From NCBI GenBank assembly GCA_947452905.1, contig CANGEP010000004.1, positions 1 through 64,000 of the forward strand: a stretch of 64,000 bases of DNA. Reading direction: 5' to 3'. This DNA is from Bacteroidota bacterium. GTDB lineage: Bacteria > Bacteroidota > Bacteroidia > Chitinophagales > Chitinophagaceae. Of the stretch, positions 1 to 64,000 are shown in pieces. The position numbers and the translations under genes were made by a program. The notes under the pieces are model-generated. The model worked only from the letters and a program-made list of their open reading frames with translations. It did not search any database and was not told where the DNA came from. Numbering within the stretch: the stretch's first letter is position 1; the number at the start of each line of letters is the position of its first letter.

Positions 1-2416
1 CATCTGTTACATAATTTTTATTGGTACTCGCAGCGATATCTGCAGTAGTAGCATCTGTGCCAGCAGTTACTAAACCCTTAGCATCATAGGTTAGTTTGGT
101 TTTTGTTGCACCAGTGATAGCAACATTACTTGCCACAGCTCCTAAACTTATTAGTGTGGGTAATATTTGATCTCCAGTATTAGTTCCTGATAGACTAGCA
201 ACAGCAGGATTTGCAATCATGGTATTTGTTATAGCTCCTGCTGCAATAGAAGTTACATTGCCAATACTTGTTACTACTCCAGTTAAGTTGGCGTTAGTAG
301 TAACAGTTGCAGCATTACCTAAAGTAGATTGATTCCATGTTGGAACAGTACCTGATAATAATGTATATGGTATCGAACCAACAGATAAAGTTCCTACACT
401 TGTAATTTGGTTAGAGCCGGCTAATGGTGATGCACCAATACTATTATAAGAAATAGTTTTAGCAATGGATCCATCATAATTGCCCCCCGGCAATTCGCCG
501 GCTCCAGTATTAGTATAAGTAAGTGAGTTTGCCGAAGCCGTTGAAATCAAAATATCTGATGTCCCATCAAATGCTACACCATTTATTAACTTGCTTGCCG
601 CTAATTTTGTGGCAGTGGCAGCATTACCAGCGATATTAGTTTGATCTCCTGTATTAGTGCCTGATAAACTAGCAACAGCAGGATTAGCAATCATAGTATT
701 TGTTATAGCACCTGCTGCAATAGAAGTTACATTGCCAATACTTGTGACTACTCCTGTAAGGTTAGCGTTAGTAGTAACTGTTGCAGCATTACCTAAAGTA
801 GATTGGTTCCATGTTGGAATAGTACCTGATAATAATGTATAAGGTATCGAACCAACAGACAAGTTTCCTACACTTGTAATTTGGTTAGAGCCGGCTAATG
901 GTGATGCACCAATACTATTATAAGAAATAGTTTTAGCAATGGATCCATCATAATTGCCCCCCGGCAAATCGCCGGCTCCAGTATTAGTATAAGTAAGTGC
1001 ATTTGCAGCGGCTGTAGAAATTAATATATCGCTAGTTCCATCAAAAGCCACTCCATTAATTGTTCTTGCAGTATCTAATTTAGTTGCTGTACTTGCATTA
1101 CCCGTTAATGTACTTACTATGCGAGGTGATATAAATGAAGTGTTTTCACCCATTAATTTTAGCCCCCCTGCTGAAATTTGTAAATTACCTTCAATATTAC
1201 TCAAAATTGCAGCAGGAACATTTTTTCCTAAAGTATCACTTGCAATAGACAAGGAACCAGAAGAGATAAACAACCCTTTGAAAGGTTTTTCGTTAGTCCC
1301 TAAGGTGGATGTAGAACCCAATGCTTCAATATTACCAGCTACAGTAACATTTCCCGAAGCACCTAAATTACCTTTCATTAAAATGTTAAAAGAATCGGTT
1401 CCATTTAATTGGCCAGTTTTAACATAAGCACTATCATGATCAATTTCGGGAAGAACTATGTCTTTACTGCCATCAAAAGCCACTCCATTAATTGTTCTTG
1501 CAGTATCTAATTTTGTGGCAGTACTAGCATTGCCCGTTAATGTACTTACTATGCGAGGTGCTATAAAAGAGGAATTTTTACCAATTAACTCTAATCCACC
1601 CGAAGAAATTTGCAAATTACCTTCAACGTTACTCAAAACAGCAGCAGGAATATTTTTTCCTAATGTATCACTTGCAATAGACAAGGAGCCGGATGAAATA
1701 TATAATCCTTTAAAAGGTTTCTCTAAAGTACCTAAAGTAGAAGTTGAACCGGAAGATTCAATATTACCGCCCACAGTAACATTTTTTGAGGCAAGTAAAT
1801 TTCCATTAATTTTAATATCAAAAATATCATTCCCTTCCAACGAAATAGAACTTACAAATTTTCCTAGTTTTTGATAATCCAATAATAAAAGTGCCGCATC
1901 AACAGAATTTATTTTGGTATTAATACTATCAATATTACTCAAAATTTGTTTTCTATTAAATTCTATTTGAGTAGAAGCAAGTGTTAACCTATTATCAATA
2001 CTTGTAGTGTCAAATGTACTTTTAGAGGATAAAGCATAAAATGCAAATGGAACGCTTAACAATTCGGTGGTACCTACAATACTATAATTAAACCCTCCAT
2101 CGGGATCGGTCTCGGTTTTTACAAAAAAGGGACCTTTACTCCAATCAATAGAAGAGAATTTTCCTGCAAGAGTAGCACCAGCCCCTATTTGTAGGGTTAT
2201 GAGTCCGTTAATATTTGTTGTAGGAAGATGCGTCTCCATGTAAACAACATTGTCATTTTGAAGTATACTTAATCTAATACTCACAGTATGTAATGAAAGT
2301 ATTTCATTGGTTGCATTACGAAGTACCGCTTGATAACTCATTTTTTGGGGGGATTGAGCATATATACTCGTTCCAACCAACAAGAATATTATGAGGATAA
2401 AGTTTCTGATATTAAT
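1..2416 (-). CDS. large repeat-rich secreted surface protein, C-terminus beyond the left edge
   Basis: One open frame on the minus strand runs from about 2416 to the window edge with no stop, giving roughly 805 residues. It opens with a hydrophobic signal peptide ending in TSIYAQ, then MSYQAVLRN, an N-terminal motif I know from Bacteroidota tail-fibre-like or collagen-like surface proteins. After that come Ser/Thr/Ala/Asn/Gly-rich beta-type repeats (LTGNASTATKLDTARTINGV, AFDGTSDILIS, SLSGTNTGDQ). No ATG precedes the signal peptide in this frame. The best start is ATT at 2416-2414, which overlaps the TAA of the upstream T9SS gene and gives MNIRNFILI...; TTG within the signal, or ATG at 2341 after it, are alternatives. 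The overlap suggests translational coupling. The function is unknown; adhesion or a fibre-like surface role is an inference from the repeats. Confidence 0.8.
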   Translation of the reverse strand, partial: MNIRNFILIIFLLVGTSIYAQSPQKMSYQAVLRNATNEILSLHTVSIRLSILQNDNVVYMETHLPTTNINGLITLQIGAGATLAGKFSSIDWSKGPFFVKTETDPDGGFNYSIVGTTELLSVPFAFYALSSKSTFDTTSIDNRLTLASTQIEFNRKQILSNIDSINTKINSVDAALLLLDYQKLGKFVSSISLEGNDIFDIKINGNLLASKNVTVGGNIESSGSTSTLGTLEKPFKGLYISSGSLSIASDTLGKNIPAAVLSNVEGNLQISSGGLELIGKNSSFIAPRIVSTLTGNASTATKLDTARTINGVAFDGSKDIVLPEIDHDSAYVKTGQLNGTDSFNILMKGNLGASGNVTVAGNIEALGSTSTLGTNEKPFKGLFISSGSLSIASDTLGKNVPAAILSNIEGNLQISAGGLKLMGENTSFISPRIVSTLTGNASTATKLDTARTINGVAFDGTSDILISTAAANALTYTNTGAGDLPGGNYDGSIAKTISYNSIGASPLAGSNQITSVGNLSVGSIPYTLLSGTIPTWNQSTLGNAATVTTNANLTGVVTSIGNVTSIAAGAITNTMIANPAVASLSGTNTGDQTNIAGNAATATKLAASKLINGVAFDGTSDILISTASANSLTYTNTGAGELPGGNYDGSIAKTISYNSIGASPLAGSNQITSVGTLSVGSIPYTLLSGTVPTWNQSTLGNAATVTTNANLTGVVTSIGNVTSIAAGAITNTMIANPAVASLSGTNTGDQILPTLISLGAVASNVAITGATKTKLTYDAKGLVTAGTDATTADIAASTNKNYVTD
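165..1062 (-). repeat. two tandem copies of a ~474 bp coding repeat
   Basis: About 165-600 and about 639-1062 are nearly identical at an offset of 474 bases; for example the block from 177 (GTATTAGTTCCTGATA) recurs at 651 with scattered single-base changes. Both lie in frame in the surface protein and encode the segment running from FDGTSDILIS through YTNTGAG, GGNYDGSIAKTISY and SIPYTLLSGT to SLSGTNTGDQ. Differences are sparse, so duplication or gene conversion looks recent. Confidence 0.85.
1036..1880 (-). repeat. two diverged copies of a ~432 bp coding repeat
   Basis: A second repeat type in the same protein. The block starting near 1036 (CCATCAAAAGCCACTCCATT) recurs near 1473, and GCGAGGTG at 1121 recurs at 1553, an offset of 432. 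The copies encode GGNIESSGSTSTLGTLEKPF-type and GLYISSGSLSIASDTLGK-type segments and differ more than the 474 bp pair, so this duplication looks older. Confidence 0.75.
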
Positions 2417-2879
2417 TGATTTTATAAATTTTATATGATTTCTCTTCGGTATAACCTCGATTAATTTTAATAAGGTAAGTGCCAGATGGAAGATTATTTA
2501 AGGAAACGGATGTAGAATGATCCGAAATGATACCAGTTCTTAAAAGTGTACCAGAAACATTAAATATTTTATAGGAAAGTTCTGCGTAATTTAAATTCTC
2601 CACTTTAAAGAATAATAAATCTGAAGTTGGGTTTGGGTACAAAGCAACATGTAAAGTAGAGCCATTATTAACTGCATGAATAGTATAAGTATGTTGAACA
2701 CCTTCGGACTGGGCACTCCCACTCCCTTTGTTTGTATAAAAAACCTCTCCCACACTATAAGATATAGATCCATAAATAGTAGCAATGTTCTCTCCAAGTG
2801 CCAATACTGAAACCTGTGAAGATAGATTTAACCAATTGACTAAGAATATTGCAGAGAAAATGATGTTTTTGTTTTTCAT
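2412..2879 (-). CDS. small secreted protein with T9SS type A sorting domain
   Basis: 155 residues. An N-terminal signal peptide (MKNKNIIFSAIFLVNWLNLS) leads into a short beta-rich part with GSISYSVGEVFYTN and EGVQHTYTIHAV, a motif set common in small Bacteroidota exported proteins. Residues from about 80 form a por-secretion C-terminal domain: ALYPNPTSDLLFFKV, then IFNVSGTLLRTG, then LPSGTYLIKI and a basic end. The domain directs export by the type IX system and surface attachment. Its stop codon overlaps the inferred ATT start of the large repeat protein, so the two probably form one transcript. The precise role is unknown; it may be a surface partner of the downstream protein. Confidence 0.85.
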   Translation of the reverse strand: MKNKNIIFSAIFLVNWLNLSSQVSVLALGENIATIYGSISYSVGEVFYTNKGSGSAQSEGVQHTYTIHAVNNGSTLHVALYPNPTSDLLFFKVENLNYAELSYKIFNVSGTLLRTGIISDHSTSVSLNNLPSGTYLIKINRGYTEEKSYKIYKIN

Positions 2880-3059
2880 ATTTAAAGTATTTTCTAATCA
2901 AATGTTCATATTATCCAATACTGTAAAGTTCCGCTGCTTAATAGCATATATGTTATACAAATGATATAAAATGTTACACAATTAATTGTTATTTAATAAT
3001 TGTATATGACACATATTAGCCATACTTAGTCAAACTCTTGATTATATACACTAACTTCA

Positions 3060-3446
3060 ATGAATAAAGAAATCAATACAAATTTGCTCCCAATGAAAAT
3101 TAATCAAGAATCGTCCGAATTAGAAAAGCTAAAGAAGCACATTATTGTTCAAGTAATAGAATACATGCCGAATTCGGTAGTTAGTAAAACCATCATGAAA
3201 CGCATCACAGGAAACGTAACTTTATCTTCATTTGACGAAGGTGAAGAATTACCTGAGAAATTATCCCCCTATGACACATTTGTTCAAATCATAGATGGTA
3301 CTGCCGAAATAACCATTAATAACAAATTATTTACCTTGAATTTAGGGGAAGGCATGATTATACCCTCGCATGCTTTACATCATTTTCATGCCAACAAACA
3401 ATTTAAAATGATTGCTACAGTTATTAAAAGTGGATACGAAGATTAA
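3060..3446 (+). CDS. cupin domain protein
   Basis: 128 residues, no signal peptide. Residues about 50-125 form a single small cupin barrel: a first motif region (FDEGEELPEKLSPYDTFVQIIDG), then EITINNKLFTLNLGEGMIIPSHALHHFHAN. The His cluster HALHHFHA could supply metal ligands, but the first-motif histidines typical of metallocupins are absent, so metal binding is uncertain. It lies 11 bases before an AraC-type regulator on the same strand, suggesting a small regulatory operon in which the cupin senses a ligand or modifies a small molecule. The substrate cannot be named from the sequence. Confidence 0.8.
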   Translation: MNKEINTNLLPMKINQESSELEKLKKHIIVQVIEYMPNSVVSKTIMKRITGNVTLSSFDEGEELPEKLSPYDTFVQIIDGTAEITINNKLFTLNLGEGMIIPSHALHHFHANKQFKMIATVIKSGYED

Positions 3447-3457
3447 TAAATAAACCT

Positions 3458-4018
3458 GTGAAACTTTTTATTAAATATATGGTAAGCCTTAGATGTAAAT
3501 TAATGGTAAAATCAATTGCCGATTACCAGCATATTGATTATACTAATATTGATTTAGGTTTTATTGAAATTAGAGAAGAATTGAACGATCTAAGAAAATA
3601 CAATTTTAACAGAGACCTAAAAAAAATTGGGTTAGAGATTTTAGACGAACATGATGCTATTTTAATTGAAAAAATTAAAAACATAATAATTGAAATGGTT
3701 CATTATGCAGATGATTTCCCGAGTGAAAATTTTTCAGATTATTTAAGTAAAAAATTAAATTACGATTACAATTATCTTTCTACTCTATTCACCAAAATAA
3801 AAGGAATAACAATTCAAGAATATCTTATTTCACACAAAATTGAAAAAGCAAAAGAGATGATAATTTACAATGAATCTACTTTAACACAAATCGCTTTTAC
3901 ACTTAATTATAGCAGTGTAGCCCATTTGTCCAATCAATTTAAAAAAGTAACTGGTCTTACTCCCTCCGCATTTAAACTAATTGCAAAAGAAAAAAGAAAA
4001 AACATTAATGATATTTAA
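3458..4018 (+). CDS. AraC family regulator with degenerate HMA-like N-terminus
   Basis: 186 residues from a GTG start 11 bases after the cupin gene. The C-terminal half (about 80-180) is an AraC/XylS DNA-binding domain with two helix-turn-helix units; NYDYNYLSTLFTKIKGITIQEYLISHKIEKAK and IAFTLNYSSVAHLSNQFKKVTGLTPSAFK are read as its two parts. The N-terminal 75 residues resemble the small ferredoxin-like domain that in many Bacteroidota homologues carries a MVCxRCK metal-binding motif. Here it reads MVSLRCK, so the first Cys is Ser and two-Cys metal binding is probably lost. Target genes are unknown; the cupin gene upstream is the obvious candidate partner. Confidence 0.85.
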   Translation: MKLFIKYMVSLRCKLMVKSIADYQHIDYTNIDLGFIEIREELNDLRKYNFNRDLKKIGLEILDEHDAILIEKIKNIIIEMVHYADDFPSENFSDYLSKKLNYDYNYLSTLFTKIKGITIQEYLISHKIEKAKEMIIYNESTLTQIAFTLNYSSVAHLSNQFKKVTGLTPSAFKLIAKEKRKNINDI

Positions 4019-4063
4019 AAAAGAGGGCCCCGTAGAAACGGGGCCCGATTATTGATTGCTTGC
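4014..4063 (-). terminator. intrinsic terminator of the porin-amt operon with GCAAGCAATC motif
   Basis: On the minus strand, GCAAGCAATC (4063-4054) is followed after seven bases by a nine-base-pair G+C-rich stem (4038-4046 with 4025-4033, loop TTCT) and then CTCTTTTTT. The T-tract is on the minus strand only, so it ends the transcript of the ammonium transporter at 4096. The same three-part arrangement occurs at 32839-32881 and 48727-48771. Confidence 0.85.
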
Positions 4064-4095
4064 TTAATAAACCAATATACCAAAAAGTTAAAATC

Positions 4096-5658
4096 TTATT
4101 CTTGTGTGTGATATGCCGAAACACCATGTTCGAACACATCTAATCCGCCAGGACTTGTTTCTGCCTCTGCCTCTACTCTTAATTTCCAAGGATGTGGCAA
4201 TTGATTTACTACCCACATTAAAATAATAGCAACTGCAAAAGTGGAAACTGTAATTATAGCACTACCTGTAACTTGCGCTTTAAATACATCCCATCCACCC
4301 CCATAAAATAATCCTTTCACTGGAGCAGTATTGTCGGCACCAGTGGGGCCAGTTACTCCAAATTGTCCGCAGGCAAATAACCCCAAAGAGATGGTTCCCC
4401 AAATACCATTTATTCCATGCACTGGGACAGCACCAACTGGATCATCCACTCTAAAATGCTCTAATAATAAAGTAGAGTAATACAATAATATACCTGCTAC
4501 TAAACCAATACCTATTGCACCTGCAGGAGATACCCAATAACAAGGACAAGTAATAGCTACTAATCCCGCCAATAAACCATTAATAGTAAATGCCAAATCA
4601 AATTTCCCTTTATTTGGCCCAAACCATAAAGGAAGTACCATTGCAGATAAGGAAGCGGCACAAGCAGCTAATGTTGTATTAGCAGCTACACGACCAATAC
4701 CTTGCATATCCATGGCAGATAATGTACTACCTGGGTTAAATCCATACCAACCAAACCATAAAATAAATGCACCCACTGATGCCATTGGTAAATTATTCGA
4801 AGGTTGTAAACCACCATTTTCTTTATCGTCTCTTAAAAACACTCTACCAATGCGAGGCCCTAAAACTATAGCACCCGCAAGAGATATAAAACCTCCAATG
4901 GTATGCACCACTGTGGAACCTGCAAAGTCTCTGAAACCTTGTCCAAGACTTGGTAAAAAATGACCTGGTGTACCCATTAAAGCTAACCAACCATCTGGTC
5001 CCCAAGCCCAATGTCCAATAATAGGATAAATAAATCCTGTTACACCAATACTATATAAAATATCACCACGGAAAGATGTACGACCAATCATTGCTCCAGA
5101 AGTAATGGTAGAAGTAGTATCTGCAAATGCAAATTGAAAAATCCAATGTGCTAAAATAGGAATTCCTGTTGCTTCATAAGTATCTGGTGCACCCATCAAG
5201 AAAAACCAGTTTTGACCAATAAATCCATTGCCATGACTAAACATAAATGCATAACCAATAGCCCAAAATAATATTCCACAAAGAGCAGTATCAAATATAC
5301 ATTCCATTAAAACGTTCACTGTTTCTTTAGATCGCGCAAAACCTGCTTCCAACATAACGAAACCAGCTTGCATAGCGAATACTAAAAACGCAGATACTAA
5401 AACCCAAACAGTGTTTAAGGCATTAAAAGAAAGTAATTCATGCGCCGTATAAGTATCAGCAGCATGAGCAGGCGTAGCTATTAAAGCAGGAATTAATTTC
5501 ATCAATGCTACTAATAAAGTAACAGCCATTACTTTACCAGATAACATGGTTAAACCTAATTTAATTTTTTCTTTCTTAGTAAGATAATAAACGATTTCAT
5601 TTGGTTGTGAGCGTCTGCTTACCATGTTTTTGAAATGACCCAAAGTAGTTGAAAACAT
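4096..5658 (-). CDS. amt: ammonium transporter with extended N-terminus
   Basis: 520 residues, Amt/MEP/Rh family, an inner-membrane trimer conducting ammonium or ammonia. About eleven hydrophobic helices follow residue 70. The pore twin histidines are visible as VVH (His252) in DFAGSTVVHTIGG and VHG (His414) in DDPVGAVPVHGING, and AGFVMLEAGFARSKETVN is the conserved early-helix motif. Unusually, about 45 polar residues precede a hydrophobic stretch ending TPAHAAD, which resembles a signal peptide cleavage site. It lies 40 bases downstream of a porin on the same strand and ends in a strong terminator. No glnK/PII gene adjoins it, though such genes often accompany amt. It differs clearly from the second transporter at 31454. 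Confidence 0.95.
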   Translation of the reverse strand: MFSTTLGHFKNMVSRRSQPNEIVYYLTKKEKIKLGLTMLSGKVMAVTLLVALMKLIPALIATPAHAADTYTAHELLSFNALNTVWVLVSAFLVFAMQAGFVMLEAGFARSKETVNVLMECIFDTALCGILFWAIGYAFMFSHGNGFIGQNWFFLMGAPDTYEATGIPILAHWIFQFAFADTTSTITSGAMIGRTSFRGDILYSIGVTGFIYPIIGHWAWGPDGWLALMGTPGHFLPSLGQGFRDFAGSTVVHTIGGFISLAGAIVLGPRIGRVFLRDDKENGGLQPSNNLPMASVGAFILWFGWYGFNPGSTLSAMDMQGIGRVAANTTLAACAASLSAMVLPLWFGPNKGKFDLAFTINGLLAGLVAITCPCYWVSPAGAIGIGLVAGILLYYSTLLLEHFRVDDPVGAVPVHGINGIWGTISLGLFACGQFGVTGPTGADNTAPVKGLFYGGGWDVFKAQVTGSAIITVSTFAVAIILMWVVNQLPHPWKLRVEAEAETSPGGLDVFEHGVSAYHTQE

Positions 5659-5698
5659 AAGCTTTGTTTTATTGGTTTACAATAGAGATTCTGGATTA

Positions 5699-6688
5699 TT
5701 AAAATTTATACACTGCAGCAATTAAGAAGTTTCCAGCACTAGAAGAGGAAACATTGGTACCATTAATAAATACTTTATCACTAGCATTATCTGTTCTGAT
5801 TTCTGGAATAATTGTAATCTTGCCTAAATGAAAATTAGCAGATAAGGTATTTTGAAAAATAGTGGTACCCACCCCTGCAGCACCCTTACTATCATTGAAA
5901 ACTTCCGATCTTAAAGCAAAACCTAATTTGGAGGAAGGATCATAATTAAAATAAAAGGCATTACTAGTCCAATTAGTACCTGCTAAATTGCAAACCGTAC
6001 CATCATAATTAAAACCCAATTCACTTGTAATTGCTGCATTTAATACAACATCAATTTGTGATTTACTCTTACCCCCTTGGTAATTTAAAAATGCTTTTAA
6101 TTTATCGTCATCAGAAGCGGTACTTAACTGAGCAATCACCATTTTAGGTTCTACTTTAGCATTGGTAATATCTGTAGGTTCTGCAACACCAATCATCATA
6201 GCTGTTTTTCCCCCCAAGGCAATATCTGCTCTTACACCTGTATGAAAGAAAGGTCCATAAGAAAATCCATAACTCATACTATAATTACGGTTGGAATAAG
6301 CATCTAATAACTCATAACCAATATGAGTTGCCCATTTACCTGCGGTAAATTTTACAGAGCTATTTAGTGCATATGAAATATAAGCTTGCTTAACTAAAGT
6401 GGCAGCGCCTTTATCATTATAGGAAAATTCATCGGCTCTTTTACCATAACCTAAATCGACAGTTCCAGCAAACTTACCCATGGTCTTATCCACTTTAAAA
6501 GAGGCCATCCCTAATTGTAATTCTTTATTTGAATTGGTAAAACTTGTTTTATTATTAGATTTTAAACCTGCAAAGTCGCCTCTGAAATAGGCATCCACAT
6601 AAGTAGTAAATACGGTGGTGTCTTGCGCTTTAACCTTAGTCATTATACCAAGTGTTAAAACAGTAAATAATAAGATTGTTTTTTTCAT
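5699..6688 (-). CDS. outer membrane beta-barrel porin
   Basis: 329 residues with a signal peptide (MKKTILLFTVLTLGIMTKVKAQ) and alternating beta-strand sequence throughout, ending in an aromatic strand (IAAVYKF), typical of outer-membrane barrels. YVDAYFRGDF, YGKRADEFSY and VKQAYISYALN resemble the OmpL/BBP2-like barrels that Bacteroidota often place next to ammonium transporters. It begins the porin-amt operon, 40 bases ahead of amt, so a role in letting ammonium or other small solutes cross the outer membrane is a reasonable inference. The exact family cannot be fixed by eye. Confidence 0.8.
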   Translation of the reverse strand: MKKTILLFTVLTLGIMTKVKAQDTTVFTTYVDAYFRGDFAGLKSNNKTSFTNSNKELQLGMASFKVDKTMGKFAGTVDLGYGKRADEFSYNDKGAATLVKQAYISYALNSSVKFTAGKWATHIGYELLDAYSNRNYSMSYGFSYGPFFHTGVRADIALGGKTAMMIGVAEPTDITNAKVEPKMVIAQLSTASDDDKLKAFLNYQGGKSKSQIDVVLNAAITSELGFNYDGTVCNLAGTNWTSNAFYFNYDPSSKLGFALRSEVFNDSKGAAGVGTTIFQNTLSANFHLGKITIIPEIRTDNASDKVFINGTNVSSSSAGNFLIAAVYKF

Positions 6689-7053
6689 AGTTTTTGGGAT
6701 TTATTAATATTACAATATTTTATATATTTATATTTCTTCTACTTATTTATACTTTTTATGCAATTAGGTAACCTTTTTTAAAAAATATAAAAATTCATAA
6801 TTTTATTTTTTATTGATTATCAATGTTTTATCTTATTTTTTATTATATTATATATTTTTATATGTTTATTAATTTATTCAAAGTTAATTTTTTTTTGCAT
6901 TTACACCGATTTTTATTCATATATATTATTTTATAATGTAAATAATGGATAATCTGCTACTTTATTCTTACAAAACCTTCAATATCAAGAATCTAGTTGA
7001 ATTATTTTGTAACTTTAAGTGAATCACATTAAACAAAGGTCTAAAATCTATTC
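6689..7053. other. divergent intergenic region between porin-amt and the histidine kinase
   Basis: 365 very A+T-rich bases without a gene. It must hold the promoters of the leftward porin-amt operon and of the rightward kinase gene. ATTGATTATCAAT at 6812-6824 is a perfect 13-base palindrome and a candidate operator. On the minus strand 6774-6759 reads AGG...TTGCA with GG-N10-GC spacing, matching the core of a sigma-54 promoter about 70-85 bases before the porin start. Both are suggestions only, since short motifs occur by chance in such sequence. Confidence 0.5.
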
Positions 7054-8190
7054 ATGCAGGAATTAGAAAAAATTAATACTGAGGATAATAGGTTTGAAGC
7101 GCTTTTTAACTCTGCTTCACTCGGAATCATAGTTGTAGATATAAAAGGACATATTGTAATGTCTAATCATTTCGCCAATCAGCTCTTTGGCTATGACGAT
7201 GTTGGGCTCATTGGAGAATTTCTTGAAAAAATTATACCCCAACGCTTTCATAAACATCATGTTAAACATAGAGATGGCTATATAAAAGACCCAAAGGCAA
7301 GAAGCATGGGTATTGGAATGACCTTATCTGCTTTACGAAAAAATGGAACCGAATTTCCTGTCGAGATTAGTCTTGGTCACTTTGAAAAAGACAATGAAAA
7401 ATTTGTACTCGCCTATATAGCCGATATTACTATGCGCAAAGAGGCTGAAGCAAAAATGCTTTCTCAACAAAATGAATTGGAAAAAGAAAAAGAGGTGAAT
7501 GATTTAAAATCAAGATTTGTATCGATGGCTTCTCACGAATTTAGAACACCCCTTAGTACTATACTATCTTCCATTTCTTTGTTAGCTAAGTACACCGAGT
7601 CCGAAGAACAACCCAAAAGAGATAAACATATTGATCGAATAAAATCATCGGTTAAATCATTAACAGATATATTAAACGAATTCTTATCCTTAGGCAAGAT
7701 AGAAGAAGGTAAAGTAGATATTAAGCCCTATGAATTTAATTTAAGCGAATTTATAAATAGCCTACACAATGAAATGCAGGTATTGTTAAAACCGGAACAA
7801 AGTATTCAATATTCGCATCAAGGTCAAGTAAACACTTTCACAGATAGCAGTATACTAAAACATATCGTTATTAATTTACTTTCAAATGCCATTAAGTTTT
7901 CTCCCGACAAAGCAGTCATCACAATAAATACTTCTATTACTCATTCAACAACCAGTATCCAAATTATTGACCAAGGAATTGGAATCCCTAAAGACGATCA
8001 AGTACATCTATTTGAACGATTCTTTAGAGCTACCAATGTAACTAATATACAAGGCACAGGTTTAGGCTTACATATTGTAAGCAGGTACGTAGATTTACTA
8101 AAAGGAACTATTGAATATACAAGTGAATTAGAAAAAGGAAGCTGCTTTACCATAAAGCTCCCAAGTGAATTAGTAATTGAATTTAATTAA
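7054..8190 (+). CDS. PAS domain sensor histidine kinase
   Basis: 378 residues with no membrane segment, so cytoplasmic. A PAS domain covers about 10-130 (FEALFNSASLGIIVVDIKGHIVMSN, ending in ADITMRKEAE). It is followed by a short coiled linker and a HisKA dimer domain with the phospho-acceptor His161 in MASHEFRTPLS. The HATPase domain shows the N box (HIVINLLSNAIKFS), G1 (DQGIG 306-310), F box (LFERFF) and G2 (GTGLGL 334-339). All catalytic motifs are intact. The cognate regulator gene starts ten bases downstream. It sits between an ammonium transporter operon and the cbb3 oxidase operon. The PAS ligand (heme, flavin or other) is not evident. Confidence 0.93.
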   Translation: MQELEKINTEDNRFEALFNSASLGIIVVDIKGHIVMSNHFANQLFGYDDVGLIGEFLEKIIPQRFHKHHVKHRDGYIKDPKARSMGIGMTLSALRKNGTEFPVEISLGHFEKDNEKFVLAYIADITMRKEAEAKMLSQQNELEKEKEVNDLKSRFVSMASHEFRTPLSTILSSISLLAKYTESEEQPKRDKHIDRIKSSVKSLTDILNEFLSLGKIEEGKVDIKPYEFNLSEFINSLHNEMQVLLKPEQSIQYSHQGQVNTFTDSSILKHIVINLLSNAIKFSPDKAVITINTSITHSTTSIQIIDQGIGIPKDDQVHLFERFFRATNVTNIQGTGLGLHIVSRYVDLLKGTIEYTSELEKGSCFTIKLPSELVIEFN

Positions 8191-8200
8191 ACATTTGTTT

Positions 8201-9259
8201 ATGGAAAAAATACTACTTATCGAAGACAATGAAGCACTCAGAGAAAATACAGCTGAGATACTATCATTAGGCAATTATGAAGTAATTACTGCAGAAAACG
8301 GAAAAATAGGTGTTGAAAAAGCCATTGCCCATGTACCCGATTTAATTGTATGTGACATTATGATGCCTGTACTTGATGGCTATGGGGTATTTCAAATTAT
8401 TAGCATGAATGAAAACTTACAACATATCCCTTTTATATTTTTAAGTGCCAAAAGTGAAAGAGTAGATTTACGAAAAGGAATGGAAATGGGTGCAGATGAT
8501 TATATTACCAAACCATTTACAGATGCTGAACTCATTAATGCAATACGTGCAAGATTTGAAAAACAAAGAATTCAACAATCTAGAGGCGGAAAAGCTATTG
8601 ATACTTGGTATCAAATTATCGCCGATTTAGGCAATAAGGATGAAATGCACGAAGCCCTGGTAAATCATGACATTATTGAGTACAAGAAAAAACAATTTAT
8701 ATATTCCGAAGGGCAACATCCTAATAAATTATACTATATAGAGACAGGGAAAGTTAAAGTGTATAAAACAAGTGATACAGGTAAAGAACTAATAACAGGC
8801 TTACTTTCATCAGGCGACTTTTTTGGCCATATACCCTTAATAGAAAATGTTGTTTACGACGAGTTTGCCGAAACATTAGAGGAATCTACTATACGTGTAA
8901 TTCCAAGAAAAGAATTCGAACATTTAATTACAACCAATCAAGAAATTGCATTAAAAGTAATTAAACTATTGGCTAATAATATTTCCGAAAAAGAACAACA
9001 GCTAGTGGCCCTCGCCTATCATAGCCTAAGAAAAAGAGTAGCAGACGCACTTTTAACTTTAAAACGCAAATATGCAAATGCGTCCGACGATAATTTCTCC
9101 ATGGCCATTTCAAGAGAGGATCTAGCCAATATTGCAGGTACTGCTACCGAAAGTTTAATTAGAACCTTGAGTGATTTTAAAAACGAAAAATTAATCGAAA
9201 TTAAAGAAGGTAAAATAACTATTCTCGAAGAAAAAAAATTAGCAAATTTATATAACTAA
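8201..9259 (+). CDS. response regulator: receiver fused to CRP/FNR-type sensor and HTH
   Basis: 352 residues from ATG at 8201, which directly precedes the receiver motif MEKILLIEDNEAL; an upstream TTG at 8177 would overlap the kinase gene and adds nothing. The receiver domain (1-120) has acidic Glu8/Asp9, phospho-acceptor Asp52 in CDIMMP and Lys104 in TKPF. A cyclic-nucleotide-binding fold follows (about 150-250, FIYSEGQHPNKLYYIETGKVKVY and FFGHIPL), then a winged HTH (SREDLANIAGTATESLIRTL). The recognition helix keeps the Glu and Arg that in CRP/FNR read TGA half-sites. FNR-type cysteine clusters are absent. It probably answers to the adjacent kinase; the oxidase operon promoter at 15828-15871 holds a plausible target. 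Confidence 0.92.
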   Translation: MEKILLIEDNEALRENTAEILSLGNYEVITAENGKIGVEKAIAHVPDLIVCDIMMPVLDGYGVFQIISMNENLQHIPFIFLSAKSERVDLRKGMEMGADDYITKPFTDAELINAIRARFEKQRIQQSRGGKAIDTWYQIIADLGNKDEMHEALVNHDIIEYKKKQFIYSEGQHPNKLYYIETGKVKVYKTSDTGKELITGLLSSGDFFGHIPLIENVVYDEFAETLEESTIRVIPRKEFEHLITTNQEIALKVIKLLANNISEKEQQLVALAYHSLRKRVADALLTLKRKYANASDDNFSMAISREDLANIAGTATESLIRTLSDFKNEKLIEIKEGKITILEEKKLANLYN

Positions 9260-9630
9260 ACCAACACCACCGATTCTAAATTTTGATTGGTGGTATTCTT
9301 CCAGCTAAAAAATTCAACTTCCATATAGGTTACCTGTTGTTTTAATTTTTTGAATAACTTAATTATATCCTCTTTAACAGGTTCATTATCCAAAGGCGAT
9401 GTTTTAATTTTATTTCTTAATCCCAATACATCATTTTTTAAAAGGAGTATAGCCGTTTCTCTGTTTAAAATTGCCTGATGTAACTCTTCGGCCCAAACTA
9501 TAACCTCTTGTTGTAATTTGTTTTCTAACAAACTACTCAATTTACTTTTTATAAATGATTGCTCCTCTTGGATAAAATCCAAACTCCTGATTAATGATTC
9601 TAACTCTTGTAAAACAATTTCTTTTTTCAT
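9256..9630 (-). CDS. hypothetical coiled-coil protein
   Basis: 124 residues, strongly alpha-helical and charged (KKEIVLQELESLIRSLDFIQEEQSFIKSKLSSLLENKLQQEVIV), with heptad-like spacing in both halves and no signal peptide or membrane segment. I do not recognise the family. It lies five bases after the SafE-like gene at the end of the cbb3 operon and overlaps the convergent response regulator by four bases, so it is probably cotranscribed with the oxidase genes. No catalytic motif is visible. A role in oxidase assembly is only a positional guess. Confidence 0.7.
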   Translation of the reverse strand: MKKEIVLQELESLIRSLDFIQEEQSFIKSKLSSLLENKLQQEVIVWAEELHQAILNRETAILLLKNDVLGLRNKIKTSPLDNEPVKEDIIKLFKKLKQQVTYMEVEFFSWKNTTNQNLESVVLV

Positions 9631-9635
9631 ACATT

Positions 9636-10346
9636 TTAATTATGGCATGAAATTATATTAGATCCAATTTTTGCATGTGGACTTAAATAAGGTATACCTA
9701 AATTCATACCTCTCAATAATAGCATAAGACCCATGCCAAAAATAAAAACCGGTAACAAATTTTGCAATCTTTTTCTAAAAACTAAGCTCATAAACTGCCC
9801 ACCAAATGACACCAATATTAATGCTGGCATAGTACCCAATCCAAAAAATAGCATAAACAAACCACCTTGGGTAATACTTTGAGTTGCCATGGCCGAACTT
9901 AATGCTAGGTAAACCATCCCACAGGGTAATAAACCATTTAAAAAACCAATTAATACAAATGACAAAACAAAACGACTTTTAAATAATTTACCTAACTGAT
10001 TAACAATTGGATTGTATAAAAAATTGAGTTTAATAAATTCCTTTTTTTGCTTTACTACAAATACATATAAAACATATACAATCATAATGCATCCAATAAC
10101 TATAGAAAGATTTGCTTGTACTATTGATATCGGGAACCAACTTCCAATTAAACCAAATAAAACACCTAAGGAAGCATAACTAAGCATTTTTCCCAAATGG
10201 TACAAAAAAATACTACCTACTTTTTTTACATTGCTTAATTGGGAAATTGGAAGCGCCATTACCAAGGGTCCACACATACCAATGCAATGAACGCTTCCTA
10301 AAAGTCCCATCAAAAACCCAATCTCAAAAACATGATACCAATACAT
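9636..10346 (-). CDS. SafE/TauE-like membrane protein of the cbb3 cluster
   Basis: 236 residues with about six transmembrane helices. HCIGMCGPLV near the start and LLPCGMVYLALSSAMA in the middle are the paired Cys-containing helices of the sulfite exporter TauE/SafE-like family, related to the DsbD membrane domain. Members encoded beside cbb3 oxidases are thought to help copper or thiol handling during assembly. It starts one base after fixH ends, consistent with translational coupling inside the cco operon. The general name sulfite exporter is a family label; transport of sulfite is not implied here. Confidence 0.85.
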   Translation of the reverse strand: MYWYHVFEIGFLMGLLGSVHCIGMCGPLVMALPISQLSNVKKVGSIFLYHLGKMLSYASLGVLFGLIGSWFPISIVQANLSIVIGCIMIVYVLYVFVVKQKKEFIKLNFLYNPIVNQLGKLFKSRFVLSFVLIGFLNGLLPCGMVYLALSSAMATQSITQGGLFMLFFGLGTMPALILVSFGGQFMSLVFRKRLQNLLPVFIFGMGLMLLLRGMNLGIPYLSPHAKIGSNIISCHN

Positions 10347-10347
10347 T

Positions 10348-10785
10348 TTAAAAAATTAACTTTTTTTCATAATAATAGGCTGTCCCCTTTTCTGTGATAT
10401 CTAATTTTAATGTATAATCCCCTCTCATTAAAGTCAACAACTCTATTGTAAATTCTCCATTTTCTGTCTCAAATTTTTTCACAATATCTCTATTCTCATC
10501 AGCAGCAAAATACAAATGTGCAGTGCCTTTTACTTTTTCATTTTTAAAAAAGGTTGGCAATTCCACTACCAAATACCCTCCTTGTTTAACAGTTATTAAC
10601 TCACCTCCTATTTCTTTTGCCTTCTTTTGGGCATCAATCACTTTTTGAAACTTGAGCTCATCCGCATAATAATCTTTTTGAACCAGGTCAAATTTTTGTT
10701 GATTGGATTTATATACTAAAAAACCAATACCCAAAATAAATAAGCCATACACCAATAGAATTTTATACCCCCAATTAAATTTCAT
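10348..10785 (-). CDS. fixH: FixH family protein (CcoH)
   Basis: 145 residues: one N-terminal transmembrane helix (WGYKILLVYGLFILGIGFLVY) and a periplasmic beta domain, with the QKDYYADELKFQKVIDAQ segment characteristic of FixH/CcoH proteins. FixH is needed for cbb3 oxidase assembly, possibly with the CcoI copper pump. It sits between ccoG (12 bases upstream) and the SafE-like gene (one base downstream), the usual neighbourhood. Confidence 0.9.
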   Translation of the reverse strand: MKFNWGYKILLVYGLFILGIGFLVYKSNQQKFDLVQKDYYADELKFQKVIDAQKKAKEIGGELITVKQGGYLVVELPTFFKNEKVKGTAHLYFAADENRDIVKKFETENGEFTIELLTLMRGDYTLKLDITEKGTAYYYEKKLIF

Positions 10786-10797
10786 AATTTATAATTT

Positions 10798-12210
10798 TTA
10801 CAAAGATGGCCCCAAAAAGACAGCCGACAAAGTTTCCATTTTTAAGCCATTTTCATACACGCCAATCTTGATTTTGGTTTTTCTTGCCTTTAACTGCTCT
10901 TTATTGAGTACCACAAAAAAACTAGTTTGAAAATAAGATTCTCTGGGTACATCTACTTGATTCACTAATTTAATTTCGCCCGCCAACCCCTCTAATTTTA
11001 AATCTAAATGAATGAGTCGTCTTGTTTTATTAGCTAATTTGATGTTATATAAATTACTTATTTTATGATCTGGTAAGTTTTGATACATCTGGCCAGGGGT
11101 TCTTAAAATTCTTGCCGACACATCGGCTCTAGTGACTAATAAAATAGCTAAAAATGATAACAAAGCAGTTAACACAATTGTATATAATTTAAGCCTCCAG
11201 GTATAACGCGTTTTTTCCTTATTGGCAATATTATTCTCAGAAGCATACCTTATCAAACCCTGCGGTTTTCCTATATGATCCATAATCTCGTTACAAGCAT
11301 CTATACAGGCAGTACAATTTACACATTCCAATTGCGTTCCATTTCTTATATCAATACCTGTAGGACAAACGCGTACACATGCATGACAATTTACACAATC
11401 CCCATTACCCGCTTCATTTACTTTACCTCTAGGCTCACCTCTTACATAATCATAGGCTACCAAAATAGAATTCTTATCCAATAAAACGCCTTGCAAACGA
11501 CCATAAGGACAAACAATTAAGCAAGCTTGTTCTCTAAACCATAAGTACACAAAGAAAAAAACGAAAGTGAAAATTATTAGTGCACTAAAAGTACCAAAAT
11601 GAACAAAAATGCCCTCTTCAACTAATTTACCCACTTCATCAATACCAATAATATACCCCAGAAAAAAATTAGCAATTAAAAATGATAAAGAAAAAAAAAC
11701 TACAATTTTAGCACCTCTCTTTAAAAGCTTTTCAGTATTCCAAGGCATTGCCTTAAGTTTTCTTTGTTGTGTAGCATCCCCCTCTATCCAAAACTCAATC
11801 TTTCTAAAAACCATTTCCATAAATATGGTTTGAGGACAAGCCCAACCACAAAAAAGTCTGCCAAAAGCTACTGTAAATAAAATAACAAAAACCACGAAGG
11901 TTAATAATCCAATGGCAAAGATGAAAAAATCTTGAGGCCAAAATATTTTACCGAATAAAATAAACTTGCGCTCTAAAATATTTATTAAAAAAACAGGCTC
12001 GCCCCCTATTTTCAGAAAGGGTAAAGTAAAAAATAATACCAAATAAAAATAACTAAAGTAAGATCTTACATTATACATTTTCCCTTTTGGCTTTTGGGGT
12101 GAAATGTAATTACGATTTCCCTCTTTGGTGATGGTGGCTACAGAATCTCGAAAGGATTGATCCATCAAACTCTTTTTATAAATAGCAATATTTTCTGATT
12201 CTGGTAACAT
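10798..12210 (-). CDS. ccoG: cytochrome c oxidase accessory protein CcoG
   Basis: 470 residues of the FixG/RdxA/CcoG type. Transmembrane helices lie in the first half (YFYLVLFFTLPFLKIGG; FAIGLLTFVVFVILFTVAFG), with FCGWACPQTIFMEMVFRKIE between them. A two-[4Fe-4S] ferredoxin segment follows (CVNCHACVRVCPTG and CVNCTACIDACN). After another helix comes an Ig-like C-terminal domain facing the periplasm. CcoG is reported to act as a cupric reductase in cbb3 biogenesis. All cluster cysteines are present. It lies between ccoP (five bases) and fixH (12 bases) in the operon. Confidence 0.95.
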   Translation of the reverse strand: MLPESENIAIYKKSLMDQSFRDSVATITKEGNRNYISPQKPKGKMYNVRSYFSYFYLVLFFTLPFLKIGGEPVFLINILERKFILFGKIFWPQDFFIFAIGLLTFVVFVILFTVAFGRLFCGWACPQTIFMEMVFRKIEFWIEGDATQQRKLKAMPWNTEKLLKRGAKIVVFFSLSFLIANFFLGYIIGIDEVGKLVEEGIFVHFGTFSALIIFTFVFFFVYLWFREQACLIVCPYGRLQGVLLDKNSILVAYDYVRGEPRGKVNEAGNGDCVNCHACVRVCPTGIDIRNGTQLECVNCTACIDACNEIMDHIGKPQGLIRYASENNIANKEKTRYTWRLKLYTIVLTALLSFLAILLVTRADVSARILRTPGQMYQNLPDHKISNLYNIKLANKTRRLIHLDLKLEGLAGEIKLVNQVDVPRESYFQTSFFVVLNKEQLKARKTKIKIGVYENGLKMETLSAVFLGPSL

Positions 12211-12215
12211 TATTT

Positions 12216-13295
12216 TTATTTAACTGATACACTGTCTTTGGGACTAATTTTAGATGCACTTGAATCAACCGTTAAAACTTCTTTATATAAATCTCCTTGA
12301 GGTGCTTTAGCATTGGGGGGATTGGTTCCTTTTAAAGTTTTAATATAGCTCACTAACTCTTGTATTTGGATAGGCGAATAGGTGGTTTGCCATGATTGCA
12401 TCCCTTTATCAGGATAGCCATATTTTACTGTTTTAAATAAATCTGCAATGGCGCCTCCATGAATCCAATAGTCATCCGTCAAATTAGGACCTACGCCACC
12501 CTCCCCCTTTGTTCCATGACAAGCAACACAGGTTTTTGAGAATGACACTTGCCCAGCAGCAATTCCTGCAGCATCAGACATGTTAACTGATTTTTCATCT
12601 ACATTGTTTTTTAAACTTGCTACATAAGCTTCTACATCGGCTTTAGCAGTATTCATTTCAGCTACATACTCTTGTGTTGGATTGGGACCAGTCTCCCACA
12701 CCTCATATTTTAATAAATAAATACATGCTACACCAATCGTAATATAAAATCCAAATTTCCACCAGGGTGGTAATGCATTATCTAATTCCTTAATTCCATC
12801 ATAATCATGATCCAATAAAATATCAGCTTCTTTTTCGATAGGAGTTGCTTTTGTGAAAAATTGTTTGTCTAATTTATGCCAAGTGGCAAGGAACCAAGAT
12901 TCGCCAGTAGCTTTCCCCTCTTTAATGACAATGGTCGAAGGATATAATGTTTTCCATAAATTTCGAATAAACAATACAAGCAATATAATAACCAATAACT
13001 CAAGCATCAAAACCGAAAACAATGTCCAATAAGTATTGTAGGATAAACCACCATATTCATTTACATTTTTTACAGCAGAGGCGGTATCGGTAATGGGCGC
13101 TTGCGCACTAACTCCTTTAGAAAACATGGTACCTAATACTATCCAACCTATCATCAAAGCTTTACCTGAAGACTTTGATGCCTCTAACACTTTTTTGGAA
13201 ATCATCACTAACACTTTGGCTAATATCCAAATTACCAATACCAATAGAGCAGCTACTGAAACCATTAAAAACGCTACATAATTTATAACTAACAT
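12216..13295 (-). CDS. ccoP: cbb3 oxidase subunit CcoP, mono-heme
   Basis: 359 residues. Hydrophobic helices occur near residues 5-32, 47-60, 90-110 and 180-195, the last preceded by LDNALPPWWKFGFYITI, the CcoP N-terminal domain hallmark. The periplasmic part holds one c-type heme site, CVACH (256-260), with a distal Met in GYPDKGMQSW. Proteobacterial CcoP usually has two heme sites; a single one with a longer membrane part is the form I associate with Bacteroidota. It passes electrons to the CcoNO subunit. It lies between ccoQ and ccoG in the operon. Confidence 0.93.
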   Translation of the reverse strand: MLVINYVAFLMVSVAALLVLVIWILAKVLVMISKKVLEASKSSGKALMIGWIVLGTMFSKGVSAQAPITDTASAVKNVNEYGGLSYNTYWTLFSVLMLELLVIILLVLFIRNLWKTLYPSTIVIKEGKATGESWFLATWHKLDKQFFTKATPIEKEADILLDHDYDGIKELDNALPPWWKFGFYITIGVACIYLLKYEVWETGPNPTQEYVAEMNTAKADVEAYVASLKNNVDEKSVNMSDAAGIAAGQVSFSKTCVACHGTKGEGGVGPNLTDDYWIHGGAIADLFKTVKYGYPDKGMQSWQTTYSPIQIQELVSYIKTLKGTNPPNAKAPQGDLYKEVLTVDSSASKISPKDSVSVK

Positions 13296-13319
13296 AGTGT
13301 CGAATTTTTTAAATTTTAA

Positions 13320-13487
13320 TTATTTTTCTAAGGGCAAATTTTTAATAGTATCTACTTGCTTTTTATCCATTTTTTTAACATACCATAATACACCTACAAA
13401 GAAGGCTACAAAAACCAATAAGGAAAAGATGGGATAAAAATTTACATCTTGCATGGTTTCGGTATATTTTTTTATAAAACTAAACAT
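13320..13487 (-). CDS. ccoQ: small cbb3 oxidase subunit CcoQ-like
   Basis: 55 residues starting at ATG 13487: a short N-terminus (MFSFIKKYTETMQDVNFYPI), one transmembrane helix (FSLLVFVAFFVGVLWYV) and a charged tail (KKMDKKQVDTIKN). The size, topology and position between ccoNO (12 bases) and ccoP (24 bases) match CcoQ, which stabilises the oxidase. Sequence conservation in this family is low, so the name rests on context and topology. Confidence 0.85.
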   Translation of the reverse strand: MFSFIKKYTETMQDVNFYPIFSLLVFVAFFVGVLWYVKKMDKKQVDTIKNLPLEK

Positions 13488-13499
13488 GGTGGTGATTTT

Positions 13500-15617
13500 T
13501 TATTTGTTTGTAATATCTGTTCCTAATCTTTGTAAATAGGCAATTAAAGCCACGATCTCTTTATTGGGTGCTACTTCGATGCCGTCTTTTTTAAGACTAG
13601 CACTTATTTCGCTAGCTTGTTTCATTAAATCGGCATTGGCTTTGGGTGCATAATCGACTGCATATGGAACTCCTAAAGTGCGCATTGCTTTTATCTTTAA
13701 AGAGGTAGTGCTTGTATCTAAATTATGATCAATTAAAAATGAATACGAGGGCATCACAGATCCAGTGGAAATAGCAGAAGGTTCTTCGAGGTGATTGTAC
13801 TGCCAAGTATTTGATTTCTTTAAATTTCCAGCCCCTTCTCTAGCTAAATCAGGTCCCGTTCTTTTACTACCCCATTGAAATGGATGATCATATACAAATT
13901 CACCCGCTTTACTATATTCGCCATAACGTTCAGTTTCGCTTCTAAAAGGACGAATCATTTGTGAGTGACAAGTATAACAACCCTCTCTTGTATAAATATC
14001 TCTACCTTGCAACTCTAATGGTGTATAGGGTTTAACAGATGATATCGTAGGGATATTTGATTTAACTAAGAAAGTAGGAATAAGTTCTACTGCACCTCCA
14101 ATTAAAATAACCACTAGGGATAAAATTAAAAACGGAGTGGGCTTTCGCTCAATTAATCGGTGCCAATGTTCGCCACTGTGTTTGGTGTATTCTTTTTCGA
14201 GCGCAGGGGCCTGCGCATCTTCATTGGCAACTAAAGTACCTTGACCAATGGTTTTAAATAAGTTTACCATACCCACAATAGCTCCAGTTAAATAAAGCAC
14301 TCCCCCAAGTGCACGCATTGCGTAAAACGGAGCCATGTAGGTAACAGTTTCTAAAAATTGATATTTTAATTGACCACTTGGCGTAAACTGCTTCCACATA
14401 GATGCTTGCTGAAAACCAGCCCAATACATAGGTATTGCATAAAATAGAATACCCAATGTAGCCAACCAAAAATGAATATTCGCTAGTTTAGTAGAATATA
14501 AATTGGTTTTATAAATTCGAGGCATTAACCAATATAAAATTCCAAAAGTTAACATTCCATTCCATCCTAATCCTCCAATATGAACATGGGCAATAATCCA
14601 ATCTGTAAAATGCGCTACTGCATTAATACTTTTTAAAGAAAGCATGGGGCCTTCAAATGTAGACATCCCATAAGCGGTAACCGCCACCACCATAAACTTT
14701 AAAATCACATCTTCTCTAACTCTATCCCAAGCCCCTCTTAAGGTTAATAAACCATTGATCATCCCCCCCCAACTAGGGAAAATAAGCATAAAACTAAAAA
14801 CAATTCCAATACTTTGTGCCCAGTTAGGAAGCGCAGTGTACAACAAATGATGAGGGCCCGCCCAGATATATAAAAATATTAAAGCCCAAAAATGAATGAT
14901 AGACAACTTATAAGAAAACACAGGTCTGTTAGCAGCTTTAGGCATAAAATAATACATCAAACCTAAATACGGAGTAGTTAAGAAAAAGGCTACTGCATTG
15001 TGTCCATACCACCATTGCACTAAAGCATCTTGTACACCCGCATACCAGCTATAACTTTTAAATAAAGAAATAGGTAACTCAAAAGAATTTACTAAATGAA
15101 GCACTGCTACTGTTACAAATGTGGCTATATAAAACCATACTGCTACATATAAGTGACGTTCTCTTCTTTTGATGATTGTGGCAAACATATTAAATCCAAA
15201 CACTACCCAAATTATAGTAATGGCAATATCAATAGGCCACTCTAGCTCTGCATACTCTTTGGCAGTTGAAATACCCAACGGCAAGGTAATAGCAGCTGCA
15301 ACAATAATTAATTGCCATCCCCAAAAATGTATCTTACTTAAAACATCACTAAACATTCTGGTCTTTAATAATCTTTGTAAAGAATAATAAACACCCATGA
15401 AAATTCCATTTCCTACAAATGCAAAAATGACTGCATTGGTATGAAGAGGTCTAATACGTCCAAAATTAAAATAAGGCTGTAAATTAAGTACCGTTGGAAA
15501 AACCAACTGTAAGGCAATCCATAATCCAACGGTCATACCTACCACTCCCCAAATAATGGTGGCAATGGCAAAATTTCTTACCGTTTTATTATCATACTGA
15601 AAGCTTTCTACTTGCAT
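13500..15617 (-). CDS. ccoNO: fused cbb3 oxidase subunits I and II (CcoN-CcoO)
   Basis: 705 residues from ATG at 15617 (MQVESFQYDN); a TTG nine bases upstream is in frame but unlikely. Residues 1-about 460 form the twelve-helix heme-copper subunit with metal-ligand histidines in LHTN (His59), WYGHNAVAF (His206), GPHHLLY (His256-257) and AHVHIGG (His344, 346). Residues about 490-700 are CcoO: an anchor helix (PFLILSLVVILIGGAVELIP) and one heme c site, CYTCH (547-551), followed by SQMIRPFRSETERYGEYS. In most proteobacteria these are two genes. The complex reduces oxygen with high affinity and pumps protons. It is 28 bases downstream of ccoS. Confidence 0.96.
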   Translation of the reverse strand: MQVESFQYDNKTVRNFAIATIIWGVVGMTVGLWIALQLVFPTVLNLQPYFNFGRIRPLHTNAVIFAFVGNGIFMGVYYSLQRLLKTRMFSDVLSKIHFWGWQLIIVAAAITLPLGISTAKEYAELEWPIDIAITIIWVVFGFNMFATIIKRRERHLYVAVWFYIATFVTVAVLHLVNSFELPISLFKSYSWYAGVQDALVQWWYGHNAVAFFLTTPYLGLMYYFMPKAANRPVFSYKLSIIHFWALIFLYIWAGPHHLLYTALPNWAQSIGIVFSFMLIFPSWGGMINGLLTLRGAWDRVREDVILKFMVVAVTAYGMSTFEGPMLSLKSINAVAHFTDWIIAHVHIGGLGWNGMLTFGILYWLMPRIYKTNLYSTKLANIHFWLATLGILFYAIPMYWAGFQQASMWKQFTPSGQLKYQFLETVTYMAPFYAMRALGGVLYLTGAIVGMVNLFKTIGQGTLVANEDAQAPALEKEYTKHSGEHWHRLIERKPTPFLILSLVVILIGGAVELIPTFLVKSNIPTISSVKPYTPLELQGRDIYTREGCYTCHSQMIRPFRSETERYGEYSKAGEFVYDHPFQWGSKRTGPDLAREGAGNLKKSNTWQYNHLEEPSAISTGSVMPSYSFLIDHNLDTSTTSLKIKAMRTLGVPYAVDYAPKANADLMKQASEISASLKKDGIEVAPNKEIVALIAYLQRLGTDITNK

Positions 15618-15645
15618 AAGTATCAATTAAAAGGTTATTAATAGT

Positions 15646-15813
15646 TTATTTTTTTTCTTCTTGAACGTTGGTTAATTCATCGTCAAATAACATACGAACG
15701 GAAGGCGTATAATCGTCCTCCATTTGGCCCGCATTTACCGACCATAAAAAGGCAATTAAAAAACCTCCTGCTACTACTACACTTACAATAATTAGAATAA
15801 TAAGAACTGACAT
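15646..15813 (-). CDS. ccoS: cbb3 oxidase maturation protein CcoS
   Basis: 55 residues starting at ATG 15813: a single N-terminal helix (MSVLIILIIVSVVVAGGFLI), AFLWSVNAGQ and then the DDYTPSVRML segment characteristic of CcoS (usual form GQFDDLxTPAxRiL). CcoS is required for heme insertion into the oxidase. It is the first gene of the ccoS-ccoNO-ccoQ-ccoP-ccoG-fixH operon and directly follows the promoter at 15828-15871. Confidence 0.92.
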   Translation of the reverse strand: MSVLIILIIVSVVVAGGFLIAFLWSVNAGQMEDDYTPSVRMLFDDELTNVQEEKK

Positions 15814-15827
15814 GGGTTATTTTGCAA

Positions 15828-15871
15828 CAAATATATAGGGGTACAATAGCCTTGACAATGACCTTCGTCAA
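15828..15871 (-). promoter_or_regulatory. cco operon promoter with FNR-like box near -41
   Basis: On the minus strand TATATTTG (15835-15828) fits the Bacteroidota -7 consensus TAnnTTTG and lies 14 bases before ccoS. Further upstream, 15871-15858 reads TTGAC-GAAG-GTCAT, a near match to the FNR/CRP-type dyad TTGAT-N4-ATCAA. Taking the start point about four bases after the -7 element, the dyad centres near -41, the class II activator position. The -33 region is poor, as expected for an activated promoter. The binding protein is unproven; the receiver-CRP regulator at 8201 is a candidate. Confidence 0.6.
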
Positions 15872-15895
15872 GGGGTAGTTATGATATTAATCAGT

Positions 15896-18298
15896 TTATG
15901 GCTTTATTGAGATAATTTCCCTTGCATACAAGTAGGAAAATAAAGCGGATAAGCTTACAATGCTGATAGAACTTAATGGCATTAAGATGGCTGCAACCAT
16001 TGGCGACAGCTGGGCCCTAGTGGCAAAATACATCCCCACTATATTATATACAATAGATAAAATAAATAAAAGAATAATTACCCATTTCCCTTTTTTAGCA
16101 AAGGCAAGTAATTGACTTAAATTAGCTACACTTGAACCCTCTATAATGGCATCACTGGCTGGCGTAAATAAATGTGTTTGATCACTAACTGCAATGCCTA
16201 CATCTGCTTTTTGCAGAGCGCCAGCATCATTTAATCCATCTCCTAACATTAATACCTTATGCGCTTGTTTTTGTAACTGATGAATATAGGCCAATTTATC
16301 GGCAGGGCTTTGTTCAAACACTAAAGGAACATTTGTTCCAAACAAAGGCTCTAAATTATCTTTTTCGGTTGGATGATCTCCACTTAATAAATGCAGCTCA
16401 TATCCATTTGCCTTTAATTGTTGTATCATATCATAAATACCTTCTCTATACACATGATTCACTTTAAACATTCCTTTGTAATGGCCATTAATAGCAATAT
16501 GTACCGAAGATCCTTTAACGGATGCATTAAAATAAATCTGTTGATGATGTAAAAAAGAAACCGACCCCAATAAAATTTCAACTCCCTCACAAATAGCACG
16601 TGTACCCTTACCTACAAAATTTTGAATTTCTTGTATTGGCAATAAATTTGTTTGTTCAGATAAAAAATATTGATTTATCAATTGACTTAAAGGATGCAAA
16701 GATTCCCTAGTAACAGAAACTAGTATGTTTTTTTCTTTTTCAGATAATTCAGCACCGATATAGCACAAATGTGTTTCTCCCTGAGAAGTTAAGGTACCTG
16801 TTTTATCAAAAACAATGGTGTCAATTTTTTCGATCGATTCCACAACCGAACTATTCTTACAATACATTTTAAATTTACCCAAGTACCTTAAAACATTTCC
16901 ATAGGTAAATGTAACAGCCAATAACAAAGAACAAGGGCAAGCCACAATTAAAACGGCACTCACTGCAGGTATAATCTTACTTGTATCTACCCACCACCAG
17001 TACATTCCAGAAAAAAGAGCAATACTAAAAAGCACATAAGTAAAATACCTACTCCAGGGGTGTACAAATGATTTTTCAGGATTTTTAGGAGATTGTAAAA
17101 TGGGATTATTCCAAAGTTCTGTTATATAACTTTGCCCTACAGGCTTGGTTACTTGAACTTGAATCGCTCTTCCTTTTTGAATTCCTCCAGCAAATACAGC
17201 TGCTCTATTGGCTAGTTCAATAGGTGCCTTTTCGCCTGTTACAAAACTATAATCCACCAAAGCACCGTTGGTAAGTACAAAACCATCCGCAGGAATCATC
17301 TCACCACACCTCACTAAAATAACTTCCCCTTTTACAATTTCAGTTAAAGGCTTATTTATTTCTTGACTTCCTTGAACAACTGTTACTCCTAAGGGGAAAA
17401 AGGAGGTATAATCTCTGTCAAAGGCAAAGGAATCATAAGATTTATTTTGAAACCACCTTCCAATGAGCATAAAAAACACAATGCCACTCATGCTATCTAA
17501 ATAGCCACTCCCTGTATGTGTAACAATCTCATATAGTGACCTTCCAAAGGTAACCAGTATAGCTAAAGCGATTGGGGCATCTATATTTAACCATCTTTGT
17601 CTTAGTCCGGTATAGGCAGATACAAAAAAATCACTTGCGCTAAAAAATAAAACAGGAAGCGATAATAGTAAATTTAGATAAATAAAAAAAGGTTTTAAAG
17701 ACCCTACTTCTAATCCACTGGTCGCTAAATAATCTGGAAAACTTAGCATCATAATATTGCTAAAACAAAATCCCGCCACCCCAATTTTATATAATTGTTT
17801 TTTATTTACTTTCTTTTTCTTTTGCCAATCATTGCCGCCCAAGTTTATCATGGGTTCATACCCTACAAAAGCCAATAATTGCACCAATTCTTTTAAACTA
17901 ATTTCGGAAGGATTAAAAACAATTTTAATTTCTTTTTTCTCAAAATGTGTTTGAGAAACAAGGATCCCCTTATTTATTTTATGCAAATTTTCCAATAACC
18001 AAATGCAACTCACACAATGAATTTGGGGTAAATAAAATACTACTTGAGCTTGATCCCCTATTTGTACTTGAAGTAATTGAGATTGAATGGCGGGCAAATC
18101 CAGATAATTGTATTTTGATGATACAAAAACGCCTTTGGCCGACATCCCTGGCATGCTCGTTAAATCGTAATACTTACATAGACCATTGTCATCTAATAAT
18201 TGAAAAACCATTTTACAACCATCACAGCAAAAAAAATGCTGCGCTACCGAAATGGATTCGTTGCAATCTTCCCCACAATGATAACAATGATGTTGCAT
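15896..18298 (-). CDS. ccoI: copper-exporting P-type ATPase for cbb3 assembly (CcoI)
   Basis: 800 residues. The N-terminus has CYHCGEDC and FFCCDGCKMVF, a Cys-rich domain typical of CcoI/FixI. An HMA-like domain follows with CVSC (95-98) in the place of CxxC. There are eight predicted membrane helices, with the ion-binding CPC motif at 454-456 (IVACPCSLLLAV), phosphorylation Asp498 in DKTGT, an actuator loop VTGEKAPI and the hinge GDGLNDAGAL. All catalytic motifs are present. The CcoI class moves Cu+ to the periplasm for the oxidase's copper site. It lies 82 bases upstream of ccoS, with the cco promoter between them, so it may have its own promoter; CATCTTTG at 18318-18311 is a weak -7 candidate. 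Confidence 0.94.
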   Translation of the reverse strand: MQHHCYHCGEDCNESISVAQHFFCCDGCKMVFQLLDDNGLCKYYDLTSMPGMSAKGVFVSSKYNYLDLPAIQSQLLQVQIGDQAQVVFYLPQIHCVSCIWLLENLHKINKGILVSQTHFEKKEIKIVFNPSEISLKELVQLLAFVGYEPMINLGGNDWQKKKKVNKKQLYKIGVAGFCFSNIMMLSFPDYLATSGLEVGSLKPFFIYLNLLLSLPVLFFSASDFFVSAYTGLRQRWLNIDAPIALAILVTFGRSLYEIVTHTGSGYLDSMSGIVFFMLIGRWFQNKSYDSFAFDRDYTSFFPLGVTVVQGSQEINKPLTEIVKGEVILVRCGEMIPADGFVLTNGALVDYSFVTGEKAPIELANRAAVFAGGIQKGRAIQVQVTKPVGQSYITELWNNPILQSPKNPEKSFVHPWSRYFTYVLFSIALFSGMYWWWVDTSKIIPAVSAVLIVACPCSLLLAVTFTYGNVLRYLGKFKMYCKNSSVVESIEKIDTIVFDKTGTLTSQGETHLCYIGAELSEKEKNILVSVTRESLHPLSQLINQYFLSEQTNLLPIQEIQNFVGKGTRAICEGVEILLGSVSFLHHQQIYFNASVKGSSVHIAINGHYKGMFKVNHVYREGIYDMIQQLKANGYELHLLSGDHPTEKDNLEPLFGTNVPLVFEQSPADKLAYIHQLQKQAHKVLMLGDGLNDAGALQKADVGIAVSDQTHLFTPASDAIIEGSSVANLSQLLAFAKKGKWVIILLFILSIVYNIVGMYFATRAQLSPMVAAILMPLSSISIVSLSALFSYLYAREIISIKP

Positions 18299-18378
18299 AA
18301 CTATTGACTACAAAGATGGGCCCTTGTGCCTTAGTTTTCAGTGAGTGGTATCAGTATAAAAACTGACAAAAATCATAT

Positions 18379-19950
18379 TTAAGGGAGCATGCTAGCAAAA
18401 TTCGGGTCCAAGCTATTTTGTACTTCAATTAATCCTTGTTTATACCATCTCATACGGGCCAATTGTGCTAAAACTTGTCTATTAACAATCGTTTTATATT
18501 TTACTATTTTAAGAAGCTCCATTTTTTGTTGATTGTTAGCCTGCGCATTGAGCAATCCCCACCAATCTATATTTTGATTTTGACCTAAAAATGCAGCCAC
18601 ATTTGGAAGCGCTTCCATTTGTTTTTTATGACTTACATAATACCTAAAAACAAATTCATTTAATAATCCTGCCTCATATAAAACACTTGCACTACTATCT
18701 ATAATAACGGTAGAACTGGTTAACCATTTGTCTGGATAAATACCTCCACCTCCATACACGATATGTCCTTTAGGTGTTTTATACGCCTTCCCTTTGATGG
18801 TGGAATCTTGTTTACCTATAGCATCTTGTTTAATACGCATGAAATAATCATGTTCATATTGTAATTTACCCGCATCATAGGGCCTCTGAATATTACGGCC
18901 AAGAGGTGAATAATATTTTGCAGTAGTTAATCTTAAAGCTCCTCCATTAGATAGTCTAAACTGTTGTTGCACCAATCCTTTTCCAAAAGATCTAGTACCC
19001 ACAATGGTGGCTCTATCCCAGTCCTGTAATGCGCCCGCCAACACTTCACTTGCCGAAGCTGATGACTCATCCATGAGCACTGTTAAAGCTCCTTGCTCAA
19101 ACAAACCTTCTCTTTTAGAAAAATAATCCACTCTTGGAGAATGAACTCCTTGGGTATACACAATTAATTTATTACCAGCTATAAGTTCATCTGCAATAGC
19201 TACTGCTTCAGATAATAAACCACCCCCATTGCCGCGTAAATCTATTACTAATGATTTAATACTATCTTTTAACATGGGCTCTAATGCTTGCATGAACGCC
19301 TCATAAGTACGATCTGCAAATCGAGCAATTTTAATATAACCCGTACCTGGTTTTACAATATAAGAGGCATCAACCGGTGATAGAGAAACATTATCTCTCT
19401 GGATAATTATTTTTTTAGTTTGTCCTGCTCTTGCAATTAATAAACTCACTTTAGTGTTAGCAGGCCCTTTCAGTTTTTTACGAATATCCTCACCCTCCCA
19501 TTTGCGACCTGATAATACAACACTATCATCTGCCTTTAATAATACATCCCCTATTTGCAATCCTGCTTTATCGGCAGGTCCATTTTTCAAAACATAAGAA
19601 ACATACACCGAATCTTTAAATTGCTGAAACTCTATTCCTATCCCTTTAAAATTAGGTTGCAATTGCTCATTAACTGCAGCTAAATCACTGGGTGGTATGT
19701 ATACAGAGTGGGGATCTAATTGAGATAAATAAAAATCGGCCATTTTTTGGGTGGCACTATCCCTTTTTACCGAATCCACATATTTACCATTAACAATTTG
19801 AATAATTTCTGGTATAGGATTATCTGAACCTGAGCCCCAAGAAGTCCCATTTATGGTTCCTTTCAAAAAAACACCAATACCAATACCTACTATTAAAAGG
19901 ACGGCATAGGAAATAGGGGTAAACCAGTGAACTTTATTATTTTCTTGCAT
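18379..19950 (-). CDS. S41 family C-terminal processing peptidase
   Basis: 523 residues. One N-terminal membrane anchor (ISYAVLLIVGIGIGVFLKG) places the enzyme in the periplasm. A PDZ domain covers about 95-185 (FKGIGIEFQ, NGPADKAGLQIGDVLL). The S41 core follows, with IDLRGNGGGLLSEAV and the Ser-Lys dyad Ser299 (DESSASASEVLAGAL) and Lys324 (SFGKGLVQQ). Such CtpA/Prc proteases trim or degrade periplasmic and envelope proteins. The C-terminal 150 residues after YDAGKLQYEHDYF extend past the core as in Bacteroidota homologues. It lies 80 bases upstream of ccoI on the same strand; TCAGT-N6-ACTGA at 18351-18366 in the gap is a dyad of unknown meaning. Confidence 0.93.
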   Translation of the reverse strand: MQENNKVHWFTPISYAVLLIVGIGIGVFLKGTINGTSWGSGSDNPIPEIIQIVNGKYVDSVKRDSATQKMADFYLSQLDPHSVYIPPSDLAAVNEQLQPNFKGIGIEFQQFKDSVYVSYVLKNGPADKAGLQIGDVLLKADDSVVLSGRKWEGEDIRKKLKGPANTKVSLLIARAGQTKKIIIQRDNVSLSPVDASYIVKPGTGYIKIARFADRTYEAFMQALEPMLKDSIKSLVIDLRGNGGGLLSEAVAIADELIAGNKLIVYTQGVHSPRVDYFSKREGLFEQGALTVLMDESSASASEVLAGALQDWDRATIVGTRSFGKGLVQQQFRLSNGGALRLTTAKYYSPLGRNIQRPYDAGKLQYEHDYFMRIKQDAIGKQDSTIKGKAYKTPKGHIVYGGGGIYPDKWLTSSTVIIDSSASVLYEAGLLNEFVFRYYVSHKKQMEALPNVAAFLGQNQNIDWWGLLNAQANNQQKMELLKIVKYKTIVNRQVLAQLARMRWYKQGLIEVQNSLDPNFASMLP

Positions 19951-20011
19951 GTTATAGTTGTATCGGTAAAATTACATTAAAAAGATTATTTTCACACACA
20001 AGACTTTAGCT

Positions 20012-20866
20012 ATGCGTAAGAATTATTTAATTGCCGACAGTGGTGCAACCAAATGTGAATGGACGCTTATTTCAAATGGTAAAAAAACTACTATTACTAC
20101 CCCAGGCATAAGTCCATATTTTTTAAGTACGGTACAAATCATAGAGCTCATTCAAAAAGGATTAAGTAAAAAAGTAAATTTTACAAATATCGAAGCAGTT
20201 TATTTTTATGGTACAGGTTTAAGTAATACAGCTAATGTAATAGCTTTAAAAAAGGCTTTAAAAAAAGTATTTAATAAAGCAAAACTTGATATACAAACCG
20301 ATCTTATGGCTATCGCTAGAGCTGCTTGTAAAAATAAAAAAGGAGTTGCTTGTATTTTAGGAACTGGCGCCAATACCGGTTATTATAATGGCAAGAAAAT
20401 TATTAAAAATAGTCCTGGCCTTGGTTATGTTTTAGGCGATGAAGGGAGTGGAGCTTATTTAGGCAAAAAAGTTTTACAATATTATTTGTACAAAACTTTT
20501 GATGAAGAGTTAATGCACGCTTTTGAAAACAAGTATGCGCTCACCAAGGACCAAATTTTAGACGCCATTTACAAACAAGCATTACCTAACAGATACATGG
20601 CCTCCTTTACTCAATTTTTAGTAGCGCATCGCGGCCATTATATGATTGAAAATATAATTGAAGATGGATTAAATGATTTTTTCTTTACTCATTTAAATAA
20701 ACTCAACGAATCTTGGTTATACCCAATTCATTTTGTAGGAAGTGTAGCCTATGGATTTAGAGATGTAATCAAGCAACTAGCCACTGCTTATGAATTGGAA
20801 ATTGGTGATATTGTTAAATCACCCACCAAAGGGCTAATCGAATATCATCAGCAGCATTCAAAATAA
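20012..20866 (+). CDS. BadF/BadG-type ATPase, probable N-acetylglucosamine kinase
   Basis: 284 residues, ASKHA fold. The phosphate-1 motif is LIADSGATKCEWTLI, the phosphate-2 region VACILGTGANTGYYNG, and GLGYVLGDEGSGAYLGKKVL is the conserved family segment. Proteins of this length in Bacteroidota are annotated as N-acetylglucosamine kinase-like and may recycle cell-wall amino sugars. Substrate identity cannot be confirmed from the sequence. It is followed three bases later by a gene of unknown function. Confidence 0.85.
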   Translation: MRKNYLIADSGATKCEWTLISNGKKTTITTPGISPYFLSTVQIIELIQKGLSKKVNFTNIEAVYFYGTGLSNTANVIALKKALKKVFNKAKLDIQTDLMAIARAACKNKKGVACILGTGANTGYYNGKKIIKNSPGLGYVLGDEGSGAYLGKKVLQYYLYKTFDEELMHAFENKYALTKDQILDAIYKQALPNRYMASFTQFLVAHRGHYMIENIIEDGLNDFFFTHLNKLNESWLYPIHFVGSVAYGFRDVIKQLATAYELEIGDIVKSPTKGLIEYHQQHSK

Positions 20867-20868
20867 TC

Positions 20869-21435
20869 ATGCACGAGATAGAACCTTATTATCATTGGCG
20901 TCATTTATACATAGCAGAGGAAGATCCTCGTTCTATTTTTTACGGACAAGTGTATAGTGAATTTGAATTTTCACAAACTGTTTACAACTATTATATACAC
21001 CCACAATGGGACGCATTTGGAAGCAAAACCTTGTATTTAAAAATTTTATTTGCCGATTATGAAACTGGCTTTGCCATTATTGAAATGATTGGAGAATGGA
21101 ATGACGCCATTGAGAATGACATTATGGAATTAAAGCGAGAAGTGTTGGAAAAATTAATGGACGAAGGCATTTATAAGTTTATTTTAATTGCTGAGAGCGT
21201 TTTTAATTTTCACAATGGCGATAAAGATTATTATGAAGAGTTATACGAGGAATTATCCGAAGAGAATGGTTGGGCAGTACTTGTGAATTTTCATAAAGCA
21301 GCCCAACACGATTTTTTATTAAAAAAACTAAATCGGTATATAGAGCTTATGGAATATGACAATTGGCGTACCTATAAACCGGACGACTTTTTTCAACTCA
21401 TTGACAAAAAATTAAATGATAGATTGCCTCAATAA
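20869..21435 (+). CDS. conserved hypothetical protein
   Basis: 188 residues, acidic, rich in Tyr, Glu and Asp, with no signal peptide or membrane segment. Recognisable stretches are EIEPYYHWRHLYIAEEDPRS, YIHPQWDAFGSKTLYLKILFADY and DNWRTYKPDDFF. I have the impression that such proteins are common in Bacteroidota but know no assigned function. It starts three bases after the kinase gene, so is likely cotranscribed, and overlaps the convergent TPR gene by seven bases. Confidence 0.75.
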   Translation: MHEIEPYYHWRHLYIAEEDPRSIFYGQVYSEFEFSQTVYNYYIHPQWDAFGSKTLYLKILFADYETGFAIIEMIGEWNDAIENDIMELKREVLEKLMDEGIYKFILIAESVFNFHNGDKDYYEELYEELSEENGWAVLVNFHKAAQHDFLLKKLNRYIELMEYDNWRTYKPDDFFQLIDKKLNDRLPQ

Positions 21436-21740
21436 ACGAGGTCTTCATAAGCCGCTTGCAATTCCCTATAGGCATGATCCTCTTTGGCAATTTTTGCTGC
21501 AGCCATCCCCTTTTCATACCAATCAATCGCTTCTTGCTTTTGATTAAGCTTTTCCAAACACTTAGCCAGGTGGTAGTAGGATCCAATATAATCGGGCGAC
21601 TCGGTTAATATATCAATATATAAGTCCCGCGCTTTCGCCTCTTCCCCAATTTTGCTATACTCCAAGGCCAAAGCATGCCTTAAAAAATTATCCTTAGGTT
21701 GTTGATTTAAAAATTCAATAATTCTTTCAATTCGTGTCAT
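21429..21740 (-). CDS. small tetratricopeptide repeat protein
   Basis: 103 residues forming about two and a half TPR units: FLRHALALEYSKIGEEAKARDLY, GSYYHLAKCLEKLNQKQEAIDWYEKGM and an end helix. There is no signal peptide. Such single-domain TPR proteins mediate protein contacts; the partner is unknown. It is transcribed away from etfB and overlaps the preceding plus-strand gene tail-to-tail by seven bases. Confidence 0.85.
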   Translation of the reverse strand: MTRIERIIEFLNQQPKDNFLRHALALEYSKIGEEAKARDLYIDILTESPDYIGSYYHLAKCLEKLNQKQEAIDWYEKGMAAAKIAKEDHAYRELQAAYEDLVY

Positions 21741-21747
21741 CTTAACT

Positions 21748-21755
21748 TATATTTG
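21748..21755 (+). promoter_or_regulatory. -7 promoter element of etfBA
   Basis: TATATTTG matches the Bacteroidota -7 consensus. It lies 48 bases before the etfB ATG and just upstream of the divergent TPR gene start. Confidence 0.55.
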
Positions 21756-21803
21756 CATTAGTTGCATAAACAACCATCTTGTAATTCAATAAAATTAGCA
21801 ATA

Positions 21804-22547
21804 ATGAAGATCTTAGTTTGTATTAGTAAAACACCCGATACTACTGCTAAAATTGCCTTTGTCGAAGGTAATACAAAGTTTGATGAAAATGGAGTGCAGT
21901 GGATTATCAATCCATATGACGAATGGTATGCCCTTGTGCGTGCGATTGAACTCAAAGAAAAAGATCCTAATGTAATAATACACTTAGTTACTGTGGGTAC
22001 TGTTGAGAGTGAACCTATTATTAGAAAAGCATTGGCACTTGGAGGTGACGAAGCTTTTAGAGTAAATAGTAATAGTACAGACTCTTTTGTAGTGGCAGAA
22101 CAAATTGCTGCCATTGCGAAAGAAGGCGCCTATGATTTAATTTTAACAGGCAAGGAAACCATTGACTATAATAGCGCAGCTATCGGATCCATGTTATCGG
22201 CATTATTAGATTACTCCTTTGTTTCCTTAGCCAATCATTTAGAAATTACTGGAAATACCGCCACCGTTAAAAGAGAAATTGAAGGGGGCGAAGAAACATG
22301 TGAAGTAAACTTACCTGTTATCATAAGCTGCCAAAAAGGAATGGCGGAACAAAGAATACCTAATATGAGAGGTATAATGGCCGCTCGTACCAAACCACTT
22401 AAAGTGGTAGAACCCAATGCTAGCAATGCCTCCACAAGTATCAATGAATTTAGTTTGCCCCCTGTAAAATCGGGCGTTAAATTAATTGATGCCGATAAAA
22501 TGGATCAACTAGTTGAATTATTAAAAGAAGAAGCAAAAGTTATTTAA
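21804..22547 (+). CDS. etfB: electron transfer flavoprotein beta subunit
   Basis: 247 residues from ATG at 21804 (MKILVCISKTPDTTAKI), the standard ETF-beta start; an in-frame TTG at 21762 lies within the 5' leader and is not needed. Typical family segments follow: INPYDEWYALVRAIELKE, ILTGKETIDYNSAAIGSMLSALL and IPNMRGIMAARTKPL, the last being the conserved signature region. With EtfA it forms a dimer carrying FAD and AMP that accepts electrons from acyl-CoA dehydrogenases. etfA follows after 20 bases. Confidence 0.96.
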   Translation: MKILVCISKTPDTTAKIAFVEGNTKFDENGVQWIINPYDEWYALVRAIELKEKDPNVIIHLVTVGTVESEPIIRKALALGGDEAFRVNSNSTDSFVVAEQIAAIAKEGAYDLILTGKETIDYNSAAIGSMLSALLDYSFVSLANHLEITGNTATVKREIEGGEETCEVNLPVIISCQKGMAEQRIPNMRGIMAARTKPLKVVEPNASNASTSINEFSLPPVKSGVKLIDADKMDQLVELLKEEAKVI

Positions 22548-22567
22548 AAATATTATAATCTTATTTT

Positions 22568-23530
22568 ATGGTACTTATATATATCGATCACGCCGATCAA
22601 GATATAAAAAACGCCTCCTTAGAAGCACTTAGTTATGGCGCTACTATTGCCAAGCAATTAGGAACTGAAGCGGCTGCTTTAGTGTTGGGTAATATAGCTA
22701 CTCCCTTAGCTGATTTAGGTAAAGCTGGAGCCAGCAAAGTATATCATTTAAATAGTGCCGAATTAAATCATTTTGATGCAAGACAATACGCTACACTAGT
22801 GGCCGATGCTGCACAAAAACTAAATGCCATTGTAGTTGTGTTTGCGCATAATATTAATGGTCGTGCCATTGCCCCTGCAGTAGCGGTAAAATTAAAAGCG
22901 GGTATTGTCACTGGCGCTAGTAGTTTGCCTGAAACAAGTAATGGTTTTATGGTTACTAAAACTGTTTTTTCTGGAAAAGCATTTGCTTCCATTAAAATTG
23001 AAACCCCCATTAAAGTAATTTCACTCAACCAAAATAGTTATAAAATAAGTAATGAGGGAATGGCGGCTACTGTTGAAAATATAGACTTAACTATTCCCGC
23101 TTCCAACATAAAAATAACCAATATAGATAAAATAAAAGGCGAAATACCTTTAACCGAAGCTACTATCGTTGTGAGTGGTGGACGAGGCTTAAAAGGACCC
23201 GAAAACTGGGGTATTTTACTAGATTTAGCCAAAGCATTAGGCGCTGCTACCGCTTGTAGCCGACCAGTGTCAGATGCCGATTGGAGACCTCATCATGAAC
23301 ACGTAGGCCAAACTGGGTTGCAAATTGCCCCTAATTTATATATTGCCATAGGAATATCCGGGGCCATCCAGCATTTGGCAGGGGTAAATCGAAGTAAAAC
23401 CATTGTGGTTATAAACAAAGACCCCGAAGCGCCCTTCTTTAAAGCAGCCGACTATGGAGTTGTGGGGGATGCTTTTGAAGTTGTACCTGCTTTAACTGCA
23501 GCAATTTTAAAATCTAAGGCGAGTTCCTAA
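22568..23530 (+). CDS. etfA: electron transfer flavoprotein alpha subunit
   Basis: 320 residues. The N-terminal domain resembles EtfB. The C-terminal FAD domain has VVSGGRGLKGPENWGIL, ATACSRPVSDADWRPHHEHVGQTG and the conserved end YIAIGISGAIQHLAGVNRSKTIVVINKDPEAPFFKAADYGVVGD. All expected FAD-contacting motifs are intact. It is cotranscribed with etfB and probably with the nuclease-domain gene after it. Confidence 0.97.
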   Translation: MVLIYIDHADQDIKNASLEALSYGATIAKQLGTEAAALVLGNIATPLADLGKAGASKVYHLNSAELNHFDARQYATLVADAAQKLNAIVVVFAHNINGRAIAPAVAVKLKAGIVTGASSLPETSNGFMVTKTVFSGKAFASIKIETPIKVISLNQNSYKISNEGMAATVENIDLTIPASNIKITNIDKIKGEIPLTEATIVVSGGRGLKGPENWGILLDLAKALGAATACSRPVSDADWRPHHEHVGQTGLQIAPNLYIAIGISGAIQHLAGVNRSKTIVVINKDPEAPFFKAADYGVVGDAFEVVPALTAAILKSKASS

Positions 23531-23540
23531 AAATTTATTT

Positions 23541-23548
23541 TAAATTTG
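23541..23548 (+). promoter_or_regulatory. possible internal promoter before the bifunctional nuclease gene
   Basis: TAAATTTG fits the -7 consensus and lies 15 bases before the ATG at 23564, so the nuclease gene may be transcribed separately from etfBA with a very short leader. Confidence 0.5.
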
Positions 23549-23563
23549 CTTGACCGATTGTCT

Positions 23564-24154
23564 ATGCAAAAAATTGAATTAGAAATAATTGCCCTTTCAC
23601 ATAGTATTACCCAATCCAACTCTTATGCTGTGGTTTTGGGTGAAGTGGGTGGTACACGTAGATTGCCAATAGTGATTGGTGGTTTTGAAGCACAAGCTAT
23701 CGCAGTAGCATTGGAAAATATGCAACCTTCCCGACCACTCACACACGATTTAATGAAAAATTTTATGTCTTCATTTGATATACAATTACAAGAAGTGTAT
23801 ATATGTGATTTACAAGAAGGCATCTTTTATTCCAAATTAGTTTGTTATTCTGCCACTGACACCATTGAGATTGATAGTCGTACAAGTGATGCACTCGCAT
23901 TAGCAGTAAGATATGGTTGTCCCATTTATATTCATGCCAATATTTTAGATCAGGCCGGGATAGACAATGATGCTGCAGAAAAAACTACTGAGCCTAGCAT
24001 GCAAACCGACGAACCAAATCAAAATTCTTTATCGGCTTTAAGTATTACAGAACTTAATAGTTTATTAAACGAAGTTTTAGAACAAGAAGATTATATACGA
24101 GCCATTGATATTAGGGACGAAATTGCCAAAAGAAACGCCCCTAAGAAACCCTAA
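23564..24154 (+). CDS. bifunctional nuclease domain protein with UVR motif
   Basis: 196 residues from ATG at 23564; the in-frame TTG at 23546 lies in the likely promoter. Residues 1-130 are a BFN (DUF151) domain: SNSYAVVLGEVGGTRRLPIVIGGFEAQAIAVALE, RPLTHDLMKNFM and SRTSDALALAVRYGCPIY. The C-terminus carries a UVR-type helix pair (LNSLLNEVLEQEDYIRAIDIRDEIAKR), as found in UvrB/C-interacting proteins. Plant homologues have reported DNase and RNase activity; the bacterial role is unclear. It precedes ispE by three bases. Confidence 0.88.
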   Translation: MQKIELEIIALSHSITQSNSYAVVLGEVGGTRRLPIVIGGFEAQAIAVALENMQPSRPLTHDLMKNFMSSFDIQLQEVYICDLQEGIFYSKLVCYSATDTIEIDSRTSDALALAVRYGCPIYIHANILDQAGIDNDAAEKTTEPSMQTDEPNQNSLSALSITELNSLLNEVLEQEDYIRAIDIRDEIAKRNAPKKP

Positions 24155-24157
24155 AAC

Positions 24158-24979
24158 ATGATTCGTTTCCCACATTGCAAAATCAACCTAGGCTTATCTA
24201 TTATTGAAAAAAGAACAGATGGTTTTCACGCATTAGAAACTGTTTTTTATCCCGTAGCATTACAAGACGCTTTAGAAATCATACATAGTGATGAGAAAAA
24301 ACAAGAGATTCTTTTTTCTCATTCAGGCATTGCTATTCCTGGCAATACGGAACAAAATTTATGTGTTAAAGCGTATCTGTTATTAAAAAAAGATTTTCCC
24401 TCTATCCCCTCTGTAAAAATACACTTACATAAAAATATTCCTATGGGGGCTGGACTAGGTGGTGGCTCCAGCGATGGCGCATTTGTTTTACGCATGCTTA
24501 ATGATATGTTTAATTTATCCTTATCTAGTGAAAAATTAATTGATTATGCCGCTCAATTAGGAAGTGATTGTCCCTTTTTTATATACGACAAACCTTGTCA
24601 TGCAAAAGGCCGTGGTGAAATTTTAGCCCCCATCGAATGTGATTTAAGTAATTATAAAATTGCTTTACTACATCCACAAATTCATGTATCTACTGCTTGG
24701 GCTTTTGGTCAATTAAATCCTCATGCAAAACAAAAATCTATTGCTCAAATAATTACCCAACCTATAGCCACTTGGAAATCCGATTTAGTCAACGATTTTG
24801 AAGAGCCGATTTTTAAAGCGCATCCTATCTTAGAGGACATCAAAAATTATTTGTACGAACAAGGTGCTTTATATGCAAGCATGAGCGGCTCAGGGAGTTC
24901 TCTTTTTGGAATATTCCCCAAACAAATAGATATAAGCAATCATCCCCTCAAAGGAAATCTTCGAATTGATTGGGTTTAA
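24158..24979 (+). CDS. ispE: 4-diphosphocytidyl-2-C-methyl-D-erythritol kinase
   Basis: 273 residues of the GHMP kinase family. The N-terminal motif is FPHCKINLGLSIIEKRTDGFHALETVFYP, the ATP loop is IPMGAGLGGGSSDGAF, and the C-terminal motif is ALYASMSGSGSSLFGIF. It catalyses ATP-dependent phosphorylation in the MEP isoprenoid pathway. It follows the BFN gene by three bases, so is likely cotranscribed. The 188 bases after it hold the gltB promoter. Confidence 0.95.
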   Translation: MIRFPHCKINLGLSIIEKRTDGFHALETVFYPVALQDALEIIHSDEKKQEILFSHSGIAIPGNTEQNLCVKAYLLLKKDFPSIPSVKIHLHKNIPMGAGLGGGSSDGAFVLRMLNDMFNLSLSSEKLIDYAAQLGSDCPFFIYDKPCHAKGRGEILAPIECDLSNYKIALLHPQIHVSTAWAFGQLNPHAKQKSIAQIITQPIATWKSDLVNDFEEPIFKAHPILEDIKNYLYEQGALYASMSGSGSSLFGIFPKQIDISNHPLKGNLRIDWV

Positions 24980-25001
24980 TTTTTTCTAAAATTACAAAAT
25001 G

Positions 25002-25075
25002 CGAACGTTCGTTATTTGATAAATACTATCGAAAACGTTACCAATTTAGAAAATATCAAATGGTGCGTAAATTTG
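25002..25075 (+). promoter_or_regulatory. gltB promoter region with palindrome
   Basis: TAAATTTG at 25068-25075 fits the -7 consensus about 90 bases before gltB. Upstream, CGAACGTTCG at 25002-25011 is a perfect ten-base palindrome and a possible operator at roughly -75. Neither is proven. Confidence 0.45.
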
Positions 25076-25167
25076 TTGCGAAACCACTATCAAAACTGCT
25101 TGTTTTTTTGTAATTTTCCACGGATTGACTACCCTACGAAAGTATCCTATTAATTAATTGAATTTGT

Positions 25168-28100
25168 ATGATGGAAACCCCGCAATTAGGATTGTATGAT
25201 CCTGCTTATGAACACGACGCATGTGGTATTGGATTTGTGGCCAATATTAAAGGAATTAAATCTCATCAGAACGTTGGAGATGCACTCACTATTTTAGAGA
25301 ACATGGAGCACAGAGGTGCGAGTGGTAGTGAAATTAATACAGGTGATGGCGCAGGTATCATGATTCAAATTCCACACGAATTTTTCTTTGACGAATTAGT
25401 ACATCAAGGCTTGCATTTGCCTAATGCATCTGAATATGGGGTTGGATTCATTTTTTTCCCTACCGAAAAAGGAATTGCAGAAGAATGTAAAGAAATTTTT
25501 GCAAGAGCTGCCGAAAAATTAGGACTTGAAATTATTGGCTACCGCAAAGTACCTGTAAATAGAACTACTATTGGACCTACTGCTTTATCGGTAGAACCTA
25601 TCATGGAACAAGTATTTGTAAAAAAACCAGATCATATTACCGATGCCGACGATTTTGAACGCAAGTTATTTGTGCTAAAAAATTACGCAACACATACTAT
25701 TAATAACAGTGTTAAAAAAGATGCTATTGGTTTTTATTTAACTTCCTTATCTCAAAATGTAATTATTTATAAAGGGCAGCTAACTTCTCATCAAGTAAGA
25801 GAGTACTTCCCTGATTTAAGTGATAAAAGAGTGGTATCTGCTTTTGGCCTTGTGCACTCTCGATTTGCGACCAACACCTTCCCTTCTTGGAAATTAGCAC
25901 AGCCTTTTAGATATATTGCGCACAATGGTGAAATTAATACCTTACAAGGTAATTTAAATTGGATGCGTTCCAATGAATCAAATTTATTCTCTCCCTATTT
26001 TTCAAAGGAAGAATTAGATATGATTTTACCTTTAGTGAATCCAGGACAATCCGATTCGGCATGTTTAGATAATGTTATTGAGTTACTTACTTTATCGGGA
26101 CGAAGTTTACCTCATGTAATGATGATGCTAATTCCAGAAGCCTGGGATGGCAATGAATTAATGGATCCAGTAAAAAAGGCATTTTACGAATATCATGCTG
26201 CTATGATGGAACCATGGGATGGCCCAGCTTCTATTTCATTTACCAATGGGAAAATGATTGGTGCTACTTTAGATCGTAATGGTTTAAGACCCTCTCGCTA
26301 TTGTGTAACCAATGACGACCGTGTTATTATGGCCTCTGAAACGGGTGCGCTTCCGGTGGATCAAGCTACCGTTATTGAAAAAGGACGTTTACAACCTGGT
26401 AAAATGTTTGTGGTGGATATGGAAGCGGGCAGAATTATTAGCGACGAAGAACTCAAACAAAAAATTTGTAACCAACAACCTTATGGCGATTGGTTAAATA
26501 AATACAAAATTAGATTAGAGGAATTACCTGAACCAAGAATTCAGTTTACACATCTTGAGCACGACCAAATTTATAAATACCAAAAGGCTTTTGGATATAC
26601 CAAAGAGGATTTAGAACAAATCATTACCCCCATGGCTTTAGATGGGAAAGAACCCATTGGTTCCATGGGCACCGACACACCATTAGCTGTATTAAGTGAT
26701 CAACCCCAACACATTAGTAGTTATTTTAAACAATTATTTGCGCAAGTAACAAACCCCCCTATCGATCCTATCAGAGAGAGAATGGTAATGTCATTAGCTA
26801 CATTTGTAGGAAGCCAAGGAAATTTATTAACCGAAGATCCAATGGCCTCTCATTGTGTGGCTTTAAAACATCCTATCTTATCGAATCATGAATTAGAAAA
26901 AATTAGAAGTATTGATACCGGTGTTTTTCAGGCAAAAACTTTACAATGTTATTTTAGAGCCGATGGTAAAGAAGGGTCTTTAAAAAGAGGAATAGATCGT
27001 TTATGCAGATATGCAGTAGATGCAGTAGAAGATGGTTTTGAAGTATTGGTTTTAACCGATCGTTCTATCGACTCAGAACATGCAGCCATCCCTTCCTTAC
27101 TAGCTTGTGCTGCTGTGCATCATCATTTGATTCGCAAAGGCATGAGAGGTAAAGTGGGCATTATTGTGGAAGCAGGTGATGTATGGGAAGTGCACCATTA
27201 TGCATGCTTAATAGGCTTTGGGGCAACTGCTATTAATCCTTATCTAGCCATGTCTAGTATTCGTGACATGAAATTATCAGAACATATCAAGACCGAATAT
27301 GATGATAAAAAATTAAAGAAAAATTATATTAAAGCGGTGAATGAAGGATTGTATAAAGTATTCTCAAAAATGGGAATCTCTACCTTACAATCTTACCAAG
27401 GGGCTCAAATATTTGAAATTATTGGTATTAATAAAGAAGTGGTTGACCGCTATTTTAATGGCGCTACCTCTCGTATTCAAGGAATGGGGCTCGATGAAAT
27501 TGCGAAAGAAATTTTAGCAAAACATAATTTAGCTTTTGCTAAAAAAACAGCCTCCGTAGATCGATTAAATGTAGGCGGAACCTACCAATGGAAACGTCGT
27601 GGTGAGTTCCATTTATTTAATCCTCAAACCATTCATGCTTTACAACATTCAACAAGCACGGGTGATTATGCAAGCTTTAAAAAATATTCTAAACTTGTAA
27701 ATGATCAAGCCGATAAAGCATGTACCCTAAGATCCCTATTTGATTTTAAAAATACGCGCCCATCCATTTCTATTGACGAAGTGGAACCTGCGAGTGCTAT
27801 CTATAAAAGATTTGCTACTGGGGCTATGTCCTTTGGATCGATTTCATGGGAAGCACATACCACTTTAGCTATTGCTATGAACCGCTTAGGAGGTAAGAGC
27901 AATACTGGCGAAGGAGGAGAAGACCCTATCCGTTATCAAAAAATGGAAAATGGCGACTCCATGAGAAGTGCTATCAAACAAGTAGCGAGTGCTCGATTTG
28001 GTGTAACCAGCGAATACTTAACAGAAGCCGATGAAATTCAAATTAAAATGGCACAAGGTGCTAAGCCAGGAGAAGGCGGACAATTACCTGGTGATAAAGT

Positions 28101-29691
28101 GGATGATTGGATTGGTCGAACAAGACATTCCACTCCAGGAGTAGGTCTTATCTCTCCCCCACCGCATCACGATATTTATTCGATCGAAGATTTATCACAA
28201 TTAATTTTTGATTTAAAAAATGCCAATAGAGCTGCTAGAATAAATGTAAAATTAGTTTCTAAAGCGGGTGTAGGTACTATAGCTGCGGGTGTAACAAAAG
28301 CTAAAGCAGATGTAGTTTTAATTGCAGGATTTGATGGTGGTACTGGAGCTTCTCCTTTATCCTCTATAAAACATACAGGTTTACCTTGGGAATTAGGCTT
28401 GGCCGAAACGCATCAAACCTTGGTAAAAAATAAATTAAGATCTCGTGTAGTGGTACAGGCTGATGGTCAAATGAAAACAGGCCGTGATATTGCTATTGCT
28501 GCTTTATTGGGAGCAGAAGAATGGGGTGTTGCTACTGCTGCATTAGTTGTTGAAGGATGTATTATGATGCGTAAGTGTCATATGAATACTTGTCCTGTAG
28601 GTGTAGCTACTCAAGACCCCGAATTACGTGCAAGATTTAAAGGCAACCCGGATCATGTGGTAAAATTCTTTGAATTTATTACCGAAGAATTAAGAGAGAT
28701 TATGGCCGAGCTTGGTTTTAAAACAGTGAACGAAATGATTGGTCAAGTGGATGCCTTAAGAATGCGTGACAATATTCATCATTGGAAATACAAAAACTTA
28801 GATTTAAGTGCTGTCTTATTCAAGGAACCTGCAGACGCTTCGGTGGGGTTATATCAAACCGAATTACAAGACCAAGGTTTATCGGAAGTGCTGGATTGGA
28901 AATTATTAGCAGCTGCAAAACCAGCTATTGAATCCAAGCAAAAAGTGAGTGCTTCCTTTGCTATTAAAAATACCGACCGTACTGTTGGCACCATTGTATC
29001 CAATGAAATAACAAAAGTGCATAAGGCTGCTGGATTAACTGAAGATACTATTCATTTTAAATTTACAGGCACAGCAGGGCAAAGCTTTGGCGCCTTTAAT
29101 ACCCAAGGGGTTACTTTAGAATTAGAAGGTGATGCCAATGATTATTTTGGTAAAGGTTTAAGTGGCGCTCAATTAATTGTGTACCCCGATAAAAAAGCAA
29201 GTTTCGTTGCAGAAGAAAATATTTTAATTGGCAACGTTGCGTTTTATGGTGCCACTAGTGGTACTGCCTTTATTAGAGGAAAAGCGGGAGAAAGATTTGC
29301 AGTAAGAAACTCTGGAGCCACTGTTGTAGTGGAGGGTATAGGTGACCATGGTTGTGAATACATGACAGGAGGTTTAGCTATTATTTTAGGCCCAACTGGC
29401 CGAAACTTTGCCGCAGGTATGAGTGGAGGTATTGCTTTTGTATATAATGTGAATCATGATTTTGATAGTTTATGTAATAAAGAGATGGTCGATTTAGATG
29501 CTGTAGAATCGGAGGACATTTCGTTATTACAAAAAATGCTACAAGCTCATTTTGATAAAACTGGAAGTACAGTGGCTAAATTTATTTTAGCCGACTTCGA
29601 CAATCAGTTAAAAAACTTTATAAAAGTATTCCCTCGTGATTATAAAAAAGTTTTACAAACACGTAAAGCCAATTTAGTTGCAGGTAAATAA
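25168..29691 (+). CDS. gltB: glutamate synthase large subunit
   Basis: 1507 residues, the usual length. The N-terminal glutaminase domain starts after a short propeptide at Cys19 (HDACGIGFVANIKG), the nucleophile exposed by processing. A central domain follows, then the FMN-binding synthase domain (GAMSFGSISWEAHTTLAIAMNRLGGKSNTGEGGEDP; KPGEGGQLPGDKV; GFDGGTGASPLSS). A [3Fe-4S] cysteine motif (CIMMRKCHMNTCPVGVATQ) and the GXGXG beta-helix C-terminus complete it. The enzyme makes two glutamate from glutamine and 2-oxoglutarate. A second ATG at 25171 is an equal alternative start. gltD follows after 33 bases. Confidence 0.98.
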   Translation: MMETPQLGLYDPAYEHDACGIGFVANIKGIKSHQNVGDALTILENMEHRGASGSEINTGDGAGIMIQIPHEFFFDELVHQGLHLPNASEYGVGFIFFPTEKGIAEECKEIFARAAEKLGLEIIGYRKVPVNRTTIGPTALSVEPIMEQVFVKKPDHITDADDFERKLFVLKNYATHTINNSVKKDAIGFYLTSLSQNVIIYKGQLTSHQVREYFPDLSDKRVVSAFGLVHSRFATNTFPSWKLAQPFRYIAHNGEINTLQGNLNWMRSNESNLFSPYFSKEELDMILPLVNPGQSDSACLDNVIELLTLSGRSLPHVMMMLIPEAWDGNELMDPVKKAFYEYHAAMMEPWDGPASISFTNGKMIGATLDRNGLRPSRYCVTNDDRVIMASETGALPVDQATVIEKGRLQPGKMFVVDMEAGRIISDEELKQKICNQQPYGDWLNKYKIRLEELPEPRIQFTHLEHDQIYKYQKAFGYTKEDLEQIITPMALDGKEPIGSMGTDTPLAVLSDQPQHISSYFKQLFAQVTNPPIDPIRERMVMSLATFVGSQGNLLTEDPMASHCVALKHPILSNHELEKIRSIDTGVFQAKTLQCYFRADGKEGSLKRGIDRLCRYAVDAVEDGFEVLVLTDRSIDSEHAAIPSLLACAAVHHHLIRKGMRGKVGIIVEAGDVWEVHHYACLIGFGATAINPYLAMSSIRDMKLSEHIKTEYDDKKLKKNYIKAVNEGLYKVFSKMGISTLQSYQGAQIFEIIGINKEVVDRYFNGATSRIQGMGLDEIAKEILAKHNLAFAKKTASVDRLNVGGTYQWKRRGEFHLFNPQTIHALQHSTSTGDYASFKKYSKLVNDQADKACTLRSLFDFKNTRPSISIDEVEPASAIYKRFATGAMSFGSISWEAHTTLAIAMNRLGGKSNTGEGGEDPIRYQKMENGDSMRSAIKQVASARFGVTSEYLTEADEIQIKMAQGAKPGEGGQLPGDKVDDWIGRTRHSTPGVGLISPPPHHDIYSIEDLSQLIFDLKNANRAARINVKLVSKAGVGTIAAGVTKAKADVVLIAGFDGGTGASPLSSIKHTGLPWELGLAETHQTLVKNKLRSRVVVQADGQMKTGRDIAIAALLGAEEWGVATAALVVEGCIMMRKCHMNTCPVGVATQDPELRARFKGNPDHVVKFFEFITEELREIMAELGFKTVNEMIGQVDALRMRDNIHHWKYKNLDLSAVLFKEPADASVGLYQTELQDQGLSEVLDWKLLAAAKPAIESKQKVSASFAIKNTDRTVGTIVSNEITKVHKAAGLTEDTIHFKFTGTAGQSFGAFNTQGVTLELEGDANDYFGKGLSGAQLIVYPDKKASFVAEENILIGNVAFYGATSGTAFIRGKAGERFAVRNSGATVVVEGIGDHGCEYMTGGLAIILGPTGRNFAAGMSGGIAFVYNVNHDFDSLCNKEMVDLDAVESEDISLLQKMLQAHFDKTGSTVAKFILADFDNQLKNFIKVFPRDYKKVLQTRKANLVAGK

Positions 29692-29724
29692 AAAAAATTA
29701 GTTCAACTATTTGAATCAAAAGAT

Positions 29725-31200
29725 ATGGGAAAGCCAACCGGATTTAAGGAATTTACTAGAGAACTACCCAGTAAATTACCAGTACAAGAAAGAAAGAAAA
29801 ATTATAAGGAATTTGTAAATGCCTTACCCGAAGAAAAATTAAATGAACAATCGGCACGTTGCATGAATTGTGGCGTTCCTTTTTGTCATAGCGGTTGCCC
29901 TTTGGGAAATATCATTCCTGAATTTAATGACGCCGTATATAATAAAGAATGGAAAGAGGCTTATGAGATTTTAATATCCACTAATAATTTTCCAGAATTC
30001 ACTGGGCGCATCTGCCCAGCACCTTGCGAAAGTGCATGTGTGTTAGGCATCAATCAACCTCCAGTAACAATTGAGGAAATTGAAAAGCATATTATTGAGA
30101 TTGCATTCGAAAAAGGCTTTGTTGTTCCGCGCAAACCCAATATGAGAACAGGGTTTAAAGTGGCTGTCATTGGTTCAGGCCCTGCAGGCTTAGCTACTGC
30201 AGCACAATTAAATTATGCAGGACATGAAGTAACTGTTTATGAACGTGACCCAAAGCCAGGTGGCTTGTTACGTTTTGGTATACCCGATTTTAAATTAGAA
30301 AAAACAGTTGTTGAAAGACGTGTTGCTTTAATGGAAGAAGAAGGGGTACGTTTTATATGCAATGCCAATGTTGGCGTTAACATAAACACCAACGAAATAA
30401 TGCGTGATTACAATGCAGTAGTTTTAACAGGAGGTTCTACCATTCCAAGAGACTTGCCTATTCCAGGCCGTGAATTAAATGGCGTACATTATGCCATGGA
30501 TTTTTTAAAGCAGCAAAATAAAAGAGTAAGTGATTTAACAATCGCAGAAAAAGAATTATTAGCCACGAATAAGAATGTGGTAGTGATTGGTGGTGGAGAT
30601 ACGGGTAGTGACTGTGTAGGAACTTCTAACAGACATGGTGCAAAATCGGTAACTCAATTTGAATTATTACCAAAGCCTCCCGAAACAAGAGCTTCTTATA
30701 TGCCTTGGCCAACCTATCCTATGTTATTAAAAACAACTACTTCACACGAAGAAGGCGCCAATAGAATGTGGAGCATTGCCACTAAAGCATTTATAGGTGA
30801 CGATCAAGGAAATTTAACCGCATTACAAATAGTAGATTTAGAATGGACATCGGCAGCAGATGGTCGTCCTGGAAAATTCACCGAAAAAGAAGGTAGTGTA
30901 AGAGAAATTCCATGTGAACTAGCTTTATTAGCAATGGGCTTTTTACATCCACAACCAACTGGCTTATTAGAACAATTAGGTGTTGAGTTAGATGAAAGAG
31001 GAAATGTGAAAGCAACTGAGCAAGCTTTTCAAACCAATGTTGCTAAAGTATTTACTGCAGGTGATATGCGAAGAGGACAATCTCTTGTTGTTTGGGCCAT
31101 TAGTGAAGGAAGAGAATGTGCGCGAAAAGTAGATATATTCTTAACAGGATCTAGTTTGCTAGAGTCAAAGGATACCAGTTTGTTTGCCCAAACCGTGTAA
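29725..31200 (+). CDS. gltD: glutamate synthase small subunit
   Basis: 491 residues. The N-terminal domain has the cysteine pairs for two [4Fe-4S] clusters (CMNCGVPFCHSGCPLGN; GRICPAPCESACVLG). Two Rossmann folds follow: FAD (VAVIGSGPAGLATAAQL) and NADPH (VVVIGGGDTGSDCVGTS). The conserved end is FTAGDMRRGQSLVVWAISEGRE. It takes electrons from NADPH and passes them to GltB. It is cotranscribed with gltB and followed by a terminator at 31223-31257, so amt downstream has its own promoter. Confidence 0.98.
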   Translation: MGKPTGFKEFTRELPSKLPVQERKKNYKEFVNALPEEKLNEQSARCMNCGVPFCHSGCPLGNIIPEFNDAVYNKEWKEAYEILISTNNFPEFTGRICPAPCESACVLGINQPPVTIEEIEKHIIEIAFEKGFVVPRKPNMRTGFKVAVIGSGPAGLATAAQLNYAGHEVTVYERDPKPGGLLRFGIPDFKLEKTVVERRVALMEEEGVRFICNANVGVNINTNEIMRDYNAVVLTGGSTIPRDLPIPGRELNGVHYAMDFLKQQNKRVSDLTIAEKELLATNKNVVVIGGGDTGSDCVGTSNRHGAKSVTQFELLPKPPETRASYMPWPTYPMLLKTTTSHEEGANRMWSIATKAFIGDDQGNLTALQIVDLEWTSAADGRPGKFTEKEGSVREIPCELALLAMGFLHPQPTGLLEQLGVELDERGNVKATEQAFQTNVAKVFTAGDMRRGQSLVVWAISEGRECARKVDIFLTGSSLLESKDTSLFAQTV

Positions 31201-31222
31201 ACAGCTATTCAATTCCATATTT

Positions 31223-31257
31223 ATAAGGGGTGCAAATAATGTACCCCTTATTTTTTT
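31223..31257 (+). terminator. intrinsic terminator of gltBD
   Basis: ATAAGGGGT (31223-31231) pairs with ACCCCTTAT (31243-31251) around an 11-base loop and is followed by a run of T on the plus strand. Confidence 0.85.
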
Positions 31258-31398
31258 CCACATTTTGATGCTAATTATTCTTTCATTATTGTAGCAATTT
31301 TTCACATATTACTGTAAATCAATAATATAGAAGATATTGAATACAAATAGTAATATTTTATAATATAATTAATAATAAATATAGTACATGTTAATTGT

Positions 31399-31406
31399 AT
31401 ATATTT
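31399..31406 (+). promoter_or_regulatory. -7 promoter element of the second amt gene
   Basis: TATATTTG fits the Bacteroidota -7 consensus about 48 bases before amt. The rest of the 253-base gap after gltD (31201-31453) is A+T-rich with the gltBD terminator and no gene. Confidence 0.5.
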
Positions 31407-31453
31407 GTGATATAAATGATAAATATTTATTTTTTTAATATCAATATACCACA

Positions 31454-32812
31454 ATGAAAAACGAAAACCTACAAAAGTTTACCCCTTTCATCCTTTTATT
31501 GCTAGTAGCTGTTCTAGCTTTATTTATTCCTCAGCTACCTAATTTTCAAGGAGATGCCAACACTTTTAGCGCAGCCGACATTGCATGGATTTTAGTGGCA
31601 ACCGCCTTAGTATTTATTATGACACCAGGCCTTGCCTTCTTTTATGGAGGTATGGTGCATCGTAAAAACATCATCTCAACGATGATTAAAAGTATAGTAT
31701 CTGCAGGTATTGTATCTGTGATTTGGATTACTTATGGATATAGTTTAAGTTTTGGAGAGTCTATCAATGGTATTATTGGTAATCCAATGACTCATTTGTT
31801 TTTTAAAGGAGTGGCTAATGGCGCTCCTGCTTTACAAGGGGGTGCAGCTATGACCATTCCTTTATTATTATTTGCATTATTCCAATTGATGTTTGCCATC
31901 ATCACTCCAGGACTTGTAGTAGGTGCGGTAGCTGAACGTATCAAATTCACTTCTTATATTTTATTCATTGTTTTATTTATTACCCTAATATATGCACCTT
32001 TAGCACACTGGTCTTGGCATCCCAATGGATTTTTATTTAAAATGGGTGCTTTAGACTTTGCAGGTGGAACTGTAGTGCATATTAGCGCAGGCTGTGCCGC
32101 ATTAGCAGGTGCTATTGTATTAAAACAAAGACGTGCTAAATTGGAACAACAAGAAATTCCACCAGCCAATATTCCATATGTATTAATTGGAACTGGTTTA
32201 TTATGGTTTGGATGGTTTGGTTTTAATGCAGGATCTGCATTAGGTGCAAATCAATTAGCCATTAATGCATTTGCCACTACTAACACTGCAGCTGCTGCTG
32301 CTGGTTTAGCTTGGATGTTTTTTGATGTAATGCGTGGAAAAAAACCATCGGTATTAGGATTCTGTATTGGCGCTGTGGTAGGTTTAGTTGCTATTACACC
32401 TGCTGCTGGTTTTGTAGGTGTACCTCAAAGTATATTTATTGGTGTGGTGGGTGCCGTTATCTCCAATGTATTAAGTCATGCCTTTAAATTATCAAGAGTG
32501 GATGATACATTAGATGTATTCCCCTGTCATGGTATTGGTGGAATGGTAGGTATGTTATTAACAGGCGTTTTTGCATCTAAAGGAGTTAACCCAGCAGGTG
32601 CAGACGGATTATTTTATGGTAACCCGACCTTTTTCTTTACTCAATTAAAAGCGATGTTAATTGTAGTAGCCTATAGCTTTACAGTTTCTTTTATCATCTT
32701 TAAATTTATCGCACTATTATTACCATTGCGTGTATCTGAAGAAGAAGAAGAATTAGGATTAGACGCTACACAACATGACGAAAAATACGGAAGAAATCCC
32801 CTTAAGGCATAA
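31454..32812 (+). CDS. amt: ammonium transporter
   Basis: 452 residues, Amt family, without the long N-terminal extension of the copy at 4096. The first hydrophobic segment (FTPFILLLLVAVLALFIPQL) is signal-like and the family fold follows. Pore histidines are His209 (DFAGGTVVHISAG) and His359 (DDTLDVFPCHGIGGMVG). AFFYGGMVHRKNIISTMIKS is the usual early-helix motif for this branch. It sits behind gltBD, which fits capture of ammonium for the GS-GOGAT route, but has its own promoter and a strong terminator. No PII gene is adjacent. Confidence 0.96.
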   Translation: MKNENLQKFTPFILLLLVAVLALFIPQLPNFQGDANTFSAADIAWILVATALVFIMTPGLAFFYGGMVHRKNIISTMIKSIVSAGIVSVIWITYGYSLSFGESINGIIGNPMTHLFFKGVANGAPALQGGAAMTIPLLLFALFQLMFAIITPGLVVGAVAERIKFTSYILFIVLFITLIYAPLAHWSWHPNGFLFKMGALDFAGGTVVHISAGCAALAGAIVLKQRRAKLEQQEIPPANIPYVLIGTGLLWFGWFGFNAGSALGANQLAINAFATTNTAAAAAGLAWMFFDVMRGKKPSVLGFCIGAVVGLVAITPAAGFVGVPQSIFIGVVGAVISNVLSHAFKLSRVDDTLDVFPCHGIGGMVGMLLTGVFASKGVNPAGADGLFYGNPTFFFTQLKAMLIVVAYSFTVSFIIFKFIALLLPLRVSEEEEELGLDATQHDEKYGRNPLKA

Positions 32813-32838
32813 AATAAATTAAGATTTTTTAGATTTAA

Positions 32839-32881
32839 GCAAGCAATCGTTACGGCCCGAATTTCTATTCGGGCCTTTTTT
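32839..32881 (+). terminator. intrinsic terminator of amt with GCAAGCAATC motif
   Basis: GCAAGCAATC (32839-32848), a five-base spacer, GGCCCGAAT (32854-32862), loop TTCT, ATTCGGGCC (32867-32875) and a six-T run. It has the same architecture as the terminators at 4014-4063 and 48727-48771. Confidence 0.9.
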
Positions 32882-32898
32882 ATTATATTAGTGCTTGC

Positions 32899-33660
32899 AT
32901 GAAATACCTAGTAAAATTTATTCAGTCGATTTATTGCCTATATGCCCTTTTTGTATTTGCTTTACTCACCATACTCTCCTCCTTTTTCCTTTTTCTTTTA
33001 CTACCCTTTGGAAAAGAAAAATTAGGCGTACGAATTTATAAAGTTTGTAGATATTGGGCGAAAATTTGGTATATATTTATTGGTGTTCGTCATAAAGAAA
33101 TTTTTGAATCAACACATGATTTTAAAAAGCCACATATTTTTGTAGGTAATCACAATTCCTATATGGACATCCCCCCTATAGTTCAATTAAAACATCAACC
33201 CATAAGAGCCTTAGGAAAATTTGAATCCTCCAAAATTCCAGTTTTTGGATGGTTGTATAAAGCCGCTGTAATTATGGTGGATCGTAGTAGCCCCGACAAA
33301 AGAGCACAAAGCTTACGAAATTTAAAAGCCGCGCTACATAAACATATTTCCATTTTCATTTTCCCGGAAGGTACATTTAGTATGACCGAAGAAAAACCTT
33401 TAAAATCATTTTTTAATGGCGCATTTAAATTAGCCATTGAAATGCAGGTACCTATTCAACCAGTGCTCATGATAGATGCCATTGATCGGCTTCACTATGA
33501 TAGCGTATTTACACTCACCCCTGGACTTAATAGAGTCGTTTATTTGGAAACAGTTGAAGTAAACGCTTATACCATGGAGCAGCTAGAGGAATTAAAAGAA
33601 AAAGTTTACCATTTAATGGACGAAGGAATGAGAAGATACCGAGACTATCCAAAATCATAG
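32899..33660 (+). CDS. plsC: 1-acyl-sn-glycerol-3-phosphate acyltransferase
   Basis: 253 residues with an N-terminal membrane segment (IQSIYCLYALFVFALLTILS). The acyltransferase motifs are NHNSYMD (HX4D form), a middle block GKFESSKIPVFGWLYKAAVIMVDR, and FPEGTFS. It adds the second acyl chain to lysophosphatidic acid in phospholipid synthesis. It starts 18 bases after the amt terminator and is followed by priA after 22 bases. Confidence 0.92.
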   Translation: MKYLVKFIQSIYCLYALFVFALLTILSSFFLFLLLPFGKEKLGVRIYKVCRYWAKIWYIFIGVRHKEIFESTHDFKKPHIFVGNHNSYMDIPPIVQLKHQPIRALGKFESSKIPVFGWLYKAAVIMVDRSSPDKRAQSLRNLKAALHKHISIFIFPEGTFSMTEEKPLKSFFNGAFKLAIEMQVPIQPVLMIDAIDRLHYDSVFTLTPGLNRVVYLETVEVNAYTMEQLEELKEKVYHLMDEGMRRYRDYPKS

Positions 33661-33662
33661 TG

Positions 33663-33670
33663 TATTTTTG
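33663..33670 (+). promoter_or_regulatory. -7 promoter element of priA
   Basis: TATTTTTG fits the -7 consensus and lies 12 bases before the priA ATG, giving a nearly leaderless transcript. Confidence 0.5.
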
Positions 33671-33682
33671 TAAACGAAGACT

Positions 33683-36118
33683 ATGTACGCCGAAATTATC
33701 ATACCCTTAGCCTTACCTAAAAATTATACATGGGCAATCCCTGCTTCCTTGAGTGAAGAAGTGATGGTTGGCATGCGTGTAGAAGTAATGTTAGGCGCTA
33801 CTAAAAGATATGCAGGTATTGTAAAAAATATCAGTGCTCAAAAACCACCCTCCTTTGACCCTAAACCGATTCTCTCCGTATTAGACGAAGCACCTATAGT
33901 GTATAAAGAGCAATTAGCACTTTGGGAGTGGATGGCTAATTATTATATGTGTACCGAAGGGGAAGTCATGCAAGCTGCCATTCCAAGTCATTTGAAAATT
34001 TCAAGCGAAAGTATATTTACTCTAAACGAAGAAGCAGACATAGATGGCAATAAATTGTCAGATGCCGAATATATTGTATCCGAAGCTTTACTAATTAAAA
34101 AAGAGTTAACCATTACTGAAATTCAAAAAATATTAGATCGCAAATCGGTTTATCCTGTTGTTAATAAACTAATTCAAAAAGGAATTTGCTTTGTACAAGA
34201 AAACATGAAGGATAAGTATAAAAGTAAAGAAGAAATTTTTATACTATTACATCCTGAATATCGAAATGAAACTGTGCTAGAGAATTTATTAAATAATTGG
34301 AGTAAGGCACCTAAACAATTGGCTTTATTACTTTCATTTTTGCATCTCGAAAAAACGCAGGCAAGTGTTAAGCAAAAAGATATTTTAGAAAAATCAGGCG
34401 CAAGCCATGCACAGTTAAAAGCGTTAATTGACAAAGGGGTACTTATTGCAGAAAAAAGAAAAATTGACCGATTGTTTTCGGTGCCTAATGCTGGAAATAA
34501 AGATTTTCATCAATTATCACCTGCCCAAAAAGTAGCATTTGAATCCATTCTAGAGAGCCTAACTACGCAATCGGTTCAATTACTTCATGGCATTACAGGT
34601 TCTGGTAAAACGCAAATTTATGTTGCCCTAATTAATGAAATGGTAAAACAGGGGAAGCAAGCTTTGTATATGTTACCCGAAATTGCTTTAACTGCTCAAA
34701 TGATTCGTCGCTTAAAACAATATTTTGGAAATACCATAGCTATCTACCATTCTAAGTTTAATCCTAATGAAAGGGTGGAGATTTGGAATAAAGTTAAATC
34801 GGGTGAAATAAAAATAGTATTGGGCGCAAGATCTGCAATGTTCCTCCCTTATAAAGATTTATCATTAATAATTGTGGACGAAGAACATGATCCTTCCTAT
34901 AAACAACAAGAGCCTGCACCGAGATACCAAGCCAGAGATACCGCTATTTATTATGCCAATCAAATTAAGGCAAAAGTGATATTAGGATCGGCTACCCCTT
35001 CAATTGAATCTTATTACAATGCAGTGAATAAAAAATATGGCTATACGCATTTAACAGAAAGATTTAATGAAGGAGCACTTCCCCTAATTGAACTTATTGA
35101 TACTAAAAAACAACCCGCAGGTACTGCTATTTTAACTCCTGCCCTTTTAGCCGCAATTAAACAAACCATTGACCAAAAAAAACAAGTTATTTTATTCCAA
35201 AATAGGCGTGGTTATTCGGCGTATCTTATTTGTGAAACCTGTGGCTGGATACCTCATTGTAAACATTGTGATGTTACCCTCACTTATCATAAACAAAAAA
35301 ACCTACTCTCTTGTCACTACTGTGGCGCCAGCTATCCTATTACCACTAGTTGTGAAGCTTGTGGTAAACAACATTTTAGACAAAAGAGTTTTGGCACAGA
35401 GCAAATAGAAGAAAAATTAAACCAAGCCTTGCCAGGAATCATTGTAGCTAGAATGGACTTTGATAATGTAAAAGGTAAAAACGAACATGACATTTTAATA
35501 CAACAATTTGAACAAAAACAAATTGATGTACTAGTGGGCACCCAAATGGTGGTTAAAGGTTTGGATTTCGAAAATGTAGACTTGGTGGGTATCGTGGATG
35601 CTGATAGTCTTCTAAATTTTAATCAATACCGTGTTAATGAAAGAGCATTTCAAATGATGGAGCAAGTGAGCGGTAGAGCTGGTAGAAAAAATGCCAATGG
35701 AAAAGTTATTATTCAAGTAAGCCAAACACAACACCCCATAGTTCAATTAGTGCAACAACATGATTATGCCGGATTTTTTAAGTTTGAAATACAAAATCGA
35801 AAAAGCTTTTCCTATCCTCCTTTTAGCAGATTAGTTAGTATTTTATTTAAACATAAAGAAAATACAATTGCCGAAGAAGCGGCCAATCATTTTTTACATT
35901 CTTTAACGCCCGAAATTCAAAAAACTGTTTTAGGTCCAGCCCAACCAGTAGTGAATCGAGTACGAAATAAATACATTTGGGAATTATGTGTAAAAATAAC
36001 TACCCAGTCGACCCAATTACAAATTGCCAAAAAACAATTACTACATTATATTCGTTTATTAGAAGTTCATCCGAGATATAAATCGGTCACGATGGTTATT
36101 GATATTGATCCTAATTAA
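33683..36118 (+). CDS. priA: primosomal replication protein N', helicase PriA
   Basis: 811 residues. An N-terminal DNA 3'-end-binding domain (EIIIPLALPKNYTWAIP) and winged helix are followed by the helicase core with Walker A GITGSGKTQIY and Walker B IIVDEEHDPSYKQQ. An inserted zinc-binding region holds CETCGWIPHCKHC and CHYCG...CEAC, and helicase C motifs follow (VDVLVGTQMVVKGLDFENV; GRAGR). It restarts collapsed replication forks. All eight zinc cysteines are visible. Confidence 0.96.
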   Translation: MYAEIIIPLALPKNYTWAIPASLSEEVMVGMRVEVMLGATKRYAGIVKNISAQKPPSFDPKPILSVLDEAPIVYKEQLALWEWMANYYMCTEGEVMQAAIPSHLKISSESIFTLNEEADIDGNKLSDAEYIVSEALLIKKELTITEIQKILDRKSVYPVVNKLIQKGICFVQENMKDKYKSKEEIFILLHPEYRNETVLENLLNNWSKAPKQLALLLSFLHLEKTQASVKQKDILEKSGASHAQLKALIDKGVLIAEKRKIDRLFSVPNAGNKDFHQLSPAQKVAFESILESLTTQSVQLLHGITGSGKTQIYVALINEMVKQGKQALYMLPEIALTAQMIRRLKQYFGNTIAIYHSKFNPNERVEIWNKVKSGEIKIVLGARSAMFLPYKDLSLIIVDEEHDPSYKQQEPAPRYQARDTAIYYANQIKAKVILGSATPSIESYYNAVNKKYGYTHLTERFNEGALPLIELIDTKKQPAGTAILTPALLAAIKQTIDQKKQVILFQNRRGYSAYLICETCGWIPHCKHCDVTLTYHKQKNLLSCHYCGASYPITTSCEACGKQHFRQKSFGTEQIEEKLNQALPGIIVARMDFDNVKGKNEHDILIQQFEQKQIDVLVGTQMVVKGLDFENVDLVGIVDADSLLNFNQYRVNERAFQMMEQVSGRAGRKNANGKVIIQVSQTQHPIVQLVQQHDYAGFFKFEIQNRKSFSYPPFSRLVSILFKHKENTIAEEAANHFLHSLTPEIQKTVLGPAQPVVNRVRNKYIWELCVKITTQSTQLQIAKKQLLHYIRLLEVHPRYKSVTMVIDIDPN

Positions 36119-36134
36119 AATGTTTAGTACTTAA

Positions 36135-37148
36135 ATGCAGCTACAAGAAAATATATCCTTACAACCTTATCATAGTTTTGCAAGCCAAGAAAAAGCAGCT
36201 TTTTTTAGCATAGTTTCCACTGATATCGAAATGGAAACAGCCATTGCCTGGGCACAAGATAAAGCCATCCCTTTTTTAGTAATCGGTGCAGGAACCAATA
36301 TCGTTTTTACAAAAAATTTTGAGGGACTAATCATTAAAAATGAAATAATGGGTATTCGAAAAACCCATGAGGATGCAAGCCATGTTTACCTTACTGTAGG
36401 TGCAGGAGAAAATTGGCATCACTTAGTTAGCTTCTGTATTCACAAAAGCTGGGGAGGTATTGAAAACTTAAGTTTAATACCCGGCACAGTGGGTGCTGCA
36501 CCTATTCAAAATATAGGAGCCTATGGCGTTGAAGTAGGTGAAGCAATTGAGCATGTAACCGCTTTTGATACCCTAATTGACCAGTGGATTACACTAACAA
36601 AAGCTGACTGCTTATTTGGTTATCGAGATAGTATTTTTAAGCAACAAAAAAATAGATACCTCATTTCGGAACTGTCATTTAAATTAAATAAGCAGCCTAA
36701 TTTTAAAACTGATTATGGCGTTATCAGAGATAGACTTCATGATATGGGGGTTAAAACACTAAGTCTCGAAGCAATTTCAAATGCCATAATACATATTCGC
36801 AGCCAAAAATTACCTGATCCAAAACTAATTGGAAATGCAGGTAGCTTTTTTAAAAACCCTACTGTAAGTAAAGAGCAATACGAAAAATTGCAAGTACAAT
36901 ACCCCAAATTAGTCGCTTACCCCATAAGTGACAATAGCTATAAAATCGCTGCAGGATGGCTTATTGAAAACTGTGGCTTTAAAGGGGTTCGAAAAGGCAA
37001 TGTTGGCTGTTACGAAAAACAAGCTTTAGTAATTGTTAGCTATGGAATTGAATCGGGCCAAGAAGTAAATCATTTTTCTCAAGAAATAATTGATACTGTT
37101 TTAAAAGTTTATGATATTGAACTTGAAAGAGAAGTAAATATTTATTAA
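36135..37148 (+). CDS. murB: UDP-N-acetylenolpyruvoylglucosamine reductase
   Basis: 337 residues, long type I form. The FAD-binding loop is FLVIGAGTNIVFT, followed by GIENLSLIPGTVGAAPIQNIGAYGVE. The substrate-binding domain has CLFGYRDSIFKQ, with the conserved Tyr, and LPDPKLIGNAGSFFKNP with the proton-donor Ser. The conserved C-terminal IAAGWLIENCGFKG is present. It makes UDP-MurNAc for peptidoglycan. It starts 16 bases after priA and ends at a shared bidirectional terminator. Confidence 0.96.
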   Translation: MQLQENISLQPYHSFASQEKAAFFSIVSTDIEMETAIAWAQDKAIPFLVIGAGTNIVFTKNFEGLIIKNEIMGIRKTHEDASHVYLTVGAGENWHHLVSFCIHKSWGGIENLSLIPGTVGAAPIQNIGAYGVEVGEAIEHVTAFDTLIDQWITLTKADCLFGYRDSIFKQQKNRYLISELSFKLNKQPNFKTDYGVIRDRLHDMGVKTLSLEAISNAIIHIRSQKLPDPKLIGNAGSFFKNPTVSKEQYEKLQVQYPKLVAYPISDNSYKIAAGWLIENCGFKGVRKGNVGCYEKQALVIVSYGIESGQEVNHFSQEIIDTVLKVYDIELEREVNIY

Positions 37149-37180
37149 AAAATAAGAGCTCCTCATGGAGCTCTTATTTT
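37149..37180. terminator. bidirectional terminator between murB and the OmpA gene
   Basis: A 14-base-pair stem (37149-37162 with 37167-37180, loop TCAT) with A-run on the left and T-run on the right, placed between convergent genes ending at 37148 and 37186. Confidence 0.9.
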
Positions 37181-37185
37181 TTATT

Positions 37186-38475
37186 TTAGTATTTAGCGTT
37201 TAAATCTGTTCTTCTATTTTTTGCACGACCCTTAGCTGTTTTATTATCTGCAATGGGCTTTGTATCGGCAAAACCCTCTTTTATTAATCTTGCTGGGCTA
37301 ATACCTTTCTTAACTAAATACTTATATACCACCGTTGCTCTTTTTTCAGAAAGCGGTTGGTTAACTTTTTTAGAACCAACATTGTCGGTATTTCCACCTA
37401 ATAATAAAGTAATATTAGTATAGGTATTCAACAATGAAATAACTGAATCTAATCCAGCGAAGTTCTTTTTAGATAGAATTACTTTACCAGAAGCAAATTT
37501 TAAATTACTTGCCGCTTGTTCTAATAAAGGTTGGATATCAATACATCCATTATTTCCTGCAATACCTGGGGTATTAGGACACTTGTCAACTTCATCATTA
37601 ATACCATCTTTATCAGTATCTGGTATTGGACATCCACCATATCTTGTTAAACCTGAAACTGTAGGACATTTATCCATCTCATCATTAATGCCATCTTTAT
37701 CGGTATCCGGAATAGGACATCCTTTATACTTAACAGTACCCGCCTGATTAGGACATTTATCTAATTCATCGTCTACTCCATCATTATCTGAATCCGGAAT
37801 AGGACATCCATTGTATTTTGCTAAGCCCTTTTGATTAGGACATTGGTCTAAACTATCCACTACTCCATCATTATCACCATCCACTCTAACTGGTGCGTCT
37901 GGAATGATAACAGGTTTTTTATCTTTTAATTTTAATGGAAGAGAATAACCAATAGAATAATTTTGATGCATTTTAGTAATCGGCGATACTTCGGCATTAT
38001 GCGTAGCTTGTAAAAACAAGAAAGATCCTTGTTTTGATTTCACTTGTACCCCTAAACCTACTGGAAAATAAGCTGTATAATAAGAAAAATGATCAGCGCC
38101 TACACCTAAGCCTGCTGTTATATAAGGTACTATCGCTTGCTCTTCTGATCTTAATTTATAATTAAAGTTAAAATCCCATGAAATATAATCCTGCGCTTTA
38201 GTTGCAGCAGGCACTTTTAAGGAAGTGTAATACGGATACTTTAAAGAAGCAAATTGAAAATTACTAACAATATCTAAATTTTTAGTCCAGCCTTGGATAT
38301 ATCCAATGCCAAAATTCATACCTGATTGTGTTAAACCATCGGTATGATTTGTTTTTTTGAAATTAAGTGCCCCTAACTTAATAATGATGGCTGATTTTTT
38401 TATGGCATTCGTGTCCTGTGCTTTTATTTGTAATCCAAAAGCAAAAAGGCTTAAAAAAAGAATGGTTTTTTTCAT
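37186..38475 (-). CDS. OmpA family protein with thrombospondin type 3 repeats
   Basis: 429 residues. A signal peptide (MKKTILFLSLFAFGLQIKAQ) and an N-terminal beta-barrel of about 170 residues come first. A calcium-binding type 3 repeat linker follows, with about four copies of DxDxDGxxDxxDxCP (DGDNDGVVDSLDQCPNQ, DSDNDGVDDELDKCPN, DTDKDGINDEMDKCP, DTDKDGINDEVDKCPN). The OmpA C-terminal peptidoglycan-binding domain ends it (LLGGNTDNVGSKKVNQPLSEKRATVV; GRAKNRRTDL). It ties the outer membrane to the cell wall. It lies 43 bases downstream of rlpA on the same strand. Confidence 0.94.
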   Translation of the reverse strand: MKKTILFLSLFAFGLQIKAQDTNAIKKSAIIIKLGALNFKKTNHTDGLTQSGMNFGIGYIQGWTKNLDIVSNFQFASLKYPYYTSLKVPAATKAQDYISWDFNFNYKLRSEEQAIVPYITAGLGVGADHFSYYTAYFPVGLGVQVKSKQGSFLFLQATHNAEVSPITKMHQNYSIGYSLPLKLKDKKPVIIPDAPVRVDGDNDGVVDSLDQCPNQKGLAKYNGCPIPDSDNDGVDDELDKCPNQAGTVKYKGCPIPDTDKDGINDEMDKCPTVSGLTRYGGCPIPDTDKDGINDEVDKCPNTPGIAGNNGCIDIQPLLEQAASNLKFASGKVILSKKNFAGLDSVISLLNTYTNITLLLGGNTDNVGSKKVNQPLSEKRATVVYKYLVKKGISPARLIKEGFADTKPIADNKTAKGRAKNRRTDLNAKY

Positions 38476-38517
38476 AGTATTGTATTAACACCACAAAAAT
38501 AACACTAAATTATTATA

Positions 38518-39003
38518 TTAAAGATTTTTGGGATTAGTCTTTGAATGCCCCAATGCTTCCACAGATACTTTCACAATGCCGTTGGCTCTAAGTCCCATCT
38601 TATGCGCTGCCACATAACTTAAATCAATCACTCTACCTTTTCTTAACATCGCAGGATGCATTCTGTCATTAATTCTTACTAATAAACTATGCCCATTTTT
38701 TAAATTAGTAACTCTTACTAAAGTGTTTAATTTAAACAAATTACAAGCAGCAGTATATCTATTATTATGATAATGCTCTCCCGTGGAAGTCCAAGTTCCT
38801 TCTAAACTTTTACTATAAAAACTAGCTATCCCTTCAACCCTATTTAACTCAATAGTGATTCTGTTAGTATCAATTTTTTTTTGATACTTTTTAATCATTT
38901 GACTATCCAAGAAATTCTCAGAGGTTAAACTATTAGGATAAATATTTTGTGCCCTAGTTAAACAAGACAATAACAAGAATCCTATTATAAATTTTACTTT
39001 CAT
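38518..39003 (-). CDS. rlpA: RlpA-like double-psi beta-barrel protein
   Basis: 161 residues with a signal peptide (MKVKFIIGFLLLSCLTRAQ). The double-psi beta-barrel domain spans about 55-150: GIASFYSKSLEGTWTSTGEHY, YTAACNLFKLNTLVRVTNL and VRINDRMHPAMLRKGRVIDLSY. The Asp in NDR is kept as in RlpA. RlpA proteins bind or cleave denuded glycan strands; there is no SPOR domain here. It is encoded seven bases after the DUF952 gene. Confidence 0.88.
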   Translation of the reverse strand: MKVKFIIGFLLLSCLTRAQNIYPNSLTSENFLDSQMIKKYQKKIDTNRITIELNRVEGIASFYSKSLEGTWTSTGEHYHNNRYTAACNLFKLNTLVRVTNLKNGHSLLVRINDRMHPAMLRKGRVIDLSYVAAHKMGLRANGIVKVSVEALGHSKTNPKNL

Positions 39004-39009
39004 AATTTG

Positions 39010-39318
39010 TTAGGCGATAGAAATTACTTCTACTACACTATCTAAATTAAGGGCTCCATAAATATGTGGAAATAACTCATCTAAATCGACCGCTAATTCG
39101 AATAAAACGGGTCGGCTTACTTTAGCTTTCTCAATTTTTAATTTTACCAACCCTGATTGACCTTTGTAAAATCTATCCAATACGCCCTCTATTTGTCTCT
39201 CAATGGAGCAATGTATAAATCCCTCCTGCTCATACCCTGCAGGGGTATATTCACCTTTTATTTTTGCTTGCTCCCACTCTTTTAAAGTGGTTACATGATA
39301 AATATATTCGCTTTCCAT
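39010..39318 (-). CDS. DUF952 family protein
   Basis: 102 residues: YIYHVTTLKEWEQA, YEQEGFIHCSIERQIEGVLDRFYKG, LFELAVDLDELFPHIYGALNLDSVVEV. These motifs define the DUF952 family, small cytosolic proteins with a fold related to ADP-ribosyltransferase-like or glutathione transferase-adjacent families; the activity is unknown. It lies six bases after aroC and seven before rlpA, so may be carried on the aro transcript. Confidence 0.85.
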   Translation of the reverse strand: MESEYIYHVTTLKEWEQAKIKGEYTPAGYEQEGFIHCSIERQIEGVLDRFYKGQSGLVKLKIEKAKVSRPVLFELAVDLDELFPHIYGALNLDSVVEVISIA

Positions 39319-39324
39319 AGTTTT

Positions 39325-40320
39325 TTATTTTAATACTCTTGGAATATGTTGTTCTAAAATCATTAAATCTGTAAGCACTATGGCAGTTACCGCTTCCAAG
39401 ACTACGGGAACTCTTAATGCTATACATAAATCGTGTCTTCCTTTTACCGAAAATATTTCTTGTTCATTGGTTTCCCAGTTCCAAGTGGTTTGCTCTTTTG
39501 GAGTAGAGGATGTGGGTTTAACGGCAATTCTAAATATCAAATCATTTCCATTAGTATACCCACCAACCACACCTCCTGCATGATTTGTTTTTGTTTTACC
39601 AGAAGCATCTTCAATGGCATCATTATGATCCACCCCAAACATATTGGCTGCTGCAAATCCAGTCCCAAATTCAATGCCTCTTATGGCCGGAATCGCAAAA
39701 ACTGCATGACTAATTAACGACTCTACCGAATTAAAAAAATGTTCTCCTAACCCAATAGGTAAGCCTTTCACTACACATTCTACAATTCCACCCACACTGT
39801 CTTTTTGATCAATGGCTTTTTGCAACCCTTTTTCTAAATCCGTTTCACCGCCAATGCTCACTATATTTGCTTCTACTTTAATATCTTTTAAAAGCTTTTT
39901 TGCAATTACCCCTGCACCTACTAATGCCGCTGTTAATCGTCCACTAAAATGTCCTCCTCCTCTATAATCTTCAAAACCCCCAAATTTATGATGTGCAGTA
40001 AAGTCGGAATGACCAGGACGAGGTACCGATCTTTGCTTTTCATAATCGCCACTACGCGTATTATTATTTTCAAAAATCATGGTAATAGGTGCGCCTGTAC
40101 TTCTATCATTAAAAATACCTGACTTAAAAATGGGCATATCATCCTCTTGTCGAGGCGTGGTCCCTTTTTGTTTTCCTCCTTTTCGGCGTTCCATATCAGT
40201 CACAAAATCGGACGACTCAATAGTTAATCCAGCAGGGCATCCATCCACTACAATCCCTACACAGGCACCGTGCGATTCTCCAAAAATTTGTACTTTAAAA
40301 AAGGTTCCAAAACTATTCAT
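39325..40320 (-). CDS. aroC: chorismate synthase
   Basis: 331 residues. Signature segments: FGESHGACVGIVVDGCPAGL near the start, then PRPGHSDFTAHHKFGGFEDYRGGGHFSGR and HAGGVVGGYTNGNDLIFRIAVKPTSS. It converts 5-enolpyruvylshikimate-3-phosphate to chorismate using reduced FMN. It is at the downstream end of the aromatic block, 30 bases after aroA. Confidence 0.97.
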   Translation of the reverse strand: MNSFGTFFKVQIFGESHGACVGIVVDGCPAGLTIESSDFVTDMERRKGGKQKGTTPRQEDDMPIFKSGIFNDRSTGAPITMIFENNNTRSGDYEKQRSVPRPGHSDFTAHHKFGGFEDYRGGGHFSGRLTAALVGAGVIAKKLLKDIKVEANIVSIGGETDLEKGLQKAIDQKDSVGGIVECVVKGLPIGLGEHFFNSVESLISHAVFAIPAIRGIEFGTGFAAANMFGVDHNDAIEDASGKTKTNHAGGVVGGYTNGNDLIFRIAVKPTSSTPKEQTTWNWETNEQEIFSVKGRHDLCIALRVPVVLEAVTAIVLTDLMILEQHIPRVLK

Positions 40321-40350
40321 ATACTATTCTCAAATGTTAAGTTAATCAAT

Positions 40351-41631
40351 TTATTCAATAGTCACACTAGCTCCTAAATGCTGTAAATGGTCAAAAAAAT
40401 CGGTATACGATTTATTAACTGCTTCAGCCTCAGTGATTTTAACGGGGCTATTTGCTTTTAATGCAGCTACAGCACATGCCATAGCAATACGGTGATCATG
40501 CTGAGAAAAAACAGTTCCGCCCTCTATTTCTCCTCCTCCATGAACTTTCATGATATCTCCTTCTAAATCTATTTGAATACCCATTTTAGCAAATTCTGTT
40601 TGCAAAGTAATCCCTCTATCGCTTTCTTTGTGCGCCAAACGATTAACCCCTTTAATCTCAGTAACGCCCTTACATACAGCAGCTAATGCCACTAAGGGGG
40701 GAAATAAATCGGGGCAATCTGTTGCATCAAAAACAAAAGCTCTTAATGTATTTTTTTCATCGGCAGAACCAATTAAAATTCCATCTTCTTCAATGGCCAT
40801 GGGTGTATTCGAATTTTGTAAAGCCTGCATAACTGCTTTATCGGCTTGCGTAGAGTCCATCTGCAATCCCTTTACTTTAATGGGACCCGCAATGGCACCA
40901 GCCACTAATAAAAAAGCTGCACCACTCCAATCCCCCTCTACCGTATATTCAATATGAGTAGCCAGAGGTTCATGCGCATGAAATTCAAACTGTTCATAAT
41001 TATTATGACTCAGTTTCCATCCAAAAGATTTTAAAACCGCTAAGGTTAAATCAATATAAGGTTTGCTTTTTAATTCTTTCACTTTAATCACAGCTCCTTG
41101 AGAATTACTGGCAGCATAAGCCATTAATAAACCAGTTAAGAATTGTGAACTTAATGAACCATCCACCGTTATACTTGCAGGCGCTTGTAAAGGCCCTTGA
41201 ATTTGAATGGGTAAAAAACCTGCTTGTGACTTTATCTTCACCCCTAATAAAGGCAAAATCTCATCAAAAAAATGCATGGGTCGTTTCACTAAACTTCCCT
41301 TGCCATTAATGGTAATAGGCTCTTTACTTAGTGCAGCAATCGGGGTAAACATACGAATACCTAAACCACTTTCCCCGCAATTCATTTCGGGACCTACGGG
41401 TTGAACACCTTTTGAATGAATAATAAATTTACCTACTTCATTTTGTACTATAGCACCCAGTTTTTGAATTACATCAATAGCCGCTAAATCATCATTGGAA
41501 TGACCGGGATTTAAAATAGTAGTAGTACCCACATGCAATAATGCAGCAGCACATGCTCTTTGCATACTACTCTTGCTGGCAGGCGCCACTTGAGCACCTT
41601 TTAATTTACCTGGATACACAATCGCAATCAT
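40351..41631 (-). CDS. aroA: 5-enolpyruvylshikimate-3-phosphate synthase
   Basis: 426 residues. SKSSMQRACAAALL is the substrate-binding N-terminal motif, GESGLGIRMFTPIAAL the second, and the C-terminal domain has DCPDLFPPLVALAAVCKG, RLAHKESDRG and HDHRIAMACAVAAL. It joins phosphoenolpyruvate to shikimate-3-phosphate. The first motif has SKS-SMQR where the family usually has SKSxTxR, a conservative change. It starts one base downstream of the aroB stop. Confidence 0.96.
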   Translation of the reverse strand: MIAIVYPGKLKGAQVAPASKSSMQRACAAALLHVGTTTILNPGHSNDDLAAIDVIQKLGAIVQNEVGKFIIHSKGVQPVGPEMNCGESGLGIRMFTPIAALSKEPITINGKGSLVKRPMHFFDEILPLLGVKIKSQAGFLPIQIQGPLQAPASITVDGSLSSQFLTGLLMAYAASNSQGAVIKVKELKSKPYIDLTLAVLKSFGWKLSHNNYEQFEFHAHEPLATHIEYTVEGDWSGAAFLLVAGAIAGPIKVKGLQMDSTQADKAVMQALQNSNTPMAIEEDGILIGSADEKNTLRAFVFDATDCPDLFPPLVALAAVCKGVTEIKGVNRLAHKESDRGITLQTEFAKMGIQIDLEGDIMKVHGGGEIEGGTVFSQHDHRIAMACAVAALKANSPVKITEAEAVNKSYTDFFDHLQHLGASVTIE

Positions 41632-41632
41632 C

Positions 41633-42655
41633 TTATGAATACAACTTTATAAGTTTATATAATGTTTTCATGGATATGGTCTCTGTTACTGCTTTACCTA
41701 TTTTAGTAAGTAAAACATACTGCATACCCTTGGCAGCATTCTTTTTATCTTTCTGCATTATTTCCATAGCTGCATCTACATCAAAATGCATAGCAGTAGG
41801 TAATCCATATTTTTTAAAGGCTTCTACCAATAATCCTACTTCGGAAAATCCATTTAGCACTTGAGAAATTTTAGCCGCATACACCATACCTATACTAATA
41901 GCATGCCCATGTAATAAAGCATGTTCGTTTTCAATGGCATGCCCAAGTGTGTGTCCAAAATTTAACAGTTTACGATCTCCTTTTTCAAATTCATCTTGCT
42001 GAACCACTTTGGCTTTGATCATCAAGTTTTTTTCGATAAGCGTAATTAATGCTTTTCTATTTTTTTGATAAAAAACCAAATCATGACTTGCTAACTCTTT
42101 CATCATCTTGGCATCCTTAATGGCAGCATGTTTGATAACTTCTGCAAAACCATTCTCCCATTGATGATGGGGCAGCGATGCTAAAAAGCTAAAATCGTAT
42201 AATAAGAACTGAGGCTGTCTAATAAGCCCCACCATGTTTTTATACAAACCTACATCAATGCCATTTTTTCCTCCAATGGATGCATCTACCATGGCAAGAA
42301 TAGTAGTAGGTACAAAACCTACTGCCACTCCTCTCATATAAATTCCTGCCACATACCCAACCATATCTGTTACTACGCCTCCTCCTACTCCAATAAGGAT
42401 AGTTTGACGATTAGCTCCAAAATTAAGTAAGGCTTCGATGATAAATTCAACAGTAGCTTGATGCTTATGTTCTTCGCCAGCAGGAATAACAATTGTCTTT
42501 TTACGTGCAAACTTTTTTTCATGCAATGCATAAACATTCTCATCAGTGATATAGATCGCGTCTTGGCTACCTATAATTTTAGTAATGGATGCAAACTTTC
42601 CGTCAATAATAAAATTGACAACAGTACTCGAAAATTTAAGTTTTACAGTTTTCAT
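41633..42655 (-). CDS. aroB: 3-dehydroquinate synthase
   Basis: 340 residues. NAD-binding IPAGEEHKHQATVEFI and GGGVVTDMVGYVAGIYMRGV with FVPTTILAMVDASIGGKNGID are followed by metal-ligand motifs GFAEVIKHA and NFGHTLGHAIE. The enzyme makes the first ring of the shikimate pathway from DAHP. It lies eight bases after the DAHP synthase gene and overlaps none. Confidence 0.96.
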   Translation of the reverse strand: MKTVKLKFSSTVVNFIIDGKFASITKIIGSQDAIYITDENVYALHEKKFARKKTIVIPAGEEHKHQATVEFIIEALLNFGANRQTILIGVGGGVVTDMVGYVAGIYMRGVAVGFVPTTILAMVDASIGGKNGIDVGLYKNMVGLIRQPQFLLYDFSFLASLPHHQWENGFAEVIKHAAIKDAKMMKELASHDLVFYQKNRKALITLIEKNLMIKAKVVQQDEFEKGDRKLLNFGHTLGHAIENEHALLHGHAISIGMVYAAKISQVLNGFSEVGLLVEAFKKYGLPTAMHFDVDAAMEIMQKDKKNAAKGMQYVLLTKIGKAVTETISMKTLYKLIKLYS

Positions 42656-42663
42656 GTAAATAA

Positions 42664-43749
42664 TTAGTTATTCATTATTTTATTCTGTTGGTTAATACTT
42701 TCCATATGAACGGCGTCCATGTATTTGGTAATAAAATCTTCACTCAATCCCATTTTATTGCCCTTAACCACTGCACGTTCTAATATTTCATTCCAACGAT
42801 TAGTTTGTAAAATTGTGATATCGTTGTTCTTTTTATATTCTCCAATTTTTTGGGCTACTTTCATGCGTGTAGATAATACTTGCAACAACTCGTCATCTAA
42901 CTGATTAATTTGTTGGCGGAATTTTTCTAATGCACTATGGAAATCCTCATTGGCAACGTCTTCTTTTCTCCAAGTCATGCTTCCCAACATTTGCTTTAAA
43001 ACCTCAGGTGTAATTTGTTGCTTAGCATCACTCCAAGCATTATCAGGATCAACATGTGACTCAATAATTAACCCATCGAAATCTAAATCAATAGCTTGTT
43101 GAGCCACTGCTTGTAAAATATCTCTACGACCACAAATATGAGAAGGATCGTTTATCATTGGAACACCAGGAAAACGACGTTTCATCTCGATAGCCAAATG
43201 CCACATGGGTGCATTACGGAATTCTGTATTACCATATGAACTAAATCCTCTATGGATTAATCCTAAATCTTCGATACCTGCTTTGGCAATACGCTCCATT
43301 CCACCTACCCATAATTCTAAATCTGGATTTAAAGGGTTTTTGATTAATACAGGAACTTTAACACCTCTTAATGCATCTGCAATTTCTTGCACACTAAATG
43401 GATTCACAGTAGTTCTTGCACCTACCCATAAAACATCAACATCAAAATGCAAAGCATCTTCTACTTGTTTAGCAGTTGCCACTTCAACAGCTACTGGCAT
43501 ACCAGTTTCTTTTTTTGCTTGCTGTAACCAAGGCAACCCTTTAGTGCCAATCCCTTCAAAACTTCCAGGACGAGTTCTAGGTTTCCAAATACCAGCTCGC
43601 ATAATATCAACTTTGCCTGTGGCAGCTAAACCACGAGCAGTAGCCATTACTTGTTCTTCTGTTTCTGCACTACAAGGACCAGAAATAATTAATGGTGCTT
43701 TTTTTAAGAGTGCGCTTACTTTTTGTTGTTGTTCAGTTAAAGTTCCCAT
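42664..43749 (-). CDS. DAHP synthase fused to chorismate mutase
   Basis: 361 residues from ATG at 43749 (MGTLTEQQQKVSALL); an in-frame TTG nine bases upstream is less likely. Residues about 15-255 form the DAHP synthase barrel (PLIISGPCSAETEEQ, RAGIWKPRTRPGSFEG, LIHRGFSSYG, DPSHICGRRDI, LIIESHVDPDNAWSDAKQQ). Residues about 270-355 are an AroQ-type chorismate mutase (FRQQINQLDDELLQVLSTRMKVAQKIGEYK, DFITKYMDAVHMESI). It combines the first shikimate step with the branch step to prephenate; the mutase part may also serve for feedback inhibition. The fusion is normal in Bacteroidota. Confidence 0.95.
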   Translation of the reverse strand: MGTLTEQQQKVSALLKKAPLIISGPCSAETEEQVMATARGLAATGKVDIMRAGIWKPRTRPGSFEGIGTKGLPWLQQAKKETGMPVAVEVATAKQVEDALHFDVDVLWVGARTTVNPFSVQEIADALRGVKVPVLIKNPLNPDLELWVGGMERIAKAGIEDLGLIHRGFSSYGNTEFRNAPMWHLAIEMKRRFPGVPMINDPSHICGRRDILQAVAQQAIDLDFDGLIIESHVDPDNAWSDAKQQITPEVLKQMLGSMTWRKEDVANEDFHSALEKFRQQINQLDDELLQVLSTRMKVAQKIGEYKKNNDITILQTNRWNEILERAVVKGNKMGLSEDFITKYMDAVHMESINQQNKIMNN

Positions 43750-43795
43750 TTTAGCCAATTTTAAATATTTGAATTATTGTTTTTATATGAATGTA

Positions 43796-45601
43796 TTAAC
43801 CTTCGTTTTTATTACTAAAACCACGAGGGCCGCCACTATCTGCATCGTTCATACGAATACGGCGTCCTTTGTAATTTTTCCCATCTATAGCACCAATCAT
43901 TTTCTTGGCTGCTCCAGATTCGATTTCAACCCAGCTATTCATATCTCTCATATCAATTTTACCTAGCACTTCTTTTTTAAGATCGCTCATATCTAATATA
44001 AATTGCAAGAAGCTCGCTTTATAAAAACCATCTTTAGTGCCTAGGTTTACAAATAGTCTTGTGGTACCTGCAGTACCTCTTGACTGACTACGTCCACCAC
44101 GATCGGCTCTATCTCCACCACGATCACCACCACGACTTTGACTAGCGTATTCATTTCGACCTCTTTCACGATTACGATCTTGCATACCACCTATATCACG
44201 ACGGCCTTTTTCGGCAGCACGTATATTTAAGTCTTGTGCGTTTTCGTAATAGCTCAAGAAACGGTTAAATTCAAGTGCTGCAAAACGAGTTAAGATTTCT
44301 TCTTTACTCATATCAGCAAATTTTTCTGCCAACATAGGAACATAAGTTTCGTAATCACCATGACTCACATCTGTTGACATTAACTTATCCATTAAATGGA
44401 AAAACTGTTTACGACAAACATCTTTACCACTAGGGATATCTAATTTATGAAAAGTACATTTATTGATATTCTCAATTTGACGTAATCGGTAAGACTCTCT
44501 TGAATGTACAATTGAGATACAGTTGCCATGACTGCCCGCACGACCCGTACGACCACTTCTGTGAGTATATACTTCAACATCATCTGGCAATTCGTAATTA
44601 ATTACATGGGTAATGCCTTTTACATCAATACCTCTTGCTGCAACATCGGTTGCTATTAACAACTGTAAAGATTTATCTCTGAACTGACCCATTACTTTAT
44701 CACGTTGCGCCTGTGTTAAGTCGCCATGCAAAGCATCAATATCATATCCTTCACGTGTTAAACGTTGTGTGATCTCTTGTGCATCTGCTTTAGTACGCGT
44801 AAAAATAATACCATAAATACCTGGATTAAAATCGATGATACGTTTTAAGGTCTCATAACGATGTTGTGCAGAAGTTAAATAGTATTGATGATCAATGCTT
44901 TTATTGGTAGCATTAACTTTTCCAATAGTTACTTCTACTGGCTCTTTCATGTAACGCTTACTTACCTTTCTAATTTCAGGAGGCATCGTAGCACTAAACA
45001 ACCAAATACTTTCACGGTTAGGCGTATTTTTTAAGATAAACTCAATATCGTCTTGGAAGCCCATGTTTAACATCTCATCCGCTTCATCTAAAACTACATA
45101 TTCAATTTGCTCTAAATTAATGGCCTTGCGCTCAATTAAATCTATTAAACGACCAGGCGTAGCTACTACAATCTGAACACCTCTTTTTAAATCTCTGATT
45201 TGCATTCCTATAGAAGTACCTCCATAAACTGCTAATACTTGTAAACCTGAAACATGCTTTTTAAACAAGTTAATTTCGTTCACAATTTGCATACACAATT
45301 CACGTGTAGGGCAAACCACTAATGCTTGTGGATATTTATCGGCTGTTTTAATTAATTGAATTAAAGGAAGGCCGAAAGCTGCTGTTTTACCAGTACCTGT
45401 TTGTGCTAGTCCAATAAAATCTTTTGTACCGCTAATTAATACTGGTATTGAACGCTCCTGAATTTCAGTAGCATGTGTATAACCCAATTCTGTTACAGAT
45501 TTCACCAATTGTTCGTTCACCCCTAGTTCAGCAAAAGTCTTTTTTGTTTTTACTGCTTCTATTAATTCATTTTTTGTATCCATCTCTTCTATTTTCTTCA
45601 T
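43796..45601 (-). CDS. DEAD-box RNA helicase with DbpA-like C-terminal domain
   Basis: 601 residues. The Q motif (TFAELGVNEQLVKSVTELGYTHATEIQERSIP), AQTGTGKTAAFGLP, PTRELCMQI, DEADEMLNMGF, SATMP and HRSGRTGRAG are all intact. After a Gly/Arg/Asp-rich linker (RGGDRGGDRADRGGRSQSRG) comes a DbpA/CsdA-type RNA-binding domain (TTRLFVNLGTKDGFYKASFLQFILDM). It remodels structured RNA in ribosome assembly or decay, often in the cold. It sits inside the aromatic block, 34 bases after tyrA and 46 before the DAHP synthase, an unrelated function in this setting. Confidence 0.95.
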   Translation of the reverse strand: MKKIEEMDTKNELIEAVKTKKTFAELGVNEQLVKSVTELGYTHATEIQERSIPVLISGTKDFIGLAQTGTGKTAAFGLPLIQLIKTADKYPQALVVCPTRELCMQIVNEINLFKKHVSGLQVLAVYGGTSIGMQIRDLKRGVQIVVATPGRLIDLIERKAINLEQIEYVVLDEADEMLNMGFQDDIEFILKNTPNRESIWLFSATMPPEIRKVSKRYMKEPVEVTIGKVNATNKSIDHQYYLTSAQHRYETLKRIIDFNPGIYGIIFTRTKADAQEITQRLTREGYDIDALHGDLTQAQRDKVMGQFRDKSLQLLIATDVAARGIDVKGITHVINYELPDDVEVYTHRSGRTGRAGSHGNCISIVHSRESYRLRQIENINKCTFHKLDIPSGKDVCRKQFFHLMDKLMSTDVSHGDYETYVPMLAEKFADMSKEEILTRFAALEFNRFLSYYENAQDLNIRAAEKGRRDIGGMQDRNRERGRNEYASQSRGGDRGGDRADRGGRSQSRGTAGTTRLFVNLGTKDGFYKASFLQFILDMSDLKKEVLGKIDMRDMNSWVEIESGAAKKMIGAIDGKNYKGRRIRMNDADSGGPRGFSNKNEG

Positions 45602-45634
45602 TTTTTTATTTTTACTTTTCTTTAAATAAGAATC

Positions 45635-46474
45635 TTATTTTAAGATTCTTTTAATCCCATTCGCATTTTCAATCAAGTCCGACAAGTATTCAAAATTTTC
45701 TTTTTCCAAACAAGACTTGAATTTTCTTAATTGACTGATATGCTCATTTAAAACATCTAATACATTTTCTTTGTTTTGCATGAAGATCGGCACCCAAGTA
45801 GCTGCATTGGACTTAGCCAAACGCACAGTACTATCAAAACCTCCACTCGCTAATTCAAAAATATTATCAGACTCTTTCTCCTTCTCTAACACGGTATTCG
45901 CCAGCGCAAAAGAAGTAATATGTGAGATATGACTCACATAAGCCACATGAATGTCATGTTTAGTAGCATTCATGTATACAATATGCATTCCTAAAGTTTT
46001 ATACAAACGCTCTACTGTTAATAGTGCATCCGCATCTACTTGTTCTTTATTGCATATTACTGTTGCTTTATTTTCAAAAGCATCGCTTTGTGCAGCACTA
46101 GGACCACTAAACTCAGTTCCCCACATAGGATGTGATGGAACAAATCTTCCTTTTTTAGCATGCGCGCTGGCTATTTGCGCCACAGCTTCTTTGGTGGATC
46201 CTAAATCAAAAACGATTTGTTTGTCAACTAAATCTAAAACTAAAGGCAATAATTTTTCGGCAGTATTAACAGGCGTTGCAATGGCAATCACATCAGAAAG
46301 CTTTACAGCATCTTCCAATGTCATGATCTCATCTACAATACCCAATTTTAATGCATCGGCTTGGTGGTTAGGATTGTTGTCTACGCCAATGACGTTCGAA
46401 ACAAAGCCTTTGCTTTTCAATGACAAAGCCAATGACCCCCCCATTAATCCAATTCCAATAACTGCTAAACGCAT
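45635..46474 (-). CDS. tyrA: prephenate dehydrogenase
   Basis: 279 residues. An N-terminal NAD(P)-binding fold (LAVIGIGLMGGSLALSLKSKG; DVIAIATPVNT; IVFDLGSTKEAV) leads to the catalytic segment FVPSHPMWGTEFSGPSAA and a helical C-terminal domain (HVAYVSHISHITSFALAN; LASGGFDSTVRLAKSN). It makes 4-hydroxyphenylpyruvate on the tyrosine branch. There is no ACT domain. The start overlaps the aminotransferase stop by ten bases, indicating coupled translation. Confidence 0.95.
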   Translation of the reverse strand: MRLAVIGIGLMGGSLALSLKSKGFVSNVIGVDNNPNHQADALKLGIVDEIMTLEDAVKLSDVIAIATPVNTAEKLLPLVLDLVDKQIVFDLGSTKEAVAQIASAHAKKGRFVPSHPMWGTEFSGPSAAQSDAFENKATVICNKEQVDADALLTVERLYKTLGMHIVYMNATKHDIHVAYVSHISHITSFALANTVLEKEKESDNIFELASGGFDSTVRLAKSNAATWVPIFMQNKENVLDVLNEHISQLRKFKSCLEKENFEYLSDLIENANGIKRILK

Positions 46475-47628
46475 GCTTTTACTCTTTTAATTGCTTCATT
46501 AAATTTTTCCATTGAGCCGCATAAACTCACACGGATGTAATTATTACCTGCCGAACCAAAAATCCCACCAGGTGTAATAAAGACATTCGCATCATACAAC
46601 ACCTTATCGCTTAATGCATACCCATCTTTATAGCTTACTGGAATTTTAGCCCAAACAAACATCCCTACTTGTTGCTTCGAATAGGCACATCCCAATGTGT
46701 CTAATAATTCGTATACTTTTTCGCGACGCTCGGCATAAACTTGATTTACTGAATCATACCAAGATTTATCTAAGCTTAATGCCTTCGCCGCTGCTAATTG
46801 CACAGGTAAAAACATACCACTATCCATATTTGATTTAAATCTTAATATTTCGTTGACTCTTTCTTCGGCAGCAATCAACATACCTACTCTCCAACCAGCC
46901 ATATTTTGACTTTTACTTAAAGAGTTTAATTCAATCACTACTTCTTTCGCTCCTTCAATTGATAATAAGCTTTCAGGCTTTTCATTTAAAATGAATGCAT
47001 AAGGATTGTCGTGACAAATTAATATTTGATGCTGCTTACCAAATGCTACTAATTTTTCAAAGAGTGCTTTAGTTGGCATTTGACCTGTAGGCATGTGCGG
47101 ATAGTTCACCCACATCATTTTCACTTTTGATAAATCTGTTTTTTCTAAATTTTCAAAGTCAGGCGCCCAATTGTTCTCGGCAGTTAACTCATAATATAGC
47201 GGGGTGCCCCCTGCTAGTTTTACTGCACTTGTATAAGTAGGATAACCAGGATTTGGAATTAACACCTGATCCCCTTCATTTAAATAGGTCATACAAATAT
47301 GCATGATCCCCTCTTTGCTACCGAGTAATGGAAGCACTTCTGTTGCTGGATTAATATTATCAACCTGATAATACTTTTTATACCACTCGGCAATAGCTTC
47401 TCTCAAAACTGGAGAGCCCTTATAAGATTGATACCCATGTACATTATCTTTTGCTGCCACTTCGTTTAAAGTTGCTAGCACTGATGGATGCGGTGGTAAA
47501 TCTGGACTTCCAATTCCCAGATTTATTATTTGCTTACCTGCTTTATTGAGTTCGTCAATCTCACGCAGTTTGGTAGCAAAATAATATTCACCAATACCCT
47601 CTAATCTATTTGATAATGTTAGGTTCAT
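46465..47628 (-). CDS. PLP-dependent aminotransferase of the aromatic block
   Basis: 387 residues of the class I/II aminotransferase family. Motifs: INLGIGSPDLPPHPSV, LLGSKEGIMHICMTYLNEGD, IPNPGYPTYTSAV, WVNYPHMPTGQMP, the PLP lysine in ELNSLSKSQNMAGWRVGM, and a C-terminal Arg in NYIRVSLCG. Its place between pheA (two bases) and tyrA (ten-base overlap) suggests it transaminates phenylpyruvate and 4-hydroxyphenylpyruvate to Phe and Tyr, or prephenate. The specificity cannot be read from sequence alone. Confidence 0.92.
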   Translation of the reverse strand: MNLTLSNRLEGIGEYYFATKLREIDELNKAGKQIINLGIGSPDLPPHPSVLATLNEVAAKDNVHGYQSYKGSPVLREAIAEWYKKYYQVDNINPATEVLPLLGSKEGIMHICMTYLNEGDQVLIPNPGYPTYTSAVKLAGGTPLYYELTAENNWAPDFENLEKTDLSKVKMMWVNYPHMPTGQMPTKALFEKLVAFGKQHQILICHDNPYAFILNEKPESLLSIEGAKEVVIELNSLSKSQNMAGWRVGMLIAAEERVNEILRFKSNMDSGMFLPVQLAAAKALSLDKSWYDSVNQVYAERREKVYELLDTLGCAYSKQQVGMFVWAKIPVSYKDGYALSDKVLYDANVFITPGGIFGSAGNNYIRVSLCGSMEKFNEAIKRVKACV

Positions 47629-47630
47629 AA

Positions 47631-48467
47631 TTAGCCTTTTACCACTTTACCTTTTTTATACAATCCAAAAACTTTAAAACTATTGGTGCTCGTTTTTACC
47701 GACTCCAACACTTTTTCAATTTGTTTATTATTTTCAAATTCTAAATCCGCATAAAACCCATATTTAAAATTACTTCCTGGTATGGGCATACTTTGCAACT
47801 TGCTTAAGTTTACGCCACCTTGTGAAATTTTAGCTAACACTTTTGACAAAATACCTTTTGAGTGATCGGTCTGGAAATAGACAGAAGCTTTATTGGCTCC
47901 TTCTATATTTACCTTGGTTTTAGTAGGCACTAAAATTAAAAAGCGAGTGATATTATTTTTTAAAGTATGAATATCAGGGGCTATTATTTCTAAATTATAT
48001 AATTGCGCTGCCAACTTTGATGCAATGGCTGCAATATGTTTGCTTTTATGCTGATGCACCAATTTGGCGCTGAGTGCGGTATCCTCAGATTCTACCAATT
48101 TAAAATCATTTTGCTCTAAATAATCCAAGCATTGCAAAATTGCCATGGGGTGACTATGCACTTCTTTAATATCGGAGAGTTTAACTCCTGGATTAACCAT
48201 TAAATTTTGGCTTATAGATAAATACACTTCACCAATTACTTGAAGATTGCTTTTTTGCAATAAGTTGTAATTAGGCAAAATGCTACCTGCGATAGAATTC
48301 TCAATAGCCATGACTGCCCCATCCGATTGTTTGGGATCAGCTCCAATTTTTACTACTTCTCTAAAAGTATCGCAAGTGATTACCTCTACTGTTTTTCCAA
48401 AAAACTGCCTGGCTGCCACTTGGTGGAAACTACCCTCGTACCCTTGTATCGTTACTTTCTTGTTCAT
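47631..48467 (-). CDS. pheA: prephenate dehydratase
   Basis: 278 residues. The catalytic domain spans residues 1-about 180 (VTIQGYEGSFHQVAARQFFG; AIENSIAGSILPNYNLL; NNITRFLILVP, the TRF catalytic motif). A C-terminal ACT domain follows (ASVYFQTDHSKGILSKVLAKISQGGVNLSKLQSMPIPG), the phenylalanine-sensing part; the usual ESRP segment is LQSMPIP here. No chorismate mutase domain is attached, since that activity is on the DAHP synthase fusion. It is the first structural gene after the leader and attenuator at 48472-48606, with its ATG five bases after the terminator T-run. Confidence 0.95.
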   Translation of the reverse strand: MNKKVTIQGYEGSFHQVAARQFFGKTVEVITCDTFREVVKIGADPKQSDGAVMAIENSIAGSILPNYNLLQKSNLQVIGEVYLSISQNLMVNPGVKLSDIKEVHSHPMAILQCLDYLEQNDFKLVESEDTALSAKLVHQHKSKHIAAIASKLAAQLYNLEIIAPDIHTLKNNITRFLILVPTKTKVNIEGANKASVYFQTDHSKGILSKVLAKISQGGVNLSKLQSMPIPGSNFKYGFYADLEFENNKQIEKVLESVKTSTNSFKVFGLYKKGKVVKG

Positions 48468-48471
48468 CCTT

Positions 48472-48501
48472 AAAAAAAAATCCCGGCTGTTGAGGCCGGG
48501 A
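48472..48501 (-). terminator. attenuator terminator before pheA
   Basis: On the minus strand TCCCGGC (48501-48495), a seven-base loop, GCCGGGA (48487-48481) and nine T (48480-48472). It lies between the leader peptide stop (48523) and the pheA ATG (48467), so it would end transcription before the operon unless prevented. The 5' arm CCCGGC can instead pair with an identical GCCGGG copy at 48548-48543 within the leader reading frame. GTAT (48540-48537) with ATAC (48507-48504) extends that alternative stem. Confidence 0.92.
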
Positions 48502-48522
48502 TTGTATATTTAGTTATTTCGT

Positions 48523-48606
48523 TTATGCTTTTACAAATACTACCCGGCTACTTTGATTAAAGTAGAAATAAAAGAAAAAGTAAAACCAGTTGCTATTTGC
48601 TTTCAT
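48523..48606 (-). CDS. aromatic-rich leader peptide of the pheA operon
   Basis: A 27-codon ORF, ATG at 48606 and TAA at 48525-48523. Codons 7-16 encode WFYFFFYFYF: one Trp, six Phe and three Tyr in a row, with another Phe at codon 24. This is the form of a phenylalanine/tyrosine attenuation leader peptide. The ATG follows the -7 element TATCTTTG by only seven bases, so the message would be nearly leaderless. Codons 20-22 carry the GCCGGG that can pair with the 5' arm of the terminator. Known logic of attenuation: ribosomes stalled at Phe/Tyr codons leave that segment free and the terminator does not form. The peptide itself probably has no other function. Confidence 0.92.
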   Translation of the reverse strand: MKANSNWFYFFFYFYFNQSSRVVFVKA

Positions 48607-48613
48607 CGTGCTA

Positions 48614-48621
48614 CAAAGATA
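48614..48621 (-). promoter_or_regulatory. -7 promoter element of the pheA leader
   Basis: TATCTTTG on the minus strand matches TAnnTTTG and lies seven bases before the leader ATG. No good TTTG -33 element is seen 19-20 bases upstream; that region is instead taken by the repeats at 48619-48651. Confidence 0.8.
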
Positions 48622-48651
48622 GGCTAAAATGGCCTATTATAGGCTAAAATG
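48619..48651 (-). promoter_or_regulatory. direct repeat and palindrome over the pheA leader promoter
   Basis: ATAGGCTAAAATG occurs at 48619-48631 and 48639-48651 (plus-strand reading), spaced 20 bases, about two helical turns. Between and overlapping them, GCCTATTATAGGC (48632-48644) is a perfect 13-base palindrome. The first copy overlaps the -7 element. This looks like a regulator site, repressor or activator, in addition to attenuation. The regulator is unknown. Confidence 0.6.
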
Positions 48652-48726
48652 CCAAAGTTTTTTACATTTTACTAACATTTATTCGTATATCAACCTCCAA
48701 AACCTAGGTTGTTTTAAAAAAGAATA

Positions 48727-48771
48727 AAAAAAGCCCCCCTGTGGAAACAGGGCGGCTTAACGATTGCTTGC
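48727..48771 (-). terminator. intrinsic terminator with GCAAGCAATC motif after the small lipoprotein gene
   Basis: On the minus strand GCAAGCAATC (48771-48762), a short spacer, a twelve-pair G+C-rich stem with one C-C mismatch (48758-48731, loop TTCC) and a run of T. It has the same layout as 4014-4063 and 32839-32881. Confidence 0.85.
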
Positions 48772-48859
48772 CATATGAAAATTGTTCGAATAACTGTTAG
48801 TTGGCAAACTTTTTTGAGAAGGCGGACCTTAACAAAGACTAACAGTCCAATGTGTTTGA
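48772..48859 (-). ncRNA. structured 3' untranslated region, possible small RNA
   Basis: Between the lipoprotein stop and the terminator, CTGTTAGT (48845-48838 on the minus strand) pairs with ACTAACAG (48801-48794), enclosing 36 bases that include an inner hairpin AAGG-TCCG-CCTT (48830-48819). With the terminator hairpin this would give a folded RNA of about 120 bases. No coding sequence is seen. Whether it is only a 3' UTR or is processed into a regulatory RNA is not decided by the sequence. Confidence 0.45.
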
Positions 48860-49036
48860 TTACTTCTTAGCAGCAGTATCAACTTTAGCAGTTGAATCTG
48901 TAGCAACAGCAGCAGAATCAGTTGCTTTAGCAGCTGTATCAACAGTTGTAGCAGCAGAATCAGCTTTAACTTCAGTAGATGCACCACCACAAGCAGCTAA
49001 TGCAGCGATAGCGAAAATTGCGAATACTTTTTTCAT
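48860..49036 (-). CDS. small Ala/Thr/Ser/Asp-rich lipoprotein
   Basis: 58 residues from ATG at 49036. A lipoprotein signal (MKKVFAIFAIAALAAC) has Cys16 in a LAAC lipobox, followed by GGASTEVKAD and then a low-complexity tail of AADSTxVDTAAK-like units (DSAATTVDTAAKATDSAAVA). The +2 residues are Gly-Gly. It would be a membrane-anchored, disordered peptide. I know of no function; similar tiny lipoproteins are widespread in Bacteroidota and often abundantly expressed. It has its own structured 3' region and terminator, and is divergent from the ECF sigma gene. Confidence 0.85.
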   Translation of the reverse strand: MKKVFAIFAIAALAACGGASTEVKADSAATTVDTAAKATDSAAVATDSTAKVDTAAKK

Positions 49037-49144
49037 TTGGAAAGGTTTTAATTGTTTAATTTATACCCTTAATACTAAATTTTAAAGAAGGTAACCCCTT
49101 GGGAGAGAAAATTCTTAAAAAATAAAAAACTAGGCATTTTGGGT

Positions 49145-49152
49145 TACTTTTG
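49145..49152 (+). promoter_or_regulatory. -7 promoter element of the ECF sigma gene
   Basis: TACTTTTG matches TAnnTTTG, 21 bases before the TTG start at 49174. The 108 bases between it and the lipoprotein gene hold both promoters. Confidence 0.6.
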
Positions 49153-49173
49153 TCCCACCTAAGTATTAATCCT

Positions 49174-49740
49174 TTGAAAGCTGAATTCAACGAACAATCC
49201 CTATTAAAAGGGCTAGCCAATAATGACTCCAGAGCGGTGGAAACCCTCTATAAGAATCATTTTAGCATGATTCAGCACTTTGTTCTTAATAATAATGGAA
49301 GTTTTGACGACGCAAGGGATATTTTTCAGGAGGCCATGATTACACTTTATGAGAAGGTGCAAACCGACTCTTTCGCGCTTACCTGTCAAATTAAAACCTA
49401 CCTATTTTCAATCTGCAAACATCTTTGGCTTAAAAGATTACAACAGATGGGAAAATATAGTAGCCCTTTACAAGCAGAGGAAGAAAGCGTATCGGTAGAC
49501 ATTGACATGGAAGATTTTGAGAAAAAAGATGCTGCTTTTGAAATTATGGATCGTGCGCTAAACAGTTTAGGAGAACCTTGCAAAAGTTTATTAGAAGGTT
49601 ATTATTTAAACAAAAAAGGGATGCAGGAATTAGCCGCTGAATTTGGATACACCAATGCGGATAATGCCAAAAACCAAAAATATAAATGTTTACTGCGTTT
49701 AAAGAAATTATTCTTTTCGCAATATAATATAGGAGATTAA
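49174..49740 (+). CDS. ECF family RNA polymerase sigma factor
   Basis: 188 residues from TTG at 49174 (reading MKAEFNEQSLLKGLANND); no ATG occurs before the sigma-2 region, and an earlier TTG at 49150 lies within the promoter element. Sigma region 2 is seen in VETLYKNHFSMIQHFVLNNNGSFDDARDIFQEAMITLYEKV. Region 4 is at about 130-185 (LGEPCKSLLEGYYLNKKGMQELAAEFGYTNADNAKNQKYKCLLRLKK, cited in part). It is followed six bases later by a membrane protein with an anti-sigma-like N-terminus, so the two probably form a sigma/anti-sigma pair. The stimulus is unknown, perhaps envelope stress. Confidence 0.9.
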   Translation: MKAEFNEQSLLKGLANNDSRAVETLYKNHFSMIQHFVLNNNGSFDDARDIFQEAMITLYEKVQTDSFALTCQIKTYLFSICKHLWLKRLQQMGKYSSPLQAEEESVSVDIDMEDFEKKDAAFEIMDRALNSLGEPCKSLLEGYYLNKKGMQELAAEFGYTNADNAKNQKYKCLLRLKKLFFSQYNIGD

Positions 49741-49746
49741 AAGTAT

Positions 49747-50856
49747 ATGAAGAGCAATTTAGAAGATATTCAATTATTGGAAGCTATCGAAAGATACCTG
49801 ACTGGCGAAATGTCGGCACAGGAGCAAGCTCAATTTGAATTGCTCAGAAAAAAAACACCTGAGGTAGATCAAATGGTGGTAGAGCATAGTATGTTTTTGC
49901 ACGCCATGGACGCTTATTCAGTGAGAAAGAATTTTACAAAATTATCGAGCGAAGTATTTAATAATTTATTAAATAAAGGCGAATGGACTCCGGTGGACGA
50001 AAGTTCTACTAAATTTAAAGTCATTCAATTGTGGACCAAGTATCGTAAAGTAACTGCTATTGCCGCATCTGCAGGAGGTTTTATTGCTATCATCACTTCG
50101 GCCTTGATGATGTATTTTTCACCCAATTTAAATGGCAATCAAGTATTACAATTAAGTAAGGCCATCGAAGTGATTAAAAAAAACCAACAAGCCCAAGGTC
50201 ACTTATTAAATGAGGTTAAAACTAAATTACCAGAAAATGCCAAGTATGTTAGTGGTGGTTCTGGTTTTTTAATTAATACAAATGGTTATTTAATTACCAA
50301 TGCACATGTTCTTAAAGGAAATGGCGCTATTGTTATAAATAATGTTGGGCAAGAATTAAATGCAAGTATTATTTATAGCGATAAATCATCCGATTTAGCA
50401 TTGTTAAAAATTGAAGACCAGGATTTTACCGCTCCTAAAAATATCCCCTACACCATTCGTAAAAAATCTTCTGATTTAGGAGAAGAAGTTTTTACGCTAG
50501 GTTATCCTCGTAATGATAATGATATTGTTTATGGCAAAGGATACTTAAGTGCACAATCAGGTTTTGATGGAGATAGCAATGCCTATCAAATTCAAATAAG
50601 CGCTAATCCGGGTTATTCAGGAGCCCCCATCTTTAATGACAATGCCGAATTAATTGGCATTATAAATACACGTCAAAAACAAGCCGAAGGTGTTGCTTTT
50701 GCCATTAAGTCATCTAAGATTTATGAATTATTAGCAGCCGCAGAAAAACAAAACGATCCTATTAAATTATCCAAGAAAACTGGAGGTAAATTAGATCGTA
50801 AAGCACAGCTATCTACACTAAAAAATTATGTTTATAGTATTAGATCTTTTAACTAA
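49747..50856 (+). CDS. membrane protein joining anti-sigma-like domain and trypsin-like protease
   Basis: 369 residues. Residues 1-about 80 resemble the cytoplasmic helical domain of FecR-type or anti-ECF proteins (LLEAIERYLTGEMSAQEQAQFELLRKKTPEVDQ). One transmembrane helix spans about 103-124 (TAIAASAGGFIAIITSALMM). Residues 165-330 are an HtrA-like S1 protease domain in the periplasm, with the triad His187 (TNAHVL), Asp216 (SSDLALL) and Ser291 (NPGYSGAPIF). There is no PDZ domain. The oxyanion motif GYSGAP differs from the usual GNSGGP but keeps the Ser. A single protein could therefore sense the periplasm and hold the sigma factor encoded just upstream. That is inference from domain order. 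Confidence 0.85.
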   Translation: MKSNLEDIQLLEAIERYLTGEMSAQEQAQFELLRKKTPEVDQMVVEHSMFLHAMDAYSVRKNFTKLSSEVFNNLLNKGEWTPVDESSTKFKVIQLWTKYRKVTAIAASAGGFIAIITSALMMYFSPNLNGNQVLQLSKAIEVIKKNQQAQGHLLNEVKTKLPENAKYVSGGSGFLINTNGYLITNAHVLKGNGAIVINNVGQELNASIIYSDKSSDLALLKIEDQDFTAPKNIPYTIRKKSSDLGEEVFTLGYPRNDNDIVYGKGYLSAQSGFDGDSNAYQIQISANPGYSGAPIFNDNAELIGIINTRQKQAEGVAFAIKSSKIYELLAAAEKQNDPIKLSKKTGGKLDRKAQLSTLKNYVYSIRSFN

Positions 50857-50887
50857 TACTTTTTCCTACAAATAAACTAGCCAATTT

Positions 50888-51793
50888 TTAGGACCACAGA
50901 GATTTCGGATACACATCAGTTTTAACTAGCTCGTCAATATTAGCTTTTACACCTGGCGCATCTTCTTTATAAGTGACGCCAAACCATTTAGCATCTGTAG
51001 GAATTACTTTAACCTCCCCTAAACCTTGCTCAGAAAATTGCCCCGTAACATAGGGAATATAAAATTCAGATTTTAATTCTTGTCCTTGCTTATCCAAAAA
51101 TACTGAAAACTCTTTTTCACATAAATCTATAAAACCAGGAGCAAAACACATAAAGTTCATACTTACTCTAGTATCCTCCTCTAAAGATGTTTCAAGGCCT
51201 TGCTCTTCAAAAACTATTTGCCCATTTTCTTTGCGATATATTTTAGTTCGCTCATTAATTTGCGTCAAACTATTATTCGCATCTACCGAACATACACCCC
51301 TACTTACTGTTCCGTTTTCGCTCAAGGTATTAGAAAGTTCGTACCCTAAAATACAATAGGTTTTTTCATTACATTGCTTTGTTAAAAAATCGTAAGCTTG
51401 TTTAAATGCATTTGCCCCATAATAATCATCTGCATTAATAACGGCAAATGGTTCCATCACAGTTCCCTTGGTACATAAAACCGCATGGGCTGTTCCCCAT
51501 GGCTTTGTTCTTTCTGGGTTTACTAATTTCCCTTGCGTATATTTATCGATAGATTGATACACATAATCAGTGGCAATTTTACCTTTTAATTTAGGCTCAA
51601 ATATGGCTTTAAAAGCATCACTAAAATCTTCTCTGATAATAAAAACTACTTTCCCAAAACCTGCTCGAATGGCATCATAAATTGAATAATCCATGATGGT
51701 TTCACCATTGGGACCAAAGCCCTCTGTTTGTTTTTGACTACCATATCTACTTGCCATTCCTGCCGCTAAAATCACTAATGTAGGTGCACTCAT
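50888..51793 (-). CDS. sugar-phosphate nucleotidyltransferase family protein
   Basis: 301 residues. The N-terminal motif is TLVILAAGMASRYGSQKQTEGFGPNGETIMDYSIYDA, a variant of the GXGxR nucleotide-binding loop of nucleotidyltransferases. PWGTAHAVLCTKG and the Asp pair in FAVINADDYYG bind nucleotide and metal. The substrate sugar is not evident; it resembles uncharacterised Bacteroidota nucleotidyltransferases rather than GalU or RmlA. It stands alone between convergent and divergent neighbours. Confidence 0.85.
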   Translation of the reverse strand: MSAPTLVILAAGMASRYGSQKQTEGFGPNGETIMDYSIYDAIRAGFGKVVFIIREDFSDAFKAIFEPKLKGKIATDYVYQSIDKYTQGKLVNPERTKPWGTAHAVLCTKGTVMEPFAVINADDYYGANAFKQAYDFLTKQCNEKTYCILGYELSNTLSENGTVSRGVCSVDANNSLTQINERTKIYRKENGQIVFEEQGLETSLEEDTRVSMNFMCFAPGFIDLCEKEFSVFLDKQGQELKSEFYIPYVTGQFSEQGLGEVKVIPTDAKWFGVTYKEDAPGVKANIDELVKTDVYPKSLWS

Positions 51794-51878
51794 TGCCTTA
51801 TTTTTTTATTTGTACTTTTACCTTCATAGGTGTTATACAATGCCCAAAAATAGTCGATTTTTATAATATAAAAAACAG

Positions 51879-52772
51879 TTGATAACAAAGCCTTTTATAC
51901 AATCCATCCCCAGCTTTTCTAGTGCGCTTTTAAAGGTAGACACCCTAAGATTAGACACTATACACCCGGTAGTTAGTGGTAATAAATGGTATAAGCTTAA
52001 CTATTATATAAAGGATGCATTACAACATAACAAAACCTTTATAGCTAGTTTTGGGGGGCCTTACTCTAACCATTTAGTGGCCCTTGCATTTGCTGCAAAA
52101 TATCATGGATTAACAAGTATTGGTTATATCAGGGCTAATAATGGCGAGCCCATAACACCCATGATGCAAGAAGCCATGAATTATGGCATGCAATTACAGT
52201 TTTTAGGCAGAACAAATTTTCAAGAACAAAAAAATATAATTCTACAAAATAGATCTTCTCCTAATTATTTTATTTACGAAGGAGGCTATGGAAAATTAGG
52301 TGCCAAAGGTGCCGCTACTATCATGAAAGAATTGAATTCTTTAATTGAGATTACACAAATAAAATATGATGCTATTATTTGTGCAGTGGGTACAGGAACA
52401 ATGATTTCCGGTATTATTAATGCTTCCGAAGACGGTCAACAAATAATTGGGATTCCTGTATTAAAAAACGAAGATAGTATACCAACAGAAATTAAAAACT
52501 TGTTAAACACCCCCTTTAAACCCTTTACTATTTTGCCCAACTTTCATGGAGGTGGTTATGCTAAAACTACTAAAGCACAACTCAATTTTATGAATCAATT
52601 TTGGGAGGAGGAAAAAATACCCACTGATATTGTATATACAGGTAAATTATTTTGGGCAGTAAAGCAATTATTAAATGCAAATTATTTTTCACAAGGCAAA
52701 CGGCTATTAATCATACACAGCGGTGGTTTGCAAGGAAACAGATCTTTAGCTAAAGGTGTTTTGGATTTTTAA
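51879..52772 (+). CDS. ACC deaminase / D-cysteine desulfhydrase family PLP enzyme
   Basis: 297 residues from TTG at 51879; no ATG lies before the conserved N-terminus. It is a fold type II PLP enzyme. The PLP lysine is in HPVVSGNKWYKLNYY, followed by SFGGPYSNHLVALAFAAKYHG, and the phosphate loop is GAVGTGTMISGI-like (AVGTGTMISG). C-terminal LLIIHSGGLQGNRSL matches the family end. Whether it acts on ACC, D-cysteine or another amino acid is open. It overlaps the convergent lipB by four bases. Confidence 0.85.
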   Translation: MITKPFIQSIPSFSSALLKVDTLRLDTIHPVVSGNKWYKLNYYIKDALQHNKTFIASFGGPYSNHLVALAFAAKYHGLTSIGYIRANNGEPITPMMQEAMNYGMQLQFLGRTNFQEQKNIILQNRSSPNYFIYEGGYGKLGAKGAATIMKELNSLIEITQIKYDAIICAVGTGTMISGIINASEDGQQIIGIPVLKNEDSIPTEIKNLLNTPFKPFTILPNFHGGGYAKTTKAQLNFMNQFWEEEKIPTDIVYTGKLFWAVKQLLNANYFSQGKRLLIIHSGGLQGNRSLAKGVLDF

Positions 52773-53479
52773 GATACCAAGTCGCATTCAAAAACTATTT
52801 CAAATTGTTTTTGAATTTTTTCTTTTACCTCTTCATAATTTACTTTACCCCCCAATTCTTTTTCTAAAGAAGTCACCGCTTTGCCCTGTATACCACAAGG
52901 AACAATGAATTCAAAATGGGACAAATCGGTATTCACATTTAAGGCAAACCCATGCATCGTAATCCATCTACTACATTTAATCCCCATGGCACAAATTTTT
53001 CGGGCCATAAAAGGATCCTCTGGATTTAACCATACCCCTGTTTCCCCCTTACTTCTTTCTCCTTTTAAACCATAGTCAGTCAAAACATTTATAATTACCT
53101 GCTCTAAGGATCTTAAATACCATCCTAAATCGGTTTTGAATTTATCTAAATCCAAAATGGGATAGCCTACTATTTGTTGTAAACCATGATAAGTAATATC
53201 TCCCCCTCTATTGATATGAAAAAACTCAATACCCAATTTTTTCAACTGCTCGTCGGAAACCAAAATATGTTCTTTTTTACCATTTTTCCCGAGGGTAAAA
53301 ACTGGATTATGTTCCACCATCAGTAATCGATGTTCAGTAGAAGTACTAGTTAAATCCAGCTCTTTTTCTCTCGCAAGAGATTTAATTTGTGTATTGGCCG
53401 CCAACAAAGATTCTTGATAATCCCATATGGGCTGATAGGATTTAATCCCTAAATCTTCGAAAAACACTTTTTGACGCAT
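52769..53479 (-). CDS. lipB: lipoyl(octanoyl) transferase
   Basis: 236 residues. Motifs: VEHNPVFTLGKNGKKEHIL, NRGGDITYHGLQQIVGYPILDL, the conserved lysine segment RKICAMGIKCSRWITMHGFALNVNTDL and the acyl-accepting Cys in IVPCGIQGKAVTSLEKEL. It moves octanoyl from acyl carrier protein to lipoyl domains. lipA is not in this window. It is divergent from rluD. Confidence 0.95.
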   Translation of the reverse strand: MRQKVFFEDLGIKSYQPIWDYQESLLAANTQIKSLAREKELDLTSTSTEHRLLMVEHNPVFTLGKNGKKEHILVSDEQLKKLGIEFFHINRGGDITYHGLQQIVGYPILDLDKFKTDLGWYLRSLEQVIINVLTDYGLKGERSKGETGVWLNPEDPFMARKICAMGIKCSRWITMHGFALNVNTDLSHFEFIVPCGIQGKAVTSLEKELGGKVNYEEVKEKIQKQFEIVFECDLVS

Positions 53480-53484
53480 AAAGA

Positions 53485-53520
53485 CAAAGTTACAAACTAA
53501 GCTGCAATAACTTACTTTTG
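53485..53520. promoter_or_regulatory. divergent -7 elements of lipB and rluD
   Basis: TAACTTTG on the minus strand (53492-53485) lies five bases before the lipB start, and TACTTTTG on the plus strand (53513-53520) lies four bases before the rluD start. Both match TAnnTTTG, and both transcripts would be almost leaderless. Confidence 0.6.
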
Positions 53521-53524
53521 CATC

Positions 53525-54580
53525 ATGTTAGATGATCAAGAATTGATTCAAGAAGAGAATAACGAAGAAGTATACGAACGACTCACCTTTATGGTTGATA
53601 AAGGGCAGGAACCTATGCGCATTGACAAATGGGTACAAATGAGAATTGAAGGTATGACTCGCAGTAAATTGCAAAATGGTATTGAGGGTGGTTTTTTAAC
53701 TGTCAATGGCAAAGTGGTGAAAAGTAATTATCGTACAAGACCAGGTGACGAAGTTACTTATATGAGTTATGTAAATCCTGAATATACAGAGCTCAAAGCC
53801 GAGCCAATGAACTTGGATATTGTATATGAGGATGAGGCTGTAATGGTAATAAATAAACCTGCCAATATGGTAGTTCATCCAGGTATTGGAAATTATACAG
53901 GGACTTTATTAAATGGGGTCGCTCATCATTTACTTTCACAAAACCCCAATTTAAATGAGGAAGTATTACCCCGTTTTGGATTGGTTCACCGTATAGATAA
54001 AAATACCACTGGTCTTATTGTGCTCGCTAAAACCCCCGAAGCAGCTAGTCATTTAGCTAAACAGTTTTTTAACCATACGGTAGAGCGAAAATATATTGCT
54101 TTAGTTTGGGGCGATATGGAACAAGAGGAAGGTACCGTGGTGGCGCATATAGCACGACATAAAACCAATCGTAAAATGTTTGACGCTTATCCCGAAGGGG
54201 AAATTGGTAAACATGCTATTACCCATTATAAAGTAATTGAACGCTATAATTATGTAACCCTAGTTTCCTGTATTTTAGAAACAGGGCGTACACACCAAAT
54301 TAGAGTACATATGAAACATATTGGTCACACTTTATTTAATGATAGTGAATATGGAGGCGATAAAATTTTAAAGGGAACTATTTATACTAAGTATCGTCAG
54401 TTTGTAGACAATTGTTTTGAAGCCTGCCCTCGTTGTGCACTTCATGCTGCTACGCTTGGATTCATACATCCAGTGACCGAAAAGAAAATGACATTTGAGA
54501 GTGAACTACCTGCTGATATGCAAGCAGCCATTAACAAATGGAAAAATTATAAAAACGCAGCACATAGTTTAGAGAAATAA
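53525..54580 (+). CDS. rluD: RluA/RluD family pseudouridine synthase
   Basis: 351 residues. An N-terminal S4 RNA-binding domain (RIDKWVQMRIEGMTRSKLQNGIEGGFLTVNG) precedes the catalytic domain: VVHPGIGNYTGTLLNGVAHH, the catalytic Asp in GLVHRIDKNTTGLIVLAKTPEAA, then GRTHQIRVHMKHIGHTLFNDSEYGG and RCALHAATLGFIHP. The family modifies uridines of 23S rRNA; RluD-like specificity is the usual assignment for this architecture but not certain. Confidence 0.9.
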   Translation: MLDDQELIQEENNEEVYERLTFMVDKGQEPMRIDKWVQMRIEGMTRSKLQNGIEGGFLTVNGKVVKSNYRTRPGDEVTYMSYVNPEYTELKAEPMNLDIVYEDEAVMVINKPANMVVHPGIGNYTGTLLNGVAHHLLSQNPNLNEEVLPRFGLVHRIDKNTTGLIVLAKTPEAASHLAKQFFNHTVERKYIALVWGDMEQEEGTVVAHIARHKTNRKMFDAYPEGEIGKHAITHYKVIERYNYVTLVSCILETGRTHQIRVHMKHIGHTLFNDSEYGGDKILKGTIYTKYRQFVDNCFEACPRCALHAATLGFIHPVTEKKMTFESELPADMQAAINKWKNYKNAAHSLEK

Positions 54581-54595
54581 AATATTTATTCCCAT

Positions 54596-54628
54596 AAAAA
54601 AGCCCTCCACTAAGTGAAGGGCTTTTTT
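54596..54628. terminator. bidirectional terminator between rluD and the M1 peptidase gene
   Basis: AAAAAAGCCCTCCAC (54596-54610) pairs, with one mismatch, with GTGAAGGGCTTTTTT (54614-54628), between convergent gene ends at 54580 and 54651. Confidence 0.88.
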
Positions 54629-54650
54629 ATAAACTGTATAATAAGTTGGT

Positions 54651-57053
54651 TTATTTTTTAGCAGCTGCTTGCATTGGCGACAATCCAGATGATTGACCAC
54701 GTCCTACTGCTTTAAACTTAAACAAGTTAAATTTACTTGGCTCTGCTACATTTGGCCAGCTATTATTAGACTCGTCGATATCAGCAGTTTCACGCATTGG
54801 ATCTAATTTAATAGACACTGCTTTTTTAGATGTCAAGAAAACTTTGGTTACTTTATTTTCGTTCTTTCTCCAAATTTGAGCAGGCATACGTTTTGTTTCT
54901 TTGCTACCATCTTCGAAAGTAAACTCTACAATAATAGGCATTACTAAACCACCTTTATTTAAGAAAGTAACTTCGTATAAATGATCATTGGCGTACTTTG
55001 CTTTTTCGTCATCAGTTAAAGCTTCTGGTGCATTACCAGAAGATGCTGGTTGTTTAGTTACAGAATCATAAGGCTCAATCCCACGATCGTATCTCCAATA
55101 AAAATCACGTAAAGTGGTATCTGCATCAGTTAAGAAAACAATGTTTTTATCTGTTCTATTTCTGATTTTTGAAATGTCTTCAAAATCACTTACAGCTGGC
55201 TTATCTAAACCTCTAGCTCCACCTCTACCCATACCGCCACCACGAGGACCCATTCCCATTCCGCCTGCAGGTGCTGCAGCATTTGCATCATATACGGCAT
55301 GTTTAACAGTATCAATCGCTATATCACATGGGTCAATACTATAAAACCAACCTCTCCAGAACCAATCTAAATCTTCGGCAGAAGCATCTTCCATAGTTCT
55401 AAATAAATCGGCAGGTGTTGGATGTTTAAACGCCCAACGTCTAGCGTATTCTTTAAATGAATAATCAAATAAATCACGACCCATAATTGTTTCACGTAAA
55501 ATATTTAAACCAGTAGCAGGTTTAGTATAGGCATTTGGGCCAAAGCCAATAATATTTTCACTATTTGTCATGATAGGCTCTAATTGATCCTTTGGTAATT
55601 TCATATAATCAACGATAGACCAAGCTGGACCACCACGAGAAGGGAATTTATTGTCGTACAACTCTTGCGTTAAATATTGTACAAATGAGTTTAAACCTTC
55701 ATCCATCCATGACCATTGACGCTCGTCAGAGTTTACAATCATAGGGAAAAAGTTATGACCCACTTCGTGAATAACAACTCCTAACATACCATTCTTAGTA
55801 GCTTCTGTATAAGTACCATCTTTTTCGGTACGACCATAGTTAAAGCAAATCATTGGATACTCCATACCGTTAGCAGCTTCAATACTTTGTGCTACAGGGT
55901 AAGGATATGGAATTGAAAACTTAGAATAAGACTTAATAGTATGGGCAACTGCTTTAGAAGAAAACTTACGATATAAACCATAAGCTTCTTTTCCATAAGC
56001 ACTCATGCTCATTACTTTCTTACCTTCTACATCAGTTGCTAAAGCGTCCCAAACAAATTTACGACTACTTCCAAAAGCAAAATCACGAACATTATCTGCA
56101 TTAAACACCCAAGTTTTTTGTGTTTTTACTGGATTTTTTTCTGCATTTTTTGCTTCCTCTAAAGTCACAATCTCAACCGGTTCTTTAAAGGATGTTTGTG
56201 CTTTATTCCATCTAGCTAATTGAGCAGCAGTTAATACCGCAGGATAGTTTTGACATTGACCAGTAGCCATTACCACATGATCTCCAGGAACAGTGATAGC
56301 CACTTTATAATTACCAAATGTTAAAGCAAATTCTCCTCTGCCTGTAAACTGATGATGTTGCCATCCTTGGAAATCAGAATACACACATAAACGAGGATAC
56401 CATTGTGTCATGGTAAATAAATAGTTGCCGTCTTCTGGAAAGAATTCAAAACCACCACGACCAGCAACCGTCATACGATCTGTAATCTTGTAATTCCAAT
56501 CAATTTTAAAAGCAAATTTTTGACCTGGTTTTAAAGCTGTTGGCAACTCAATACGCATCATGGTTTTATTCACTGTGTATTTAAGTTTAGCACCTAATAC
56601 ATCAGTTACTTTTAAGATATTATCTCCCAAACCATTATCGGTAGTTTCTTCTTTTAGTTTGTCTAAAGTTGCTGGGGTCATACCTCTGCCTAAAGTACTA
56701 GACTCAGGGTAACCAGCGTTTTTAGTAGAGGAATGCTCATTTTCATCTAATTGTAACCAGATATAAGTTAACACATCAGGTGAATTATTAAAATAAGTAA
56801 CCGTTTCGCTACCTGTTAATAATAAATTTTTCTCATCCAGTGTTGCTTTAATATCATAGTCAGCTCTTTGTTGCCAATACTTAGGGCCAGGTGCCCCACT
56901 CGCTGTACGATATTCGTTGGGCGTTGGCAAAATGGTTCCTAATTGTTCAAATTTGTTGCCATGATTTGAAGTAGGATTATTGCGAATGTCTTGCGCAATA
57001 ATTACTGAGCAAGTGCTCAATAAAAAAATTCCAAGGGTCAGCAGTTTCTTCAT
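54651..57053 (-). CDS. M1 family metallopeptidase
   Basis: 800 residues with a signal peptide (MKKLLTLGIFLLSTCSVIIAQ), so exported. An N-terminal beta domain is followed by the gluzincin catalytic domain: the substrate loop NGMEYPMICFNYG, zinc motif HEVGHN (His429, Glu430, His433) and third ligand Glu452 in WMDEGLNSF. A Gly/Met/Arg-rich linker (GGMGMGPRGGGMGRGG) interrupts the C-terminal part. It removes N-terminal residues from peptides and probably serves protein nutrition at the envelope. It lies 16 bases after the HupE/UreJ gene on the same strand. Confidence 0.93.
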   Translation of the reverse strand: MKKLLTLGIFLLSTCSVIIAQDIRNNPTSNHGNKFEQLGTILPTPNEYRTASGAPGPKYWQQRADYDIKATLDEKNLLLTGSETVTYFNNSPDVLTYIWLQLDENEHSSTKNAGYPESSTLGRGMTPATLDKLKEETTDNGLGDNILKVTDVLGAKLKYTVNKTMMRIELPTALKPGQKFAFKIDWNYKITDRMTVAGRGGFEFFPEDGNYLFTMTQWYPRLCVYSDFQGWQHHQFTGRGEFALTFGNYKVAITVPGDHVVMATGQCQNYPAVLTAAQLARWNKAQTSFKEPVEIVTLEEAKNAEKNPVKTQKTWVFNADNVRDFAFGSSRKFVWDALATDVEGKKVMSMSAYGKEAYGLYRKFSSKAVAHTIKSYSKFSIPYPYPVAQSIEAANGMEYPMICFNYGRTEKDGTYTEATKNGMLGVVIHEVGHNFFPMIVNSDERQWSWMDEGLNSFVQYLTQELYDNKFPSRGGPAWSIVDYMKLPKDQLEPIMTNSENIIGFGPNAYTKPATGLNILRETIMGRDLFDYSFKEYARRWAFKHPTPADLFRTMEDASAEDLDWFWRGWFYSIDPCDIAIDTVKHAVYDANAAAPAGGMGMGPRGGGMGRGGARGLDKPAVSDFEDISKIRNRTDKNIVFLTDADTTLRDFYWRYDRGIEPYDSVTKQPASSGNAPEALTDDEKAKYANDHLYEVTFLNKGGLVMPIIVEFTFEDGSKETKRMPAQIWRKNENKVTKVFLTSKKAVSIKLDPMRETADIDESNNSWPNVAEPSKFNLFKFKAVGRGQSSGLSPMQAAAKK

Positions 57054-57069
57054 TGTTGATTTTTTTCTA

Positions 57070-57657
57070 TTAGATAATCGATACTATACGATCCAAAACC
57101 ATATTTAAAGCAAAGGCAATAGCGATACCAGATCCAATCTGTAAATAACGTAATCGGCTTATTTTAAATAGGGATACGAATATAAATGAAATAATTAAAA
57201 TTAAGCTAACTATGAGAAGCTGCCCCAACTCCAAACCTAAGTTAAAACTAAACAAAGGGCCAAGTATAGACTCCTCTTTACCCAATAAACTCTTCAAATA
57301 ATTACTAAACCCCAAACCATGAATTAGGCCAAAAAACAGCGAAAAAAAGTAAATTATGGGGTATTTTGAGTCAAAATGGAAGGTTTTTACCCCAAAATTG
57401 GCAAAAGCGGTAATGAGTATGGTAACGGGAATAAGCAATTCAATAACCGCCGCTGGGAAGGAAACCCATTGAAGGGTGCTAAGGGCTAAGGTAATAGAAT
57501 GACCAATGGTAAAAGAAGTAATTAAAACCAGCATTTTTTTCCAATCCTGCACCAGGTATCTTAGGGTTAAAGCTAGTATAAAAAGTATATGGTCGGACCC
57601 CCTTAAGTCGATGATATGTTTAAATCCTAAATGAAGATAAATGAAGAAATCGTCCAT
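57070..57657 (-). CDS. HupE/UreJ family membrane protein
   Basis: 195 residues, about six membrane helices. HIIDLRGSDHILFILALTLRYL, ITSFTIGHSITLALS and FFGLIHGLGFSNYL hold the conserved His and Asp residues of HupE/UreJ proteins, which in other bacteria are linked to nickel or cobalt uptake. Here there is no hydrogenase or urease; the partners are DUF6702 (divergent) and the M1 peptidase, a set I associate with Bacteroidota. The transported ion, if any, is unknown. Confidence 0.88.
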   Translation of the reverse strand: MDDFFIYLHLGFKHIIDLRGSDHILFILALTLRYLVQDWKKMLVLITSFTIGHSITLALSTLQWVSFPAAVIELLIPVTILITAFANFGVKTFHFDSKYPIIYFFSLFFGLIHGLGFSNYLKSLLGKEESILGPLFSFNLGLELGQLLIVSLILIISFIFVSLFKISRLRYLQIGSGIAIAFALNMVLDRIVSII

Positions 57658-57718
57658 AAATGAAATTTTTATCTTGTTAAATTAATGAAGACCTTTGTAA
57701 CGGACAAATAATTATCAA

Positions 57719-58207
57719 ATGCATTTATTCGGTATCAAACCATTACTCACTGCTTTTATTGCCTTACTGCATCCTTTTTATGTTTCGGTAATAGAGATCG
57801 AACACAATGCAAAAGAATCTACAATAGAGATTAGTGTAAGAACTTTTACACCCGACCTTGAAAATAGAATCGAAAAAGAACTCAATTATAAACTTGATTT
57901 AGCCGACCCTAAACAAAAAACCAAAGCGGAAGAATACATCAATAAATATGTACAAAAAAAATTAGGTCTTATTATTAATGGCGTAAAAGGGAAAATTGAC
58001 TTTGTAGGTTTTGAAATTCAAAAAGAAAGCACTTGGAGTTACTATGAAATAAAGAATGTTAAAGACTGTAAAAAAGTATTGGTTAACTGTGAAATCCTAT
58101 TTGGTATTGACCCACAGCAAATTAATATCATACATGTAAAAGCCAATGGGCAAAGAAAAAGTTTTGAGCTCCCTGCCCCCAAAAATAGTGCCGAATTTAA
58201 TTTTTAG
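57719..58207 (+). CDS. DUF6702 family protein
   Basis: 162 residues with a hydrophobic start (LLTAFIALLHPFYVSVIEIEHN), probably an export signal, and a beta-rich domain: KESTIEISVRTFTPDLENRIEKEL, YEIKNVKDCKKVLVNCEILFGI. The HPFYVSV-IEIEHN start is the pattern I associate with the Bacteroidota DUF6702 family, next to HupE/UreJ and M1 peptidase genes. The function is unknown. Confidence 0.85.
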   Translation: MHLFGIKPLLTAFIALLHPFYVSVIEIEHNAKESTIEISVRTFTPDLENRIEKELNYKLDLADPKQKTKAEEYINKYVQKKLGLIINGVKGKIDFVGFEIQKESTWSYYEIKNVKDCKKVLVNCEILFGIDPQQINIIHVKANGQRKSFELPAPKNSAEFNF

Positions 58208-58221
58208 CTATTCATTTTTAG

Positions 58222-58791
58222 TTATTGTTCCCATTTTGCATATACTTTAGCAGAAGCATACCCTACTAAAATTCCAATGGCCGCCCCCACTATCACATCC
58301 ACTGGATAATGAACCCCTATATACACTTGTGCATAAGAAATGATTCCTGCCCATAAGAAAAACAAATAACTATAGTTTTTAAATAAGGGGCGTAAGGTTA
58401 AAAACATAAACATGGCAAAACCAAAATGATTGGCTGCATGTGAAGAGGTAAAACTAAAGCTTGTTAAACAATGATCAATCAATAAACGTGATTGATTCAT
58501 GATAGCAGGATCATTACAAGGTCTTAATCGATGAAAAAAGGGTTTGCAAATATTACTACTAATTTGATCGGTAACAGCCACATTTACAACAGCTAGTATA
58601 ATCCATTTAACTGTTTTGGCTTTCCATTTGTAAATTATATAAACTAGCAAGCAAACATAAAAAGGAATCCAATGTTCTGAGGTTCTCGCCCAAGGCAAAA
58701 CCTTGTCTAAAAAGGAATTAGTCCAGCTGCCATTTATTTTGCTAAATAAGGCCTGATCATAGCTAATAAGGGTATCCCAAAAGTCTTGCAT
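58222..58791 (-). CDS. PAP2 family phosphatase
   Basis: 189 residues, about five membrane helices. The three phosphatase motifs are KPFFHRLRPCND (KX6RP), SFTSSHAANHFG (PSGH variant, with SSH) and YIGVHYPVDVIVGAAIG (SRX5HX3D variant). Motif 3 begins with GVHYPVD and keeps His and Asp. It likely dephosphorylates undecaprenyl diphosphate or a lipid phosphate in the membrane. It is divergent from the phosphohexomutase gene, with TAAATTTG at 58830-58837 serving the latter. Confidence 0.92.
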   Translation of the reverse strand: MQDFWDTLISYDQALFSKINGSWTNSFLDKVLPWARTSEHWIPFYVCLLVYIIYKWKAKTVKWIILAVVNVAVTDQISSNICKPFFHRLRPCNDPAIMNQSRLLIDHCLTSFSFTSSHAANHFGFAMFMFLTLRPLFKNYSYLFFLWAGIISYAQVYIGVHYPVDVIVGAAIGILVGYASAKVYAKWEQ

Positions 58792-58829
58792 AGTGGCATA
58801 AAGATACAGCGAAGTGCAAAAAAATAAAG

Positions 58830-58837
58830 TAAATTTG
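58830..58837 (+). promoter_or_regulatory. -7 promoter element of the phosphohexomutase gene
   Basis: TAAATTTG fits the consensus, 31 bases before the ATG at 58869. Confidence 0.5.
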
Positions 58838-58868
58838 CAGACCGATTTTAAAAGATAATATTAGCATC

Positions 58869-60251
58869 ATGTCACTTATTAAAAGCATCTCCGGATTTAG
58901 AGGAACTATTGGTGGAAAACCTAACGATAACCTCACTCCTATTGATATTGTAAAATTTGCCTCTGCCTATGGCAGTTGGTTACAACAAAAATCTCCAGGG
59001 CCCAAAAAAGTAGTGGTGGGTCGTGATGGCCGAATTAGTGGCGAGATGGTAGAAGCCTTAGTAGAACAAAGTTTACTTGCCTTGGGTATTGATGTGATAC
59101 ATGTAGGATTAAGCACAACCCCCACTGTAGAAATGGCTGTTGTTTTTGAAAACGCAGACGGAGGTATTATTTTAACAGCAAGTCATAATCCTAAAGAATG
59201 GAATGCCTTAAAACTATTAAACGAAAAGGGTGAGTTTGTAAATGCCGAAGAAGGTAAAACTATTTTACAGTTGGCAGCCAACGAAGATTTTAATTATGCG
59301 TTTGTTGATAAAATGGGGAAGGTAATTAACAATGATACCAGTTTACAAAAACATATTGACGCTATTTTACAATACCCTTTAGTGGATGTACAAGCCATTA
59401 AAGCGGCTAATTTTAGTGTCGTTTTGGATGCCATTAATAGTTCGGGAGCCTTTACCGTGCCAGCCTTACTAAAGGCAATTGGTGTAGAAAAATGTACAGT
59501 TTTAAATGGTGAAATGACAGGTAATTTTGCCCATAATCCAGAACCTTTAAAAGAACATCTAACAGAACTTTGCAATACAGTTGTAAAGCAGAAAGCACAT
59601 TTAGGTATAGCAGTTGATCCTGATGTAGATAGATTGTGTTTTGTAAGTGAGGATGGTGAATTATTTGGAGAGGAATACACATTAGTAGCAGTCGCTGATT
59701 ATATTTTACAACATAAAAAGGGCGCTACAGTTAGCAATTTATCTTCTACACGTGCCCTAAGGGATGTGACGGAAAAACATGGAGGTAACTATTTTGCAAG
59801 TGCTGTTGGCGAAGTAAATGTGGTTACAAAAATGAAAAATGAAAAAGCTGTAATTGGTGGTGAAGGAAATGGAGGCATTATTGTTCCCGATTTACATTAT
59901 GGCAGAGATGCTTTAATAGGTATTGCTTTGTTTTTAACCCATTTAGCAAAAACCAAATTAAGCGCTTCTGCATTAAGAGCTAGCTATCCTGCATATTTTA
60001 TGAGCAAGAAAAAGATGGATCTTAATCCTACCCTTTCTTTAGAAAAAATATTTACCAAATTAGAGAATGAATTTGGCAGCTACCCTATCAATAGAGAAGA
60101 TGGGTTTAAAATTGATTTTGAAAACGAATGGGTACATTTAAGATCTAGCAATACAGAACCCATTATTCGTATTTATACCGAAGCCCCAAATCAAAAGGCG
60201 GCCGACGAATTAGCGGATAAAATCATTGCCATAATTGGAACAATTAAGTAA
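58869..60251 (+). CDS. glmM: phosphoglucosamine mutase
   Basis: 460 residues of the alpha-D-phosphohexomutase family. The start ISGFRGTIGGKPN is the substrate loop, the phosphoserine is Ser105 in LTASHNPKEWNALKLL, the metal loop is DPDVDRLCFV, the sugar-binding loop GGEGNGGIIVPDLHYGRDAL, and the phosphate loop RSSNTEPIIRIYTEA. It most likely converts glucosamine-6-phosphate to glucosamine-1-phosphate for cell-wall synthesis. The family also holds phosphomannomutases, which this length and start fit less well. It is followed ten bases later by a cysteine desulfurase. Confidence 0.9.
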   Translation: MSLIKSISGFRGTIGGKPNDNLTPIDIVKFASAYGSWLQQKSPGPKKVVVGRDGRISGEMVEALVEQSLLALGIDVIHVGLSTTPTVEMAVVFENADGGIILTASHNPKEWNALKLLNEKGEFVNAEEGKTILQLAANEDFNYAFVDKMGKVINNDTSLQKHIDAILQYPLVDVQAIKAANFSVVLDAINSSGAFTVPALLKAIGVEKCTVLNGEMTGNFAHNPEPLKEHLTELCNTVVKQKAHLGIAVDPDVDRLCFVSEDGELFGEEYTLVAVADYILQHKKGATVSNLSSTRALRDVTEKHGGNYFASAVGEVNVVTKMKNEKAVIGGEGNGGIIVPDLHYGRDALIGIALFLTHLAKTKLSASALRASYPAYFMSKKKMDLNPTLSLEKIFTKLENEFGSYPINREDGFKIDFENEWVHLRSSNTEPIIRIYTEAPNQKAADELADKIIAIIGTIK

Positions 60252-60261
60252 TTTAGCCTAG

Positions 60262-61389
60262 ATGGAAAGAATTTATTTTGACAATGCTGCCACTACTTCT
60301 TTAGAGCCAAGAGTACTAGAAGCTATGATGCCATTTTTTACAGAAAAATTTGGCAACCCCTCCTCTATTTATAGTTACGGACGCGAAACTAGAATGGCGG
60401 TGGAACAAGCAAGAAAATCGGTAGCAAAAAACCTAGGTGCTAAACCCTCCGAAATATTTTTTACAAGTGGCGGAACAGAAAGTAGCAACACTGTTTTGCA
60501 TGCCGCAGTTTACGACTTGGGCTGTAAACATATTATAAGCTCTCCAATAGAGCACCATGCAACTTTACATACAGTCGAATTTTTAGCCAAAACAGCTGGG
60601 GTAGAACTTAGTTATGTACAAATTTTACCAAATGGTCATATTGATATTGCACATTTAGAAAGTTTATTAGCGCAAAATTCTTTTAAGACTATTGTAAGTA
60701 TAATGCATGCTAATAATGAAATTGGCAACATGATCGACCTTGATTTAGTGGGTACCCTTTGTAAAAAATACGAGGCCTACTTTCATAGCGATACGGTGCA
60801 AACTGTTGGGCATTTCCCTTTTAATCTACAGCAAACGCCCGTGGATTTCATAACTGGCGCAGGACATAAATTTCATGGCCCAAAAGGCGTAGGTATTTTA
60901 TATATTAACGAAAATATAAAAATTTCACCCTTAGTTCATGGTGGTGCACAGGAAAGAAATATGCGCGCTGGTACCGAGAACTTATATGGTATTGTGGGTT
61001 TTGCGAAAGCCCTCGAAATTGCCACTGAGGAATATGAAGCTCAAAGTGTTTATATTAATTCACTTAGAAAGTACATGCATGACGAATTGTTAAAGTTTAT
61101 CCCAGGTGTAAGTTTTAATGGAGATAGTTTTGGAAGTAGTTTATATACTTTACTTAGCGTTAATTTCCCTAAAAACGAAAAGTCCGAGATGATGTTATTT
61201 AATTTAGATATTCATCATATTTGCGCTAGTGGCGGCAGTGCATGTTCAAGTGGTGCGCAACAAGGTTCACATGTAATTGCCGCCTTAAATAAGGGCAATG
61301 ATATTGCGACCATTCGTTTCTCCTTTTGCAAACACAATACTAAGCAAGAAATTGATAAAGTAATAAGTACATTAAAAGAGCTTTTATAA
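60262..61389 (+). CDS. cysteine desulfurase family protein
   Basis: 375 residues. YFDNAATTSLEPRVLEAM, FGNPSSIYSYGRETR, TSGGTESSNTVLHAA and SIMHANNEIGNM are NifS/IscS motifs. The PLP lysine is Lys203 in TGAGHKFHGPKGVG, RAGTENLYGIVG follows, and the active Cys328 is in SGGSACSSGAQQ. It draws sulfur from cysteine for iron-sulfur clusters or thio-modification. No iscU or suf gene adjoins it, so its acceptor is not indicated. Confidence 0.94.
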   Translation: MERIYFDNAATTSLEPRVLEAMMPFFTEKFGNPSSIYSYGRETRMAVEQARKSVAKNLGAKPSEIFFTSGGTESSNTVLHAAVYDLGCKHIISSPIEHHATLHTVEFLAKTAGVELSYVQILPNGHIDIAHLESLLAQNSFKTIVSIMHANNEIGNMIDLDLVGTLCKKYEAYFHSDTVQTVGHFPFNLQQTPVDFITGAGHKFHGPKGVGILYINENIKISPLVHGGAQERNMRAGTENLYGIVGFAKALEIATEEYEAQSVYINSLRKYMHDELLKFIPGVSFNGDSFGSSLYTLLSVNFPKNEKSEMMLFNLDIHHICASGGSACSSGAQQGSHVIAALNKGNDIATIRFSFCKHNTKQEIDKVISTLKELL

Positions 61390-61415
61390 GTTAAACATAC
61401 TTAAAATAAACCCAT

Positions 61416-61448
61416 AAAAAAGGGCTGCCCATGAGCAGCCCTTTTTTT
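61416..61448. terminator. bidirectional terminator between the desulfurase and DUF2723 genes
   Basis: A-run, GGGCTGC (61422-61428), six-base loop, GCAGCCC (61435-61441), T-run, between convergent gene ends at 61389 and 61465. Confidence 0.9.
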
Positions 61449-61464
61449 ATATTGTAATTAGAAA

Positions 61465-64000
61465 CTACTTTACTGCTTTAGCATCCTGCTCCATTTGAGT
61501 GATTGCACCTGTTAACTGATACGCAGTTAAAGCATCTTGCACAAATGACATTTGCTTATTCGCTAAATTATTAGGCTTGCCCTGATAAGCTAATTGAACA
61601 TTTTGCATAAACTGGTCTTCGGACATACTCTCCCCCATTGATCGATAATAGGCTGTTTGTTGCTTAAGATCCTTTAACAAAGATGCCGAAACCTTTTTGG
61701 CTAAATTTAATTCGCCAGAAGCGTAACAAGCTTGTAAAAACAAATAAGAGAAATAGTTATGCTGATTACCTCTATTAGAAGTCATGCCATAGGGGAAATT
61801 CTTTTCGTTGGTTTCGCTGTCTAATTTTCTCAATACTTTTTGGGCGCTATCTTTTTTACCAGCTGCCACTAAAGATTGTGCTACTTGCGCAAATGTTAAA
61901 CGAATTGAATTTAAATGACGACGATTCTCTTCATCATAATACACATTTGGATTTTTGGCATTACCAAAAGCGAACTTAGTCATTAAATTAGTATACGCCA
62001 CATCTGCATCCACTGCTCCTTCTCCAAGTGTTGGCACTAATAAATAAGACATACCAGTTTGACGAACATATTTATCTAAGCCTAGTTCTTTTAACTCTTG
62101 AGTTGAGGTAAAACAAACAGGACGTTTAAACTGAGAAGTAGCAATAATCGCATAAATAGCTAATTCATTTTTAACCATGTATTGACGTCCAGGATTGAAA
62201 TCAATTAATAATTGATCAACAATATTATCACCAGGCTTTGAAATTCCAGAAGCAATGGCATTTGCCTTGTTTACTGGAACAGAAAACTTGTGTGTAGGGA
62301 AAATATTAACTGGACCTTCGTTCGTTGATGCTTGATATTTACCTGTTTTATCTCCAACCACATAACGCAAAATAGAATCTAAATTAAAATATCTTTTTTC
62401 TCCGAATTCTGGTAAGGCATTATAATAAGCGGCGTTTAATTTATTGCCTGCCACTTGGTCTTCGTCAAAAATAACATCAAATTTATCACTCTTATTAACC
62501 TTATAACGAAGCTCTTTCATATACCAATCAGAACCTAATAAACTATTAACCACTACACGCACATCAGGACGAATGCCTTCTACTTCCTGAGCATACCATA
62601 AAGGATAGGTGTCATTATCTCCAAAAGAAAATAAGATTGCATTGGGAGGACAAGATTCTAAATAATTACGTGCTAAATCTCTTGGCAAAGTTTTTTGACT
62701 TCTATCATGATCATCCCATTCCTGCTGTGCCATTAAAGTAGGCACGGCTAAAATGCATACTAAGGTGGCTAAAGTAGCTGCCACTTTTTGATTCACCACT
62801 CTAGATAACCATACGGCAATTTGCAATACGCCTAAACCTATCCAGATAGCAAATGCATAAAACGAACCTACATATGCATAATCACGTTCACGAGGCTGTA
62901 AGGTTACTTGATTTAAATAAATTACAATCGCAATACCTGTAAAGAAGAATAATAAGCCCGTTACTACAAAATCTTTTTTTGCAGTTTGGTACTGGAATAT
63001 AAAACCAATAATTCCTAAAATAAAAGGCAACATAAATAAATTATTATGTGCTTTATTTTGATTTTTAATGGTATCCGGTAGTTTATTTTGATCTCCAAAA
63101 AATAAATTATCTACTACTGAGATACCTGTCCCAAAATTACCATCTCTTACATTTCCAAATCCTTGTAAATCGTTTTGTTTGCCCGCAAAGTTCCAAAGAA
63201 AATAACGGAGGTACATAAAACCAAACTGATAATTAGTAAAGTATTTGATATTGTCTCTTAAAGTAGGTGCTTCCCCGTCTACTACACCTGCAAAAGCTTT
63301 ATAGCTATCCATTTGACCACGGTCATTGTCGGAATCCCACATTCTTGGAAATAAGTGCGCTGAAGGGGCAGAGGTCCAATCTCTTTTATAATTTTTTCCG
63401 GCTAATTCATAATTTTTAGGCCCTTTCACATATTGATCACTTCCCTCTACATTATCAACTTTATCAACATAATCTGGTCCAAATAAAATAGGCCAGTCAC
63501 CATATTGCTCTCTACCTAAATAACCCACCAATGTTACAGGATTATCTACATTGTACATGTCCACGGAAGGATCTGCATTGGAACGAACCATTGTTGTTAA
63601 ATAACTAGTGTATCCTAGTAAAAAGAAAACAGTTGACCAAATGCCTAATTTTAAGAAGTAAAACCCTTTTTTATTGGCATAACGAATGCCAAAATGTAAA
63701 ATAACTGCAACGAGTACAAAGAAAGCAATAAAACCAGAAAAGAAAGGCAAGCCCATAGAGTTAACAAAAGCAACATCAAAAGCACCTGCCCATTTAATAG
63801 TATACTGAATTAAAAATACTTGAATAAAACCAGTAATTACCACGCCAATAAAGAAAGCCACTATACCACCTTTCCAACTAGGCTTGTAGTTTCTGAAATA
63901 ATAAACCATTACAATAGCTGGGATAGTTAATAAGTTTAATAAGTGAACACCTATAGAAATTCCCATCATGTAAAAAATGAAAATAATCCATTTATCAGCA
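61465..64000 (-). CDS. DUF2723 membrane protein, N-terminus beyond the right edge
   Basis: The frame is open to the window end: before the methionines at 63969 it continues upstream as ADKWIIFIFYMMGIS without a stop, so at least 845 residues lie here and the gene starts outside. About eight membrane helices remain (IGVHLLNLLTIPAIVMVYYF; GIVAFFIGVVITGFIQVFLI; FLLGYTSYLTTMVRSN), then a soluble part with RDYAYVGSFYAFAIWIGLGV, FSFGDNDTYPLWYAQEVEG and a TPR-like helical C-terminus. ADPSVDMYNVDNPVTLVGYL is a family hallmark. The missing N-terminus should carry the GT-C type glycosyltransferase region; protein O-glycosylation is a suggested role in Bacteroidota but not shown here. Confidence 0.9.
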   Translation of the reverse strand, partial: ADKWIIFIFYMMGISIGVHLLNLLTIPAIVMVYYFRNYKPSWKGGIVAFFIGVVITGFIQVFLIQYTIKWAGAFDVAFVNSMGLPFFSGFIAFFVLVAVILHFGIRYANKKGFYFLKLGIWSTVFFLLGYTSYLTTMVRSNADPSVDMYNVDNPVTLVGYLGREQYGDWPILFGPDYVDKVDNVEGSDQYVKGPKNYELAGKNYKRDWTSAPSAHLFPRMWDSDNDRGQMDSYKAFAGVVDGEAPTLRDNIKYFTNYQFGFMYLRYFLWNFAGKQNDLQGFGNVRDGNFGTGISVVDNLFFGDQNKLPDTIKNQNKAHNNLFMLPFILGIIGFIFQYQTAKKDFVVTGLLFFFTGIAIVIYLNQVTLQPRERDYAYVGSFYAFAIWIGLGVLQIAVWLSRVVNQKVAATLATLVCILAVPTLMAQQEWDDHDRSQKTLPRDLARNYLESCPPNAILFSFGDNDTYPLWYAQEVEGIRPDVRVVVNSLLGSDWYMKELRYKVNKSDKFDVIFDEDQVAGNKLNAAYYNALPEFGEKRYFNLDSILRYVVGDKTGKYQASTNEGPVNIFPTHKFSVPVNKANAIASGISKPGDNIVDQLLIDFNPGRQYMVKNELAIYAIIATSQFKRPVCFTSTQELKELGLDKYVRQTGMSYLLVPTLGEGAVDADVAYTNLMTKFAFGNAKNPNVYYDEENRRHLNSIRLTFAQVAQSLVAAGKKDSAQKVLRKLDSETNEKNFPYGMTSNRGNQHNYFSYLFLQACYASGELNLAKKVSASLLKDLKQQTAYYRSMGESMSEDQFMQNVQLAYQGKPNNLANKQMSFVQDALTAYQLTGAITQMEQDAKAVK

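Follow-up and report, generated by a model that had tools for sequence, protein, structure and literature searches.

The DNA analysed here, a 64,000-nucleotide stretch from a genome of the family Chitinophagaceae (the window), carries on its minus strand a block of aromatic biosynthesis genes headed by pheA, and directly before pheA lies a very short open reading frame (ORF) in which ten codons in a row specify aromatic residues. The question that this locus raises is whether the small ORF is a regulatory device and, if it is, how it works and how widely it is shared. The initial annotation, made from the sequence alone, read it as a complete Phe/Tyr attenuator composed of leader peptide, antiterminator and terminator. 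The analysis described below gives a probability of about 0.93 to the reading of the pheA leader as a classical ribosome-mediated transcription attenuator.

The leader and the gene block that it precedes

The features of the locus, in the order in which they would be transcribed and with the basis of each in brackets, are as follows.

48614..48621, minus strand: -7 promoter element TATCTTTG, of the Bacteroidota sigma-A type TAnnTTTG (sequence; consensus from PMC9723704)
48609, minus strand: predicted transcription start (A), giving a 5' UTR of 3 nt (box position of -12 to -5)
48523..48606, minus strand: leader peptide ORF MKANSNWFYFFFYFYFNQSSRVVFVKA, 27 codons plus stop (sequence, translation)
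48559..48588, minus strand: aromatic run WFYFFFYFYF, codons 7-16, the presumed sensor (translation)
48577..48600, minus strand: region 1, 5' part of a predicted protector hairpin (MFE fold)
48533..48554, minus strand: region 2, putative 5' arm of the antiterminator, with GCCGGG at 48548-48543 and GTAT at 48540-48537 (sequence, pairing tests)
48495..48507, minus strand: region 3, with ATAC at 48507-48504 and CCCGGC at 48500-48495, predicted to pair with region 2 (antiterminator) or with region 4 (terminator) (sequence, pairing tests, folds)
48479..48503, minus strand: terminator hairpin AATCCCGGC-CTCAACA-GCCGGGATT, regions 3:4 (folds, conservation)
48472..48480, minus strand: T9 tract of the intrinsic terminator (sequence)
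47631..48467, minus strand: pheA, prephenate dehydratase (Pfam PDT, E 1.3e-54)
46465..47628, minus strand: class I/II aminotransferase (Pfam)
45635..46474, minus strand: tyrA, prephenate dehydrogenase (Pfam PDH_N, PDH_C)
43796..45601, minus strand: DEAD-box RNA helicase with a DbpA RNA-binding domain (Pfam DEAD, Helicase_C, DbpA)
42664..43758, minus strand: DAHP synthase fused to chorismate mutase (Pfam DAHP_synth_1, CM_2)
41633..42655, minus strand: aroB, 3-dehydroquinate synthase (Pfam DHQ_synthase)

All coordinates of the -7 box, the 27-codon ORF, the ten aromatic codons, the terminator with its nine T and the pheA ATG were verified on the minus strand, as were GCCGGG, CCCGGC and their GTAT/ATAC extensions. 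The leader ATG, at 48606, lies 7 nt past the TATCTTTG box, and the first codon of the aromatic run is the Trp codon. The terminator stem AATCCCGGC/GCCGGGATT has 7 bp plus two A-U pairs that use bases of the T run, and the pheA ATG (48467) follows downstream of T9 (48480-48472); at the level of sequence, an intrinsic terminator thus sits between the leader ORF and pheA, the first structural gene.

Some other elements of the region are worth recording. Two exact copies of TTTTAGCCTAT lie 20 bp apart at 48619-48629 and 48639-48649 (minus strand), the nearer one overlapping the -7 box, and variants are found at the equal position in close relatives, while matches with one mismatch are no commoner in the window than expected by chance; the pair is possibly a repressor site. 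Upstream of the leader promoter, terminator-like hairpins at 48733-48752 (minus strand) may end the preceding transcript. Within the gene block the odd member is the DEAD-box helicase, placed between tyrA and the DAHP synthase with gaps of 33 and 37 nt.

The arrangement of the leader is far beyond chance. Counting both strands, the window holds 848 short ATG ORFs (12-60 aa), of which the leader alone exceeds 7 aromatic codons in 10; a density of 7 in 10 was reached in none of 2000 dinucleotide shuffles of positions 48440-48720. The fold of the leader alone has a modest z-score of -1.99, with 6 of 200 shuffles folding equally well or better; the weight of the evidence is comparative. Scanning the window against Rfam gave no family at the gathering score, amino acid leaders and T-box included.

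Conservation of the leader and joint change of its arms

The search for PheA in genome contigs confirmed 214 relatives, of which the best 80 were used; their family, where named in the record, is Chitinophagaceae, and a few records carry names (Comamonas, Sphingobacterium) that suggest mislabelled bins. Upstream of pheA, 77 of these best 80 have an aromatic leader ORF, and the three loci in which none was found (L034, L049 and L062) hold only 160-186 nt of upstream DNA. Together with the window, the 77 make up 78 loci and 73 distinct leader sequences, and in all of them the terminator begins 18-37 nt past the leader stop codon. Many of the close relatives share an identical 27-aa peptide. In the 66 leaders that can be aligned on an R-V/F anchor, run positions mostly swap F and Y, with C or S also occurring at one position (15 of the 66), and the three residues after the run vary. 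The distance from the last aromatic codon to the core of region 2 is 10 nt in 66 of the 73 leaders and 8 nt in the other 7, and in these same seven the CCGGG core stands in a different reading frame (e.g., encoding K-P-G and not S-R-V); since CCGGG is kept across the frame change, it is the RNA and not the tail of the peptide that is conserved. Lack of conservation of the small ORF or of both stems in relatives had been named as an outcome that would speak against attenuation, and both the ORF and the stems turned out to be conserved.

The pairing between regions 2 and 3 was compared with pairings permuted among leaders, without correction for relatedness. In the close set, cognate duplexes average -17.7 kcal/mol and permuted ones -16.5, with none of 2000 permutations as good; for the 32 more diverged leaders the values are -19.7 and -17.5 kcal/mol (0 of 5000). 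An alignment of 40 sequences picked from the 73 distinct leaders has 98.1% of its cells paired for the terminator and 88.8% for the antiterminator, compared with 28.6-55.1% when the antiterminator is slid. The covariation scores of the two stems were reached by 0 and 2 of 500 shuffles. Less favourably, both-side changes, found in 3 of 9 and 4 of 10 pairs, were as frequent in 102 and 117 of the 500 shuffles, and extra pair types were as numerous in 349 and 69. RNAalifold, run on the same 40 sequences, returned the terminator alone. Within the close set the GC core hardly varies, as would be expected of three arms bound to change together, and the core is thereby little tested there.

Of the 147 Chitinophagaceae genomes searched with a covariance model of the leader, 102 gave a match, with 65 of 92 genera represented, and 45 gave none. 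Opening 26 of the 102 best matches (the 20 strongest and six weaker) revealed an aromatic leader in each, and 9 of 13 opened weak or second matches were also aromatic leaders. Matches L170, L173, L174 and L177 were rejected, being terminators without an aromatic leader.

For the class and the phylum, prephenate dehydratase was located in the genomes and the DNA upstream was read; in the class listing, 33 of 119 genomes have the gene. An aromatic leader with a strong terminator precedes it in 43 of the 57 class genomes sampled, a count that covers these two parts, region 2 duplexes having been computed without a cut-off; by the cut-offs chosen, the leader, the strong terminator or both are missing in the other 14. 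The first class set, comprising 37 of the 39 matching class members besides the source genome (five of them Chitinophagaceae), has both parts in 33. The second, of 20 new genomes, has both in 10, an aromatic peptide of 5 to 11 residues with one part weaker in three more, and no such leader in 7. Among 20 genomes of other classes of the phylum, picked from the listed matches and not at random, none was found to have an aromatic leader with a strong terminator. A putative aromatic leader attenuator is found in most of the checked class members that have prephenate dehydratase.

Across the class the terminator cores vary (e.g., CCCGG, CCTGA, CCTCG and CCCC), and the peptides share little besides the aromatic run. 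In the 33 leaders of the first class set, the best duplex of each leader with its own arm has a mean of -16.4 kcal/mol compared with -10.4 for permuted arms, and none of 10,000 permutations was as good, relatedness being uncorrected. The own arm ranks first in 10 of the 33 and among the best three in 24; it falls outside the best three in 9, and in L127 and L135 it ranks 14th.

Folding order, codon identity and competing explanations

Masked folds, in which the ribosome was modelled as covering 12 nt from the first base of the A-site codon, point to how the alternative hairpins might be chosen. Once codon 16, the last aromatic one, occupies the A site, region 2 is predicted to be just free. 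In a transcript that stops short of region 4, the folds pair region 3 with region 2 for each A-site codon tried (8, 12, 14 and 16), whereas a ribosome placed at the stop codon leaves 3:4 as the only pairing open to region 3. The initial annotation held that a ribosome stalled in the aromatic run would leave the GCCGGG arm copy free, which fits both these folds and the 10- or 8-nt spacing. In the complete leader, the equilibrium fold favours the terminator 3:4 even with a ribosome masking the aromatic codons, so antitermination would depend on the order of folding. The 1:2 hairpin is predicted in the complete leader and is absent from the ribosome-free transcript before region 4, which forms 2:3 instead; the protector would thus not be dominant until region 4 exists. 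Folds restricted to the ORF part of the leader have the core of region 2 paired upstream in 61 of 73 cases.

The conserved parts, the joint change of the arms and a spacing compatible with the ribosome footprint support attenuation, for which we infer the following course, from transcription start, stalling and the amino acids sensed to termination and read-through as far as aroB. RNA polymerase would begin some 3 nt upstream of the leader ATG, with ribosome loading almost at the 5' end. With charged tRNA-Phe or tRNA-Tyr (possibly tRNA-Trp) in short supply, the ribosome would stall in codons 7-16 and leave region 2 (AGCCGGGTAGTAT) exposed, which would then pair with region 3 (ATAC..CCCGGC) ahead of the synthesis of region 4. 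The terminator being blocked, the block of pheA, aminotransferase, tyrA, the helicase, DAHP synthase/chorismate mutase and aroB would be transcribed. When the aromatic tRNAs are charged, the ribosome would reach the stop codon and cover region 2, so that the 3:4 terminator would form and transcription would stop before pheA. In the absence of translation, the predicted 1:2 hairpin would sequester region 2 in the finished leader, also favouring termination.

Other amino acid genes of the source genome and its family carry leaders of the same kind. The source genome (G000) has two of them, both on contig C4. The his leader, MKLNNHIHHHHLLSKG (ATG at 94226; L226), precedes hisG, and the trp leader, MKTINNFWWWHTNSVGVL (ATG at 87957; L227), precedes trpE and has the TANNTTTG-N7-ATG spacing. 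Each has a terminator, that of the trp leader being AAACCCCGACA..TGTCGGGGTTT, and a region 2 that matches it. Within the family, hisG is present in 33 of 40 genomes, and 27 of 30 opened hisG loci have leaders with a His run, all 27 with GCTTAC within the called terminator arm. A WWW leader was found in 9 of 31 opened loci of the trp survey, which mixes trpE with related chorismate-binding genes, so that no rate is given. The identity of the leader codons, His before hisG and Trp before trpE, tracks the pathway.

Aromatic leaders may also be distributed over more than one gene or be doubled. In one genome (G303) they precede pheA (L171) and, separately, DAHP synthase (L172), and in another (G190) pheA (L175) and, separately, tyrA (L176), these genes being identified by resemblance to the proteins of the window. 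Tandem aromatic leaders with terminators lie before pheA in L169 (G268) and, by reading of the upstream DNA, in L180 (G182); in both, the first leader is like MQTQTTFGYFYGFYFFWYQK and the second like SLYFFYFFFYFFY. In the source genome no leader was seen before thrA, ilvD, leuA or pheS; upstream of thrA and of ilvD there seem to lie further genes in the same orientation. E. coli pheST carries an attenuator; unlike it, pheS of the source genome has none that could be seen. At leuA (L231, contig C9), a hairpin followed by TTTT lies about 30-55 nt upstream, shortly past a TAAATTTG box and with no leader peptide, and TATCTTCG-N4-ATG at the start of pheS (L230, contig C3) predicts a leaderless pheS transcript.

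Three other explanations of the leader were weighed, all of low probability. The leader could be translated and control exerted through loss of translation or through uncoupling of RNA polymerase from the ribosome, making it a general sensor of translation that terminates when loading is slow. The 1:2 hairpin predicted in the finished leader suits such a sensor, and a start so near the 5' end could make ribosome loading limiting. Against it stand an aromatic run that is maintained throughout the class although the neighbouring residues vary, and the His codons before hisG and Trp codons before trpE of the source genome; we give it very little credence. Slightly less probable still is that the conserved ORF encodes a functional small peptide acting elsewhere, with attenuation secondary. 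The identity of the 27-aa peptide in many close relatives and the precedent of peTrpL of Sinorhizobium meliloti (PMC7298713) speak for such a peptide; against it, little except the aromatic run is shared across the class, and in seven leaders the C-terminal part is read in another frame with the RNA core preserved. Least probable of all is a terminator that acts passively, or an RNA that binds a ligand or a protein (as a riboswitch or T-box would), the ORF being incidental. A strong intrinsic terminator would fit this view, which is opposed by the absence of any Rfam family at the gathering score in the window, by ten consecutive aromatic codons that never arise in shuffles and by the spacing of ORF, region 2 and terminator kept in relatives. 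Ribosome-mediated attenuation, as first proposed for this locus, is the reading that the comparative tests support.

A predicted near-leaderless start and the place of the leader among known attenuators

The initial annotation had also called the leader message nearly leaderless. In Flavobacterium psychrophilum the sigma-A box lies at -12 to -5 (PMC9723704), and by this rule the window leader has a predicted 5' UTR of 3 nt, a property that appears to be kept in Chitinophagaceae. A TAnnTTTG-type box ends 4-8 nt before the start codon in 73 of the 75 leaders that have sufficient upstream DNA, the window included, and the predicted 5' UTR is 0-4 nt in all 73, 57 of them having 3 nt. The same range of 0-4 nt is predicted for 17 of 20 Chitinophagaceae loci found with the covariance model and for 4 of the 5 Chitinophagaceae leaders of the first class set (17 nt in the fifth), and his leaders with a box have a predicted 0-6 nt in 21 of 25. 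Longer values are predicted elsewhere in the class. Three leaders of the source order in the first class set have 3, 4 and 31 nt; in the other orders of that set, 20 of 25 leaders have a slightly looser box and 6-25 nt, and six boxed leaders of the second set have 11-28 nt.

Short 5' UTRs are rare where they have been measured: those below 10 nt make up about 3.7% in Bacteroides thetaiotaomicron (PMC7366714), and leaderless transcripts 5.5% in F. psychrophilum (PMC9723704). Genome-wide, the source genome has 44 sites with TANNTTTG-N7-ATG spacing compared with 61 for a reversed-pattern control, so this spacing is no general feature of its genes, and among the 30 of these 44 sites that were opened, the phe/tyr and trp leaders were the only ones that read as attenuator-like. 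The predicted near-leaderless start of the leader in Chitinophagaceae is an unusual one. It is possible, at odds well short of even, that the phe/tyr, his and trp leader peptides of this family have moved to the extreme 5' end of the transcript and that the near-leaderless start is part of the mechanism. If this were true, such a start would ensure that ribosomes load at once in a phylum where Shine-Dalgarno pairing is hardly used, and would replace the longer leaders (predicted 6-28 nt, mostly 11-25) of the other orders of the class.

Leader-peptide attenuation is a textbook mechanism. In the enterobacterial pheL, pheST, trpL and hisL attenuators, a leader peptide with many residues of the regulated amino acid is combined with alternative hairpins (1:2, 2:3 and 3:4) and a terminator before the first structural gene. 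The window leader shares the peptide with them and, at the level of sequence, the terminator and the predicted alternative pairings 2:3 and 3:4. It differs in that no kinship in sequence is shown (no Rfam match), that its predicted 5' UTR is 3 nt, and that it would serve Phe and Tyr, with one Trp codon, and a mixed block of aromatic genes. The Bacteroid-trp RNA (RF01692) precedes trp genes, a different operon from that of the window, where it has no match. It has been described as a candidate cis element of Bacteroidetes (PMC2864571).

Closest to the window in phylum and gene are the structured 5' elements reported upstream of pheA and hisG in F. psychrophilum, in a study that mentions clues to leader-peptide attenuation at amino acid operons and, separately, the conservation of the pheA element in other Flavobacteriaceae (PMC9723704). 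In the parts of that account consulted, the pheA element comes with neither a leader sequence nor the assignment of a leader peptide, and there is no mention of Chitinophagaceae or of near-leaderless starts. For B. thetaiotaomicron there is a general remark on attenuation (PMC7366714); the main text of a survey of premature terminators makes no mention of terms such as Bacteroid, pheA or Flavobacter (PMC2965389), and a comparative study of attenuation by Lopatovskaya et al. (2010) is cited in PMC4833913. Within the portions of the literature consulted on attenuation or leader peptides in Bacteroidota, nothing more specific was found than the F. psychrophilum elements, the B. thetaiotaomicron remark and the Bacteroid-trp motif. 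To the remark in the initial annotation that few worked examples are known in Bacteroidota it should be added that a structured pheA element, and clues to leader peptides at amino acid operons, had already been reported in F. psychrophilum (PMC9723704).

Attenuator ORFs at or near the 5' end of the transcript have precedents in trpL of S. meliloti, a leaderless leader ORF (PMC7298713), and in the polycysteine ORFs of mycobacteria, reported to encode leaderless leader peptides (Canestrari et al. 2020). The leaders described here differ from them in that the predicted 5' UTR is mostly 3 nt and not 0, that they belong to Bacteroidota and that phe/tyr, his and trp leaders occur in one genome.

The mechanism of attenuation being known, it is the breadth in the class and the position of the leader that are the points of interest. 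The comparative evidence indicates that the pheA attenuator is almost certainly real and functional, and it offers a well-supported and widespread case of ribosome-mediated attenuation in Bacteroidia, for which the literature consulted gave only brief mentions. The attenuator would tie aromatic biosynthesis in Bacteroidia to tRNA charging. Since attenuation works only if the ribosome is closely coupled to RNA polymerase and initiation at the leader is reliable, it would be a direct reporter for both, which would be useful in a phylum with unusual promoters and little use of Shine-Dalgarno pairing, and the predicted near-leaderless starts provide a testable link between the mode of initiation and regulation.
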